A DNA stretch of 64,000 nucleotides from the NCBI GenBank assembly GCA_949130485.1, contig OX422204.1, positions 3,504,515 to 3,568,514 on the forward strand, given 5' to 3'. The notes beneath the pieces were generated by a model. It did not search any database. It saw nothing but the letters and a program-made list of their open reading frames with translations, and was not told the origin of the DNA. Of the stretch, positions 1 to 64,000 are shown piece by piece (position 1 is the first letter of the stretch; every line of letters begins with the position of its first letter). The translations under genes were made by a program, and so were the position numbers. The DNA comes from Agelas oroides. Taxonomy: Eukaryota; Porifera; Demospongiae; Agelasida; Agelasidae.

Positions 1-1740
1 CTCTACATGACTCTACTACATTCTACCATGGCTCTACTTCACTCTACTTGACTCTACTACACTCTACCATGGCTCTACTTGACTCTACTTGACTCTACTA
101 CACTCTACTATGGCTCTACTCCATTGTATACCATGGCTCTACTTCAGACTACATGGCTCTACTACATTCTACCATGGCTCCAATTGAATCTACTACACTC
201 TACCATGACTCTACTTGGCTCTAGTTGACTCTACCACACTCTACCGTAGCTCTACTTGGCTCTACTTGACTCTACTACACTCTATCATGGCTCTACTACA
301 TCCTACCATCTATCCACGTGACTCTACTTAACTCTACTACACTCTACCATTCCTGGCTCTACTACAACTACCATGGCTCTACTTGACTCTACATGACTCA
401 ACTACATTCTACCATGGCTCTACTTCACTCTACTTGACTCTACTACACTCTACCATGGCTCTACATGGCTCTACTTGAGTCTACTTCAGTCTACCCTTGC
501 TCTACTTGGCTCTACTTGGCTCAACTACACTGCTCTACTCCATTGTATACCATGGCTCTACTTCAGACTACATGGCTCTACTACATTCTACCCTGGCTCC
601 AATTGAATCTACTACACTCTACCATAACTCTACTTGGCTCTACTTAACTCTACCACACTCTATACCATGGTTTTTACTTGGCTCTACTACACTCTACAAA
701 GGCTCTACCTGGCTCTACTTCATTCTACCATGGCTCTACTTGACTCTACATGACTCTGCTACATTCTACCATGGCTCTACTTGGCTCTAATTGACTCTAC
801 TACACTCGATCTACCATGGCTCTACTTCGTAGTACATGGCTCTACTACATTCTACCATGACTCCAATTGAATCTACTACACTCTACCATGACTCTACTTG
901 GCTCTACTTGACTCTACTACATTCTACCGTGGCTCTACTTTGCTCTACTTGTCTCTACTACACTCTACCATTGCTCTACTACTTCCTATCATGGATCCAC
1001 GTGACTCTACTTGACTCTACTACACTCTATCATGCCTGGATCTACTACATTCTACCATGGCTCTACTTGACTCTACTACACTCTACTACATTCTACCATG
1101 GCTCTACTTCACTCTTCTTGACTCTACTACACTCTACCATGGCTCTACACTGCTCTACTTGAGTCTACTACACTCTACCCTTACTCTATTTGGCTCTACT
1201 TGACTCTACTACACTCTACTATGGCTTTACTCCATTGTATACCATGATTTTCTTCAGACTACTTGGCTCTACTACTTTCTACCATGGCTCCAATTGAATC
1301 TACTACACTCTACCATGATTCTACTTTGCTCTACTTGACTCTACCCCACTCTACCAAGGTTCTACTTGGCTCTACTTGACTCTATTGCACTCTACCATGG
1401 CTCTACTTGACACTACATGACTATACTACATTCTACCATGACTCTACTTGACTCTACTACACTCTACCACGGCTCTACCTCGCTGTACTACATTCTACCA
1501 TGGCTCTACTTGACTCTACATGACTCTACTACATTCTACCATAGCTCTACTTGACTCTACTTGACTCTACTATACTCTACCATGGCTCTACATGGGTCTA
1601 CTTGAGTCTACTACACTCTACCCTTGCTCTACGTCGCTCTACTTGACCCTACTACACTCTACGATGGCTCTACTCCATTGTATACCATGACTCTACTTCA
1701 GACTACGTGGCTTTACTACATTCTACCATGGCTCCAATTG

Positions 1741-4700
1741 AATCTACTACACTCTACCATGACTCTACTTGGCTCTACGTGACTCTACCACACACTACCA
1801 TGGCTCTACTTGGCTCTACTTGACTCTACTACACTTTACCATGGCTCTACTCCATTGTACCATGGCTCTACTTGACACTACATGACTCTACTACATTCCA
1901 CCATGACTCTACTTCACTCTACTACACTCTACCAAGGCTTTACCTGGCTCTACTACATTCTACCATAGCTCTACTTGACTCTACATGACTCTACTACATT
2001 CTACCATGGCTCTACTTGGCTCTAATTGACTCTACTACACTCGATCTACCATGGCTCTACTCCATTGGATACCATGACTGTACTTCACACTACATGGCTC
2101 TACTATATTCTACCATGGCTCCAATTCAATCTACTACACTCTACCATGACTCTACTTGGCTCTACCTGACTCTACCTCACTCTATCGTGGCTCTACTTGG
2201 CTCTACTTCACTCTACTGCACTCTACTATGGCTCTACTACATCCTACCATGGATCCCCGTGACTCTATTTGACTCTACTACACTCTATCATGCCTGGCTC
2301 TACTACATTCTACCATGACACTACTTGACTCTACTACACTCTACCAAGGCTTTACCTGGCTCTACTACATTCTACCATAGCTCTCCTTCACTCTACATGA
2401 CTCTACTACATTCTACCATGGCTCTACTTGGCTCTAATTGACTCTACTACACTCGATCTACCATAGCTATACTCCATTGTATACCATGGCTCTACTTGAC
2501 ACTACATGGCTCTACTACATTCTATAATGGCTCCAATTGAATCTGCTACAGTCTACCATGACTCTACTTGGCTCTACTTGATTCTACCACACTCTACCGT
2601 GGCTCATCTTGGCTCTACTGGACTCTACTACATTCTACAATGCTTCTACTTCACTCTACTTGTCTCTACTACACTCTACCATGGCTCTATATGGCTCTTC
2701 TTGAGTCTACTTCACTCTACCCTTGCTCTACTTGGTTCTACTTGGCTCTACTACACTCTACTATGGCTCTACTCCATTGTATACAATGGCTCTACTTCAG
2801 TCTACATGGCTCTACTACATTCTACCATGGCTCCAATTGAATCTACTACTCTCTACCATGACTCTACTTGGCTCTACTTAACTCTACCAAACTCTACCAT
2901 GGCTCTACTTGGCTCTACCTGACTCTACTACACCCTACCATGGCTCTACTCCATTGTACCATCGCTCTACTTGACACTACATGACCCTACTACATTCCAC
3001 CATGACTCTACTTGACTCTATTACACTCTACCAAGGCTGTACCTGGCTCTACTTCATTCTACCATGGCTCTGCTTGACTCTACATGACTCTACTACATTC
3101 TACCATGACTCTACTTGTCTCTAATTGACTCTACTACACTCGATCTACCATGACTCTACTTCACACTACATGGCTCTACTACATTCTACCATGGTTCCAA
3201 TTGAATCTACTACACTCTACCATGACTCTACTTGGCTCTACCACACTCTACCGTGGCTCTACTTGGCTCTACTTGACTCTACTACACACTATCATGGCTC
3301 TACTACATCCTACCATGGATCTACGTGACTCTACTTGACTCTACTACACTCTATCATTCCTGGCTCTACTACATTCTACCATGGCTCTACTTGACTCTAT
3401 ATGACTCTACTACATTCTATCATGGCTCTACTTCACTCTACTTGACTCTACGACGCTGTACCATGGCTCTACAATTCTCTACTTGAGTCCACTACACTCT
3501 ACCCTTGCTCTACTTGTCTCTTCTTGACTATGCTACACTCTACTATGGCTCTACTCCATTGTATATATACCATGGCTCTACTTCAGACTACTTGGCTCTA
3601 CTACTTTCTACCATGGCTCCAATTGAATCTACTACACTCTACTATGACTCTACTTGGCTCTATTTGACTCTACCCCACTGTACCAAGGCTCTACTTTGCT
3701 CTACTTGACTCTACTACACTCTACCATGGCTCTACTTGACACTACATGACTCTACTACATTCTACCATGACTCTACTTGACTCTACTGCGCTCTACTATG
3801 GCTCTACTCCATTGTATACCATGGCTCTACTTCAGACTACCTGGCTCTACTACTTTCTACCATGGCTGCAATTGAATCTACCACACTCTACCATGACTCT
3901 ACTTGGCTCTACTTGACTCTACCCCACTATACCAAGGCTCTACTTTCCTCTACTTGACTCTACTACACTCTACCATGGCTCTACTTGACACTACATGACT
4001 CTACTACATTCTACCATGACTCTACTTGACTCTACTTCACTCTACCACGGCTCTACCTCGCTCTATTACATTCTACCATGGCTCTACTTGACTCTATATG
4101 ACTCTACTACATTCTACCATAGCTCTACTTCACTCTACTTGACTCTACTACACTCTACTATGGCTCTACAGTGGTCTACTTGAGTCTACTACACTCTACC
4201 CTTGCTCTACGTCGCTCTACTTGACTCTACTACACTCTACTATGGCTCTACTCCATTGTATACCATGGCTCTACTTCAGACTACATGGCTCTACTACATT
4301 CTACCATGGCTCCAATTGAATCTACTACACTCTACCATGACTCTACTTGGCTCTACGTGACTCTACCACACACTACCATGGCTCTACTTGGCTCTACTTG
4401 ACTCTACTACACTCTACCATGGCTCTACTCCATTGTACCATGGCTCTACTTGACACTACATGACTCTACTACATTCCACCATGACTCTACTTCACTCTAC
4501 TACACTCTACCAAGGCTTTACCTGGCTCTACTACATTCTACCATAGCTCTACTTGACTCTACATGACTCTACTACATTCTACCATGGCTCTACTTGGCTC
4601 TAATTGACTCTACTACACTCGATCTACCATGGCTCTACTCCATTGTATACCATGACTGTACTTCACACTACATGGCTCTACTATATTCTACCATGGCTCC

Positions 4701-6896
4701 AATTCAATCTACTACACTCTACTATGACTCTACTTGGCTCTACCTGACTCTACCTCACTCTATCGTGGCTCTACTTGGCTCTACTTCACTCTACTGCACT
4801 CTACTATGGCTCTACTACATCCTACCATGGATCCCCGTGACTCTATTTGACTCTACTACACTCTATCATGCCTGGCTCTACTACATTCTACCATGACACT
4901 ACTTGACTCTACTACACTCTACCAAGGCTTTACCTGGCTCTACTACATTCTACCATAGCTCTCCTTCACTCTACATGACTCTACTACATTCTACCATGGC
5001 TCTACTTGGCTCTAATTGACTCTACTACACTCGATCTACCATAGCTATACTCCATTGTATACCATGGCTCTACTTGACACTACATGGCTCTACTACATTC
5101 TATAATGGCTCCAATTGAATCTGCTACAGTCTACCATGACTCTACTTGGCTCTACTTGATTCTACCACACTCTACCGTGGCTCATCTTGGCTCTACTGGA
5201 CTCTACTACATTCTACCATGCTTCTACTTCACTCTACTTGTCTCTACTACACTCTACCATGGCTCTATATGGCTCTTCTTGAGTCTACTTCACTCTACCC
5301 TTGCTCTACTTGGTTCTACTTGGCTCTACTACACTCTACTATGGCTCTACTCCATTGTATACAATGGCTCTACTTCAGACTACATGGCTCTACTACATTC
5401 TACCATGGCTCCAATTGAATCTACTACTCTCTACCATGACTCTACTTGGCTCTACTTAACTCTACCAAACTCTACCATGGCTCTACTTGGCTCTACCTGA
5501 CTCTACTACACCCTACCATGGCTCTACTCCATTGTACCATCGCTCTACTTGACACTACATGACCCTACTACATTCCACCATGACTCTACTTGACTCTACT
5601 ACACTCTACCAAGGCTGTACCTGGCTCTACTTCATTCTACCATGGCTCTACTTGACTCTACATGACTCTACTACATTCTACCATGACTCTACTTGTCTCT
5701 AATTGACTCTACTACACTCGATCTACCATGACTCTACTTCACACTACATGGCTCTACTACATTCTACCATGGTTCCAATTGAATCTACTACACTCTACCA
5801 TGACTCTACTTGGCTCTACCACACTCTACCGTGGCTCTACTTGGCTCTACTTGACTCTACTACACACTATCATGGCTCTACTACATCCTACCATGGATCT
5901 ACGTGACTCTACTTGACTCTACTACACTCTATCATTCCTGGCTCTACTACATTCTACCATGGCTCTACTTGACTCTATATGACTCTACTACATTCTATCA
6001 TGGCTCTACTTCACTCTACTTGACTCTACGACGCTGTACCATGGCTCTACAATTCTCTACTTGAGTCCACTACACTCTACCCTTGCTCTACTTGGCTCTT
6101 CTTGACTATGCTACACTCTACTATGGCTCTACTCCATTGTATATATACCATGGCTCTACTTCAGACTACTTGGCTCTACTACTTTCTACCATGGCTCCAA
6201 TTGAATCTACTACACTCTACTATGACTCTACTTGGCTCTATTTGACTCTACCCCACTGTACCAAGGCTCTACTTTGCTCTACTTGACTCTACTACACTCT
6301 ACCATGGCTCTACTTGACACTACATGACTCTACTACATTCTACCATGACTCTACTTGACTCTACTGCGCTCTACTATGGCTCTACTCCATTGTATACCAT
6401 GGCTCTACGTCAGACTACCTGGCTCTACTACTTTCTACCATGGCTGCAATTGAATCTACCACACTCTACCATGACTCTACTTGGCTCTACTTGACTCTAC
6501 CCCACTATACCAAGGCTCTACTTTCCTCTACTTGACTCTACTACACTCTACCATGGCTCTACTTGACACTACATGACTCTACTACATTCTACCATGACTC
6601 TACTTGACTCTACTTCACTCTACCACGGCTCTACCTCGCTCTATTACATTCTACCATGGCTCTACTTGACTCTATATGACTCTACTACATTCTACCATAG
6701 CTCTACTTCACTCTACTTGACTCTACTACACTCTACTATGGCTCTACAGTGGTCTACTTGAGTCTACTACACTCTACCCTTGCTCTACGTCGCTCTACTT
6801 GACTCTACTACACTCTACTATGGCTCTACTCCATTGTATACCATGGCTCTACTTCAGACTACATGGCTCTACTACATTCTACCATGGCTCCAATTG
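1741..6896 (+). repeat. Higher-order repeat: two direct copies of a ~2578-bp unit
   Basis: Landmarks recur at a constant offset of 2578 bp: 2016 and 4594, 2506 and 5084, 3125 and 5703, 3505 and 6083, 3995 and 6573. The copies (about 1741-4318 and 4319-6896) differ at only scattered positions, far fewer than neighbouring 31-bp units differ from each other. The duplication is therefore young relative to the basic array. Weaker similarity at the same offset extends left to about 1.39 kb. Confidence 0.9.
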
Positions 6897-9800
6897 AATC
6901 TACTACACTCTACCATGAATCTACCTGGCTCTACGTGACTCTACCGCACCCTATCATGGCTCTACTTGGCTCTACCTGACTCTACTACACTCTACCATGG
7001 CTCTACTCCATTGTACCATGGCTCTACTTGACACTACATGACTCTACTACATTCCACCATGACTCTACTTGACTCTACTACACTCTACCAAGGCTTTACC
7101 TCGCTCTACTACATTCTACCATACCTCTACTTGACTCTACATGACTCTAATACATTCTACCATGGCTTTACTTGGCTCTAATTGACTCTACTACACTCGA
7201 TCTACCATGGCTCTACTCCATCGTATACCATGGCTCTACTTGACACTACATGTCTCTACTACATTCTACCATGGCTCCAATTGAATCTACTACACTCTAC
7301 CATGACTCTACTTGGCTCTACTTGATTCTACCACACTCTACCGTGGCTCTACTTGGCTCTACTTGAGTCTACTACATTCTACCATGGCTCTACTTCACTC
7401 TACTTGTCTCTACTACACTCTACCATGGCTCTACATGGCTCTACTTGAGTCTACTTCACTCTACCCATGCTCTACTTGGCTCTACTTGGCTCTACTACAC
7501 TCTACTATGGCTCTACTCCATTGTATACCATGACTCTACTTCAGACTACATGGCTCTACTACATTCTACCATGGCTCCAATTGAATCTACTACACTCTAC
7601 CATGACTCAACTTGGCTCTATTTAACTCTACCACACTCTACCATGGCTCTATTTGGCTCTACCTAATTCTACTACACTCTACCATGGCTTTACTCCATTG
7701 TACCATCGCTCTAGTTGACACTACATGACTCTACTACATTCCACCATGACTCTACTTGACTGTACTACACTCAACCAAGGCTCTACCTGGCTCCACTTCA
7801 TTCTACCATGGCTCTACTTGACTCTACATGACTCTACTACATTCTACCATGGCTCTACTTGGCTCTAATTGACTCTTCTACACTCGATCTACCATGGCTC
7901 TACTTCATACTACATGGCTCTACTACATTCTACCATGGCTCCAATTGAATCTACTACACTCTACCATGACTCTACTTGGCTCTACTTGACTCTACCACAC
8001 TCTACCGTAGCTCTAGTTGGCTCTACTTGAATCTACTACACTCTATCATGGCTATACTACATCCTACCATGGATCCACGTGACTCTACTTGACTCTACTA
8101 TACACTCTATCATGCCTGGCTCTACTACATTCTACCATGGCTCTACTTGATTCTATATGACTCTACTACATTCTACCATGGCTCTACTTGAGTCTACTTG
8201 ACTCTACTACACTCTACCATTGCTCTACACTGCTCTACTTGAGTCTACTACACTCTACCCTTGCTCTACTTGGCTCTACTTGACTCTACTACACTCTACT
8301 ATGGCTCTACTCCATTGTATACCATGGCTCTACTTCAGACTACTTGGCTCTACTACTTTCTACCATGGCTCCAATTGAATCTACTACACTCTACCATGAC
8401 TCTACTTTGCTCTACTTGACTGTACCACCCTCTACCATGGCTCTACTTGGCTCTACTTGACTCTACTACACTCTACCATGGCTATACTGCATTGTACCAT
8501 GGATCTACTTGACACTACATGACTCTACTACATTCCACCATGACTCTACTTGACTCTACTACAATCTACCCAAGCTTTACCTGGCTCTACTACATTCTAC
8601 CATACCTATACTTGAGTCTACATGACTGTACTACATTCTACCATGGCTCTACTTGGTTCTAATTGACTCGACTACACTCTACTATGGCTCTACTCCATTG
8701 TATACCATGGCTCTACTTCAGACTACATGGCTCTACTACATTCTACCATGGCTCTAATTGAATCTACTACACTCTACCATGACTCTACTTGGCTCTACTT
8801 GACTCTATCACACTCTACCGTGGCTCTACTTGGCTCTACTTGACTCTACTACACTCTACGATGGATCTACTTGACACTAAATGACTCTACTACATTCTAC
8901 CATGACTCTACTTGACTCTTCTGCGCTCTACTATGAATCTACTCCATTGTATACCATGGCTCTACTTCAGACTACTTCGCTCTACTACTTTCTACCATGG
9001 CTCCAATTGAATCTACCACACTCTACCATGACTCTACTTGGCTCTACTTGACTCTACCCCACTCTACCAAGGCTCTACTTTGCTCTACTTGACTCTACTA
9101 CACTCTACCATGGCTCTACTTGACCCTACATGACTCTACTACATTCTACCATGACTCTACTTGACTCTACTACACTCTACCACGGCTCTACCTCGCTCTA
9201 CTACATTCTACCATGGCTCTACTTGACTCTACATGACTCTACTACATTCTACCATAGCTCTACTTCACTCTACTTGACTCTACTACACTCTACCATGGCT
9301 CTACATGGGTCTACTTTAGTCTACTACACTCTACCCTTGCTTTACGTCGCTCTACTTGACTCTACTACACTCTACTATGGCTCTACTCCATTGTATACCA
9401 TGGCTCTACTGCAGACTACATGGCTCTACTACATTCTACCATGGCTCCAATTGAATCTACTACACTCTACCATGACTCTACGTGGCTCTACGTGACTCTA
9501 TACCACACCCTACCATGGCTCTACTTGACTCTACTACACTCTACCATGGCTCTACTCCATTGTACCATGGCTCTACTTGACACTACATGACTCTACTACA
9601 TTCCACCATGACTCTACTTGACTCTACTACACTCTACCAAGGCTTTATCTGGCTCTACTACATTCTACCATAGCTCTACTTGACTCTACATTACTCTACT
9701 ACATTCCACCATGACTCTACTTGACTCTACTACACTCTACCAAGGCGTTATCTGGCTCTACTACATTCTACCATAGCTCTACTTGACTCTACATGACTCT

Positions 9801-12179
9801 ACTACATTCTACCATGGCTCTACTTGGCTCTAATTGACTCTACTACACTCGATCTACCATGGCTCTACTCCATTATATACCATGGCTCTACTTCACACTA
9901 CATGGCTCTACTACATTCTACCATGGCTCCAATTGAATCTACTACACTCTACCATGACTCTACTTGGCTCTACTTGATTCTACCACACTCTACCGTGGCT
10001 CTACTTGGCTCTACTTGACTCTACTACATTCTACCATCGCTCTACTTCACTCTACTTGTCTCTACTACACTCTACCATGGCTCTACATGGCTCGACTTGA
10101 GTCTACTTCACTCTACCCTTGCTCTACTTGGCTCTACTTGACTCTACTACACTCTATTATGGCTCTAGTCGATTGTATACCATGGCTCTACTTCAGACTA
10201 CATGGCTCTACTACATTGTACCATGGCTACAATTGAATCTACTACACTCTACCATGACTCTACTTGGCTCTACTTAACTCTACCGCACTCTACCATGGCT
10301 CTACTTGGCTCTACCTGACTCTACTACACTCTACCATGGCTCTACTCCATTGTACCATCGCTCTACTTGACAGTACATGACTCTACTACATTCCACCATG
10401 ACTCTACTTGACTCTACTACACTCTACCAAGGCTGTACCTGGCTCTACTTCATTCTACCATGGCTCTACTTGACTCTACATGACTCTACTACATTCTACC
10501 ATGGCTCTACTTGGCTCTAATTGACTCTACTACACTCGATCTTCCATGGCTGTACTTCACACTACATGGCTTTACTACATTCTACCATGGCTCCAATTGA
10601 ATCTACTACACTCTACCATGACTCTACTTGACTCTACTTGACTCTACCACACTCTACCGTGGCTCTACTTGGCCCTGCTTCACTCTACTACACTCTATCA
10701 TGGCTCTACTACATCCTACCATGGATCCACGTCACTCTACTTGACTCTACTACACTCTATCATGCCTGGCTCTACTACATTCTGCCATGGATCCACGTGA
10801 CTCTACTACACTCTACCATGCCTGGCTCTTCTATATCTACCATGGCTCTACTTGACTCTACATGACTCTACTACATTTTACCATGGGTCTACTTCACTCT
10901 ACTTGACTCTACTACACTCTACCATGGCTCTACTCCATTGTATACCGTGGATCTACTTGACACTACATGACTCTACTACATTCCACCATGACTCTACTTG
11001 ACTCTACTACACTCTACCCAGGCTTTACTTGGCTCTACTACATTCTACCATAGCTCTACTTGACTCTACATGACTCTACTACATTCTACCATGGCTCTAC
11101 TTGGCTCTGATTGACTCTACTACACTCTACTATGGCTCTACTCCATTGTATATCATGGTTCTACTTCAGAGTACATGGCTCTACTACATTCTACCATGGC
11201 TCCAATTGAATCTTCTACATTCTACCATGACCCTACTTGGCTCTATTTGACTCTACCACACTGTACCGTGGCTCTACTTGGCTCTACTTGACTCTACTAC
11301 ACTCTACGATGGATCTACTTGACACTACATGACTCTACTACACTCTACCATGGCTCTACATGGGTCTACTTGAGTCTACTACACTCTAACCTTGCTCTAC
11401 GTGGCTCTACTTGACTCTACTACACTCTACCATGGGTCTACTCCATTGTACCATGGCTCTACTTGACACTAAATGACTCTACTACATTCCACCATGACTC
11501 TACTTGACTCTACTACACTCTACCAAGGCTTTACCTGGCTCTACTACATTCTACCATAGCTCTACTTGACTCTACATGACTCTACTACATTCTACCATGG
11601 CTCTACTTGGCTCTAATTGACTCTACTACACTCGATCTACCATGGCTCTACTCCATTGTATACCATGGCTGTACTTCACACTACATGGCTCTACTACATT
11701 CTACCATGGCTCCAATTGAATCTACTACACTCTACCATGACTCTACTTGGCTCTACTTGACTCTACCACACTCTACCGTGGCTCTACTTGGCTCTACTTG
11801 ACTCTACTACACTCTACCATGGCTCTACTACATCCTACCATGGATCCACGTGACTCTATTTGACTCTACTACACTCTATCATGCCTAGCTCTACTACATT
11901 CTACCATGGCTCTACTTGACTATATATGACTCTACTACATTCTACCATGGCTCTACTTCACTCTACTTGACTCTACTACACTCTACCATGTCTCTACATT
12001 GCTCTACTTGAGTCTACTACACTCTACCCTAGCTCTACGTGGCTCTACTTGACTCTACTACACTCTACTATGGCTCTACTCCATTGTATACCATGGCTCT
12101 ACTTCAGACTACATGACTCTACTACATTCTACCATGACTCCAATTGAATCTACTACACTCTTCCATGACTCTAATTGGC

Positions 12180-15100
12180 TCTACGAGTCTCTATCACACT
12201 CTACCATGGCTCTACTTGGCTCTACTTGACTCTGCTACACTCTACCATGGCTCTACTCCATTGTACCATGGCTCTACTTGACACTAAATGACTCTACTAC
12301 ATTCCACCATGACTCTACTTGACTGTACTACACTCTACCAAGACTCTACCTGGCTGTACTACATTCTACCATGGCTCTACTTGAGTCTACATGACTCTAC
12401 TACATTCTACCATTGCTCTACTTGACTCTACTTGACTCTACTACAGTCTACCATGGCTCTACTTGGCTCTAATTGACTCTACTACACTGGATCTACCATG
12501 GCTCTACTCCATTGTATACCATGGCTCTACTTCACACTACATGGCTCTACTACATTCTACCATGGCTCCAATTGAATCTACTACACTCTACCATGACTCT
12601 ACTTGGCTCTACTTGACTCTACCACACTCCACCGTGGCTCTACTAGGCTCTACTTGACTCAACTACACTCTATCATGCCTGGCTCTACTACATTCTACCA
12701 TGGCTCTACTTGACTCTACATGACTCTACTACATTCTACCATGGCTCTACTTCACTCTACTTGACTCTACTACACTCTACCATGGCTCTACACTGCTCTA
12801 CGTGAATCTACTACACTCTACCCTTGCTCTACTTGGCTCTACTTGGCTCTACTACACTCTACCATGGCTCTACTCCATTGTATACCATGACTGTACTTCA
12901 CACTACATGGCTCTACTACATTTTACCATGGCTCCAATTGAATCTACTACTCTCTACCATCACTTTACTTGGCTCTACTTGACTCTACCACACTCTACCA
13001 TGGCTCTACTTGGCTCTACTTGATTCTACTACACTCTACCATGGCTCTACTCGATTGTACCAAGGTTCTCCTTGACACTACATGACTGTACTACATTCCA
13101 CCATGACTCTACTTGACTCTACTACACTCTACCAAGGCTCTACCTGTCTCTACTACATTCTACCATGGCTCTACTTGACTCTACATGACTCTACTACATT
13201 CTACCATGGCTCTACTTGACTCTACTTGACTCTACTACACCCTACCATGGCTCTACTTGTTTCTATTTGAGTCTACTACACTCTACAATAGCTCTACTTG
13301 GCTCTACTTGACTCTACTACACTCTACTATGGCTCTACTCCAGTGTATACCATGGCTCTACTTCACACTACATGGCTCTACTACATTCTACCATGGCACC
13401 AATTGAATCTACTACATTCTACCATGGCTCTACTTGACTCAACTTTACTCTACCACACTCTACCATAGCTCTACCTGGTTCTACTTTAGTCTACTACACT
13501 CTACCATGGCTCTACTTGGCTCTACTTGACTCTACTACACTCTACCATGGCTCTACTACATCCTACTATGGATCCACGTGACTCTACTTGACTCTACTTG
13601 AGTCTACCACATTCTACCGTGGCCCAACTTGGGTCTACTTGACTCTACTACACTCTACCATGGCTCTACTACATTCTACCATGGATCCACGTGACTCTAC
13701 TTGACTGTTCTACACTCTACCATGGCTCTACTTGACTCTACTTGACTCTACTACACTCTACCATGGCTCTACCTGGTTCTACTACATTCTACCATGGCTC
13801 TACTTGACTCTACATGACTCTACTACATTCTACCAATGCTCCAATTGAATCTACTACACTCTACCATGACTCTACTTGGCTCTACGTGACTCTACTACAC
13901 TCTACCATGGCTCTACTTGGCTCTACTTGACTCTGCTACACTCTACCATGGCTCTACTCCATTGTACCATGGCTCTACTTGACACTAAATGACTCTACTA
14001 CATTCCACCATGACTCTACTTGACTCTACTTGACTCTACTACACTGTACCAAGGCTCTACCTGGCTCTACTACATTCTACCATGGCTCTACTTGAGTCTA
14101 AATGACTCTACTACATTCTACCATGGCTCTACTTGACTCTACTTGACTCTACTACACTCTACCATGGCTCTACTGGGCTGTAATTGACTCTACTACACTC
14201 GATCTACCATGGCTCTACTCCAATGTATACCATGGCTCTACTTCACACTACATGGCTCTACTACATTCTACCATGGCTCCAATTGAATCTACTACACTCT
14301 ACTATGACTCTACTTGGCTCTACTTGACTCTACCACACTCTACCGTGGCTCTACTAGGCTCTAGTTGACTCTACTACACTCTACCATGGCTCTACTGCAT
14401 CCTACCATGGATCCACGTGACTCTACTTGACTCTACTACACTCTATCATGCCTGGCTCTACTACATTCTACCATGGCTCTACTTGACTCTACATGACTCT
14501 ACTACATTCTACCATGGCTCTACTTCACTCTACTTGACTCTACTACACTCTACCATGGCTCTACACTGCTCTACTTGAGTCTACTACACTCTACCCTTGC
14601 TCTACTTGGCTCTACTTGGCTCTACTAAACTCTACTATGGCTCTACTCCATTGTATACCATGGCTCTACTTCAGACTACATGGCTCTACTACATTCTACC
14701 ATGGCTCGAATTGAATCTACTACACTCTACCATCACTCTACTTGGCTCTACTTGACTCTACCACACTCTACCATGGCTCTACTTGGCTCTACTTGATTCT
14801 ACTACACTCTACCATGGCTCTACTCGATTGTACCAAGGCTCTACTTGACACTACATGACTCTACTACATTCTACCATGACTCTACTTGACTCTACTACAC
14901 CATACCATGTCTCTACCTGGCTCTACTACATTCTACCATGGCTCTACTTGACTCTACATGACTCTACTACATTCTAGAATGGCTCTACTTGACTCTACTT
15001 GACTCTACTACACCCTACCATGGCTCTACTTGTCTCTACTTGAGTCTACTACACTCTATCATGGCTCTACTTGGCTCTACTTGACTCTACTACACTCTAC

Positions 15101-15620
15101 TATGGCTCTACTCCAGTGTATACCATGGCTCTACTTCACACTACATGGCTCTACTACATTCTACCATGGCTCCAATTGAATCTACTACATTCTACCATGG
15201 CTCTACTTGACTCTACTTTACTCTACCACACTCTACCATAGCTCTACCTGGCTCTACTTTAGTCTACTACACTCTACCATAGCTCTACTACATCCTACTA
15301 TGGATCCACGTGAGTCTACTTGACTCTACTTGACTCTACCACACTCTACCGTGGCTCTACTTGGGTCTACTTGACTCTACTACACTCTACCATGGCTCTA
15401 CTACATTCTACCATGGATCCACGTGACTCTACTTGACTGTACTACACTCTACCATGGCTCTACTTGACTCTACTACACTCTACCATGGCTCTACCTGGCT
15501 CTACTACATTCTACCATGGCTCTACTTGACTCTACATGACTCTACTACATTCTACCATGGCTCTACTTGACTCTACATGACTCTACTACATTCTACGATC
15601 GCTCTACTTGACTATACTTG
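12180..15620 (+). repeat. Higher-order repeat: two copies of a ~1.7-kb satellite unit
   Basis: The order of variant decamers from about 12.2 kb is repeated from about 13.9 kb. Examples are the TTGACACTAAATGAC variant near 12280 and 13978, and the CACTGCTCTAC variant near 12789 and 14561. The offset drifts from about 1700 to 1770 bp because of small indels. Limits are approximate. Confidence 0.65.
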
Positions 15621-17174
15621 ACTCTACTACACTCTACCATGGCTCTACTTGACTCTACTTGAGTCCACTACACTCTACCATTGCTCTACTTGGCCCTACT
15701 TGACTCTACTACACTCTACCATGGCTCTACTTGACTCTACTTGAGTCCACTACACTCTACCATTGCTCTACTTGGCTCTACTTGACTCTACTACACTCTA
15801 CCATGGCTGTACTACATTCTAGTATGGCTCCACGTGACTCTACTTGACTCTACTACATTCTACCATAGCTCTACTTCACTCTGTATGCCTCTACTACATT
15901 CTACGTACCATGGCTCTACTTGACTCTACTTGACTCTACTACATTTGCCATGGCTCTACTTGACTCTACTTGACTGTACTACACGCTACCTTGGCTCTAC
16001 TACATTCTATCATGGCTCCACGTGACTCTACTTGACTCTACTGCATTCTACCATGGCTCTACCTGGCTCTACTACATTCTACCATGGCTCTACTTGACTC
16101 TACATGACTCTACTACATGCTACCGTGGCTCTACTTGGCTCTACTTGACTCTACTACACTCTACCATGACTCTACTTGGCTCCACATGACTCTACCTGGC
16201 TCTACTACATTCTACCTTAGCTCTACTTCACTCTGTATGCCTCTACTACATTCTACCATGGCTCTACTTGACTCTGCTTGACTCTACTACATTCTGCCAT
16301 GGCTCTACTTCACTCTACTTGACTGTACTACATGCTACCTTGGCTCTACTACATTCTATCATGGCTCCATGTGACTCTACTTGACTCTACTGCATTCTAC
16401 CATGGCTCTACCTGGCTCTACTACATTGTACCATGGCTCTACGTGACCCTACATGACTCTACTACATTCTACCATGGCTCTACTTGACTCTACTACACTC
16501 TACGATTGCTGTACTTGGCTCTACTTGACTCTACTACACTATATGATTGCTAGACCTGGCTGTACTTGTCTCTACTACACTCTACCTTCGCTCTACTAGA
16601 TCCTACCATGGATCCACGTGACTCTACTTGACTCTCCTACACTCTACCATGGCTCAACCTTGCTCTACTACATTCTACCATGGCTCTACTTGACTCTACA
16701 TGACTCTACTACATTCTACTATGGCTCTACTTGACTCTACATGACTCTACTACATTCTACCATGGCTCGACGTGACTCTACTTGACTCTACCGTATTCTA
16801 CCATGGCTCTACCTGACTCTACTACATTCTACCATGGCTCTACTTGGCTCTACATGACTCTACTACATGCTACCATGACTCTACTTGGCTCTACTTGAGT
16901 CTACTACACTCTACCATTGTTCTACTTGGCTCTGCTTAACTCTACTACACTCTACCATGGCTCTACTCCATTGTACACCATGGCTCTACTTCACACTAGA
17001 TGGCTCTACAACATACTACCATGGCTCCAATTGAATCTACTACACTCTACCATGACTCTACTTGGCTCTACTTGACTCTACCACACCCTACCGTGGCTCT
17101 ACTTGGCTCTACTTGACTCTACTACACTCTACCATGGCTCTACTCCATTGTACTATGGCTCTACTTGACACTAC

Positions 17175-20100
17175 ATGACTCTACTACATTCTACCATGGA
17201 TGTACTTGACTCTACTACACTCTACGAATGCTCTACTTGGCTCTACTTGAATCTACTACACTATATCATTCCTAGACCTGGCTCTACTTGTCTCTACTAC
17301 ACTCTACCTTGGCTCTACTACATTCTACCATGGATCCACGTGACTCTACTTGACTCTACTACACTCTACCATGGCTCTACCTTGCTCTACTACATTCTAC
17401 CATGGCTCTACTTGACTGTACATGACTCTACTACATTCTACTATGGCTCTACTTGACTCTACTTGACTCTACTACACTCTACCTTGGCTCTACTTGGCTC
17501 TACTTGAGTCCACTACACTCTACCTTAGCTCTACTTGGCTCTACTTGACTCTACTACACTCTACCATGGCTCTACTCCATTGTATATCATGGCTCCACAT
17601 GACTCTACTTGACTCTACTACATTCTACCTTAGCTCTACTTGACTCTGTATGCCTCTACTACATTCTACCTTGGCTCTACTTGACTCTACTTGACTCTAC
17701 TACATTCTGCCATGGCTCTACTTGACTCTACTTGACTGTACTACACTCTACCTTGGATCTACTACATTCTATACCATGGCTCCACGTGACTCTACTTGAC
17801 TCTACTACATTCTACCATGGCTCTGCCTGGCTCTACTACATTCGACCATGGCTCTACTTGGCTCTACTTGACTCTACTACACTCTACCATGGCTCTACTC
17901 CATTGTACCATGGCTCTACTTGACACTACATGACTGTACTACATTCTACCATGGCTGTACTTGACTCTACTACATTCTACGATGGCTCTACTTGGCTCTA
18001 CTTGGCTCTACTTGAGTCTACTACACTCTTCCATGGCTCTACTCCATTGTATATCATGGCTCCACATGACTCTACTTGACTCTACTACATTCTACCTTAG
18101 CTCTACTTGACTCTGTATGCCTCTACTACATTCTACGTTGGCTCTACTTGACTCTACTTGACTCTACTACATTCTGGCATGGCTCTACTTGACTCTACTT
18201 GACTGTACTACACTCTACCTTGGCTCTACTACATTCTATACCATGGCTCCACGTGACTCTACATGACTCTACTGCATTCTACCATGGCTCTACATGGCTC
18301 TACTACATTCGACCATGGCTCTACTTGGCTCTACTTGACTCTACTACACTCTACCATGGCTCTACTCCATTGTACCATGGCTCTACTTGACACTACATGA
18401 CTGTACTACATTCTACCATGGCTGTACTTGACTCTACTACACTCTACCATGACTCTACTCCATTGTACCATGGCTCTAATTGACACTACATGACTCTACT
18501 ACATTCTACCATGGATGTACTTGACTCTACTACACTCTACGAATGCTCTACTTGGCTCTACTTGAATCTACTACACTATATCATTGCTAGACCTGGCTCT
18601 ACTTGTCTCTACTACACTCTACCTTGGCTCTACTACATTCTACCATGGATCCACGTGACTCTAATTGACTCTACTACACTCTACCATGGCTCTACCTTGC
18701 TCTACTACATTCTACCATGGCTCTACTTGACTGTACATGACTCTACTACATTCTACTATGGCTCTACTTGACTCTACTTGACTCTACTACACTCTACCAT
18801 GGCTCTACTTGGCTCTACTTGAGTCCACTACACTCTACCTTAGCTCTACTTGGCTCTACTTGACTCTACTACACTCTACCATGGCTCTACTCCATTGTAT
18901 ATCATGGCTCCACATGACTCTACTTGACTCTACTACATTCTACCTTAGCTCTACTTGACTCTGTATGCCTCTACTACATTCTCCCTTGGCTCTACTTGAC
19001 TCTACTTAACTCTACTACATTCTGGCATGGCTCTACTTGACTCTACTTGACTGTACTACACTCTACCTTGGCTCTACTACATTCTATACCATGGCTCCAC
19101 GTGACTCTACTTGACTCTACTGCATTCTACCATGGCTCTACCTGGCTCTACTACATTCGACCATGGCTCTACTTGGCTCTACTTGACTCTACTACACTCT
19201 ACCATGCCTCTACTCCATTGTACGATGGCTCTACTTGACACTACATGATTCTACTAAATTCTACCATGGCTCTTCTTGACTCTACTTGACTCTCCTACAC
19301 TCTACCATTGCTCTACTTGGCTCTACTACACTCTACCATGGCTCTACTCGGCTCTACTTGACTCTACTACCCTGTAACATGTCTCTACTACATTCTACCA
19401 TGGCTCCACGTGACTGTACGTTACTCTACTACATTCTACCATGGCTCTACAGGACTCTACTACACTCTACCACGGCTCAACTTGGCTCTACTTGACTCTA
19501 CTACACTCTACCATGGCTCTACTCCATTGTACCATGGCTCTACTTGACACATCATGATTCTACTGAATTCTACCATGGCTCTTCTTGACTCTCCTACACT
19601 CTACCATTGCTGTACATGGTTCTACTACACTCTACTATGGCTCTTGTTGGCTCTACTTGACTCTACTAAACTCTACCATGGCACTACTTTGCTCTACTTG
19701 ACTCTACTACACTCTAACATGTCTCTACTACATTCTACAATGGCTCCATGTGACTCTACGTGACTCTACTACATTCTACCATAGCTCTACTTGACTCTAC
19801 TACACTCTACCATGCATATGGCTCTACTCCATTGTACCATGGCTCTACTTGACACTACATGACTCTACTACATTCTAACATGGATGTACTTGACTCTACT
19901 ACACTCTACGAATGCTCTACTTGGCTCTACTTGAATCTACTACACTATATCATTGCTAGACCTGGCTCTACTAGTCTCTACTACACTCTACCTTGGCTCT
20001 ACTACATTCTACCATGGATCCACGTGACTCTACTTGACTCTACTACACTCTACCATGGCTCTACCTTGCTCTACTACATTCTACCATGGCTCTACTTGAC

Positions 20101-21368
20101 TGTACATGACTCTACTACATTCTACTATGGCTCTACTTGACTCTACTTGACTCTACTACACTCTACCATGGCTCTACTTGGCTCTACTTGAGTCCACTAC
20201 ACTCTACCTTAGCTCTACTTGGCTCTACTTGACTCTACTACACTCTACCATGGCTCTACTCCATTGTATATCATGGCTCCACATGACTCTACTTGACTCT
20301 ACTACATTCTACCTTAGCTCTACTTGACTCTGTATGCCTCTACTACATTCTACGTTGGCTCTACTTGACTCTACTTGACTCTACTACATTCTGGCATGGC
20401 TCTACTTGACTCTACTTGACTGTACTACACTCTACCTTGGCTCTACTACATTCTATACCATGGCTCCACGTGACTCCACTTGACTCTACTGCATTCTACC
20501 ATGGCTCTACCTGGCTCTACTACATTCGACCATGGCTCTACTTGGCTCTACTTGACTCTACTACACTCTACCATGGCTCTACTCCATTGTACCATGGCTC
20601 TAATTGACACTACATGACTCTACTACATTCTACCATGGATGTACTTGACTCTACTACACTCTACGAATGCTCTACTTGGCTCTACTTGAATCTACTACAC
20701 TATATCATTGCTAGACCTGGCTCTACTTGTCTCTACTACACTCTACCTTGGCTCTACTACATTCTACCATGGATCCACGTGACTCTAATTGACTCTACTA
20801 CACTCTACCATGGCTCTACCTTGCTCTACTACATTCTACCATGGCTCTACTTGACTGTACATGACTCTACTACATTCTACTATGGCTCTACTTGACTCTA
20901 CTTGACTCTACTACACTCTACCATGGCTCTACTTGGCTCTACTTGAGTCCACTACACTCTACCTTAGCTCTACTTGGCTCTACTTGACTCTACTACACTC
21001 TACCATGGCTCTACTCCATTGTATATCATGGCTCCACATGACTCTACTTGACTCTACTACATTCTACCTTAGCTCTACTTGACTCTGTATGCCTCTACTA
21101 CATTCTACCTTGGCTCTACTTGACTCTACTTGACTCTACTACATTCTGGCATGGCTCTACTTGACTCTACTTGACTGTACTACACTCTACCTTGGCTCTA
21201 CTACATTCTATACCATGGCTCCACGTGACTCTACTTCACTCTAATGCATTCTACCATGGCTCTACCTGGCTCTACTACATTCGACCATGGCTCTACTTGG
21301 CTCTACTTGACTCTACTACACTCTACCATGCCTCTACTCCATTGTACCATGGCTCTACTTGACACTAC
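17175..21368 (+). repeat. Higher-order repeats of ~755 bp within the satellite
   Basis: Blocks starting at 17175, 18490, 19859 and 20614 share the same string of variant decamers, including GGATGTACTTGAC and CATTGCTAGACC. Each has a second landmark 557 bp further on (17732, 19047, 20416, 21171). The last two blocks are adjacent with a 755-bp period. The earlier ones are separated by extra satellite of about 560-615 bp. Confidence 0.8.
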
Positions 21369-23706
21369 ATGACTGTACTACATTCTACCATGGCTGTACT
21401 TGACTCTACTACATTCTACGATGGCTCTACTTGGCTCTACTTTACTCTACTTGACTCTACTACACTCTACCATGGCTCTACTCCATTGTACTATGGCTCT
21501 ACTTGACACTACATGATTCTACTAAATTCTACCATGGCTCTTCTTGACTCTAGTTGACTCTACTACCCTCTAACATGTCTCTACTACATTCTACCATGGC
21601 TCTACTTGACTCTACTACACTCTACCATGGCTCAACTTGGCTCTACTTGACTCTACTACACTCTACCATGGCTCTACTCCATTCCATGGCTCTACTTGAC
21701 ACTTCATGATTCTACTGAATTCTACCATGGCTCTTCTTGACTCTCCTACACTCTACCATTGCTGTACATGGCTCTACTACACTCTACTATGGCTCTTCCT
21801 TGCTCTACTTGACTCTACTACACTCTAACATGTCTCTACTACATTCTACCATGGCTCTTCTTGGCTCTACTTGACTCTACTAAACTCTACCATGGCACTA
21901 CTTTGCTCTACTTGACTCTACTACACTCTAACATGTCTCTACTACATTCTACCATGGCTCCATGTGACTCTACGTGACTCTACTACATTCTACCATAGGT
22001 CTACTTGACTCTACTACACTCTACGATGGCTCTACTTGGCTCTAATTGACTCTACTGCACTCTACCATGGCTCTACCTGGCTCTACTACATTCTACCATG
22101 GCTCTACTTGACTCTACATGACTCTACTACATTCTACCATGGCGCTACTTGACTCTACTTGACTCTTCTACAATCTACCAGGACTCTACTTTGCTCTACT
22201 TTACTCTACCACACTCTACCGGGGCTCTAGTTGGCTCTACTTGACTCTACTACACTCTACCATGGCTCTACTCCATTGTACCATGGCTCTACTGGACACT
22301 ACATGACTCTACTACATTCTACCATGGCTCTACTTGACTCTACTACACTCTACGATGGCTCTACTTGGCTCTACTTGACTCTACTACACTATACCATGGC
22401 TCTGCTTCAGAGTACATGACTCTAGTACATTCTACCATGGCTCCAATTGAATCTACTACTCTCTACCATGATCCTACTGAGCTCTACTTGAATCTACTAC
22501 GCTATACCATTGCTCTAACTGGCTCTACTTGTCTCTACTACATTCTACCAAGGCTTCACTAGATTCTGCCATAGCTCTCCTTGACTCTATATGACTCCAC
22601 TACATTCTACCATGGCTCTACTTGACTGTACTTGACTCTATTACATTCTACCATGCCTCTACTACATTCTACCATGGCTCCACGTGACTCTACTTGACTC
22701 TACTACATTCTACCATAGCTCTACTTGACTCTACTTGACTGTACTACACTCTACCTTGGCTCTACTACATTCTATACCATGGCTCGACTTGACTCTATTT
22801 GACTCTACTGCATTCTACCATGGCTCTACCTGGCTCTACTACATTCGACCATGGCTCTACTTGGCTCTGTATGCCTCTACTACATTCTACCTTGGCTCTA
22901 CTCTATTGTACCATGGTTCTACTGGACACTATATGATTCTACTGAATTCTACTATGGCTCATCTTGACTCTACTTGATTCTCCTACACTCTACCATTGCT
23001 CTACTTGGCTCTACTTGAGCCCACTACACTCTACCTTGGTTCTACTTGGCTCTACTTGACTCTACTACACTCTACCATGGCTCTACTCCATTGTATACCA
23101 CACGTGACTCTACTTGACTCTACTACATTCTACCATAGCTCTACTTGACTCTGTATACCTCTAGTACATTCTACCTTGGCTCTACTTGACTCTACTACAT
23201 TCTGCCATAGCTCTACTTGACTCTACTTGACTGTACTACACTCTACCTTGGCTCTACTACATTCTATACCATGGCTCGATGTGACTCTACTTGACTGTAC
23301 TGCATTCTACCATGGCTCTACCTGGCTCTACTACATTCGACCATGGCTCTACTTGGCTCTACTTGACTCTACTACACTCTACCATGGCTCTACTCCATTG
23401 TACCATGGCTCTACTTGACTCTACATGACTCTACTACATTCTACCATGGCTCTACTTGACTCTACTACACTCTACGATGACTCTACTTGGCTCTACTTAA
23501 TTGACTCTACTACACTATATCATTGCTAGACCTGGCTCTACTTGTCTCTACTACACTCTACCTTGGCTCTACTACATCCTACCATGGATCCACGTGACTC
23601 TACTTGACTCTACTACACTCTTCCATGGCTCTACCTTGCTCTACTACATTCTACCATAGCTCTACTTGACTCTACATGACTCTACTACATTCTACCATGG
23701 CTCTAT

Positions 23707-24748
23707 AGTAGACAAGTAGAGCCAGGACTAGCAATGGTATAGTGTAGTAGAGTCAAGTAGAGCCATGGTAGAATGTAGTATAGTCATGCAGTGTCAAGTA
23801 GAGTCATGGTACAATGGAGTAGAGCCATGGTAGAGTGTAGTAGAGTCAAGTAGAGCCAAGTAGAGCCATGGTAGAGTGTAGTAGAGTCAAGTAGAGCCAT
23901 GGTAGAATGTAGTAGAGTCATGTAGAGTCAAGTAGAGTCATGGTAGAATGTAGTAGAGCCAGGTAGAGTCATGGTAGAGTGTAGTAGAATCAAGTAGAGT
24001 CAAGTAGAGCCATGGTAGAGTGTAGTAGAGTCAAGTAGAGTCACGTGGATCCATGGTAGGATGTAGTAGAGCCATGGTAGAGTGTAGTAGAGTCAAGTAG
24101 CCATGGTAGAATGTAGTAGAGCCATGTAGTGTGAAGTAGAGACATGGTATACAATGGAGTAGAGCCATGGTAGAGTGTAGTAGAGTCAATTGGAGTCAGG
24201 TATAGCCATGGTAGAGTGTAGTAGACTCAAGTAGAGCCAAGTAGAGGCATGGTAGAGTGTAGTAGAGTCAAGTAGAGTCAAGTAGAGCCATGGTTGAATG
24301 TAGTAGAGCCAGGTAGAGCCATGGTAGAGTGTAGTAGAGTCAAGTAGAGTCATGGTAGAGCCATGGTAGATTGTAGTAGAGTCAAGTAGAGCCAAGGAGA
24401 GCCACGAGACATGTACAGCCAGGTCTAGCAAGGATATAGTGTAGTAGAGTCAAGTAGAGCCATGGTAGAATGTAGTAGAGTCATGTAGTGTCAAGTAGAA
24501 CCATGGTAGAGTGTAGCAGAGTCAAGTAGAGCCAAGTAGAGCCAAGGTAGAGTGTAGTAGAGTCAAGTAGAGCCAAGTAGAGTCATGGTATAGTGTAGTA
24601 GAGTCAAGTAGAGTGAAGTAGAGCCATGGTAGAATGTAGTGGAGTCATGTAGAATCAAGTAGAGCCATGGTAGAATGTAGTAGAGCCAGGCACTGTAGAG
24701 TGTAGTAGAGTCAAGTAGAGTCACGTGGATCCATGGTAGGATGTAGTA
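23707..24748 (-). repeat. Inverted block of the satellite (~1.04 kb)
   Basis: The motif switches abruptly from CTCTAC on the plus strand to its complement (GTAGAG-type decamers) at about 23707. It switches back at about 24748, where GGATGTAGTA meets CTACACTGTACC. The block keeps the same 10-11-bp spacing and the same variant decamers, so it is an inversion of array material and not a different repeat. The open frame on the minus strand at 24186-24431 is satellite read in its normal sense. Confidence 0.93.
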
Positions 24749-25138
24749 CTACACTGTACCTTGGCTCTACTTCATCCTACCATGGATCCACGTGACTCTA
24801 CTTGACTCTCCTACACTCTACCATGGCTCAACCTTGCTCTACTACATTCTACCATGGCTCTACTTGACTCTACTTGACTCTACTACACTCTACCATGGCT
24901 CTACTTGGCTCTACTTGACTCTACTACACTCTACCATGGCTCTACTTGGCTCTACTTGAGTCCACTACACTCTACCTTGGCTCTACTTGGCTCTACTTGA
25001 GTCTACTACACTCTACCATGGCTCTACTTGGCTCTACTTGATTCCACTACACTCTACCTTGGCTCTACTTGGCTCTACTTGACTCTACTACACTGTACCA
25101 TGACTCTACTCCATTGTATATCATGGCTCTACTTCACT

Positions 25139-25589
25139 GTTCATAAGCTCGTGATCATTGATAGTTTATGGTTATGTGTTTGAGTCTTATGGCTAGTCTT
25201 GTTCCAAGGTTCCTCCCCAGCTTTTGTTCCTTAGTGGACAAAAGCTGGGGAGGAGCTGTTTTTAGCCTTTGTCCCAGATATAGCTCTTATGCGGGGTCGA
25301 TCTGAGAGTTTGGTATGTAGTAAGGCTACTAGTACGTTTAAAGCACAGCAAGCTGCAGAGCTGAATCAGTACATGCAAGGATGGGTGTTTGTGTTTTGTA
25401 AATCACACACTGTCTTCACCCTAAATAGACTATACAACATAAATATATGCATGAACAACCACATATTTCATTAACAGATATAATAACTAACTGATATTCA
25501 AAGCTTACAACAATCATGAAGCAGCTATGTACTCCTGATTCAACCAAGTAGTCTACAAAATTCAGAATTTGTCTTGTATACAGCTACCT
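25139..25589. other. 3' flank of ADPRH copy A with a short open block
   Basis: This non-coding part of the duplicated segment contains, on the plus strand, a good 3' splice-like stretch (TTCCTCCCCAG) followed by about 55 open codons in copy B, including ALMRGRSESLV. In copy A the same block carries a stop. It could be a relic exon of an unknown gene. I do not recognise it and do not claim it is expressed. Confidence 0.3.
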
Positions 25590-26637
25590 CTAATTTGATT
25601 TGTCATAAATTTTCTTAGCAAGACTCTTCAGTTTGTCAACATACTCCAGTTTATGATAGTGACCTTTAGGAACCCCTTTATACCCATGCATGGCTCCCCA
25701 GCAGGCTGCAGCAATAATCCCTGTACTGTCAGAATCACCGCCATGGAGCATGCTGCGATGGCACAACTCAAACCAAGAGTCACCACTGCTCAGGAGAGCA
25801 TCGTATGCAATCATTGGAGCATCATGGCCACTTGCACCACCTGTACCTGAGAAACTAAGGCTCTTGTAGAATTTATCTCGCTCAGAAATACCATATTTCT
25901 CTGGAAATGTGGGTTCTGCTTTCCCATCTAGGATTCCACGCAGTTTGAGGTAATTGGTCCACTTTTCTTTGAAGTAGCTCCAGCTCTCTTTGTTCTCCTT
26001 CACATCCCTTCCAGCATCTTGAACGTAGTCCATTGCGGTGTCCAAAGTTTGGAGTAGCCCTGCCCCCCACTCCTTGAGAGGCTTGTTCTGCACAGCATAG
26101 GAAACAAAGAGAGCAGTAGCAAGGGAGCCAAGAAACCCGGTTGGGTGGTTGTGGGACATGCGGCCAGCCTCTATGGAGACAGCAACCAAGTCATGGATCT
26201 GCTCGGGCTTCGAGTAGAATAGACCAATAGGAGCTGAACGCATAGCAGCACCACACCCTCCTCCCTTGGGATTGAAGGGAATTACATATCCATCGGGAAC
26301 TCCCGGTCTCAAGGTACGGATGGTTGCACTACAAGTCAGTCCCGGGGCTCTCCCTGACATATCTCTCATGCACTCTCTGTATTGCTTTGCAAGGGCATGG
26401 TAGAGCTCCTTGTGCGTGTCCCAGTCAGACAGAAGAGCCTCGGCAGTGGCTATGTGCATGACGGTATCGTCTGAGATCTTCCAGTTCTGAGGGTTCACAC
26501 TGATGCCATCCAGCCCACCTAGCTGTTCCAGCTGCTCGTGGATTCGTTCTCCAGAGCGACAGAACTCCCAGCTTCCGTTCTTGTAGCCAATGGCGTCCCC
26601 CACCCCTGCAAGTACCATGCTGGCTTCAAATCTCGTC
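25139..26637 (-). repeat. Segmental duplication, copy A (ADPRH segment)
   Basis: This segment matches 61451-62918 almost base for base over the coding part and with a few indels over the non-coding part. Both copies start at TGTTCATAAG. Similarity ends at the shared CTCGTC (26637 and 62918). The left breakpoint coincides with the end of the satellite. The right breakpoint coincides with the cut end of a Ty3/gypsy pol frame. No target-site duplication is visible. Confidence 0.93.
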
Positions 26638-26753
26638 ACATATGCACTGGAATGGGTACTCCGGTAAGGTGGGAGGTGTGGGTGGTAGTGCCGCCTGTGA
26701 TGGGGCCATCCTGTTGCAGTGTGAGCAATTGGCTCTGGTGGCTTGAATGTCAT
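25590..26753 (-). pseudogene. ADP-ribosylarginine hydrolase-like (ARH1), start-less duplicate
   Basis: The product matches animal ARH1, which removes ADP-ribose from modified arginines. The family metal-binding residues are visible: SDDT near the N-terminus and GGDSDST near the C-terminus. The N-terminal residues of copy B upstream of the RYEAS segment (RFEAS here) are absent. The frame instead runs for about 40 codons into another frame of the adjoining retroelement, giving an unrelated Pro/His-rich lead. The first native in-frame Met is at about 26618, which would cost some 11 residues relative to copy B. The frame is otherwise uninterrupted, with only a few substitutions (S/N, K/M, F/Y), so the copy is young. 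It also lost the intergenic promoter region found at copy B. It may be a dead copy or a chimeric transcript under a new promoter. Confidence 0.85.
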
Positions 26754-29700
26754 TTGTGATGCCAGGCCAGAAGATTGATGATTCCGCCTTTGATGTCATG
26801 GCCAATGTGCCCTGGTGGGCAGCATGCAGGGCAGACAGGCATGAAGGTCGTAAGGAGGGTGGAATGACAATTCGATCCTTGTAAATTACAACGCCATCAC
26901 TGCTGTATAGATGTCTCCTGAATTGGTGGTATTCTCTGATGGGTGGCGGTAGTTGGTGTTTCAATTCTGGGATGCCATCTTCTATGGTGGAGAGGAGGAG
27001 GAGCATGTCGTCGTCGGATGATGTGGCAGTTTGGACTTGTTCCCAATTGACGGTATGTGTGGAGTGTAAGGAGGATAGTAGTGACTCCTGTAGTTGGTTT
27101 TCCGTTTGGATAGAGTGTAGCTGGTCGTCTGTGCATATGCCAGCTATGAGTTGGGTGGGGATGTGGGGAGGAGGGGTGGCAGTGCTATTTTGGATGCTGT
27201 GTATGTCATCATGGAGGACCATTTTGGGTGGGTGGTGATCGCCTGTGGGTTGTCTTGAGAGGGTATCAGATGCCCTGTTTTTGACGCCCGGTATGTGGAC
27301 CATTTTGAAGTGGTATCTTAGGGTTTTCTCTTTTAGGTTCCTCAGTCTGGTGTTGCAGATGTGATCTAGGGATCTGTCGCCGAATATCTTTAGGAGTGGT
27401 TTGTGGTCTACTGCAATGGTCAGGTTTTTGCATCCCAGGACAAAGTGTCTTGCTTTGTCCAGAGCATCTGCCACTGCCAGTGCTTCACCTTCGATTGGTG
27501 CGTATCTGGATTCAGCATCGTGTGTGAATCTGCTGCCCACTAGGGTGATCTTCCAACCTTGTTTGCAGCAAAAGAGGTCGTTGGAGGGGCAGGAGCAGTG
27601 TTTCTGGAACAACCAGTAACCAATGCCATGTTTCGACCAATCAGTGGCCAGGCATGTGGGTTTTGTTTTGTCGAAGATTTTTACTCCATTGTGGATTTCA
27701 TCGATGATGGTTAGCTTCGACTGTTCGAATGCTTGTTGTAGTGTGTCGTCCCAGTGGAATTTGTTGCTAGGCTTGAGTAGTTCCCGGAAGGGTAGCATCG
27801 TGTCAGCCATGCTAAATGCATATGACACCTGGTTCACCAAACCGAACCAAGATCTTACATCCGTTAGGCTCTGTGGGGTGGGGAAGTCGGAGATGGCCGT
27901 GATGTATTTCTTGCATGGTCGCACGGTGTCATTGGTGATTTCGAAGCCTGCGAATTCAACTTCATCTTTAGCAAATCTGAACTTCTCGGGATTGAGGGTG
28001 ATTCCATGTCTGCCACAGATATCCAGCCAGTTGGATGCCTGGAAGAAGCTTTCTTCTATTGTGTCAGACCATAGGAGGGTGTCGTCTACGCATCTGGTTT
28101 TATTTGGGATGGATGAGGTGATCTCATCGTATCTCCTGGTGTATCCGTCTCCTGAGGCAATGTAGCCTTGTGGGGCTGTGCGGTATCTGTAGCGGCCCCA
28201 AGGGGTGATAAAAGTGGTATAGTGTCGGTCTTCAGGATGAAGGGGTACGCTGTGGTAACCGTTCCATGCATCAAAGACAGTTTTCTTTTTCCCTTGAGGG
28301 ACCGATCTTGCCTGGTGGAAAGGCGACTGGGTGTGATGTGTTTCTCTGGTGGCATGGATGTTGAGAGGTTGGAAGTCGATTGTCCTTCTAGGCGTGCCAT
28401 TCTTTTTGGCGCAGATGACCATTCGATGGCACCATGTGACTGGCTCTCCAATTGGTACGGGTTCAAGTACTCCCAGTCTCACGTCTCTGTCTAGGCTGGC
28501 TTTGACATCGTCTTGCCAGTGGAGGGGTACTGGTATGGGTGAGTGATGAGCAGTGGGGGTTGCGTGTGGGTCGATCATTAGTCTCATTGGTGGGCTTTCC
28601 ATGAGTGGTAAGGTCTGATGTTCACAGGTGTTGAAGGTGCTGGAACTGTAGTAGTCTAGGAGGTATTGCTGGAGTTTCTCCCTGTTGGCTTCTGTGGCTG
28701 GGTATGGTAGGGAGGTGGGGACTGGTGGTGGCTTTGTCCGTTTGGGGCATTGACATTCCTGTTGTGGTGAGGAGGTGTCGGTGGCACCAATGGCGTTGGT
28801 GGGGTTGGTTCCTTCGGCTTTGTCCATTGAAGGGAATGTGTTTGGGATGATCCCTAGGTCTATGCATGCTTCCCTGCTGAGGAATAGCTTGTCAGTGTTG
28901 TTAGTCACATAGATCATTTGCCTGGTGGACTGTTCTTCTCCATTTTTGTTTTTCCCTGATAGCCTCAGTATGGTGGGACCCAGGATGCGTATGTCGTGGT
29001 TATCTGCTGCATGCATTTTGATGTTGACGGGGATGAGGTCTCTGGTGGAGAGGCCGAGTTTCTTCACAATTTTGAGACCTGCTACGCAACTCTGGCAGCC
29101 AGTGTCGGCCATGGCACTAACGAAGGACCGTTCTTGTGGTATTCTGAGGGGGAACCCAAAGTGGTCGTAGTCCTCCTGTCGGATGCTCATCTGTAGCCTG
29201 ATGTATGGTTGAGGTTTGGACTGCCTCCTCAGCCATTCCTTTGTGAACTTGTCAAAGACATGGTGGTCTAGGGTGGTACTTTTGGTGTTGTCCGCCGACA
29301 TAATCTTGCATAATGTGTCGAATATTGCGTCTTTGTGTCCGGTGTCTTTCGCCGGCCTTGTACTGTTTTTGCTCCTGCACACCTCAAAGTGGTGGTCTTT
29401 GCCACAGCAGCTGCATTTGGTGCCAAAGGCTGGACATTCAATTCTCCTGACTCTTGATGGGGGGTTTCTTCCGTGCCCTCTGGTCCCACAGTACGTGCAG
29501 GTGTCCTGATCCTTTGGTGGTGGGTCTTTGGCTGACGGTCTCTTCTGCCTTCTGTATGAGCTGCCGGTCACTGCATCCGTTGCCTGTGGTAGTAAGAGAC
29601 GGGACGCTGACCTCTTTCCTGCCTCCTTCGCCTTGACAAACCTGAGGATCTGTTCCAACGTCATGTCTTGATTCCTGTCCCCCAACAAGTCCATCTGTAT

Positions 29701-29835
29701 TTCAGTGTCTTCCAAACCCCTGCAAAGTACGTCTTTGATCATAGCTTCTGTGTAGTCCATGTTGGTCTCGCACCCTGTACATTTTTGTGTGAACTTGCAG
29801 ACGCCTGTCCTCTCAACCTGGCCCCGTAGGCACAT
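26626..29835 (-). pseudogene. Gag-Pol polyprotein of Ty3/gypsy type, broken
   Basis: This is a 1069-codon frame. From the N-terminus it has the C-terminal part of gag; a Cys/His knuckle region near residue 113 (CTYCGTRGHG, then CSCCGKDHH); a protease with ADTGCQS near 243; a reverse transcriptase with the active-site variant CVDD; an RNase H starting at about LATDWSKHG; and an integrase zinc finger with HAAHQG..CSHCN. It ends a few residues after PEYPFQ, so the D,D35E core is missing. The gag start lies in a different frame (29739-30037), and the frames switch near 29810, consistent with a single-base indel. The element cannot supply its own integrase. Confidence 0.92.
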
Positions 29836-30037
29836 ATTGGTTCGTCTCGATCTTGCCTCATGTTATGCAGGGTCACCCTTGCTACCATAGTATTCTCTTC
29901 CCTTATGGCCAACCTTCTCATGGCTGTGAATACTTCATCCTCGGTCATTTCAGTGAGGGTGCCCCCAGCGTTTCTGGTGAGGTCTTTGCGGAGCTGGTCG
30001 TCGCAGCATTCTAATAGTTGGATGATCCTGTCGGTCC
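26638..30037 (-). mobile_element. Ty3/gypsy LTR retrotransposon, truncated at both ends
   Basis: On the minus strand the order is gag (from about 30037), nucleocapsid zinc knuckles, aspartic protease, reverse transcriptase, RNase H and integrase zinc-binding region. It stops at the position where the integrase catalytic core should begin. No LTR is visible on either side. At the 5' side it ends at a CAGTGGCGGATT motif typical of another transposon family. At the 3' side it ends at the ADPRH duplication junction (26637/26638). Confidence 0.92.
29739..30037 (-). pseudogene. 5' part of gag, out of frame with the rest
   Basis: The frame reads DRIIQLLECC at its start and EDEVFTAMRRLAI further in, then crosses into nonsense after GARLRGQ. 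The continuation of the same domain is found in the neighbouring frame. It lacks an upstream start because the element is truncated near 30037. Confidence 0.75.
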
Positions 30038-30590
30038 CTCAGTGGCGGATTTAGGGGGGTAAGGGGGGTGCAAATGCACCCCCCTTTGGCGGCTAGTAAT
30101 GTATTTTGCGTACATAACTGCACGAGTCCATCAAATGATTATGCAGCAGTGGCATGCAGCAACAACAACCAGGCACAGTTACACACTCACGTATCAGTTC
30201 CTTACTGATCTCCAGACGTTTGACTAGGCCTAGAGTTGCTTCGAGATATTCAGTTCGGCCCGAGGGGTCCGCCACGGCGCGCCTCGGCGTACGAGATTTC
30301 GAAATCCACTGGATTTCACGTGGATTTCGGATTTCAGAGTGGATTTCACAGTGGATTTCTGGATTTCAGTTTGGATTTCTGCCGACAGGTTTCTTCTTGT
30401 ATGTTCTTGGATATTTTAGTTATAGTTCCCAGCTTAGCAAAAAATTTTAGTTAGTTGTAGTTTGAGTAGTTGTACCTATCATAAATAATAAGGGGTAATC
30501 CTATTTGCTCACGTAGTCAAAACTCGATTAAAGTGAATGTCCACACGAATCAATGATAGGTACAACTGAATAAATGAGGTAAAGGTCATT
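30038..30590. repeat. Transposon end and GGATTTC-repeat spacer
   Basis: Position 30038 begins CAGTGGCGGATTTAGG, closely related to the terminus at 53088, and is followed by G-run/C-run inverted motifs. At about 30300-30390 a short degenerate repeat of GTGGATTTC / GGATTTCAG units occurs. I see no gene here. Confidence 0.5.
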
Positions 30591-30599
30591 GGTTCAATA

Positions 30600-31146
30600 T
30601 GCATTAGTTAATTATGTTCAATGTTCTCTACCTGCTTTGGATCCAAACTATTACAACTCTTCCCTCCAATGTTTAGCCAACACCTTAATTCTGAATCTGT
30701 TCTGTTTCTTCCTGAGCTATTGCTCCGTCCTTCCCTCTCATCCTTGTGATCCTCTGGTTTTTCTTTTTCCCTCGCAACTCTGACCAGAATAACTTGCAAC
30801 TTGGCCCTCCTTGTTCTTTGATTTTCTGCAACTTGTTCTTGCTATTTTTCTTTTTCTCCTTTCAAACACCTTCACCTGCCACCTCTTCTCTCTGTATGTT
30901 TTCCAGCATTCATTAACTGCCTCTCCTCTCCTCCTAGCCGTTTACAAAGCTTCCCTTCTTGTTTGGATTGCTTCCTTCACTTCCTTTGACCACCAATCTT
31001 TAGACAGCTCTGAAATCCTCTTGTTACCAATCCCTCTTTCCACTGCTGACATCACCTTTGTTTTCCATTCTCCCCATACTCTCTCAACTAGTTCTTCTCC
31101 TACTTCCCTGTTTTCCACGTCTCTCACCCAGGCCTCCCATCCTTGA
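30600..31146 (-). pseudogene. Non-LTR retrotransposon fragment (endonuclease-RT linker)
   Basis: The minus strand reads SKDWWSKEVKEAIQTRREAL. It continues after a stop or frameshift with FWSELRGKKK and RITRMRGKDG-like segments. This WW..EVK.AI..RREA pattern followed by FWS.L.GK is typical of the linker between the APE endonuclease and reverse transcriptase of CR1/L2-type LINEs. Multiple stops show it is dead. The plus-strand frame over 30811-31146 is its antisense shadow. Confidence 0.6.
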
Positions 31147-31372
31147 AATTCCTCTCATTCCAACGGATATCACCGGAAGATGTAACGTATGAATACAAAA
31201 TCCGTATACTTGCACTACCTCCTCTGACGCTATCATTCATGCATGGGCGAGGGGCCATTACTGCACATAAGGTATAGGGTAAGGTATAGGTATGAGTGGA
31301 TGTAGAAATATGAGAAAGTAAATAAAAGTAGAATTACAAAAAATACAATAAAATTTGCAATGTAGCTCACTG

Positions 31373-31770
31373 AAATAATTACTTATTTAAAATAACCTCT
31401 GAGTGGTTACTCCAGTTTCAGGGTTGGTGAGTGCTATATATGTAGAGAATTTACCATCCCTCATCCCCCTCACAATTCCATTAGGTAAGCGAAGAAGCAA
31501 AGAGTGATGGGATTGTGAGGGGGATGATGGATATAGTTAATGAACCAGATATAGCCGGCAGATGGACCACAAAAAGGGGTATGCATGTGCATCAGCTAGC
31601 AGACAAGTGTCTATGCTAGCTCTTCACTATAATTCAATGAAGCTTGATGGAAGTTTGAGGGAGGTGGATGGTGTTTAAATTCTCTTCATAGTATATTATT
31701 CACCAGTTCAATGAGCCCTGAAACTGGGGTAACCACTCAGAGGTTATTTTAACCAAGTAATTTTTGCAGA
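31373..31770. mobile_element. MITE-like inverted-repeat element
   Basis: The left arm contains AACCTCTGAGTGGTTACTCC and the right arm contains its near-complement (GGTAACCACTCAGAGGTT) at about 31719-31750, in roughly 50-bp arms. Inner sequences also mirror each other (CATCCCTCATCCCCCTCAC at 31448 and its near-complement at 31512-31532). No coding capacity. The flanking 31147-31372 shows nothing I recognise. Confidence 0.65.
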
Positions 31771-32019
31771 GTATGTCATAACTAAATACAAACAACAGCT
31801 AGGAAAACTTGCTTGTTTTTGCAGAGCACATTAATTTCTCGTTCTTACACTGATTATCATGCGACCGACGCTCTAAGTAGTCATGCAGTCTTACCATAAA
31901 GCAAAAACGCAGCAGTATAGTAAATCAGACTTCCTTCTCATGCAGCCTCCTCTATGATGCATTAATGCTTCGGCACCTTTTACACTACAATGGCAAGCAA
32001 TGATATGTGCTGTTGGAGC

Positions 32020-32121
32020 GTAAAAACGAACGCCAAAAAGGGGGCCTATGTTACCGGGAGATAGGGCCGGGGGGGTCCCAATCTCATGGGGGCCCAAAAA
32101 AAATTTATGACACCGGTGTCA
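32020..32121. mobile_element. Ginger-like terminus remnant
   Basis: Subterminal GGGGGTCCC / GGGGGCCC repeats lead to TGACA at 32108-32112. This is followed by CCGG and then TGTCA at 32117-32121, mirroring the TGTCA..TGACA ends and CCGG target duplication of the element at 32450-34892. It looks like the end of one element touching the start of another. I could not place a complete partner. Confidence 0.35.
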
Positions 32122-32207
32122 TGGGGACGTCCCGAGTAAAATAATCTAAGGGAGTATATAGGTACCGCGCCGACCTCATGCAAATTCCAAGCTGTGGCAT
32201 GTCAGGG

Positions 32208-32241
32208 CATAGATAGTGGAGAGCACTATCCACTATCTATG
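32208..32241. repeat. Short perfect hairpin
   Basis: The 13-bp arms CATAGATAGTGGA and TCCACTATCTATG are separated by 8 bp. The outer sequence resembles the arms of the 32-bp palindrome at 41898-41929. Confidence 0.7.
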
Positions 32242-32456
32242 GTCAAGGTAGGATGGCTAGGATGTATAAAGCGATGTATAAGGCAATTGAAATCGGTAGG
32301 GAGTCAGTTTCATTGTGCATGGAATCTTCGAGCTAGCCATGCACTGGAGATCGACACGAGACCATGCGGGAGGAAAGACAAAAATGCTCCTGGGACAGCT
32401 AGCGTATTCTTTGCGTTTAGTCTTCGATGAAACCCTGCCCACAGACCGGTGTCATA

Positions 32457-32715
32457 TCACTGTAAAAAAAAGTGGGTAGTTTTAACCCATTGCAGTTACC
32501 TCAGTTTCATGCCATTTTCCACATGATTGGACAATTTCATTAGCAAAGTATTCTCCCATGACATTTACTAATGTTCTGGAAAGCCTAATCAAGTTCTTAA
32601 TCTGTTTGGAATCTAAAGCAGGCAGTGGGACATCACTGTGTTTAACAATGCAGACAAGTAAGAGGAAACTGAGATAACCAAATTGAGTCAAAACAACCTT
32701 TCCTTTTTTACAGTG
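32457..32715. mobile_element. Small TA-flanked MITE inside Ginger A
   Basis: It starts TCACTGTAAAAAA and ends TTTTTTACAGTG, with TA on each side, as expected for Tc1/mariner-like insertion. Removing it restores the adjacency of the Ginger terminus to its GGGGAT repeats. The interior is open on the minus strand for about 75 codons (with PLPALDSKQIKNL). I do not recognise it. Confidence 0.55.
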
Positions 32716-32979
32716 TAGGGGATCCGGCACCCCCGAGAATTTGGCACCCCCGAGCCAAATCCCCTAGGGGTTTTGGAACCCCCTCGGTGCTTTTGGTATC
32801 CCCCACTGAACAGGGAATTTGGCATCCCAATGCGAAATTCCCTAGAGAATTTGGCATCCCCATGCACAATTCCCTAGAGAATTTGGCATCCCCATGCAAA
32901 AATTCCATACTATTAATATATCAGCTTTCAAATCAATCACTTCTGTTATGGCACCTTGTGTAACAATACAATACTACAA

Positions 32980-34632
32980 TCACTTGAAACATTTATTACA
33001 GTTCCACTGTTCGCTTTCTGCTGGAAATTGCTGTAGACCGACACACTTGAGGTGGTACCAGTCCCCACACGTGTCACACTCGACCATATCATCATATGTT
33101 TCTGGCATCTGACAAGTGCAGTACAGTTCAATCTCCATATGGGGGAAATAGGTCTGGTAACGAGGGCCAGCCTTAGTCTGTGGAAAAGGCATCATTGTTT
33201 TCCTTTGAAAACATTTCAACAGGTGCTGTCTCATCTTGGACTGGTCAAAGTTCAGTCCTGCTGCATCATCACCAAGGGCTAAGTGGACTGCAAAAGCAAT
33301 CGCGAAAAGTCCACAGTCTGAAACACCATTCTGCTGCTGTGCATATGGTACATCTATAAACAAGGTTGGGTCCATTTCCTCACCATCTTCGTCCTCAGTT
33401 TTCACCAGCAGCCTATAGCTCAAAGCTAACTGGTGAGTAAGTGATGAACTTAGTCGGCCACCTAAAAGCTTGCTGTCGTAAACAGCAACACTTTGGCCAA
33501 TACTACTTGAAGTCACCCAATGGCCTGGGTCACGAATATGGTGTATCTGGATTCCCTCATGTTGCAGTGCCTCAAAGCCATCTGTCTCGGATAATAAAGT
33601 TGACTGTAGGCCATCAAGATGAGGAAACTGCTTCTTGAGCAACTGCTGGGCCAAGTGAATATGCTCATCAGTCAGTTGCCCCCCCTTCACCAGAATCTCC
33701 TTCATCTGTGCTGTAAACCTTGGAATCTTCACCTTGTCATCCTACATGGAATAGGTTTAATAAAATGATTGACATTACACACATGCATAAATATTTCTGC
33801 TCGGTCTCTGCCTGAAAGTTGATGTTCAAATGAAGATAACTCTACTAGTATGCATGCTTGTGTGCCAGTATACAGCTGATAGTGTGAGTTGACCAACCTT
33901 GGATGAGTCTGGCTTTTCGTTTGGCTCCAACCACAACTTGAGTCTGTGGCAGTTGTATGCTCTTGTCAGCACTTTCCCGTTCCCATCCGTCAATTTATAC
34001 CTGCCTTTCCCGAGATCTTCTGCAATCGTGTATGGTCCTCTGAACTGCAAGTCCAATTTCCCACCTTTCCGGCTCTCATTCTTCATTTCCTGAACCAGCA
34101 CCTTGTCATCAACCTGCAATAAATAAACAAACAGTATATATAGCATGAAATAACAACTATTGTGTATGCTTCTTACCTTCAGCTCAGTTCTCCCATTGTG
34201 TTTTGCATCATACTGTTGCTTCTGCTTTTCTTGTGCCTTTACCAAAATGACAGCCCCCAACCCGATCATCATGGCAGGCTTCCAGTATTCTCAGTTTGAC
34301 TGTTTTGTCTCTGATAACCTGCAAGGTAGCATAGAAGTTCACAGCAGATGAATATCACATATTGTGCACACACTGTACACTATACATAGGCATTACGTTA
34401 CCTGTCTAAGTCTCAGCTGTCCAGTTTTCAGAGTCTCCTTGTAGTGAAGGACACCATCCACGAGTTGGAACTTTTTTGCCCTTTTCCTAATAACAGCTTT
34501 CCCTGCTTTTGTCGCTCCTTCGGGGTAGGTACCGTTGGCTAGGTAGTCCTGCACTTCGTCGTAGTTCGTTAGCTCTTCCCGCTCCGCCTCACCGTCCGAC
34601 CGAACTTCAATCTTCGCTGCATAGTCCGCCAT
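32980..34632 (-). pseudogene. Ginger transposase gene A lacking the integrase core
   Basis: Exons on the minus strand are 34632-34402 (N-terminal YDEVQDYLANG segment); about 34324-34178 (start of the zinc-binding region, ILEACHDD..GGCHFG, fused out of frame to the far side of the core); 34113-33898 (GPY-type RGPYTIAEDLG segment); and 33741-32980. The last exon carries a Ulp1/C48-like protease with His in GHWVTSS, Asp in VYDSKL and Cys in GVSDCGLF, followed by a PHD finger (YCTCQMPE..CDTCGDWYHLKC). The deletion removed all three DDE residues and shifted the frame, so this copy cannot transpose itself. The 33741-32980 exon is still fully open. Confidence 0.82.
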
Positions 34633-35134
34633 GATTCTGATTCTCGGTAAATGTGACATGTAGAGCACCACACGCTCTTCAAGTAGTCACGCAAGTTCAC
34701 CATGACTGACACCTTTTGATAAGCTCAGCAATCCGATTCGTTGAGCTGTACCGTCGCGGGATGCCAAATTCCCCAAGGGGTGCACCGCAGGGTGCCAGAA
34801 TCCCTCAGCGTATTTTACTCGGGGGTTCCAAAATCCCTAGGGGATTTGGCTCGGGGGTGCCAAAAACCGGGGAAGCCAAATTCCCTATGACACCGGTCGA
34901 ACTTTGCGGGCTGATGGGTACTAATATTCATAGGGTACTTACGTTCGTGTGGGGGAAATTGATAGGAAAAGGTTTTACCGGGGAATAGGTAATTATATCT
35001 ATAGGGTACTTGTAATTGATGGGTACTTATACTCCCGATTTTACGGTATGCTGTTTCATTATTCAGTCTACTGTACTGTTCGACCAGGTTGATATATCGA
35101 TAGACTCCAGTGACAGTCGGCAGCGATAATCGCT

Positions 35135-38100
35135 ATGTCGCTTTCAGAACTACTTCTTTTGGTGACGCTGAGCAGCTTGGTGCAGGGTAAGTCAATTTTT
35201 GACTCCCGATAGTAGGTGTGGAAGGAAAGAGTTTTTTTTATTTGTTTGTTTTGAAAATTTTTCCGATTACAGCACAAAGCCGCGGGGAGCTGCGGCTCGT
35301 ACGTAGTAGTACTACCAGCTACAGCTACACATCTGGACGACTGGAAATTTACATGAACGGAAGATGGGGGACCATTTGCAGCAGTTTAAACTTTGGCATC
35401 AATGAGGCTACTGTGGCCTGCAAACAGCTAGGCTGGACCGGAGCCTCGAGTTACGGACGTAGCAGTTCATTGGGGTGAGTAATTTTCACCCTGTCATGCA
35501 TGCAGACAGCATTGTACATGACAAAAAATACAGAAATAGGTAACAAGCTAATACAGAAACACGCATTAATAAAGCGTGGTGCTAGAGGAGGCGCCAATAT
35601 GCAGCTTTCTGAATAGGGCCGTAGCCGGTTTGTCGTCAGCGATCAACTTTTTTTTTTTGTGTTTGATGCTGTGGATTCGCTGGCAGGCTAGCAGTTTGTG
35701 CAACGTTCTCCATCGTGAATTTGCCGGCTATAGTGTGCTCTTACTGATAATCACCGTCCGTCCGCATGCATGGAAACTACTCAGAGTGCGATCGATCGGA
35801 TATTTGGACATTTACTGCTCACATTTTTTAAACACGCAAATTTATAAATCGTTCCAAATTTTTGCACGAAGACTTTGAGCATGCAGTGAATGCCAACTTT
35901 GTGGGAAATTACGAAGAAACTGCACTTTTGTACTTGACCGGTAACATGATCATGATTGAACGCGATAGCGGTGGATTCACTTATCATGGCGTACGGTAGT
36001 ACGCCATATGTAGGGATGACCCCGAAAAAAAATGGCCGCCACATTAAAAGTGCACAAATAACACGCTCGAAATGTCTTCGTTAGATTAGTCAAAGGCCTG
36101 TATGAGCCATATCAGGCATTATCGAGTGTTTTCATGAGCAAAAAGACTGTTAAGTTTGCTGGAAAGTATCGCTAAGCACCAGACCGGCAAGTCGCCAAAA
36201 CGGACAAATCGTCTATCTTCTGACTTCTTCTTCTTCTTCCTCTCACCGCGATAGCACGATAACGGCTGGAGCTTTTACAACGATTCAAACGCAAAACAAC
36301 AGGATAAATCACTAGGTATTGCACCTGCCACTTATCGGTCTAAAATAAAGAACTCAAACTTGTCGGCGATTCTCAGGTAATCTCACACTTACGCTAGCTG
36401 CTACACGCCATTTTGCTCGAATTAAATATGACTCATAATTACGTCACCAGGGTTCAACTGAGCACGTGGTTCAGTACTTCGTAGATCGAGAAGGTGAGAA
36501 TTGTGATTGAGCGTTGCAGTTTGCAAATCTGATTTCGTGGATCAGTTGACGTGGTTGTGCTGCACTTTACATCGAACGCAATATGCGTAATGTCCGAAAG
36601 AAACGAGCGCAGGACAAGCAGAACTACCTGCGAAACTAAGGGGAAAAAAAGGCAAGCGTCCCGTAATAATTACTGGAAGGACCCGGAGAAACATAGGGCA
36701 TCTTCCCGGGCGTCTCCCATGCCTGTTATTGGAAGGACCCTGAGACGAAAAGGGCGTCCTCCCATGCCTGTTATTGGAAGGACCCTGAGACGAAAAGGGC
36801 GTCCTCCCATACCCGTTATTGGGAGGACCCTGAGACCAAAAGGGCATCTTCCAGGGCATCCTCCCATACCCGTTATTGGGAGGACCCTGAGAAAGGAAGG
36901 GCAGCTTCCCGCGTATCCTCCCATACCCGCTATTGGGAGGACCCTGAGAAAGGAAGGGCAGCTTCCTGCGTATCCTCCCATAGTAGTTATTGGAGGAACC
37001 CTGACAAAAAAAGGGCAGCAGCTCGTATGACTAATTTGAAGGCTGCAAAAGCCAAGCTCAAGTGGTATAGACGGTACTATGCCAGCTAGTGTTTTAACCA
37101 TCAAGTACTTCATATGACTTAGAACACTAGCCACTGATATTCAATTTCAAGTTTTATTGTCAACTTTCACATTTCAAATTTGCTTGTTATAGTCATTTAC
37201 ATGCATATAGTACACATACAATGTTTACTGCGAGTTGATGGTAGCACTTTGGCTGGTGTCTTCTTAACATCCTCCTTTTGTGTTGTGCCTGAGTCTTCAT
37301 ATTCCTCCAACGAAGCAAGTGGCAGCCTATTGGTAGCTTGGTATACTCAAACTCTAGTAGCACCGAGTCAACAGTGCATGGCTTCATTCCAAACTTCTGC
37401 ACTATAGAGGTGGCCACAGAACTGGCGGTTGTTCAGCTCCACAGACCCCTATGCGTTCGTTTCAAACCGATTTAGACTATAGCTACTCACCATCAAACAG
37501 TTCTGTAATGGGGTCTTACGACTCAATACTCTGGTGACAGTCTATGGAGAGTTTTTCGGTGAACCCATTAGTAGTCCACGTGAAATGAGCACAGGATTTA
37601 TAAGCTTGCATGCAAAGCCTTATTAAACTCATCTGCTTTTCACTTGGTTTGTATGAGGCTTTGCTTGGACTGTACTTCTAAACCCCCCGAAGTTTGATGT
37701 TTAGATTGACGATTTCACTTCAAAGCGTTTGAATTTATGACAATTCTTAGCTCTTTCTACTATCATACTGTACACACCATGCATCTTCCCCTCGGCCTAC
37801 CCTCCCATGTCACTTCTCTCTTACCATTCCTAAAAAGCAATACAAAAAAAAAAGAGCAGGAACAAGTCACAAAAAAGTTTTCTGAATGAAAACAAGTGCA
37901 TGTAGGGATGGAACCCTCAAAAACCAACCAAACTAGATGGGAATGACACCACAACAATTTCACACCATCCCTACATCTTGTGCCATTTTGCCAACTATGC
38001 ACACCAGTAAACTCTCTAGTCTATTCACACCCACTAAATGAATACTAGCTGTAGTTAGCGCTGCTCACTCCACAGCCTTTTACATAAAGACAATCCATAT

Positions 38101-41100
38101 CTGCCATGTTCAGCAGCAATAAAATTTCACAACATCACTTACTCCAACAGACCCAGCTCATGCACTTGACAGTTTCTGCATTCAAGACTAGTCTCACAAG
38201 CCAGACCCTTTCCGTTCCACAGTGCAGATCGCTTTCAGTATTGGCACGCAGAGGAAGGCACTAAGAATCGTCATAAATGCTTTGAAGTGAAATTGTAAAT
38301 CCAAACATCAAACTTCTTCCCTCTGTGTGCCGCATACTGAACGCGATTGGTGCTGCGCAGAAAGGGTCTGGCTTGCAAGACTAATTCAAGACAGACCATA
38401 CCTGCCATCCTCAGCATAGCAACTACATCACAGCCACCCACAACATAACTCACCCCCCATGCACATCAACATGCACTCCACACCCAGCACTACCCATCCC
38501 ACTGCCTTCAACAACCCTCCTATGAACACAACTAACAAACACAAAGTATAGTTGGCAAAATGGCACAAGATGTAGGGATGGTGTGAAATTGTTGTGGTGT
38601 CATTCCCATCTAGTTTGGTTGGTTTTTGAGGGTTCCATCCCTACATGCACTTGTTTTCATTCAGAAAACTTTTTTGTGACTTTATATAAAGCGCCGAACA
38701 CATGATTTCGGCGGATTCGTCGAGGATATACATGTATATCCTCGACGAATCTGCAGGAATCATGTTGGCAAACCTTCACAGCTGACTAGTTGATTCACGA
38801 ACACAGGGCAATGTCTTAAAGTAGGCTTACTGATTATCTCAGGCTGCAGCCTGAAGCCTGAGACAATCAGTAGGCCTACTTTAAGGTTACGGGATACGTA
38901 ATGGGGCACAGTCAACGGGTTTAGACTCACTAACCGCAAAGCTGTTACACGGCACTAGACCACAGTTGCAAAACGTGAAAAGAGTGACACTCAACACGTT
39001 CATCACAGCAAGAACTGATAGGTTACCTTGATACGAGCGTTTATTCATACGCGGTCAAACTTTGTAAACTTTTGAACCAAAATCTGACCGTCCAAACAAT
39101 CGAGAGCGACGAACGATACTCCAGATTGACAGCTTTTAACTTACTCGAGGCCCAACAGAACATCTTGTTGCAAGCGTCTTTCGGGATTTGAGACTTGTCT
39201 AGTAAAACTGTATATAGCTACACACTCACGACCTTTCCCCTCTGTAAAAGTACAACAGCTGACGATATTAACAAAATGACTCCGTCAGGCCCTGCATTGT
39301 TCATCGTACAGTAAGTCTCTTCGGTAGATATTTTTGGTTCGAAAAAAAGATACTCGACAACATAATCACGTCAATTCAAAGTCCATAGAGATCAATCAAT
39401 CAATCAATCAATCATCATCGAATAACCCCAAGTGGGGGACGGTACAAAGAGATAATTACAATGAACACAGCAGGAACATGCACATGCACCCATACAAGAA
39501 CACAAAATCAACGTCCATTGCGTTGTACAAGTACACACGCTGCAGCTGTCATGTCAGGAAAGAGAGGGTGGACATCTTGAGAGCAGTGGTGAACTGAGAT
39601 ATTGTGACCTCAGACGAGTGGTATTCAAATACGACCACAACCATTGAACTATAGTGAACAGCTCCATTGACTACTCCTCTTGGTCAGGGAGGGAGGAGAG
39701 GGGGAGACAGGGGTACAGATGCACATAGTACAAGCCAACTAAGGTGTCTTTGTTAGGAGTCTCTCAGCTACTACAGTATAGTGCATGTCTTTGACCTGAG
39801 AGAGTCTTGTCAAATCCTCAAATTATGTTAGCCCACCAATAATCAGTGTCCATATGAACAGGTGAATGGGCAGCAAACCATGCAGCTTAGCCAGACGGGC
39901 GCTGCAGTACAGTAGCCCAGAACCTGCAGCTGTGCACCCAGGGCACTTGGGGTAGACACCACCAGCACATCACCAGTCACCAGCACAGACACCTTGTCAC
40001 TGTCTTCCTCCAGAGCTGCCACCTCTGTCGTATGACTAAAACAAACATAATCAGAAGCTGCCACCTTCCTTGTCGAAACTCACACCACGTGGTTAAGAAG
40101 CTGTCCATGTCTACAGTTGAGTGGAGCAGGCCAGCCAGTAAGCCAGCTTAGTCAGATGGGCGCTGCAGTATACAGTAGCCCAGAACCTGCAGCCGTGTAC
40201 CCAGGGCACTTGGGGTAGACACCACCAGCACACCACCAGCACACTACCACCAAACCAGGACGGCCGTCTTGTCAAAACGGTCTCGTATTTTCCAGAGCTG
40301 CCACCTTCCTCGTCATCAGTGTGCATGCGCAGTTGAACCTTTTGCTATTGCGGTGCCAGGGATATGGAAGTAAACAAACCGAGTCCGAGGGCGTAGCCAG
40401 AGGACGAGGTTTGTTTACTACAACCATAAATCCCTGGCCACCTGTACTATGACTATTATATATCCCACCTGATTGGTCCTTTGTTGTAAACATCTGTACA
40501 TGTGCAAGTGTTTACAGTAACTTCAACATCATTTATATACAACTGCATGTATAAAATCTGTATAGTATGACAATGTAGTGGACTGTAAACTAAAATACAT
40601 GGAGAGGAATTGTTTTCCCTTGTAGCCCTCAGGGAGGGAAAATATCACAGTTAGACCCCTCCTGTTGTATAGGCATAACTATACTATAGGTGGGATATAT
40701 GAATAAATATCCTGTAACTGTAAGAATAAAACTTGAGAATAATAGCAAGCACCTGTGTGTGAAACCAGGGGTGTGGGATAAATAATTGCAACCATGTATT
40801 TCCAGTTTGCTGTAGCTATGTTACATAAAAGTTCTGTAGCAGCCGAGCGTACGTGTTCTTTAATGCAACAGCATTGGTTGAGTGCATCATAGTAAAGTTA
40901 TATGAATTTGATTGCATGTTATACTGTAAAATCGGGAGTATAAGTACCCACCATCAATTATTACAAGTACCCTACGAATATAAGTACCTATCAAAACCTT
41001 TGCTATTAATTTTCTAAATAGTATAGTACTCACTAGTCTCGTTCCCAGACCCTCCTCCAAAGAGGAAAGGAGGGTCTGGCGAATATAGTACAACATCACA

Positions 41101-44100
41101 CTATGGGCTAGCTGTGGACCATACCGCAATGTGTACATAGTGATGCATTAATTAAGTGGGCATGGATGTCAAGTAAGTGTTTACAGCCGCACCTACACCA
41201 CGCGTACTATTGACTATGGCTACTGCGGCCGGTGGTCTCAAGAAGAACACAGAACCTTGCCATTTATGCAGGCGTGCTATACACGACAGCAGGAACCGGA
41301 GAACGCTGGGCTCCAGAACGTCTGAGTGCGCTACTACTGCTACAGACGGTGTGTGTTCTGAGCTCGGACGATGCAGAAACGACTTCGAGCTGCGGTCAGT
41401 GTGCAAGCCATGTTTCCAGGACCTTGAGGGTTTGGGCAAGGCAGAGGCGAAGGTTGCGCTACTAAGGGCACGTTTTCTTGGTTTTCTGCGGCCGAGAGCA
41501 TCAATCGGCTTATCTCCAAGTCCTGCTAAGCGGACGGCTAGCGGCTCCCCCATCGCGGTTACACCGACCCGTCCTGGCCGCAAGCCAGCAAAGCGCATAG
41601 CCAGCGATTCTCCCATCGCAACAGGCGGTACCCCGAGTGCTCGGTCTCCAGCGCGCAAGAAGCCCTTGCTGATCCAACAGAAAGATTTTCCACTGCCAGT
41701 TGGCAACGACACGAATACATCCTGTCCTCTCAAAAATTCTCTCGCTGCTTCCAGCTGCTCGTCTCGAACATCCGGATAACCGAGTCGTCCAAAAGCCTCT
41801 CTCACTGCAGACTCAATCTCCGACACACTCCACTCTCTGCTCGCCATTTTTTTTCGCCCGTTGACACAACACGTTGCGATAATTAAGAGGGTGTTATCAT
41901 AGATAATAGAGTCGACTCTATTATCTATGGTGTTATATAAACGGTAGGTGTCTGACCAATCAAATCGCTCCGCCGAAATTCCGCGGAGGTACAAAAATCT
42001 TGTACTATATTCACCAGACCCCCCTTTCCTCTTGGAGTGTTGAAGGGGGGTCTGGGGACGAGACTAAGTACTCACAGGAACATAAGTACACCCCATGAAT
42101 ATTAGTACCCCATCAGCCCACCAAGTTTGACTGGTCTGTGGGCTGAGTTTCATCATCGAAGACTAAATGTAGAAAATATGCTAGTTGTGCCTGAACAGCC
42201 TGAACAAACTTGCTTGCCAAAATATGTTTATTTTGGACATGCCACAACCACTAATCACTTAGACATGTAGCTCGGGTGGTGCAAAAAGTTTACGGTAAGA
42301 CAGACCCATTTTCACATATTTTGTGCAGTTTTTTTCGAGCTATCCGCCGATATGTAAATCGTGCAGATCGGTCCAGGCGTAACAAAATGTGACAAAATTT
42401 TGTGCGGGGACGTCGATCGAGCCGCGCGCGACACTGTTGACAAAAGCCGCTCGCATGCCGCCTAGTCTCGCGGAGCCAGACTCTCCCGCTTTTCGTGTGA
42501 GAGTCTGGCTCCGCGAGACTACATGCCGCCTAACCTTGCCTGATGCCGACCAAAAGTGGATTTTCGTAAAGTTAAAGTTAAGGTACCATTGTATAAAAAC
42601 GAGCGGAAGTCCGGTGTCACATGCACAGGAAATCCGATCCGGGCCTATACCGATCCGGGCGGATCGGATCCGCTAGCGGATCCGATTTTTTTTTTTAAAG
42701 TGATGATAATACGTATATAGAGCAAACTACAAAGGAGAAATAAAAAATATATAGAATACAACTGTGTGAAAAATGACGACTTAGTTCATAGCTTTTCAAG
42801 GGGCACTTGACCTTCGCTGACTACTAGGTCAACCGGCCCATTGTGTGCGGCGTGTCCGGAAGACGAACGGTGTCAAGTGAATATGGGCACCCCCAAAAAT
42901 GGGCATCCCGGATGCCCATTTTCACGTAAAATTAGGCACCCCGATGCCTATATTCACGTAACTATAGGCATCCGGATGCCTATTTTCACAGTGAATATGG
43001 GCATCCCACTGTGAAAATAGGCATCCCGTGCAAACAGTGAAATTTTGCCCGTGTTAACTATGTTTATAGACATCCCTATGTGAAAATGGGTCTCCCACGA
43101 AATTTGCCCACGAGTAGCTGGTTACATAGCTAGGTATACCTATGTAACAATAGGCACACGGTAAAACTTTTTCACGTAAATGTAGACATCTGGGTGCCTA
43201 TACTTACGTGAAAATAGGCTTTCTAGCTAGCTAATGTTATTGACCACACAACCACACTGCATTTTGACTTCAAAACATCCTAGCATAAATTTTATATAAC
43301 AATTATAAAAAATATATAACTAAAAGTTAGTTACAGGTTGAACAATACCAAATGTCAGGTACAGTAGAGTCAGAACGTAGATTCATGCACTTAAAATGGT
43401 ACCACAAACTACATTTGTCACACTGTATCATATTTGAGTCGTAAGACTCGGGCAGCTGGCAGACACAATACACATGTACAAACAGGTGCTTTGCAGGGTT
43501 CCTGTTCACAGCACCAAGGGCTATGGGGAAAGTCGAAAGCTGCCTACGTTCAAAACACTCAAGTAAGTGCCTCTGCATGCCATTCTGCTCAAATGTGACT
43601 CCCCCAAAGTCATCGCCCATCGCACAGTGGTATGCAGCTGCAACACTGAAGACACCACAATCAGTGCTGCCTTCCTGCTGTTGAATGGAGTTGGCTGTAA
43701 CCATGAGAGTGCCCCCTCTCACTGCAGGACGATAAAGTCGAACCAGTTGCTCCTCTGTGCTTGGACACAGGTATCCCGGAAAGCAGCTGTCATAAATATG
43801 GACTTCGCCATCGTGATAAGCTGTTGCCACCCAGTGCTGTCTTTCTGGAACAAATAATATCTGTACAGCTGCATGTACAAGAAGGATAGAAACAATGCTT
43901 ATCAACATTGGACACAAAGTTATCCAGCAGGCATGTTTGGTAACAAAATTGGTACATCTAACTGTATCAACACATACCTTCAGGATAAAATCCACCGCAT
44001 TCAGACACTGGTTCAAAAGAGCTAGTCTGTGAAAGCAGAGTGGACTGCAGACTCTGAAGTTGTGGGAACTGCTCACCCAACATCTTTTGTGCAGCATTCA

Positions 44101-47100
44101 TGTGGACATCAGTTAGCTTTCCCCCTTTTTCAATGATCACCTTATCCTTCCTTGTTAGCATAAGGTCTCTAATCCAATACTCAGATGCCTGTAAAAGAAC
44201 AATATCAATTCAGTGCTTTAGTGTTAGAATCTATTAGAGAAGAAGGTATAGTTAAAATGTAACAATGAGGTACAGAAGTTTAAATTTCTCTCTTTAGGCT
44301 TTCCTACATATTTTCCTTGGCTTTGACTCTCCATCACTACGTTTAAAGCTATCCCCTATATGATGTACCTTGCTCTTCTTTGCTGCAGGACCACTAGTCT
44401 GAATGTCGTCTTCACTAGCCCTCTTCACATAGATCTTGAGCCGAGCTATATTTGCTTTTTTCTTCACCACCTTCCCATCTCTGCTTAGCTCATAAAGCCC
44501 TTTTCCAATGCACCGGTGGATAACATATGGCCCAAGCCATGCAGGTTCTAGTTTGCCACCCTTCCTCTGCTTTTGAGCTGTGTTCTCCAGTAAGACCTCT
44601 GTTCCTGCTGCTATTTCTTCTGGCTGATGCTTTCTGTCGTAGGTTTCTTTTTGTTTCTTCTGAGCTGACAAGATGTTGCTATCTGCCTTTTTGAACACTT
44701 TCTCCCTTGACTTGATCAGTGCTTGGACAGCAGTGTCGACATCTGGTGCATTCTCATCAGGTGTATTGGATGGAGATAGGACCTCTGCATCAATCGGGAG
44801 CCTCATATGCTGCTGAAACAGCATGTAGTATGGAGAATGCTTGGTTGATGCCTGGCGGGAGGCTCGATAGCCCATCAGCACCGTGTCTAGCTTCTCATCC
44901 CAGTTTGTTTGGTCTTCATTACACACTTTTGCCAAGCACTGTGACAGCGTCTGATTAAAGCGCTCTGTAAGTCCGTTTGTCTGCAAAAAAAAATATGGTT
45001 AAATAGGTCTCTTTGGCACTACACTGTATTGTTAATACCGGGGTATATACCTGTGGATGATATGCGCTTGTGATCCTGTGGTCAGTGTTGGTGATGGTAT
45101 ACAACTCTGCAGAAAGCTCGTTTACAAACTCTCTTCCTTGATCTGTTATCAGAGTCTCAGGGCTTCCGAATCTGCAGATCACCTGCAGAAAGCACAAAAT
45201 GTTATTCTTATAGTTGTCAGTTTACTTCTTCAGACATGTGAATACTTACAGAATAGATGAATCTGGCAACACCTTCAGCATGCTTTGATGGGAGTGGTGC
45301 TGCTTCTGCCCACTTGGAAAAGTAGTCAGTCAGTGTGACTACATACTTGTTGCCTCGTGGTGTCTCAGGCAGTGGGCCTATCATATCCATTCCAAGCTGA
45401 CAGAAAAGACTGGGTTTTACAGGGATTGGATGCAGCCCCCCCACAGCTTTCTTGAGCTTCTTGTTGCCACACTGGCAACGATCACAGGATTCCACCTACA
45501 AGGGATCATTCAGTAAATTATATAGCACCTGAAATAGTGCAAACACAGAAAGCAGACTAGCCTTGCACCCAGGCCGTTCATAAACTTACATAAGTGCGAA
45601 CATCCACAAACAGTCCAGGCCAATAATACTTGCTGGCCACCATGTCATTAGTTCTGTTAAGACCTAGGTGGCTTGCATTGTGGATACTTGCAATGATCCT
45701 CTTCCTTTGCTCTGTATCCTCCACTACTAATCTTGGAGTGGATGAAGCTGCTTTGCCTGTAGAACAACATATTGAACTTTGGTAGTCACTTCATGTATAA
45801 GGCGCTTTTGTAGCTATAGCAAATGTATCCGTATGTGCATGCATACTTTTACAGGGGTTGAATTATTACAGCTCACCTCCACCAATATAGTACAGATCCT
45901 CATTTTGCAGCATGAAATACTTGGATCTCCTTCGCAGCGAGTTTTTCTCCAGCTTCGATGCTCCTTCAGGGTACTGCTGATAGCGCAGGTAGTTGTAAAT
46001 GGCTGTGAATGCGAATCTCCCATCGGCGCTTTGCTCATCAGAGTGAAGGTCTTCACTGATCTCTTGGTCTCCCATTTCTCTTCTATCTCTCCGGGTATAA
46101 GCTGTATACTTCCTGAATTTGCCACTTTATACTTGGCCATTCTGCGCCTGACATGTTTTGACAACTGACCGTACCGCCAGTGCTGTATACGTGTCATCAT
46201 GACCTTCCCGCCGTTTGCGTGCTGAAGGGGGTTCCTATAATCACGGCGGGATGCCTAAAATCATGTGAAAATGGGAACCCCGGGATGCCCATATTTACGG
46301 GGTGTGTATATTTTCATGACAACGGGCCCCTCGCAGAGAGGTGATGGCTGACCTCAAGAGTGAAAAACTCAGATGGCAACGTAGCCAGGCTATCACAAGG
46401 CTGTACGGTTGGTCTCGCTTCCTTGCCAGCAGGGATGCAAGCCGTTTGTAGGCCACGGAGGCGCATTTCGCCATTCCACCAGAAGTCGAGAACACAAGGG
46501 GAGTGAATGTACCCAGTTCAACCTCGCGAATCCGCTGTTCGTACGTTCTCTGTTTCTCTCTCTCCTGTTTTCGGTAGACTGAGGCTAGCTGGAGCTTCCG
46601 GTGAGTCTGAGCGTTGGGGTTAAAGACCCTTACATCGAAAAATGCTCGCTGATACCGGTTGTCCCAGAAGCCTTGAGCGCTGATATCAAGGCGGGCACCG
46701 TCTTCCGTGTTGGCTGTGGCATATCTGAGTGTTTCACCTGTGAGGGGCTGCAGTGTTGGCTCTAAACACACGTCATGGCACACTTCGGTCATGACTTTTG
46801 CTGTGAAATCCCTCAGCTCATTATGTCTGATGGTTGGGAAGCCTCCAGTGGAGCAACTGAGAGCATGATCAACCGAGAAGGAATGACCACAGACACAATC
46901 GTTGGGTAGGTTGGCCGGCTGCCAGTTATACCGAAGGCACAGGGCATCTCTGAATGCTCCTTTATGCAGTGCAAATCCATGCTCCTCAATGGGTAAGACG
47001 GACAACCAGGAAGAGGCACCTTTCTCACTACCCAGTTCCATTGCGCGCTGGAGGTGCGTTGGTAGTGTAGTCCGTAGCTGTGTGGCTGTTACAGCCTGTT

Positions 47101-50100
47101 TTTGTTGTCTGAGTCGCTTGATTTCAGCCTTTGCACATTGTTGTTCTCGGATGGTGTCGAAGGTGATCTCATGTTGTTGCAGGAGAATGAGAGTGGCAAG
47201 AGGAGCAGTGACTTTCTGAGAAGAGGAAAATTCGTGGGCAGCTGTATTCGTTGGCTTCGTAAGGCCTAGGCCACCGAGTCGGGTAGGAAGAGCAAAGAGG
47301 TCTCTCTCAGCGGTGGTAACACAGCCTTTTCCAGTCAGAGCAGGGATGAAGTGGAGGTTGATTGCTTCTTCGAGGGGCTGCAGTAAGTCTGAGATTTCAG
47401 GGATGGTACGGAGGAAGTATGTCCACTTGCTTGCTAAGCCATGTGTGAAAGCGGAGTAGGCAGCATGTGGTTGGGTCGTGGCAATGGATGCAAGCTTCTG
47501 GATGGAAGATGTCCATTCCTTCACCTTGTCCTGTATGTAGCTTACAACAAAGGACCTCGAGCCAAGAGCAGCCCCAAGGTGTCTCTTTCCTTCGGTGGTG
47601 ATGTTCACTCCGGTATTCAGAAATCTCTCTGTTGCTGTTGACAGGTGTTTCTCTTTCACGATCAGCCATGTTTTGCTGGGATTGGCAAAGTATCCAAATG
47701 CGGGGCCAAGGTTGTTCAGCTTCACCCACCACTCATGAAGCTGTTCAAGGCGGCCACTAGCCGTGGCGTCGTCAGCAAACCACACTTGCTTTGCATCAGT
47801 GGACTGTAGTTGGTTAATGAGGGGTAGGATGCCTATGGCATACATGGCCATGGCCAGGGGATCTCCTTGTGTCGTCCCCTCACGTGAGAGAAGGGTTTCA
47901 CCATCAATGAACAGCTGTATATCCTCTCTGTATGTGTTCGTTATGACAGTAGCAAGTGAAGGACAGAGATGGTGGATATTCTGTAGGGCAGCTTGACGAT
48001 TCAGGCTGTTGAATGCGTTGGTAGCGTCAACAAGTAATACGGCTTCGGATTGCTCATCTTGGAAGACACTACGCATTGCATGGATGGCAGCTTCACTACC
48101 AGCCTCCTGACCCGCACAAAGTTGGAGAGAGCCTGCAGCTTCTAGGATGTCGTACTTAATAGCTGCAAGAATGGCTTTGCCAATAATTCTGCGGGAGGTT
48201 TCTCCAATCCCAATTGGTCGTACACCTGGGCATTTGTCAAGGGCTATCAAACGGCTAGCAGTAAGTGGAGCTATACCTCGAGGATCAACATAGTTAGTGC
48301 ATAACTTCCTTGCAACTGAAGCTAAACTGTTGCACAGGTCTGCCGATGCATTTTGAAAAGAAGTGCATAGGCGTCTCCACCCAGTTGAATCAATCCCCGA
48401 AGGACCAGCGGAGCCATTGGTGTGGAGGGCAGCAGTACGGATGCTTGCACCATCTAGACAGTCAAAAACAACTGGGTGAGGTACTGGTCTGGGGGTTGTT
48501 GAGGAGATAAGGGCGTCAGGGTGTGCTGGCTGTCCTGGTGGATGTTTTTTTAGCAACTCGTCACGGACAGTAGTAATCGGTTGATCTGGATGTGTACTCA
48601 GCCTTGTGTCAATGGGGAGTGGTCCTCCTTTTGATTCGTTTGTGAGGATTCGAAGGGCAGCCCTGACCTTTCCCTGCAGCATCAGTTTGGTGAAAAGGCG
48701 TGTAGTTTGTTCCTCCTTACTACTGCGTGCGTGCCTGTGATTCTGTTTGAGGCGGTGTTGTATGGTGCGTCCCTCAATAACGAGATTGTTGATGTCACCC
48801 ATTTGCCAAGAATCGAGTCGTCGTTGTAGGCACACCACTAGCGGATCCGATCCACCCCCGGATCAATTTTACTAGCGGATTCGATCCTTCGCCGCGAAAA
48901 CGATCCGTCTTTGGTGCAAGTGTTCTGTCAAGAAAAATCACTAACTGTCAGGATGATGTACGATTTCTCAACACTTCTAGAACATTTTACATTATTCAGA
49001 ACTTTGTGACTCATGGAAATCGACTACCAGACGATCTACGACTATATCTCCTCTGCGGAAAGTGTCCAGCAGGAGCGGATGTGTAATCCAGAAGCGAGCA
49101 ACGCGGAACAAAGCGAAGAAGTTTGTCATCAACGATGGCGTTTTACACTACATAGGCAAGGAATGGATGCATATACATAATTGCTTTCAGAAGAAGGAAA
49201 TGCAGCCAATCCCACTGACCCGGACAGCCCCGCATGCATCACCAGAGTTACTTTCCTTTAGGGATCGACAAATGTTGGGACTTTTGAAGTGTGTAGGACT
49301 TGAAAGACCACCACCCAAGCAAGAGCAATGGAATTGTATGCAATTGCTCTATACAGTCATAATAACTGTTATAAAATTGTAAGTGTGTATTTGTTTCAGA
49401 CCATGCAAACTGTAGTTTTGACATGGATATTCGTTATACCCTAGTCAAGGGTTTGTCAAGTCAGACTCTGAGTCAATCTATATATCAATCAATCAATCAA
49501 TCAATCAAATTTTATTTATGTCTCACTTGTGCATATACACAACCAGCCTAGTAAGGCTTACGAGACACAACGCTTATACATAAAGATGGTAGGTATAGTG
49601 CTACTGGTAGAAGGTATACAATATAAAAGGGGGGGAGTGTGGTAAGGTGCAGTAAGGATTACAAGGAAATAAAAGAGATTAAAATATGGTGGAGGTTGAA
49701 TGGTCATACAGGGAAAGTAAATAGGGGGGAGGGGGAGGAGGGATGGTTAGGACAACTATAATTTGGATGTTTGAGTCAACTTTTGCATTGTTGTAAGTTG
49801 TTACTTTTACCCCATACACGAGACAAACTACACTGACATGCCTTCCCCTGGAGCCAGGCTGCCTCTCTAAGTACACCAGCTAGGAGACAGACAACATGTA
49901 GACAAACAAGCCTTCCCCTGGCACTCCAGTACCAGGGGACAGACTACACAGAGGACGGACAAGCCTTCCCCTGGGACTCTTTTCAGAGTACACCAGAAGA
50001 CAGACTAACACAGGGACATAGAAGCCTTCTCCTGGCACCCATTTCAGTTTGCCAGGAGACAGATTACATGAAGACAAACGAGTCTTCCCCTGGAGCCCCT

Positions 50101-53100
50101 CTCGGTGGACCAGGGGACAGACTACACAAAGACAGACAAATCTTCCCCCGGAGCCCCTCTCAGAGCACCGGGGAACAGACTACATATAGAAAGACTAGCC
50201 TTCCTCTGGGACCCTTCTCAGGGTGTACCAGAGGACAGACCACATATATAAGCACAAACAAGTCTTCCCCTGGAACCCTTCTCAGAGTACACCAGGGGAC
50301 AGACTACAAAAAGACATAAAAGCCTTCCCCTGATGCCCTTGAGACATAAGCACCAGGAGACAGACTACATAAGGACAAACAAGTCTTCCCCTGGCATACC
50401 TTTCAGAACAACAGGAGACAGACTACATAAGGACAAACAAGTCTTCCCCTGGCATACCTTTCAGAACACCAGGAGACAGACTACATAAACACAGCAGGAC
50501 AAGCCTTCCCCTGGGACCCTTTTCAGAGTGCATCAGGGGACAGACTACATATAAAACAGACAAGTTTTCCCCTGGAACCCTTCTCAGAGTAAGCCAGGGG
50601 ACAGACTACACAAAGACAAAAGCCTTCCCCTGGGACCCCTCTCGAAGTATATCATGGTATATGGTAACAATCGTAAAACCATTTCTCGTAGGGCAGTCAG
50701 AGGGGTCAGGGGGGGTTGGAATTCTTGTGCACAGATCCATACTACAGCATTCTACAATTCAGGTACTTGACAATTCATTTGAAGATATCCTATATGGGTT
50801 CAAATAATGGACAATAATGGGAGCTGTGTGACTTGTGTATGTGTTTGCTACCTATCTCCCGCAAACTCCTCCCGGGGTGACAGATCTACTGAGTTTTTTG
50901 ACTGCCTTAAAGCACAGATAATGGAATTTCATAGTTATGGCAACTTCTTTATATGTGGAGACTTCAATGCTAGAATTGGTTCCCTACCTGACATTATAGT
51001 GAGCTACAAGTAGGCCCAAGAGAACATATAGACAAATCTGTCAACTCACATGGTAAAGCTCTACAAGTGATATGTGCGTGCTAAATGGTAGATCAGGGCA
51101 TGAAGGAAACCAATATACTTCAATTTCCATAAGAGGAATGGCTGTAGTGGATTACTGCTTGGTTCCTCACGAAGATCTTAAAAACTACCAAGATTTTACA
51201 ATTACTAGCATGCCAGAAGTGGTGGAAAAACAACGTCTCCAGGTTGACACTACCTTGTCTGACCACTCAGTTCTGTCCTGGTGCCTGAAAATAGCATTCT
51301 CAATTTCCAAACCAGTCATCAAAGACTCTACCCAAAAGGTAGTTAAAAAGATACCTGAACACTACATGGAATCAACTCAGTGTCTAGAAGCCTTCCAATC
51401 CTTAACATCAATGTTGGATTGCGCGTCTGATTCACGAGACGACCTTGGACTAATCTACAGTAAATTCTGTCAAACTGTGGAAGGGGAGCTCATTGTCAGA
51501 CACCAAAACCCTAAGAACCCCCTCATGAAACCTTGGTGGTCTTTAGAGCTTTCAAAATTACGGAAGGATCTTAGAAAAGCTTTAAAATATTGGCAAGGCA
51601 ATAAGAGTAACCCTGAACTCAAGAACAGACACCCAGGTGATTTTTAAGAACTTCCTAGAGCCAGTGAAGGTAGAATCTTGTAGGGGTTGTGTGATGCTAC
51701 ATCCATTCAAACCAATTCCTTCAGATGAGAGCCTGTTTTGTACTTGGTCAATGCTGAGGTGTTTGGGTACATTACGCAAGTAAACTATGACTTGTGGGGG
51801 AGTTGCAGAGGTAATTGGGCTAGGGGATTGGAGGTTTTGAGATGGAGGAGAATGAATGCGCCTAGGTGATGGTACAGGATTGGGGAGGCAAGTGGGGCGT
51901 GGATTGGATTCCACTGGTGGACAGCAAGTGGTCTGCACATTGTGTTCACTGTTGGTGTAATGGAGGGTAGAGGGGCCATTAGAATCTTTGCACTGAACAA
52001 GGGGGGTAGGGAGTTGGGATGGGGGTAGAGAATAAGGATCTGCTAAGGTAACAAATGGGTTGGGGTGTACTGGTATGGGAGAGTGGCTTGGTGGGAGGGA
52101 GTGGGTCATGTTGTCAATGACTCCATTACCCATCAGAAAATCTAGATCCCTTGCCAAACCTTGGACCTGTTCCTGTAGGCATTTAACTTGGTTTGGTAGA
52201 TCTTGCAGATCCTCCAGGCGTAATCTCAAAGCTTGATTATCACTCGCAAGTGCACCAATCTCTGCTTTGAGACATTTCATTTGCTCTGAGCAACCATCAC
52301 ACACCCACCAGCATCCCTTGAGCTTCTTCAGCATGGAATAAGTACTAGCTGTTATACCTAAGCAGGCTGAATGAATCCACCCATCACAGAGGTCACAACA
52401 CAAGGCTTTACTGTCTTCAACAACCATACTGCTACAGACTTGACATGGGGCATCCTCCTCACCATTGATCACAGACATTTTGTTATGGTTATCTGAGACT
52501 CAGCCACTACAGTGAGGATTTTGAGATCACTTTCAAATGGCTATAGCTACCTTGTTTCTACAGTTTTCACACCTTAAGAAACAGTACAGTAGGTAATAGT
52601 ATAGCACAAGGCACAGTAATAAGAACCAGTACAGTAGGTAATAGTATAGAACAAGGCACAGTAATAACACCTTTATTCTGTTGAGAGACTGTATTTAACA
52701 GGATTCAGCACTAAACAAATCTCAGGAAGGGATAGTAACGTCCACTTAAAAATTCACACCTATAGGAGGGACTAGTAAGTGGGGAGGCGCTTCTTGGATT
52801 TTGACAAGATTTGCTACTTAGCAAGACTACCGGCTATAAAAACTGTATACACAAGACTGACCTCAGATCTCTATTCATGTGGCTGCCCTGGATAGGAGGG
52901 ACAGTTACGGCAAAGTGAGTTACTGTTTTCGGGAGATATATTCGACGGTGTGATGCTTTACTTTACGGTCCGATTTAGCGCTATTTGTTCAACAAGAGCG
53001 CATAAGAACGGGCGGCTAGAGTAAGAGCGTATAACTCCGTAAATTTGAAACCGGTCGGAATTACTGAACTGTACTAAAAATAGTAACCAGTGGCGGGTCT

Positions 53101-56100
53101 GAAAAGGGGGGTTCCAGTATTAAGCGCGCGTAGGGCGCCTGCTAGCCAGGGGGTCTGGGGGCATGCTCCCCCGGAAAAATTTTGGATTTCTGACCTTCTG
53201 AGATCGTTTCTGGTGTATTCTTGGGGTGAAGCTGCAAAAGTTGGACCACCTACTGCTAAACCTGGTTGCTGTGTTTGAAGCTCGCAGACTATGCGTGACT
53301 CCGCTTCGAGCCGTAGAGGCTGCAAAGCAGCTGGTTATCCGCGTAAGGCGCGGGAAAACAAGCGCTCTCATACTGATAGTATATCGCCATCCCTATAGAG
53401 GTTCTGCAGTGACGTCATCACCAATTTAAAATTCACCATCATTAATTTAGAATTTTCACTTGAGATTTAAGCTATTTAGACCTCCCTTATTGCCTGGCAA
53501 GACTATTAAATTAAAATTAATAAATTTAACCCTTTTGATGACATCACATGCAGAACCTCTATAGCTGCAGAGGGAGCAATACATGAATAAGCTTTAATTC
53601 GCTCGCTCGCTTCGCTCATTGTCTCTATGGTTGCCACGTGCTTCTGGTAGTATATACGTGCACGTAGGCCATACGCGCGTCGAATTCTTGAGTTGACACA
53701 CGTGCGTTATTGCTACTGTTGAAGCTGAAGTGCAAATTAAGCTCCAGTCTGAGCGTAGTGTACGTAGAACGTTTGCGCATAGTATTTTCGAAGGCAGCCC
53801 TTCAAAAGAGGGGTTCCATGGAACCCATGGAACCCCCTCTGGATCCGCCACTGGTAACACGTACTGCGAAGCTGCGTGTAGACATAAGCCGTTGTTGCTA
53901 AGCATGTGCCGGGTGTTCTATTTTTAGTAACAGTTCAATAATTTTGACCGGACTACGGACTTCTATTGGAGTTACACGCTCTTACTCTAGCCGCCCGTTC
54001 TTATGCGCTCTTGGTTCAACTATATAGGCTCATGCACGTTACAGCTTACACAAAAAGAGTAAAGGTAGAATGAAGGTCTGGGGCATAAAAGCATAATCGA
54101 TTGAAATCTGTATTTTAAGAAACAAAGGGTCTGGAGTCCAGAAAACTGTAAGGCTGTACACGGTTACATACTCGAACTTAATTCAATAAATATTACTAAT
54201 AAACTGTCAATGCTGTTTTATATGAAGATCTTAGATCATCCATACAGATGCTTGAAGTAAGCACTGTTTTAATCGAATACAATCACAACTCCATAACATC
54301 ACCAAACAAGTACAGAAACATGATAAGATAAATCATTAAAAAATTAGAAGAGATGTAGGTATGGCATGCCAAAATTACACTGGAAAAAAATTGAGGGTAA
54401 TTTAACCGAAGATGGGTCATCTCAGTTGCAGGACCTTGACCCACACCGCCTCCCACTTTTACAGCAGGGCCGTAGCCACCGGTCCGGTTAGTCCGGTTTC
54501 AACCGGACCACTTTTTCCCTCACCGTGGCTTGCTTGGCGTCGCCAAATAGGGCCAATGCTCGGCAAACGCCCATGGCACGCACACAGCGTGGTGACATGT
54601 TGCAACTAATACGAGATGGCTGCGAACAATGCCGAAAGACCGAGTCTTCCAACAATTCAGTTCCGTTCTTCCAACCGAACGATCTGCGAAGGGTGTGGCT
54701 TGGGAGATTAGCGAACGATCGGAAAGCAGAAACCATGCAGTGCTATATGGCGCAACGGGAAGAAAGGGTAGATGTTCATGCATGTAAAACTCTGTTGTCT
54801 GGCCTCCGATAAGCATCGTTTTGGCCCAAAAATGGTCTCAGAAGCAACCTCATAGACTCGAAATTCCCAAAATTTTCTGGGGGGGCATGCCCCCAGACCC
54901 CCCTAGCTCTTGCGTGCTTACGCACGCACCACTAACCTGACCACTACAAATTTGATGGCTACGGTAATGTTACAACAGTGTACAGTTACATCTTTTGTAT
55001 ATTGAAAGTTCTAGTAAGGTATGAATACTAATATGTAGCAATACATGATTGCCACCCGGAGGTTAACCCATATATATATAAGTACATGAATCTCTCCAGA
55101 GTTCATCCAATAATGAATATAGCCAGAGTTCCACCATTTTTGGCACAAACATGCAATTACAAATTGAATTTCATTTGCAACCAAAATTCCTGGAATCATT
55201 GACTAACAAGGAATGTAGCCCTAAACCATGGCAATTAGAGGTGGGTCACCACCCGGATGAAACCAGACTGCAACTAACTTGGATGACATTTTTGGGGGTT
55301 AAATTAACTTCCAATTAGATCTACAGTATAGATCTCCACCAGTGACCGCAAACCCGCGAACCGTGATCACAGAGAGCGTAGGAGACTGTGTGTTACTCTA
55401 GATACAACCAATGTTCAATTGTTGAGGGGATTTACACATTTTTAGCGCCCAATTCGCGATTGTCTCGGTAGTAAGTACCAGCGCACAGCCCCTAGCTGCT
55501 GCGGCATGTACTACAGTGTGCCCCACATTGGCTATGCTACTGCAACCCCCCCCCCCCTCACATTTATAGCTACGCCCTATCTATCTATCTACCTACTATC
55601 TATATACCTATCTACCTACCTATTATCTACCGTAATTCGCCTTTTTTCGTTGTAAAAATATTTTCGTACACGAAAACGTACGAAAATTTTTTACGCGAAT
55701 ATACGAAAACCGATGTTGGTTGGCTCCCTGCTACACACAAGCACTTCCCCAATTGCTGCTGCCCCTATATCCTTGTATATACGTGGTAGCTTCTAACACA
55801 ACAAGCCATCTCCTTTTCACAAGGCATCTCTTCGGCACCCGGTGCGATCTCCTCAATTAATGCCCACCACACGCGACTTATTTTCGTTCAATTTGGTCTG
55901 CGCGAAAATTATTTTACGCGAATATTTTTTTTGACGAAAATTTACTGGACGAAAAAAAGCGATTTACGGTATATACCTATCTATATCTATATGCGTATAC
56001 TGGTATACTTCTCAATCTTGACAGCTTTGGTGTAGGCAATGGTACAATTCTCCTGGATAATGTGAACTGCTACTCCACCAGCTACCTTCACCTCCTCTCC

Positions 56101-59100
56101 TGCCAGTACAGAACATTCATCAGTAGCATCTGTGATCATACTGATGGCGTGGCAATCACCTGCTGTAAGTAATATTGTTTTCTGACCAGTGAATAGGAAA
56201 TTCATATTATTTTCAGTCCTGCAGTGGACTAGTAATACTGAGTATTTAGTGATGCATGTACCTTTCTAGTTAGCTCAAGTATATTCCTATAGATTCCTCT
56301 CGTCTCTCTGACATCCCATACGAGCTGAAGGTTCGGTTGGTGGGAGGCCATTACCCCTCTCAGGGAAGAGTGGAGGTGTATTGCAATGGGCAGTGGGGGA
56401 CCATTTGTAGCTCAAGTGAATTTGGGGCTACTGAGGCAGCAACAGTGTGCAGGCAGCTAGGGTACACAAGTGCAAGCAGATACAATCACTTGCTTCTGTG
56501 AGTTTGCATACCTCACTTTTTTTTTTTTTTTTTTAGTTGTTAGGGACCACTACATCTTAAGGTGGCAGGGAACCCTGTGTTTTCAAGGTCAACAAACCTG
56601 GAATCCAAGCTGATAGAATTCTTTGTCTTTGTAAACTTTTAGCGCACAGTTCGTTTTGGGAACCTACATCCGTTCACTGTCCGTAAAATTGGGAATTTTC
56701 TCCATTTGCTGTTGGCATTGGCATCCAATAATCAGTTTATAATTAAGTTAGTTAAGATGTGGCCTGGCGGAACCCTTCATGTGGTGGTCGGAACATTGAA
56801 GATAAGCTTAGATCGACTTTAAAAAAAAAACACAGAGGAGTTTTAGTGGAGTGCTGTAGTGTCAGTAGCTGTGAGTAGTGCGTAATGCCTGCTTGTGAAA
56901 GCTAGTTTGTGTCTAGAAGCAGCAGAAAGGCCACAGTGGCCAAGACTGAACTCACTGGGTAGGCCCAGGTCTTGCAATCGTATGCCTAGCCTAGTAGGTG
57001 ACCGTGGCCTGGTGCTCCGAGTGCTGGGCTGGGCTTTAACTAGAATGCGCAATATATCGTTGGTGCCATGCTGCCGTACACAAGAAAGCTCCAGAGGAGT
57101 TCTGTGTGGAACAGAACCGTGAGTTGTTTAGCGACATAAAGGGGAGAGGTGGGGCTAGTAATGCTTGCTTCCACTTGTGAATGAGCCCCTCCCGTAGACA
57201 AGCTGTGAATTTTTTGAAATGTGCATTCATTTTGGTGCAGTCAAAGTTGTCCATTCCAAGCGTAGTGACAAACATGAGTCTAGCCTGACTTTGAGAGTAG
57301 CTCTGAACAAAAGCTGGAACTGATTTATTTGAGATACATTGGTGGATAGGACGCTACCTAGGGTGAGTGTGTACTGTGTAGATGCCATTTAGTGGCAATT
57401 TTGGGTTCATGAATATATTAATGAGCCACTAAAACCCTTTTTTAAAATTAGGCAAAGCAAGATTGCCCTAAAACAAACCCTAACCCTGAAACTAGGAGTA
57501 ACCCTGGTCCTGACTGTAACCCAAGTTTATGTTTTCGTTAACCTCCACTGAAAGACTTCCCCGCCACCTTAAATCCTACTTGTTGTCACCACAATATATG
57601 TGCTCCACTATTTTCTGCAGACCTGGAAGTAGTTTTCAACCCATTTGGCTGCGATATTTTAGTTGTGGAACCTATTCAGACAGCTGTCTTGACATGTGCA
57701 CTTCCTGTCCACTACGTGGCATCACAAGCTGTACCCACAGCAGGGACATTACAGTTCAGTGTGGTAAGCCACGAAAAATAAACCTTTGTGGGATTATGGT
57801 TGTATTAAAAATGTTAGCGCTAGCTAGTTAGAGTGCACCACTGTAAAAGGTGAGGAGTTACTTTAACACATTTGTTTATGGCAGTCTGAATGTCGAATGA
57901 CTAATCTCTCGGCCAAAGATTGTGCAGGTACGCACAAACAGATCACTCTAAGAAGAGATTATGTTGCATCAATGAACAGTTGAAATGTGCAGAGATACTT
58001 CTGAGAGTTGGTTAAGAATTCCTGTATTCCCATAGAGCATTGTAGCTTATGGGGGGACAAATACATAAGTGGTATAATCTGTAAATGAATATTTGTAGTC
58101 CATGCTCAGGGATTTTGCATTCACTAAACATCTGTGCCTTGGGAGTTTGGAAGATGTTACTAAGTGACATTTGTCACTAACTCACAGTAGCTAGCATCTT
58201 ATTCACATGCACAACTGAAATAGTATCCTTTGGGTCATTTACTGTGAACAGCCCTGGACTCAGTGTGAAGTTCGACAATGTGCACACTCCATAAAGAAAA
58301 AAAGAAAGTTGATTCAGACTCTCCACCAACCAATTTAAAATTATACAAAACCAAAGATGTTTACAGAGTGTCCAGCACTGAAGAAGGTCCTATGGGACCA
58401 AAACGTTGCATATAGTTATGATAAAGTGCACCCAAAGATTGTTCCGACTATGTTTAAAACATTCGTGTTCATCAGAATGCGGGGAAAAAGTGAAAAAAAA
58501 TAACCCTACCCTTCACTGAGCTTGCAGTACTAATCTATGACTGGTAGCTGTAGCTTATCTGTCTGCCTGCTATATTATGCTATAGCCTCATTCCCAGGCC
58601 TTCCCTGTTTCCAGTTTTGATCACTTTCACTACTTTGCATACCGCAAGCAATCAGAAACTAGAGGTGGTAGAGGCAGAGATCTCAACCTCTTAGAACAAA
58701 AAATGAGTGAACACTTGATGCAGAATGAGTGCAATTGATGTGTAAATGAGTCAGACATGATTGTAAAATTGTACTGAAGGGAAGTAGTCAAAGTACCAAA
58801 TCTGCTTTTTTTTTTGCTTGTTGGTTTTTGATACTGCAATTGGTGTGCTATGTGGCAGCAATAACATGAACGCAATATGTGTTAGCCTTGTTCTTATGAA
58901 ATTCAAACATTGCGAAGGATTGTAAACAACATTCCCCAAAAGGTTTTGACAAACCTTGTAGCTACCCGGAGCAAACATAGTTGAGCTTGTGGGCTGACAA
59001 AACCAAAAGAGATAGCCATGATCTAATTGCAATCTGCGGTTTGATTTATCTTTCCAGACTACCAGCGTGGTTCTCCTTCTCGGCAGAATACATGTCCAAG

Positions 59101-60170
59101 TCGCAGCAATACAGGAGGGGGTGGAAGCAACACTGGTGGAGGGGGTGGAAGCAACACTGGTGGAGGGGGTGGAATCAACATTGGTGGAGGGGGTGGAAGC
59201 AACACTGATCGCCCCACTACCAGAGGAGGAACTAGTGGAGGGAATATTTGTGAGAAAACATTGTGTCTGTAAATCTATATATTAGGCACGTCTAAGAAAT
59301 TACAGATGTGATCATCAAGAGTTTAGATTACAGAAACTAAAAAGCTATATTATGGATATTCTATGGAGTTTGATGTGCATGTTACAGATCCTGTCACTAG
59401 GCACAAATGGGATCATGTGAGTGGTTAGGGTTCGAGAAGTGCTACATAGCTACATGTTGGGCTATACTGTACACCACAACATACTGGCCTTGTGTATATA
59501 TTTAAAGTTGGATATTGTTGTATACCCATAGCTAGCTACTCCCAGATCAAGCGGCTCAAGCTCAGCTTAACATGTCTGCATAGGATTGAACGTTCCATTA
59601 CTGTCAGTTGCTTGCCTTTCTGATATACTGTAAACTTGGGAGCATAAGTATGCCAGCAGTGGCGTAGCCAAGCCGGGGCACACTGGGGCACATGCCCCAG
59701 CATGTAGGGGGACAGTTATCTATGTTAACTCCGCCCACAGACCAGTCGGGCTGATGGATACAAACATTAATAGGGTACTTACATGTTCATGTGAGTACTA
59801 TACTGATTGTAGCAAAGGCTTTGATAGGTATAGTTGTATTCATAGGGTATTTGTAATTGATACAGGATACTTATACTCCCACGAGTTTACAGTCATATCC
59901 ATATAGTCCAATATAGCACTGTATGAGACATGTCCTCAGCGAGATGCTGGCATTAGCTATATTAGGCAGTGTGCATAAACTTACTCAACTCAACAATTCA
60001 AGTTAGATACATATATAAATTACCTATGAGGTCAGTGCTGTTCTTTCTCATTCTTTTTTTTGATACCAGGGGTCACAATAGGTGAGGCAATTGGTGGAAC
60101 AATTGGTGGTCTCATTACCCTTTGCTGCGTATGTGTTTGCGTCTGTTTGTGTGTTGCTGGTAACACCTGA
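35135..60170 (+). CDS. SRCR-domain membrane receptor, 7 exons, 344 aa
   Basis: Assembled exons: 35135-35186, 35273-35474, 56025-56164, 56293-56497, 57621-57763, 59058-59249, 60070-60170. All junctions use GT..AG and all phases agree (1035 nt, one stop). Residues 1-17 form a hydrophobic signal peptide (MSLSELLLLVTLSSLVQ). SRCR 1 spans about 23-131 (GRLEIYMNGRWGTIC, then ILLDNVNC) with six Cys, as in group A. SRCR 2 spans about 142-247 (GRVEVYCNGQWGTIC) with nine Cys. A GGGGSNT-repeat linker covers about 263-300. The protein ends in GTIGGLITLCCVCVCVCLCVAGNT-like hydrophobic residues (312-344). That tail is too short for signalling motifs, so a lipidated or GPI-anchored form is as likely as a single-pass one. 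SRCR receptors bind extracellular ligands, often microbial; a role here is inferred. Intron 2 spans 35475-56024. Confidence 0.85.
35475..36540. other. Intron 2, first part: no clear element
   Basis: The non-coding sequence includes GGGCCGTAGCCGG near 35610, which resembles the element end at 54472. A small palindrome, ATGGCGTAC..GTACGCCAT, lies near 35986-36008. Nothing else is recognised. Confidence 0.4.
36551..37090 (+). pseudogene. Coding minisatellite with a Y-W-x-D-P-E repeat, decayed
   Basis: Units of 45 and 60 bp, about seven copies, encode in one frame YWKDPETKRASSHA-like repeats ending near KAKLKWYRRYYAS. In the uninterrupted 159-codon frame the same DNA reads PPIPVIGRTLRKEG. The first repeat (NYWKDPEKHRASSRA) is in another phase than the rest, so the tract carries frameshifts. 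Similar tandem Y..NPEK.R.S.RA peptides are, from memory, common in cnidarian and sponge repetitive genes. Whether it belongs to a transposon or a host gene is unclear. Confidence 0.5.
37091..37865. other. Intron 2: mostly unrecognised
   Basis: No coding sequence is supported. Positions 37685-37750 are an inverted, diverged copy of about 38260-38325 (GAAGTTTGATGTTTAGATTG against CAATCTAAACATCAAACTTC-like), which lies inside the element at 38189-38383. Confidence 0.5.
37866..38680. mobile_element. Foldback element with 133-bp perfect inverted arms
   Basis: The arms at 37866-37998 and 38548-38680 are exact reverse complements of each other as far as I can read, around a 549-bp loop. The arms include GTAGGGATGG..CCATCCCTAC. 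The loop contains another element (38189-38383) and two related direct segments (CATATCTGCCATG near 38095 and CATACCTGCCATC near 38398). Confidence 0.85.
38189..38383. mobile_element. TAGTCTC-family MITE, 195 bp, with 9-bp target duplication
   Basis: The ends TAGTCTCACAAGCCAGACCC and its near-complement (GGGTCTGGCTTGCAAGACTA) are flanked by ATTCAAGAC on both sides (38180-38188 and 38384-38392). Confidence 0.88.
38701..38764. repeat. 64-bp hairpin with 36-bp perfect palindromic core
   Basis: The core at 38715-38750 is an uninterrupted palindrome centred on ATATACATGTATAT. Imperfect complementarity continues outwards to CATGATT..AATCATG. Confidence 0.85.
38815..38885. repeat. 71-bp near-perfect palindrome
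   Basis: The arms CTTAAAGTAGGC and GCCTACTTTAAG enclose TTACTGATTATCTCAGGCTG and its near-complement, with a few mismatches. No coding sense. Confidence 0.8.
38886..39883. other. Intron 2: unrecognised sequence with an (AATC)n microsatellite
   Basis: An AATC tract occurs at about 39393-39413. An ATG at 39275 leads to a GTAAGT after 38 bases, but no matching downstream exon is visible, so I do not call a gene. Confidence 0.4.
39884..40330. repeat. Tandem duplication, ~261-bp offset
   Basis: Sequence from 39884 recurs from 40145 (CAGTAGCCCAGAACCTGCAG, then GGGCACTTGGGGTAGACACC) with indels. On the minus strand both copies are open and read VVSTPSALGAQLQVLGY-like or diverged versions. I do not recognise the peptide, and coding is unproven. 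Confidence 0.6.
40352..40443. repeat. Palindromic mini-element
   Basis: GCCAGGGAT and AGTAAACAAACC on the left mirror GGTTTGTTTACT and ATCCCTGGC on the right. Confidence 0.6.
40444..40923. other. Intron 2: nothing recognised
   Basis: AT-rich sequence without open frames, long repeats or transposon ends that I can support. Confidence 0.5.
41216..41665 (+). pseudogene. Cys-rich (ZAD-like) N-terminal exon in a transposon
   Basis: From ATG 41216 the frame reads EPCHLCRRAIHDSRNRRTL, then CSELGRCRN and VCKPCFQDLEGL. This C-x2-C ... C-x2-C layout with a Leu-rich follow-up is shared by many repetitive proteins of cnidarians and sponges. A Ser/Pro/Lys-rich linker follows (two AKR[TI]AS.SPIA units). 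The frame stays open to 41779, but beyond about 41665 it is antisense to the helicase exon, so the real exon has been cut there. Confidence 0.55.
41668..41847 (-). pseudogene. RecQ-like helicase first exon fragment in a transposon
   Basis: From ATG 41847 the minus strand reads MASREWSVSEIESAV, then FGRLGYPDVRDEQLEAA and VFVSLPTGSGKSFCW. This is the region just upstream of, and including, the Walker A motif of RecQ/DEAD-type superfamily 2 helicases. Homology stops just after the motif. The open frame continuing to 41152 is antisense to the Cys-rich exon. No motif II or later is present, so no helicase activity is possible. Confidence 0.65.
41898..41929. repeat. 32-bp perfect palindrome
   Basis: CATAGATAATAGAGTC followed by its exact reverse complement, centred on GTCGAC, between the helicase exon and the right terminus of the 1033-bp element. 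Confidence 0.9.
42463..42521. mobile_element. 59-bp TAGTCTC-family mini-element with 9-bp target duplication
   Basis: TAGTCTCGCGGAGCCAGACT and its reverse complement enclose a loop of about 15 bases (around GCTTTTCGT), so the element is almost all terminal repeat. CATGCCGCC flanks it on both sides (42454-42462 and 42522-42530). Confidence 0.9.
42871..46321 (-). mobile_element. Ginger-type DNA transposon B, apparently complete
   Basis: It starts TGTCAAGTGAATATGGGC at 42871 and ends with the complement of TGTCATGAAAATAT at 46321. ACGG flanks it at 42867-42870 and 46322-46325, a 4-bp target duplication. Subterminal regions (42884-43215 and 46225-46310) are packed with GGATGCC(C/T)AT.TTCACG motifs in both orientations. 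A seven-exon gene fills the middle. It is inserted in the C-terminal coding end of the reverse transcriptase around it. Confidence 0.9.
43327..46075 (-). CDS. Ginger transposase: D,D35E integrase + Ulp1-like protease + PHD finger, 702 aa
   Basis: Exons (minus): 46075-45877, 45756-45590, 45495-45250, 45182-45051, 44980-44369, 44188-43978, 43868-43327. The 2109 nt are in phase with one stop, and the introns are 67-180 bp. It shows an HHCC finger (H92-x3-H96, C126-x2-C129); the catalytic triad D159 (GMDMIGPL), D218 (ITDQGREF) and E254 (TNGLTERF), with exactly 35 residues between D218 and E254; SPYYMLF and a GPYVIHRC (GPY/F) segment; a C48-type protease with H534, D549, Q587 and C593 (GSTDCGVF); and a C-terminal PHD finger (YCVCQLPE..CDKCSLWYHFKC). 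All key residues are present. It should cut and paste the element. The protease may act on SUMO-like or other substrates, and the PHD may read histone tails; both roles are inferred. Start chosen at MGDQEISEDL; the 44369 donor is the least certain junction (reading on gives a stop at 44294). Confidence 0.86.
46295..48838 (-). pseudogene. Reverse transcriptase with restriction-like nuclease domain, interrupted
   Basis: This frame of about 847 codons has no ATG at its open end (the first is at about 48802), as expected for 5' truncation. It carries RT motif A (LLVDATNAFNSLNR), motif B (GTTQGDPLAMAM) and motif C (VWFADDATASG). C-terminal are a Cys/His finger (CVCGHSFSVDHALSC, then RHNELRDF) and a nuclease-like ARLDISAQGF..FFDVRV, as in non-LTR elements with restriction-enzyme-like endonucleases. 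The last codons and the stop lie inside the Ginger terminus. The native C-terminal codons remain on the other side, at about 42866-42790. The core has no frameshift, so this copy is relatively young. Confidence 0.85.
49013..49400 (+). pseudogene. Ginger relic D (N-terminus joined to PHD end)
   Basis: The plus strand reads MEIDYQTIYDYISSAESVQQ and, after a frame change, KRATRNKAKKFVINDGVLHY, like the first exon of Ginger A (IRKRAKKFQLVDGVLHY). It then jumps to KCVGLERPPPKQEQWNC, like the PHD-finger end (LKCVGLQQFPAESEQWNC). Everything between is deleted. Confidence 0.7.
49482..49510. repeat. (AATC)n microsatellite
   Basis: Tandem ATCA units followed by AAATTTTATTTATG. Similar to the tract at 39393. 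Confidence 0.85.
49838..50650. repeat. ~60-bp minisatellite, about 13 copies, each with an internal inverted repeat
   Basis: Each unit contains CCTTCCCCTGG, a variable ACCCTTCTCAGAGTACA stretch, then CCAGGGGACAGACTACAT and A-rich AAGACAAACAAG. CCCCTGG and CCAGGGG within a unit are complementary, so every unit can form a hairpin. Open frames through it are incidental. Confidence 0.9.
50807..51635 (+). pseudogene. LINE ORF2 endonuclease fragment
   Basis: The plus-strand frames read YLSPANSSRGDRSTEFF, then NFFICGDFNARIG, then (after a frame change near 51010) MCVLNGRSGHEGNQYTS, GMAVVDYCLVPHEDL and LSDHSVLSW. These are motifs of the APE-type endonuclease of CR1/L2-like LINEs. The linker KPWWSLELSKLRKDLRKAL follows. 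The reverse transcriptase is missing: sequence switches near 51635 to the opposite-strand ORF1. Confidence 0.82.
51640..52478 (-). pseudogene. LINE ORF1 with PHD-like finger and coiled coil
   Basis: The minus strand from MSVINGEEDAPCQVC carries a Cys/His finger (CQVC, CCDLCDGWIHSACLGI, WWVCDGC) and a heptad-rich coiled coil (LKAEIGALASDNQALRLRLE). A Pro/Ser-rich region and a fold near VIVYLRNVPKHLSIDQVQ follow. This is the layout of ORF1 proteins of CR1/L2-clade elements. The true frame ends near 51640 (after FLKIT); the remaining codons to 51582 are antisense to the endonuclease fragment. Confidence 0.75.
52576..52665 (+). repeat. 45-bp tandem duplication
   Basis: AAGAAACAGTACAGTAGGTA at 52576 and AAGAACCAGTACAGTAGGTA at 52621 start two nearly identical 45-bp units. 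Confidence 0.9.
53088..53853. mobile_element. hAT-like element (CAGTGGCGG ends), nested
   Basis: It starts CAGTGGCGGGTCTGAAAAGG and ends CTCTGGATCCGCCACTG. GTAAC flanks both sides (53083-53087 and 53854-53858), a 5-bp target duplication. It includes the subterminal GGGGGCATGCTCCCCC motif, also seen at about 54882. No transposase frame. Confidence 0.75.
53393..53564. mobile_element. 172-bp MITE nested inside the hAT-like element
   Basis: CTATAGAGGTTCTGCA..GACGTCATCA on the left mirrors TGATGACATCACATGCAG.. AACCTCTATAG on the right. The interior is AT-rich. Confidence 0.75.
54472..54964. mobile_element. Non-autonomous DNA element with CCGTAGCCA ends
   Basis: GGGCCGTAGCCACC on the left mirrors the complement of ATGGCTACGG on the right. 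It contains GGGGGGCATGCCCCCAGACC. The two overlapping open frames (about 95 codons) match nothing I know, and coding is not claimed. Confidence 0.5.
54965..55628. other. Intron 2: unrecognised sequence and a (CTAT)n microsatellite
   Basis: A long C-run lies near 55545-55558 and CTAT/CTAC repeats at about 55577-55630. Otherwise AT-rich, with no supported gene. Confidence 0.6.
55629..55972. mobile_element. MITE with ACCGTAA..TTACGGT ends
   Basis: ACCGTAATTCGCCTTTTTTCGT on the left mirrors ACGAAAAAAAGCGATTTACGGT on the right. TTTTCGT/ACGAAAA motifs recur inside both arms. It ends about 50 bp before exon 3 of the SRCR gene. Confidence 0.75.
56498..57620. other. SRCR gene intron 4
   Basis: The intron is bounded by GTGAGT and TTTTCTGCAG. 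It contains an 18-T run (about 56518-56535), and near 57463-57525 a loose cluster of CCCTAA-like words. The open frame on the minus strand (57036-57275) is not recognised. Confidence 0.6.
57764..59057. other. SRCR gene intron 5
   Basis: The intron is bounded by GTAAGC and TCTTTCCAG. At 58378-58407 there is a hammerhead-like core word (CTGAAGA, then GGTCC-TATG-GGACC, then CAAAAC). At 58584 there is a CTCATTCCCAGGCC word related to TAGTCTC-family ends. No gene recognised. Confidence 0.5.
59110..59208 (+). repeat. 24-bp coding minisatellite in SRCR exon 6
   Basis: GGTGGAGGGGGTGGAAGCAA-type units, about four, encode the GGGGSNT linker repeats. Confidence 0.9.
59629..59893. mobile_element. MITE family M, copy 3 (SRCR intron 6)
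   Basis: ACTGTAAACTTGGGAGCATA on the left mirrors TATACTCCCACGAGTTTACAGT on the right. The interior shares CCCACAGACCAGTC, GGGCTGATGG and AGGGTACTT with copies 1 and 2. A CAGTGGCGTAGCCAAGCC stretch (about 59656-59715) looks like a further insertion. Confidence 0.75.
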
Positions 60171-61089
60171 GCTGATTTGATGGCCTGACATGCAACAACA
60201 TTAAAGTAGACATGTTCACTGATTGTAGAAAGAGGTACAATAATACATCATGCATAGTTAATTGTATCAGTAGATTATGTAGAGTAGGAGTGTGTTTTTA
60301 ATTGTAACATGTGCTCTTTTGAGCATTATGACTTAGCCTTTTCCAGATCTTGCTATAGGTTTTAGTAATTAGCTTTGTATTCACCACACATCTGTGCATG
60401 CCTTGGGAGTTTCCAGAACGTTACTATTATAGGACAATTGTTACTACTAATCCACAGTAGCATCTTACATCAACATTCAACTAAATAGGACATTTTGGGG
60501 TCCTAACTGCAAATCAAAGGTAAATATAATGCACAGGCCAGAGGAAGCAACGGACATCCATTCTGAGTGGATACAGTAAAACCTGTCTATATGTAATTGC
60601 CACCGGTCTTGATAGATTGCTTTATCCAGGTTGTTGTAGTACAACTGGGACCGCACTAGTGGCCGTGGTAAAAAGGTGGCTGCTTTAACAGTAGCACTGT
60701 TAAAAGCAGCCACTGTATTGGTTGATATCACTATGCACCTATCCCACTAATGAAATTCACCAACAAGTAGTGTAGATATTTTACACATGCAATGTAACTG
60801 TGCAGTATACGGAGACCATTGCTGTATTCGAGATGTCTTCAGAGGTAATCAAATTTCCAACTATAGGGGCAGTCTCTTTTGCCCAAACTCCATAATGACC
60901 CTCATCTACCCTACAGGAGACAGTGGAGCATAACACTGATAGTCGCTCTTTCGCTTCCGTGCATGAAGAACAAAAAATGGGGGAGGCCTGGGAATGAGCA
61001 CATTATATGATATGACTGTTTCAGGTGGTGTGAACTTATGCAATCACCTAACCCTTCATCTAATATTGAATACTTTTCTTAGGGGAATG
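60171..61089. other. SRCR 3' flank
   Basis: No AATAAA is visible close to the stop (ATTAAA occurs near 60200). At about 60576, ACAGTAAAACCTGTCTATA resembles the terminus of pogo/Tigger-like elements. TTTAACAGTAGCACTGTTAAAAG near 60684 is a short palindrome. GGCCTGGGAATGAG near 60987 is the complement of the word at 58584. No gene. Confidence 0.45.
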
Positions 61090-61412
61090 TAGTCTCGTCC
61101 CCAGACCCCACCCTCTCACGAGGAGAAACGGTCTGGTGAACCATGTCGAATTTCTTGGGCTAGTGCACGCTTTTGCAACAGTGTAACCTAGCAATGTTCA
61201 AAACATTTTGCAGAATACCCGCTCAAAATAAGTACAGATACTTGAATGGAGATCAACGAATTTTACTATTCTAAGGGAAGTGCTACGTAATAATTACTGA
61301 TCTCACAATCTCATTGGTCCTTACCACTTTTGGGTAACAAGCCCAAGAAATTCGACTTCGTTCACCAGACCGTTTCTTGCCGGGAGGCGCACGCGGGCTG
61401 GGCACAAGACTA
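61090..61412. mobile_element. TAGTCTC-family MITE, 323 bp
   Basis: The roughly 70-bp arms begin TAGTCTCGTCCCCAGACC and end GGGCACAAGACTA, with AGCCCAAGAAATTCGAC mirrored on both sides. The flanks AGGGGAATG and AGGGGAACA agree at 7 of 9 positions. Confidence 0.82.
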
Positions 61413-61450
61413 AGGGGAACATGTCCTCAGATCCACTTAGGAGTGCTAAT

Positions 61451-62918
61451 TGTTCATAAGCTTGTGAGTTTATGGTTATGTGTTGTTCCAAGGTTCCTCC
61501 CCAGCTTTTGTTGCTTACTGGACAAAACCTGTGGAGGAGCTGTTTTTAGCCTTTGTCCCAGCTATAGCTCTTATGCGGGGTCGATCTGAGAGTTTGGTAT
61601 ATAGCAAGGCTACTAGTATGTTTAAAGCACAGCAAGCTGCAGAGCTGAATCAGTACATGCAAGGATTGCTGCTTGGATCATGTTTTTTGTAGACCACACA
61701 CTGTCTTCACCCTAAATAGACTAAATATTTGCACAAACAACCACATCTCATTAACAGATAAAATAAGTAACTGTTATTCGAAGCTTACAACAATCATGAA
61801 GCAGCTATGTACTCCTGATTCAACTAAGTAGTCTACTAAAATTCAAACTCTGTCTTGTATACAGCTACCTCTAATTTGATTTGTCATAAATTTTCTTAGC
61901 AAGACTCTTCAGTTTATCAACATACTCCAGTTTATGATAGTGACCTTTGGGAACCCCTTTATACCCATGCATGGCTCCCCAGCAGGCTGCAGCAATAATT
62001 CCTGTACTGTCAGAATCACCACCATGGAGCATGCTGCGATGGCACAACTCAAACCAAGAGTCACCACTGCTCAGGAGAGCATCGTATGCAATCATTGGAG
62101 CATCATGGCCACTTGCACCACCTGTACCTGAGAAACTAAGGCTCTTGTAGAATTTATCTCGCTCAGAAATACCATATTTCTCTGGAAATGTGGGTTCTGC
62201 TTTCCCATCTAGGATTCCACGCAGTTTGAGGTAATTGGTCCACTTTTCTTTGAAGTAGCTCCAGCTCTCTTTGTTCTCCTTCACATCCCTTCCAGCATCT
62301 TGAACGTAGTCCATTGCGGTGTCCAAAGTTTGGAGTAGCCCTGCCCCCCACTCCTTGAGAGGCTTGTTCTGCACAGCATAGGAAACAAAGAGAGCAGTAG
62401 CAAGGGAGCCAAGAAACCCGGTTGGGTGGTTGTGGGACATGCGGCCAGCCTCTATGGAGACAGCAACCAAGTCATGGATCTGCTCGGGCTTCGAGTAGAA
62501 TAGACCAATAGGAGCTGAACGCATAGCAGCACCACACCCTCCTCCCTTGGGATTGAAGGGAATTACATATCCATCGGGAACTCCCGGTCTCAAGGTACGG
62601 ATGGTTGCACTACAAGTCAGTCCCGGGGCTCTCCCTGACATATCTCTCATACACTCTCTGTATTGCTTTGCAAGGGCATGGTAGAGCTCCTTGTGCGTGT
62701 CCCAGTCAGACAGAAGAGCCTCGGCAGTGGCTATGTGCATGACGGTATCGTCTGAGATCATCCAGTTCTGAGGGTTCACACTGATGCCATCCAGCCCACC
62801 TAGCTGTTCTAGCTGCTCGTGGATTCGTTCTCCAGAGCGACAGAACTCCCAGTTTCCGTTCTTGTAGCCAATGGCGTCCCCCACCCCTGCAAGTACCATG
62901 CTGGCTTCATATCTCGTC
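61451..62918 (-). repeat. Segmental duplication, copy B (parental)
   Basis: Counterpart of 25139-26637. It includes the last 349 codons of the ADPRH gene and about 420 bp of its 3' flank, but ends inside the fifth codon (an Arg in copy A), so only copy B keeps the start and upstream region. Confidence 0.93.
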
Positions 62919-62932
62919 GAGAGGTCGGCCAT
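61871..62932 (-). CDS. ADPRH: ADP-ribosylarginine hydrolase (ARH1-like), 353 aa, single exon
   Basis: The enzyme cleaves ADP-ribose from arginine side chains and so reverses mono-ADP-ribosylation, in the cytosol in other animals. The frame runs the full family length (human ARH1 is about 357 residues). It includes VLAGVGDAIGYKNG, the first metal-binding pair D61-D62 in ISDDTVMH, GRAPG, GGGCGAAMR, the SIEAGRMSHNHPTG loop, YLKLRGILDG, SGHDAPMIAYDAL, and the second pair D306/D308 in HGGDSDST. I chose the Met of MADLSTRYEAS; an upstream Met would add 20 residues without family similarity. The gene has no intron and faces the SLC35F-like gene across 157 bp. Confidence 0.93.
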   Translation of the reverse strand: MADLSTRYEASMVLAGVGDAIGYKNGNWEFCRSGERIHEQLEQLGGLDGISVNPQNWMISDDTVMHIATAEALLSDWDTHKELYHALAKQYRECMRDMSGRAPGLTCSATIRTLRPGVPDGYVIPFNPKGGGCGAAMRSAPIGLFYSKPEQIHDLVAVSIEAGRMSHNHPTGFLGSLATALFVSYAVQNKPLKEWGAGLLQTLDTAMDYVQDAGRDVKENKESWSYFKEKWTNYLKLRGILDGKAEPTFPEKYGISERDKFYKSLSFSGTGGASGHDAPMIAYDALLSSGDSWFELCHRSMLHGGDSDSTGIIAAACWGAMHGYKGVPKGHYHKLEYVDKLKSLAKKIYDKSN

Positions 62933-63089
62933 CAGTGCTAGATCGAGTCGACCCCACCCCCTTGCTGTGCCCGTACGAATAATTAGAAACAAAATATTTG
63001 AAAGGCAGTTACTCGTACTGAAGCTTGAGTCTAGAGAACAAAGAAGTGAGCTGTAAGTCGATGTTTGTTGCTCTCTTCAACCCTGAATC
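62933..63089. promoter_or_regulatory. Probable bidirectional promoter
   Basis: Only 157 bp separate the divergent starts of the ADPRH-like and SLC35F5-like genes. No TATA box is obvious in either direction. A shared promoter is inferred from spacing alone. Confidence 0.5.
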
Positions 63090-63206
63090 ATGGTGGGTTG
63101 CTGGGGGAGATTGCGAAGCTGCTCGATAAGAAAGAACCTAGTCGCTGGCGTGGCACTCCTGTTGATAGTGGACATCCTCTGGGTTGGATCTGCTGGACTT
63201 ACCAAA
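63090..63206 (+). CDS. First exon of an SLC35F5-like transporter (partial)
   Basis: ATG 63090 opens 39 codons ending in frame at a GTGAGA donor (63207). The peptide has a short basic lead (MVGCWGRLRSCSIRKN), then VAGVALLLIVDILWVGSAGL. This matches the first transmembrane helix of SLC35F-family drug/metabolite-type transporters (compare LLLVDVIWVASSELT in human SLC35F5, from memory). No further exon is recognisable before the window ends, so exon 2 must lie beyond 64000 or be too short to see. Confidence 0.65.
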
Positions 63207-64000
63207 GTGAGAAGCATGCAGGTGTAGGCGTTGTGAGTAAGATATTAGCGGTACAGTATACAGTAGGTGCTGCTGTCTCACTTGTCTGGCACCAGAGTTC
63301 ATCATCATATGCAAATCTAGGTGCATATCACCATATGAAGTTATGAACAGCAAGTTTAACTTTAACTGTTAGTTCACTTTAGGATTCCATTAGTGGAGTA
63401 TGCTGGCTAGATATGTGAAGTAAGTCATCCACTACCTTTGCTCTTTCCTCTGTTCTGGGTATGCCCATGTGCGATTAAGGTCTTTCTACGCCCTTTCTAT
63501 CCTTGATGCTACTCAATTGAGAAAAAGTTCCAGGCTCTCCCTGCCTGCACAAGTTCAGTGTTTGTGTTTCAGAGCAGGGGAGCATGGGAACGAGGCTAGT
63601 GCGTTGCAGCATTTGGCTATGACGAATGCAGTTTAATTTGGGGTGGGATAATACTCAACTCTACAGTTAATGGTGGTCCCAATATACATTAATCGTAGGG
63701 CCCCATATTTTCATTATGTACAGTACGTGTTCAGAGCTTGAAGGAGACCTGTACTCCTCCTCCTGCTCTTGTCACTTTACCAGCTCAAAACACATTAATT
63801 TCCCCATCCAACTTTGACACACCTCCATGTTAGCAAAACAACCTCTCTGTGAATGTGGGTTTGGTATTGACAAGCTCTTCAGTGACCTCTAGCTGGCTGG
63901 TTGAAGAGCTTGAGTCACTTACCTACACAACTAAATGTTGGTAAGGAGATGCTTTCTTGGCTGGTTTAACAAAAAAAAAAATACAGTATTAGTTGCTTAC
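63207..64000. other. Likely intron 1 of the SLC35F5-like gene
   Basis: No coding block recognised. At about 63583-63600 the complement of TAGCCTCGTTCCCA, a word related to the TAGTCTC-family terminus, occurs with a partial mirrored partner near 63530. Confidence 0.45.

Follow-up and report, generated by a model that had tools for sequence, protein, structure and literature searches.

A very probable Ginger1 transposon in the sponge Agelas oroides, young and complete in sequence, with a Ulp1-like protease and PHD finger tail

A LINE in the Agelas oroides window analysed here (a stretch of 64,000 nucleotides) is interrupted by a multi-exon integrase gene whose predicted product ends in a protease-like region and a PHD finger, which raises the question of what kind of element this is, how intact it may be and what such a tail could do for it. 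The initial annotation had placed a Ginger transposon flanked by an ACGG duplication here, and our reading of ends and flanks confirmed its bounds to the base (Table 1). Set against published descriptions of named Ginger1 families by its ends, targets and domains, the element is very probably a cut-and-paste DNA transposon of the Ginger1 group that inserted recently and whose sequence is complete. It adds a member to a known type and is nothing unusual, the fusion to Ulp1 and PHD being known already: Ginger1 was described in 2010 by Bao, Kapitonov and Jurka with CCGG or CCGT/ACGG targets and TGTNR ends, and that paper lists Hydra Ginger1-9_HM with Ulp1 and PHD (PMC2836005).

Table 1. Features of the probable Ginger1 element and its surroundings (window positions; exons as predicted)
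Feature	Position	Strand	Content or evidence
Whole element, probable Ginger1	42871..46321 (3,451 bp)	gene on minus strand	ends, target site duplication, genomic copies, empty sites
Target site duplication ACGG, left	42867..42870	.	read from sequence
Target site duplication ACGG, right	46322..46325	.	read from sequence
Terminal inverted repeat, 73 bp	42871..42943	+	77% identity with opposite end
Terminal inverted repeat, 75 bp	46247..46321	-	
Subterminal GGCAYCC/GGRTGCC array	42871..43320	.	unit counts against shuffled ends
Exon 1	46075-45877	-	YPYY-like region
Exon 2	45756-45590	-	H92 and H96 of HHCC finger
Exon 3	45495-45250	-	C126, C129, D159 (45387-45385)
Exon 4	45182-45051	-	D218 (45143-45141)
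Exon 5	44980-44369	-	E254 (44965-44963), GPY at residues 398-400
Exon 6	44188-43978	-	Ulp1-like region, N-terminal part
Exon 7	43868-43327	-	H534 (43836-43834), D549 (43791-43789), C593 (43659-43657)
Exon 7, PHD finger (residues 657-701)	43467-43333	-	then stop
Host LINE interrupted by the element, right-hand part	46326..48838	-	empty sites, sibling comparison

The termini (TGTCAAG...CATGACA) are of the TGT...ACA type, with TGTCA at both ends as in the TGTNR of Ginger1, and inverted repeats of about 74 bp (73-75 bp, 77% identity) lie within the Ginger1 span of ~40-270 bp. Units of GGCAYCC/GGRTGCC number nine in the subterminal array, two in the last 301 bp and none in the 2,700 bp between; after shuffling, the ends hold 0.28 on average and 3 at most. 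Target duplications are 4 bp long and of the Ginger1 kind (CCGG or CCGT/ACGG): at the 13 loci with both ends readable, the window included, we found CCGG nine times, ACGG twice and one-mismatch CCGG twice, while of the remaining eight loci seven have a single readable end (CCGG 5, CCTG 1, CCAG 1) and L018 has none. CpG o/e around 12 insertion sites averages 0.80 versus 0.62 (sd 0.26) at 143 overlapping sites of the same window, a poor control, and CpG context is only suggestive as a sign of chromatin targeting. Ginger2/Tdd, with an RTATAY target and neither GPY nor YPYY, was rejected on the CCGG/ACGG targets and the GPY region present here, and a Gypsy LTR retrotransposon or fragment on terminal repeats that are inverted, not direct; Pfam found neither reverse transcriptase nor RNase H in the 702-residue protein. 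Among viral contigs, 12 stretches matched a pattern and none was a relative by tblastn.

That this is more than a chance arrangement follows from its recurrence in the genome and from the empty site found. When joined through one ACGG, the flanks are identical over 149/149 bases to six other LINE copies, and the search for empty sites that the initial annotation had proposed yielded exact paralogous ones; a total of 13 loci match the joined flanks along 148 bases or more with an identity of no less than 97%. Because these LINE sites are exact and the host LINE, compared with six siblings over 2,513 bp, has 2 substitutions of its own, the insertion, judged by sequence comparison, is very young. 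Between the element and the longest of its other copies there are 33 differences in 3,410 aligned bases, which refutes the possibility, allowed for at the outset, that old diverged copies are all the genome holds; divergences of L010, L011 and L013 were excluded, being inflated by misaligned deletions or inserts. A host gene domesticated from Ginger1, on the model of GIN1, GIN2 (PMC2836005) or Imagin (PMC12863088), would share the multi-exon integrase gene seen here. As described in these sources, however, such host genes have no terminal repeats and Imagin has no DDE triad, whereas the window element keeps its triad, terminal repeats and ACGG duplication and is matched by 13 near-identical empty LINE sites. 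The empty sites refute domestication, which to our minds is hardly credible.

The gene runs on the minus strand and is modelled, from splice signals, an open frame and similar exon positions in paralogs, as seven exons with six GT-AG introns (phases 1,0,0,0,0,1) and 702 codons before the stop. In this predicted model the seven exons do join in phase, as had been claimed, and the order of parts is HHCC finger (H92/H96/C126/C129), DDE core (D159/D218/E254), GPY, Ulp1-like protease and PHD finger; exactly 35 residues separate D218 from E254, again as first read. Pfam models above cut-off in the 702-residue protein are Integrase_H2C2 (1.2e-15), rve (1.7e-10) and PHD (2e-8), so that the gypsy-like integrase of Ginger1, an H2C2 finger plus DDE core, is present, its closest solved relatives being the integrases of foamy virus (3e-22) and Ty3 (5e-21). 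Judged by eye, the GPY motif lies in WLGPY at residues 396-400, in a region with no Pfam model above cut-off in this protein, and Y35-P36, F54 and Y62-Y63 before the finger are YPYY candidates by an eye fit unaligned to the published motif. In a tree flagged by the program for long branches, from which L070 (LTR-type), L053, L058, L059, L060 and L065 are left out, Ginger1-type and LTR-type integrases of the same genome split at 100/99. This tree groups L062 as 'Ulp1/PHD-bearing' though no tail was seen there: its matching frame stops shortly past the GPY region, and the frames read in the remaining 1.5 kb hold none.

A C-terminal Ulp1 or OTU domain, with PHD in one family, is a further mark of Ginger1. 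Here the Ulp1-like call is supported through the family profile: the initial reading of a Ginger with a Ulp1-like protease and PHD stands, narrowed to Ginger1 and with PHD over its Pfam cut-off, but the window protein's own Peptidase_C48 score stays below (E 0.19, 11.9 bits versus 20.7 for all 702 residues; E 0.062 for the C-terminus alone), and the window's second element has no such match at E up to 0.01. A profile of eight C-termini (the window element, the window's second element and six other loci) matches the solved 'Ulp1-like SUMO protease' 6dg4 at 1.7e-6, with Peptidase_C48 matches (E <= 1) in 6/8 members and a best value of 2.9e-6. Residues H534, D549, Q587 and C593 follow the His-Asp-Gln-Cys order of clan CE and are invariant in 8/8 related C-termini aligned; in one related locus, L061, the His is lost. 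An AlphaFold2 model of the window's exon 7, aligned with the second element's ORF, reached pLDDT 36 and was unusable for the fold and for the geometry of the active site.

As for the PHD finger, whose ligands were located together with the protease residues where the initial annotation had seen them, the six ligands that every row of the alignment covers do not vary among the eight related C-termini, and PHF2 is the best solved relative with PHF8 and BPTF also high. M669 and W678 are invariant in 8/8 and position 656 is Tyr or Phe in 7/8; we compared these three with what we take to be the aromatic/Met cage of the H3K4me readers PHF2 and PHF8, the second cage Tyr being offset, by eye, two residues from that of PHF2. 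The PHD finger of RAG2, which partners a transposon-derived recombinase, reads H3K4me3; RAG2 differs in being a separate protein that goes with an unrelated DDE enzyme, and the Ginger PHD is a putative reader. In comparison with L055, L056, L061 and L065, the protease has a pN of 0.18-0.42 and the PHD part one of 0.21-0.40, versus a pS of 0.70-0.91, saturated or nearly so (L009 and the integrase values of L055, inflated by frame breaks and intron letters, were excluded). Since pN lies well below saturated pS, both parts look kept by selection. This, together with catalytic and zinc residues that are invariant in 8/8 aligned lineages or loci, makes it improbable that Ulp1 and PHD simply ride along with no role in transposition, even if such a view is in keeping with the existence of deletion derivatives and of a broken tail in L061.

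Among known systems, Hydra Ginger1-9_HM is alike in joining an integrase to a Ulp1-PHD tail within about 3.7 kb, but has 2 introns (0-4 across all published families) where we predict six, and inverted repeats of 120 bp versus about 74 bp, a likeness known by description and from another genome (PMC2836005). According to the same text, the Ginger1 families that bear OTU or only Ulp1 share integrase part, ends and target preference with our element and differ in the tail domain, which is either OTU or Ulp1, never both. Mutator elements cited there likewise bear a Ulp1-like protease, next to an unrelated transposase.

Ulp1 and PHD are also carried by other Ginger1 lineages of the same genome, one of which has four copies that are 99.5-99.9% alike, and for the eight loci that carry both parts integrase trees and tail trees strongly disagree (these trees omit L053, L058, L059 and L060, which nearly duplicate L052 and L057; groups were picked after the data had been seen). 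Because of this disagreement, and because intron patterns across lineages are mixed too, our data suggest that a C-terminal cassette may have been swapped between lineages near intron 5. The trees could also have been set apart with no exchange at all, by rates that differ among loci, by the decay of some of them, or by hidden paralogy in which introns were lost independently; the integrase part of L055 has stops, the tail of L061 has a deletion, L065 covers 34% of the integrase columns, 3/7 blocks of the L061 tail are still nearer to the window element than to L052, and the sample is these eight loci, grouped with identities in view. We regard that explanation as rather unlikely, though, as the concordant groupings fail AU tests (p 0.001, 7e-5, 6e-9) and the window element switches at residue 443, being nearer L056 than L055 in 7/7 blocks before it and nearer L055 than L056 in 7/7 after. 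If exchange is the preferred reading, one might speculate, and we do so tentatively, that Ginger1 is a modular platform in which integrase bodies and Ulp1-PHD tails reassort, the tail being a docking-and-editing cassette that decides where and whether insertion happens, with a PHD that would read H3K4-methylated chromatin and a protease that would strip SUMO-like tags. A free cassette would fit the proposal, cited in PMC6431247, that Polintons received both their integrase and their protease from Ginger-like elements. Should exchange hold in a larger sample, the tail would be a separable functional cassette, which would bear on the passage of integrase-plus-protease pairs to Polintons and virophages.

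In Ginger1 transposition, the transposase (HHCC finger, DDE core and GPY part) brings both ends together and attaches them to the target at CCGG or ACGG with a 4-bp stagger, and repair leaves the 4-bp duplication. For the window element we envisage that the transposase would bind the repeat arrays at the element ends, that the Ulp1-like part may remove SUMO or a ubiquitin-like tag, its likeliest substrates being the transposase itself or chromatin and repair proteins at the reaction site, and that the PHD part may anchor the complex to tails of histone H3, most probably those methylated at K4. It is quite possible, if not what we favour, that this intact-looking copy no longer works, being silenced or having a fault in its promoter or in residues beyond our judgement, and that its last move relied on a transposase made elsewhere: it is the sole one among 21 family loci read with an open full-length frame (the other 20 include no second such copy, L017 being judged from coverage), and its relatives are mostly deletion derivatives. 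Against this, nothing is missing from its catalytic and zinc residues, its splice sites or either end, and the element sits in a very young LINE. This copy may be active, as the initial annotation took it to be, and the protease might, as also proposed there, counter host SUMO control of transposons. That the protease aids transposition was suggested already by Bao et al. (2010; PMC2836005). A young, probably complete copy with exact empty sites and a second lineage in four near-identical copies are natural material with which this suggestion, namely that a SUMO/ubiquitin-type protease, here joined by a putative histone reader, takes part in transposition, becomes testable.

The element under study (see table) is bounded by terminal inverted repeats, one of 73 bp and the other of 75 bp (77% identity), and the 4-bp target duplication described in the initial annotation is present at both of its ends. 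Short GGCAYCC/GGRTGCC units crowd there, with nine in the first 450 bp, none in the 2,700-bp middle and two in the last 301 bp; in 500 shuffles of the pooled ends the units averaged 0.28 and never exceeded 3. Its seven exons, separated by six GT-AG introns (phases 1, 0, 0, 0, 0, 1), do join in phase as proposed, giving 702 codons and a stop. According to Bao et al. 2010 (PMC2836005), Ginger1 elements have TGTNR ends, terminal inverted repeats of about 40-270 bp, CCGG (75%) or CCGT/ACGG (24%) duplications, zero to four introns and a protein with H2C2, DDE, GPY/F and YPYY; all but one carry Ulp1 or OTU tails, Ginger1-9_HM bears Ulp1 plus PHD, and the protease is already suggested to contribute to transposition. 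The words Ulp1 and PHD are absent from the main texts on Imagin (PMC12863088) and IS481EU (PMC10045372), and PMC6431247 refers to the possibility that Polintons obtained their integrase and protease from Ginger-like elements. Calling the window element a Ginger transposon with a Ulp1-like protease and a PHD finger was a sound observation on an element type already known; what we add is a likely exchange of this tail between Ginger1 lineages. Neither such an exchange nor histone targeting by Ginger1 is reported in the titles and abstract openings searched, most subscription journals and bioRxiv lying outside that search.

Positions of the Ginger1 elements and other features in the window
Feature	Position	Strand	Termini	Flanking bases
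Window Ginger1 element	42871-46321	− (gene)	start TGTCAAGTG, end CATGACA	ACGG on each side
Second Ginger1, partly deleted, other lineage	about 32117-34892			CCGG outside both proposed ends
Open Ulp1-PHD frame of second Ginger1	32983-33741			
Apparent small inverted-repeat element within second Ginger1	about 32450-32725			
Further Ginger1 remnant (by eye)	48981-49379	+		
Large tandem array	1-25110			
Two ADP-ribosylglycohydrolase frames	25593-26795 and 61874-63076 (−)			
LTR-type retrotransposon frame	26629-29862			
PHD finger frame	51585-52499	−		

To our minds, the C-terminal cassette (exons 6-7) was quite probably exchanged between lineages near intron 5. We compared trees of the integrase (exons 3 to 5a) and of the tail (exons 6-7), nine rows each with eight loci in common. 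In the former, the window copy groups with the related loci L056, L061, L062 and L065 (100/99), L065 covering 34% of the columns only; in the latter, it joins L055 (92/93) and then L056 (99/97), while L061 and L065 go with L052 (98/95) and the second element of the window (91/94). Forcing either the window copy with L055 or L061 and L065 with L052 in the integrase tree was rejected (AU p 0.001 and 7e-5), as was forcing the window copy with L056, L061 and L065 in the tail tree (p 6e-9), p-values that are optimistic because the groupings were picked after the identities had been seen. By 40-residue blocks, the window copy is nearer to L056 than to L055 in 7/7 before residue 443 and nearer to L055 than to L056 in 7/7 after it. 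L061 is nearer to the window copy than to L052 in 8/8 blocks before that residue (block 243-282 contains four filler residues) and nearer to L052 in only 4/7 after it. Intron patterns, deduced from gaps between exon matches and from open frames, are mixed too: introns 3, 4 and 6 are all present in the window copy and L056, and all absent from L052 and L066; L061 has 3 and 4 without 6, L057 has 6 without 3 and 4, and L055 apparently has 3 and 6 without 4. Independent intron losses could be the source of part of this mixed pattern.

The residues named in the initial annotation were all located in the 702-aa window protein: HHCC (H92/H96/C126/C129), the D,D35E triad (D159, D218, E254) with exactly 35 residues between D218 and E254, the protease triad (H534, D549 and C593, with Q587 as well) and the PHD cysteines, the PHD ligands spanning C657 to C701. 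GPY lies at residues 398-400 and, judged by eye, a YPYY-like stretch is present. Taken singly, this protein clears the Pfam cut-offs for Integrase_H2C2, rve and PHD but not the one for Peptidase_C48, where E is 0.19 with the whole protein and 0.062 with its C-terminal part. A profile of eight related C-termini (window copy, second element and six other loci) matches the solved structure of a Ulp1-like SUMO protease (6dg4) at 1.7e-6 and 6ups, a ULP-protease-domain protein, at 9.8e-5. When E values as high as 1 are allowed, six of the eight match Peptidase_C48 (2.9e-6 at best), and the second element alone gives no such match at E up to 0.01. All eight share the protease His, Asp, Gln and Cys, M669 and W678, together with the six PHD ligands that every row covers; in L061, which is outside this alignment, a deletion has removed the protease His. 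Against L055, L056, L061 and L065, nonsynonymous differences per site range from 0.18 to 0.42 for the protease and from 0.21 to 0.40 for the PHD finger, with synonymous differences of 0.70-0.91 (saturated or nearly so), and the tails look as if they were kept by selection. The solved structure nearest to the window PHD finger is that of PHF2, and PHF8 and BPTF score high too; all three are H3K4-methyl readers. Since the second cage tyrosine is offset by two residues, H3K4me reading is a prediction only.

Within its own genome, a DNA search found at least 158 matching pieces including the window element, copy counts being lower bounds because 40 of 161 candidates were scored. Among 21 family loci examined, the window copy alone has an open full-length frame, since L009 and L010, which cover most of the element, have frame breaks (and L009 a stop too), L011, L012 and L013 have large deletions plus further breaks, and the remaining 15 lack large portions of the gene. 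The near-identical copies looked for do exist: L009 differs from the window copy at 33 of 3,410 aligned bases (0.97%), L012 at 30 of 2,475 (1.2%) and L017 at 37 of 1,996 (1.85%). Target duplications at the 13 loci with both ends readable are CCGG (nine), ACGG (two) and CCGG with one mismatch (two); seven of the other eight have a single readable end (five CCGG, one CCTG, one CCAG). The search for empty sites was likewise successful: a LINE hosts the element, and when the two flanks of the insertion are joined with a single ACGG, the resulting 149 bases recur unchanged in six other LINE copies, with 13 loci in total aligning over at least 148 bases at an identity of at least 97%; these are paralogous rather than allelic empty sites. 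Over 2,513 bp, the right-hand LINE differs from the six siblings at 4, 5, 7, 16, 20 and 27 positions, with two changes private to the window LINE copy. Judging from these sequences, the host LINE is young and the Ginger insertion younger still, and the element itself is young and apparently complete. CpG o/e in 1-kb flanks averages 0.80 at 12 insertion sites versus 0.62 (sd 0.26) in a poor control of 143 overlapping CCGG/CCGT/ACGG sites from this one window.

A protein search of the genome, in which 63 of 1,842 candidates were scored, yielded at least 104 matching pieces; the extracted loci include some of Ginger1 type that bear Ulp1 and PHD, and others of LTR type whose frames are long. When 14 integrases are placed in one tree, the eight Ginger1-like members stand apart from the six of LTR type (100/99, with a long-branch warning); in one of the eight, L062, no tail was seen. 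Four loci, L057-L060, belong to one Ulp1-PHD lineage in which the latter three are 99.5-99.9% identical to L057 over stretches of 2.6-3.2 kb, and they represent a second recently mobile Ginger1 family. For the second element in the window, whose two ends we infer to be a pair, the catalytic core was not found; ATGACA, a similar end, adjoins its left CCGG. The further remnant, with an N-terminal stretch KKFVINDGVLHYIG and a PHD end CVGLERPPPKQEQWNC, was not detected by tblastn at E up to 0.01. The Ulp1-like tail has at least 158 genome matches (150 of 459 candidates scored), and some share the same score: one set of five stands at 58.7 bits, and four of its members lie in 540-aa frames. Further Ulp1-bearing repeat families in this genome are therefore likely.

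As for the rest of the window, the PHD finger frame (Pfam 1e-6) is perhaps a LINE first frame and thus another PHD-bearing mobile element. The tandem array, in which the GC skew is about -0.4 to -0.5, is built from CTCTACTTGA-type units with periods of 31, 41 and 72; at about 23.7-24.7 kb the units lie on the opposite strand. The ADP-ribosylglycohydrolase frames, which Pfam recognises at 5.7e-65 and 4e-65, lie 36 kb apart and are by eye nearly identical except for their N-termini, and the first overlaps the end of the LTR-type retrotransposon frame.
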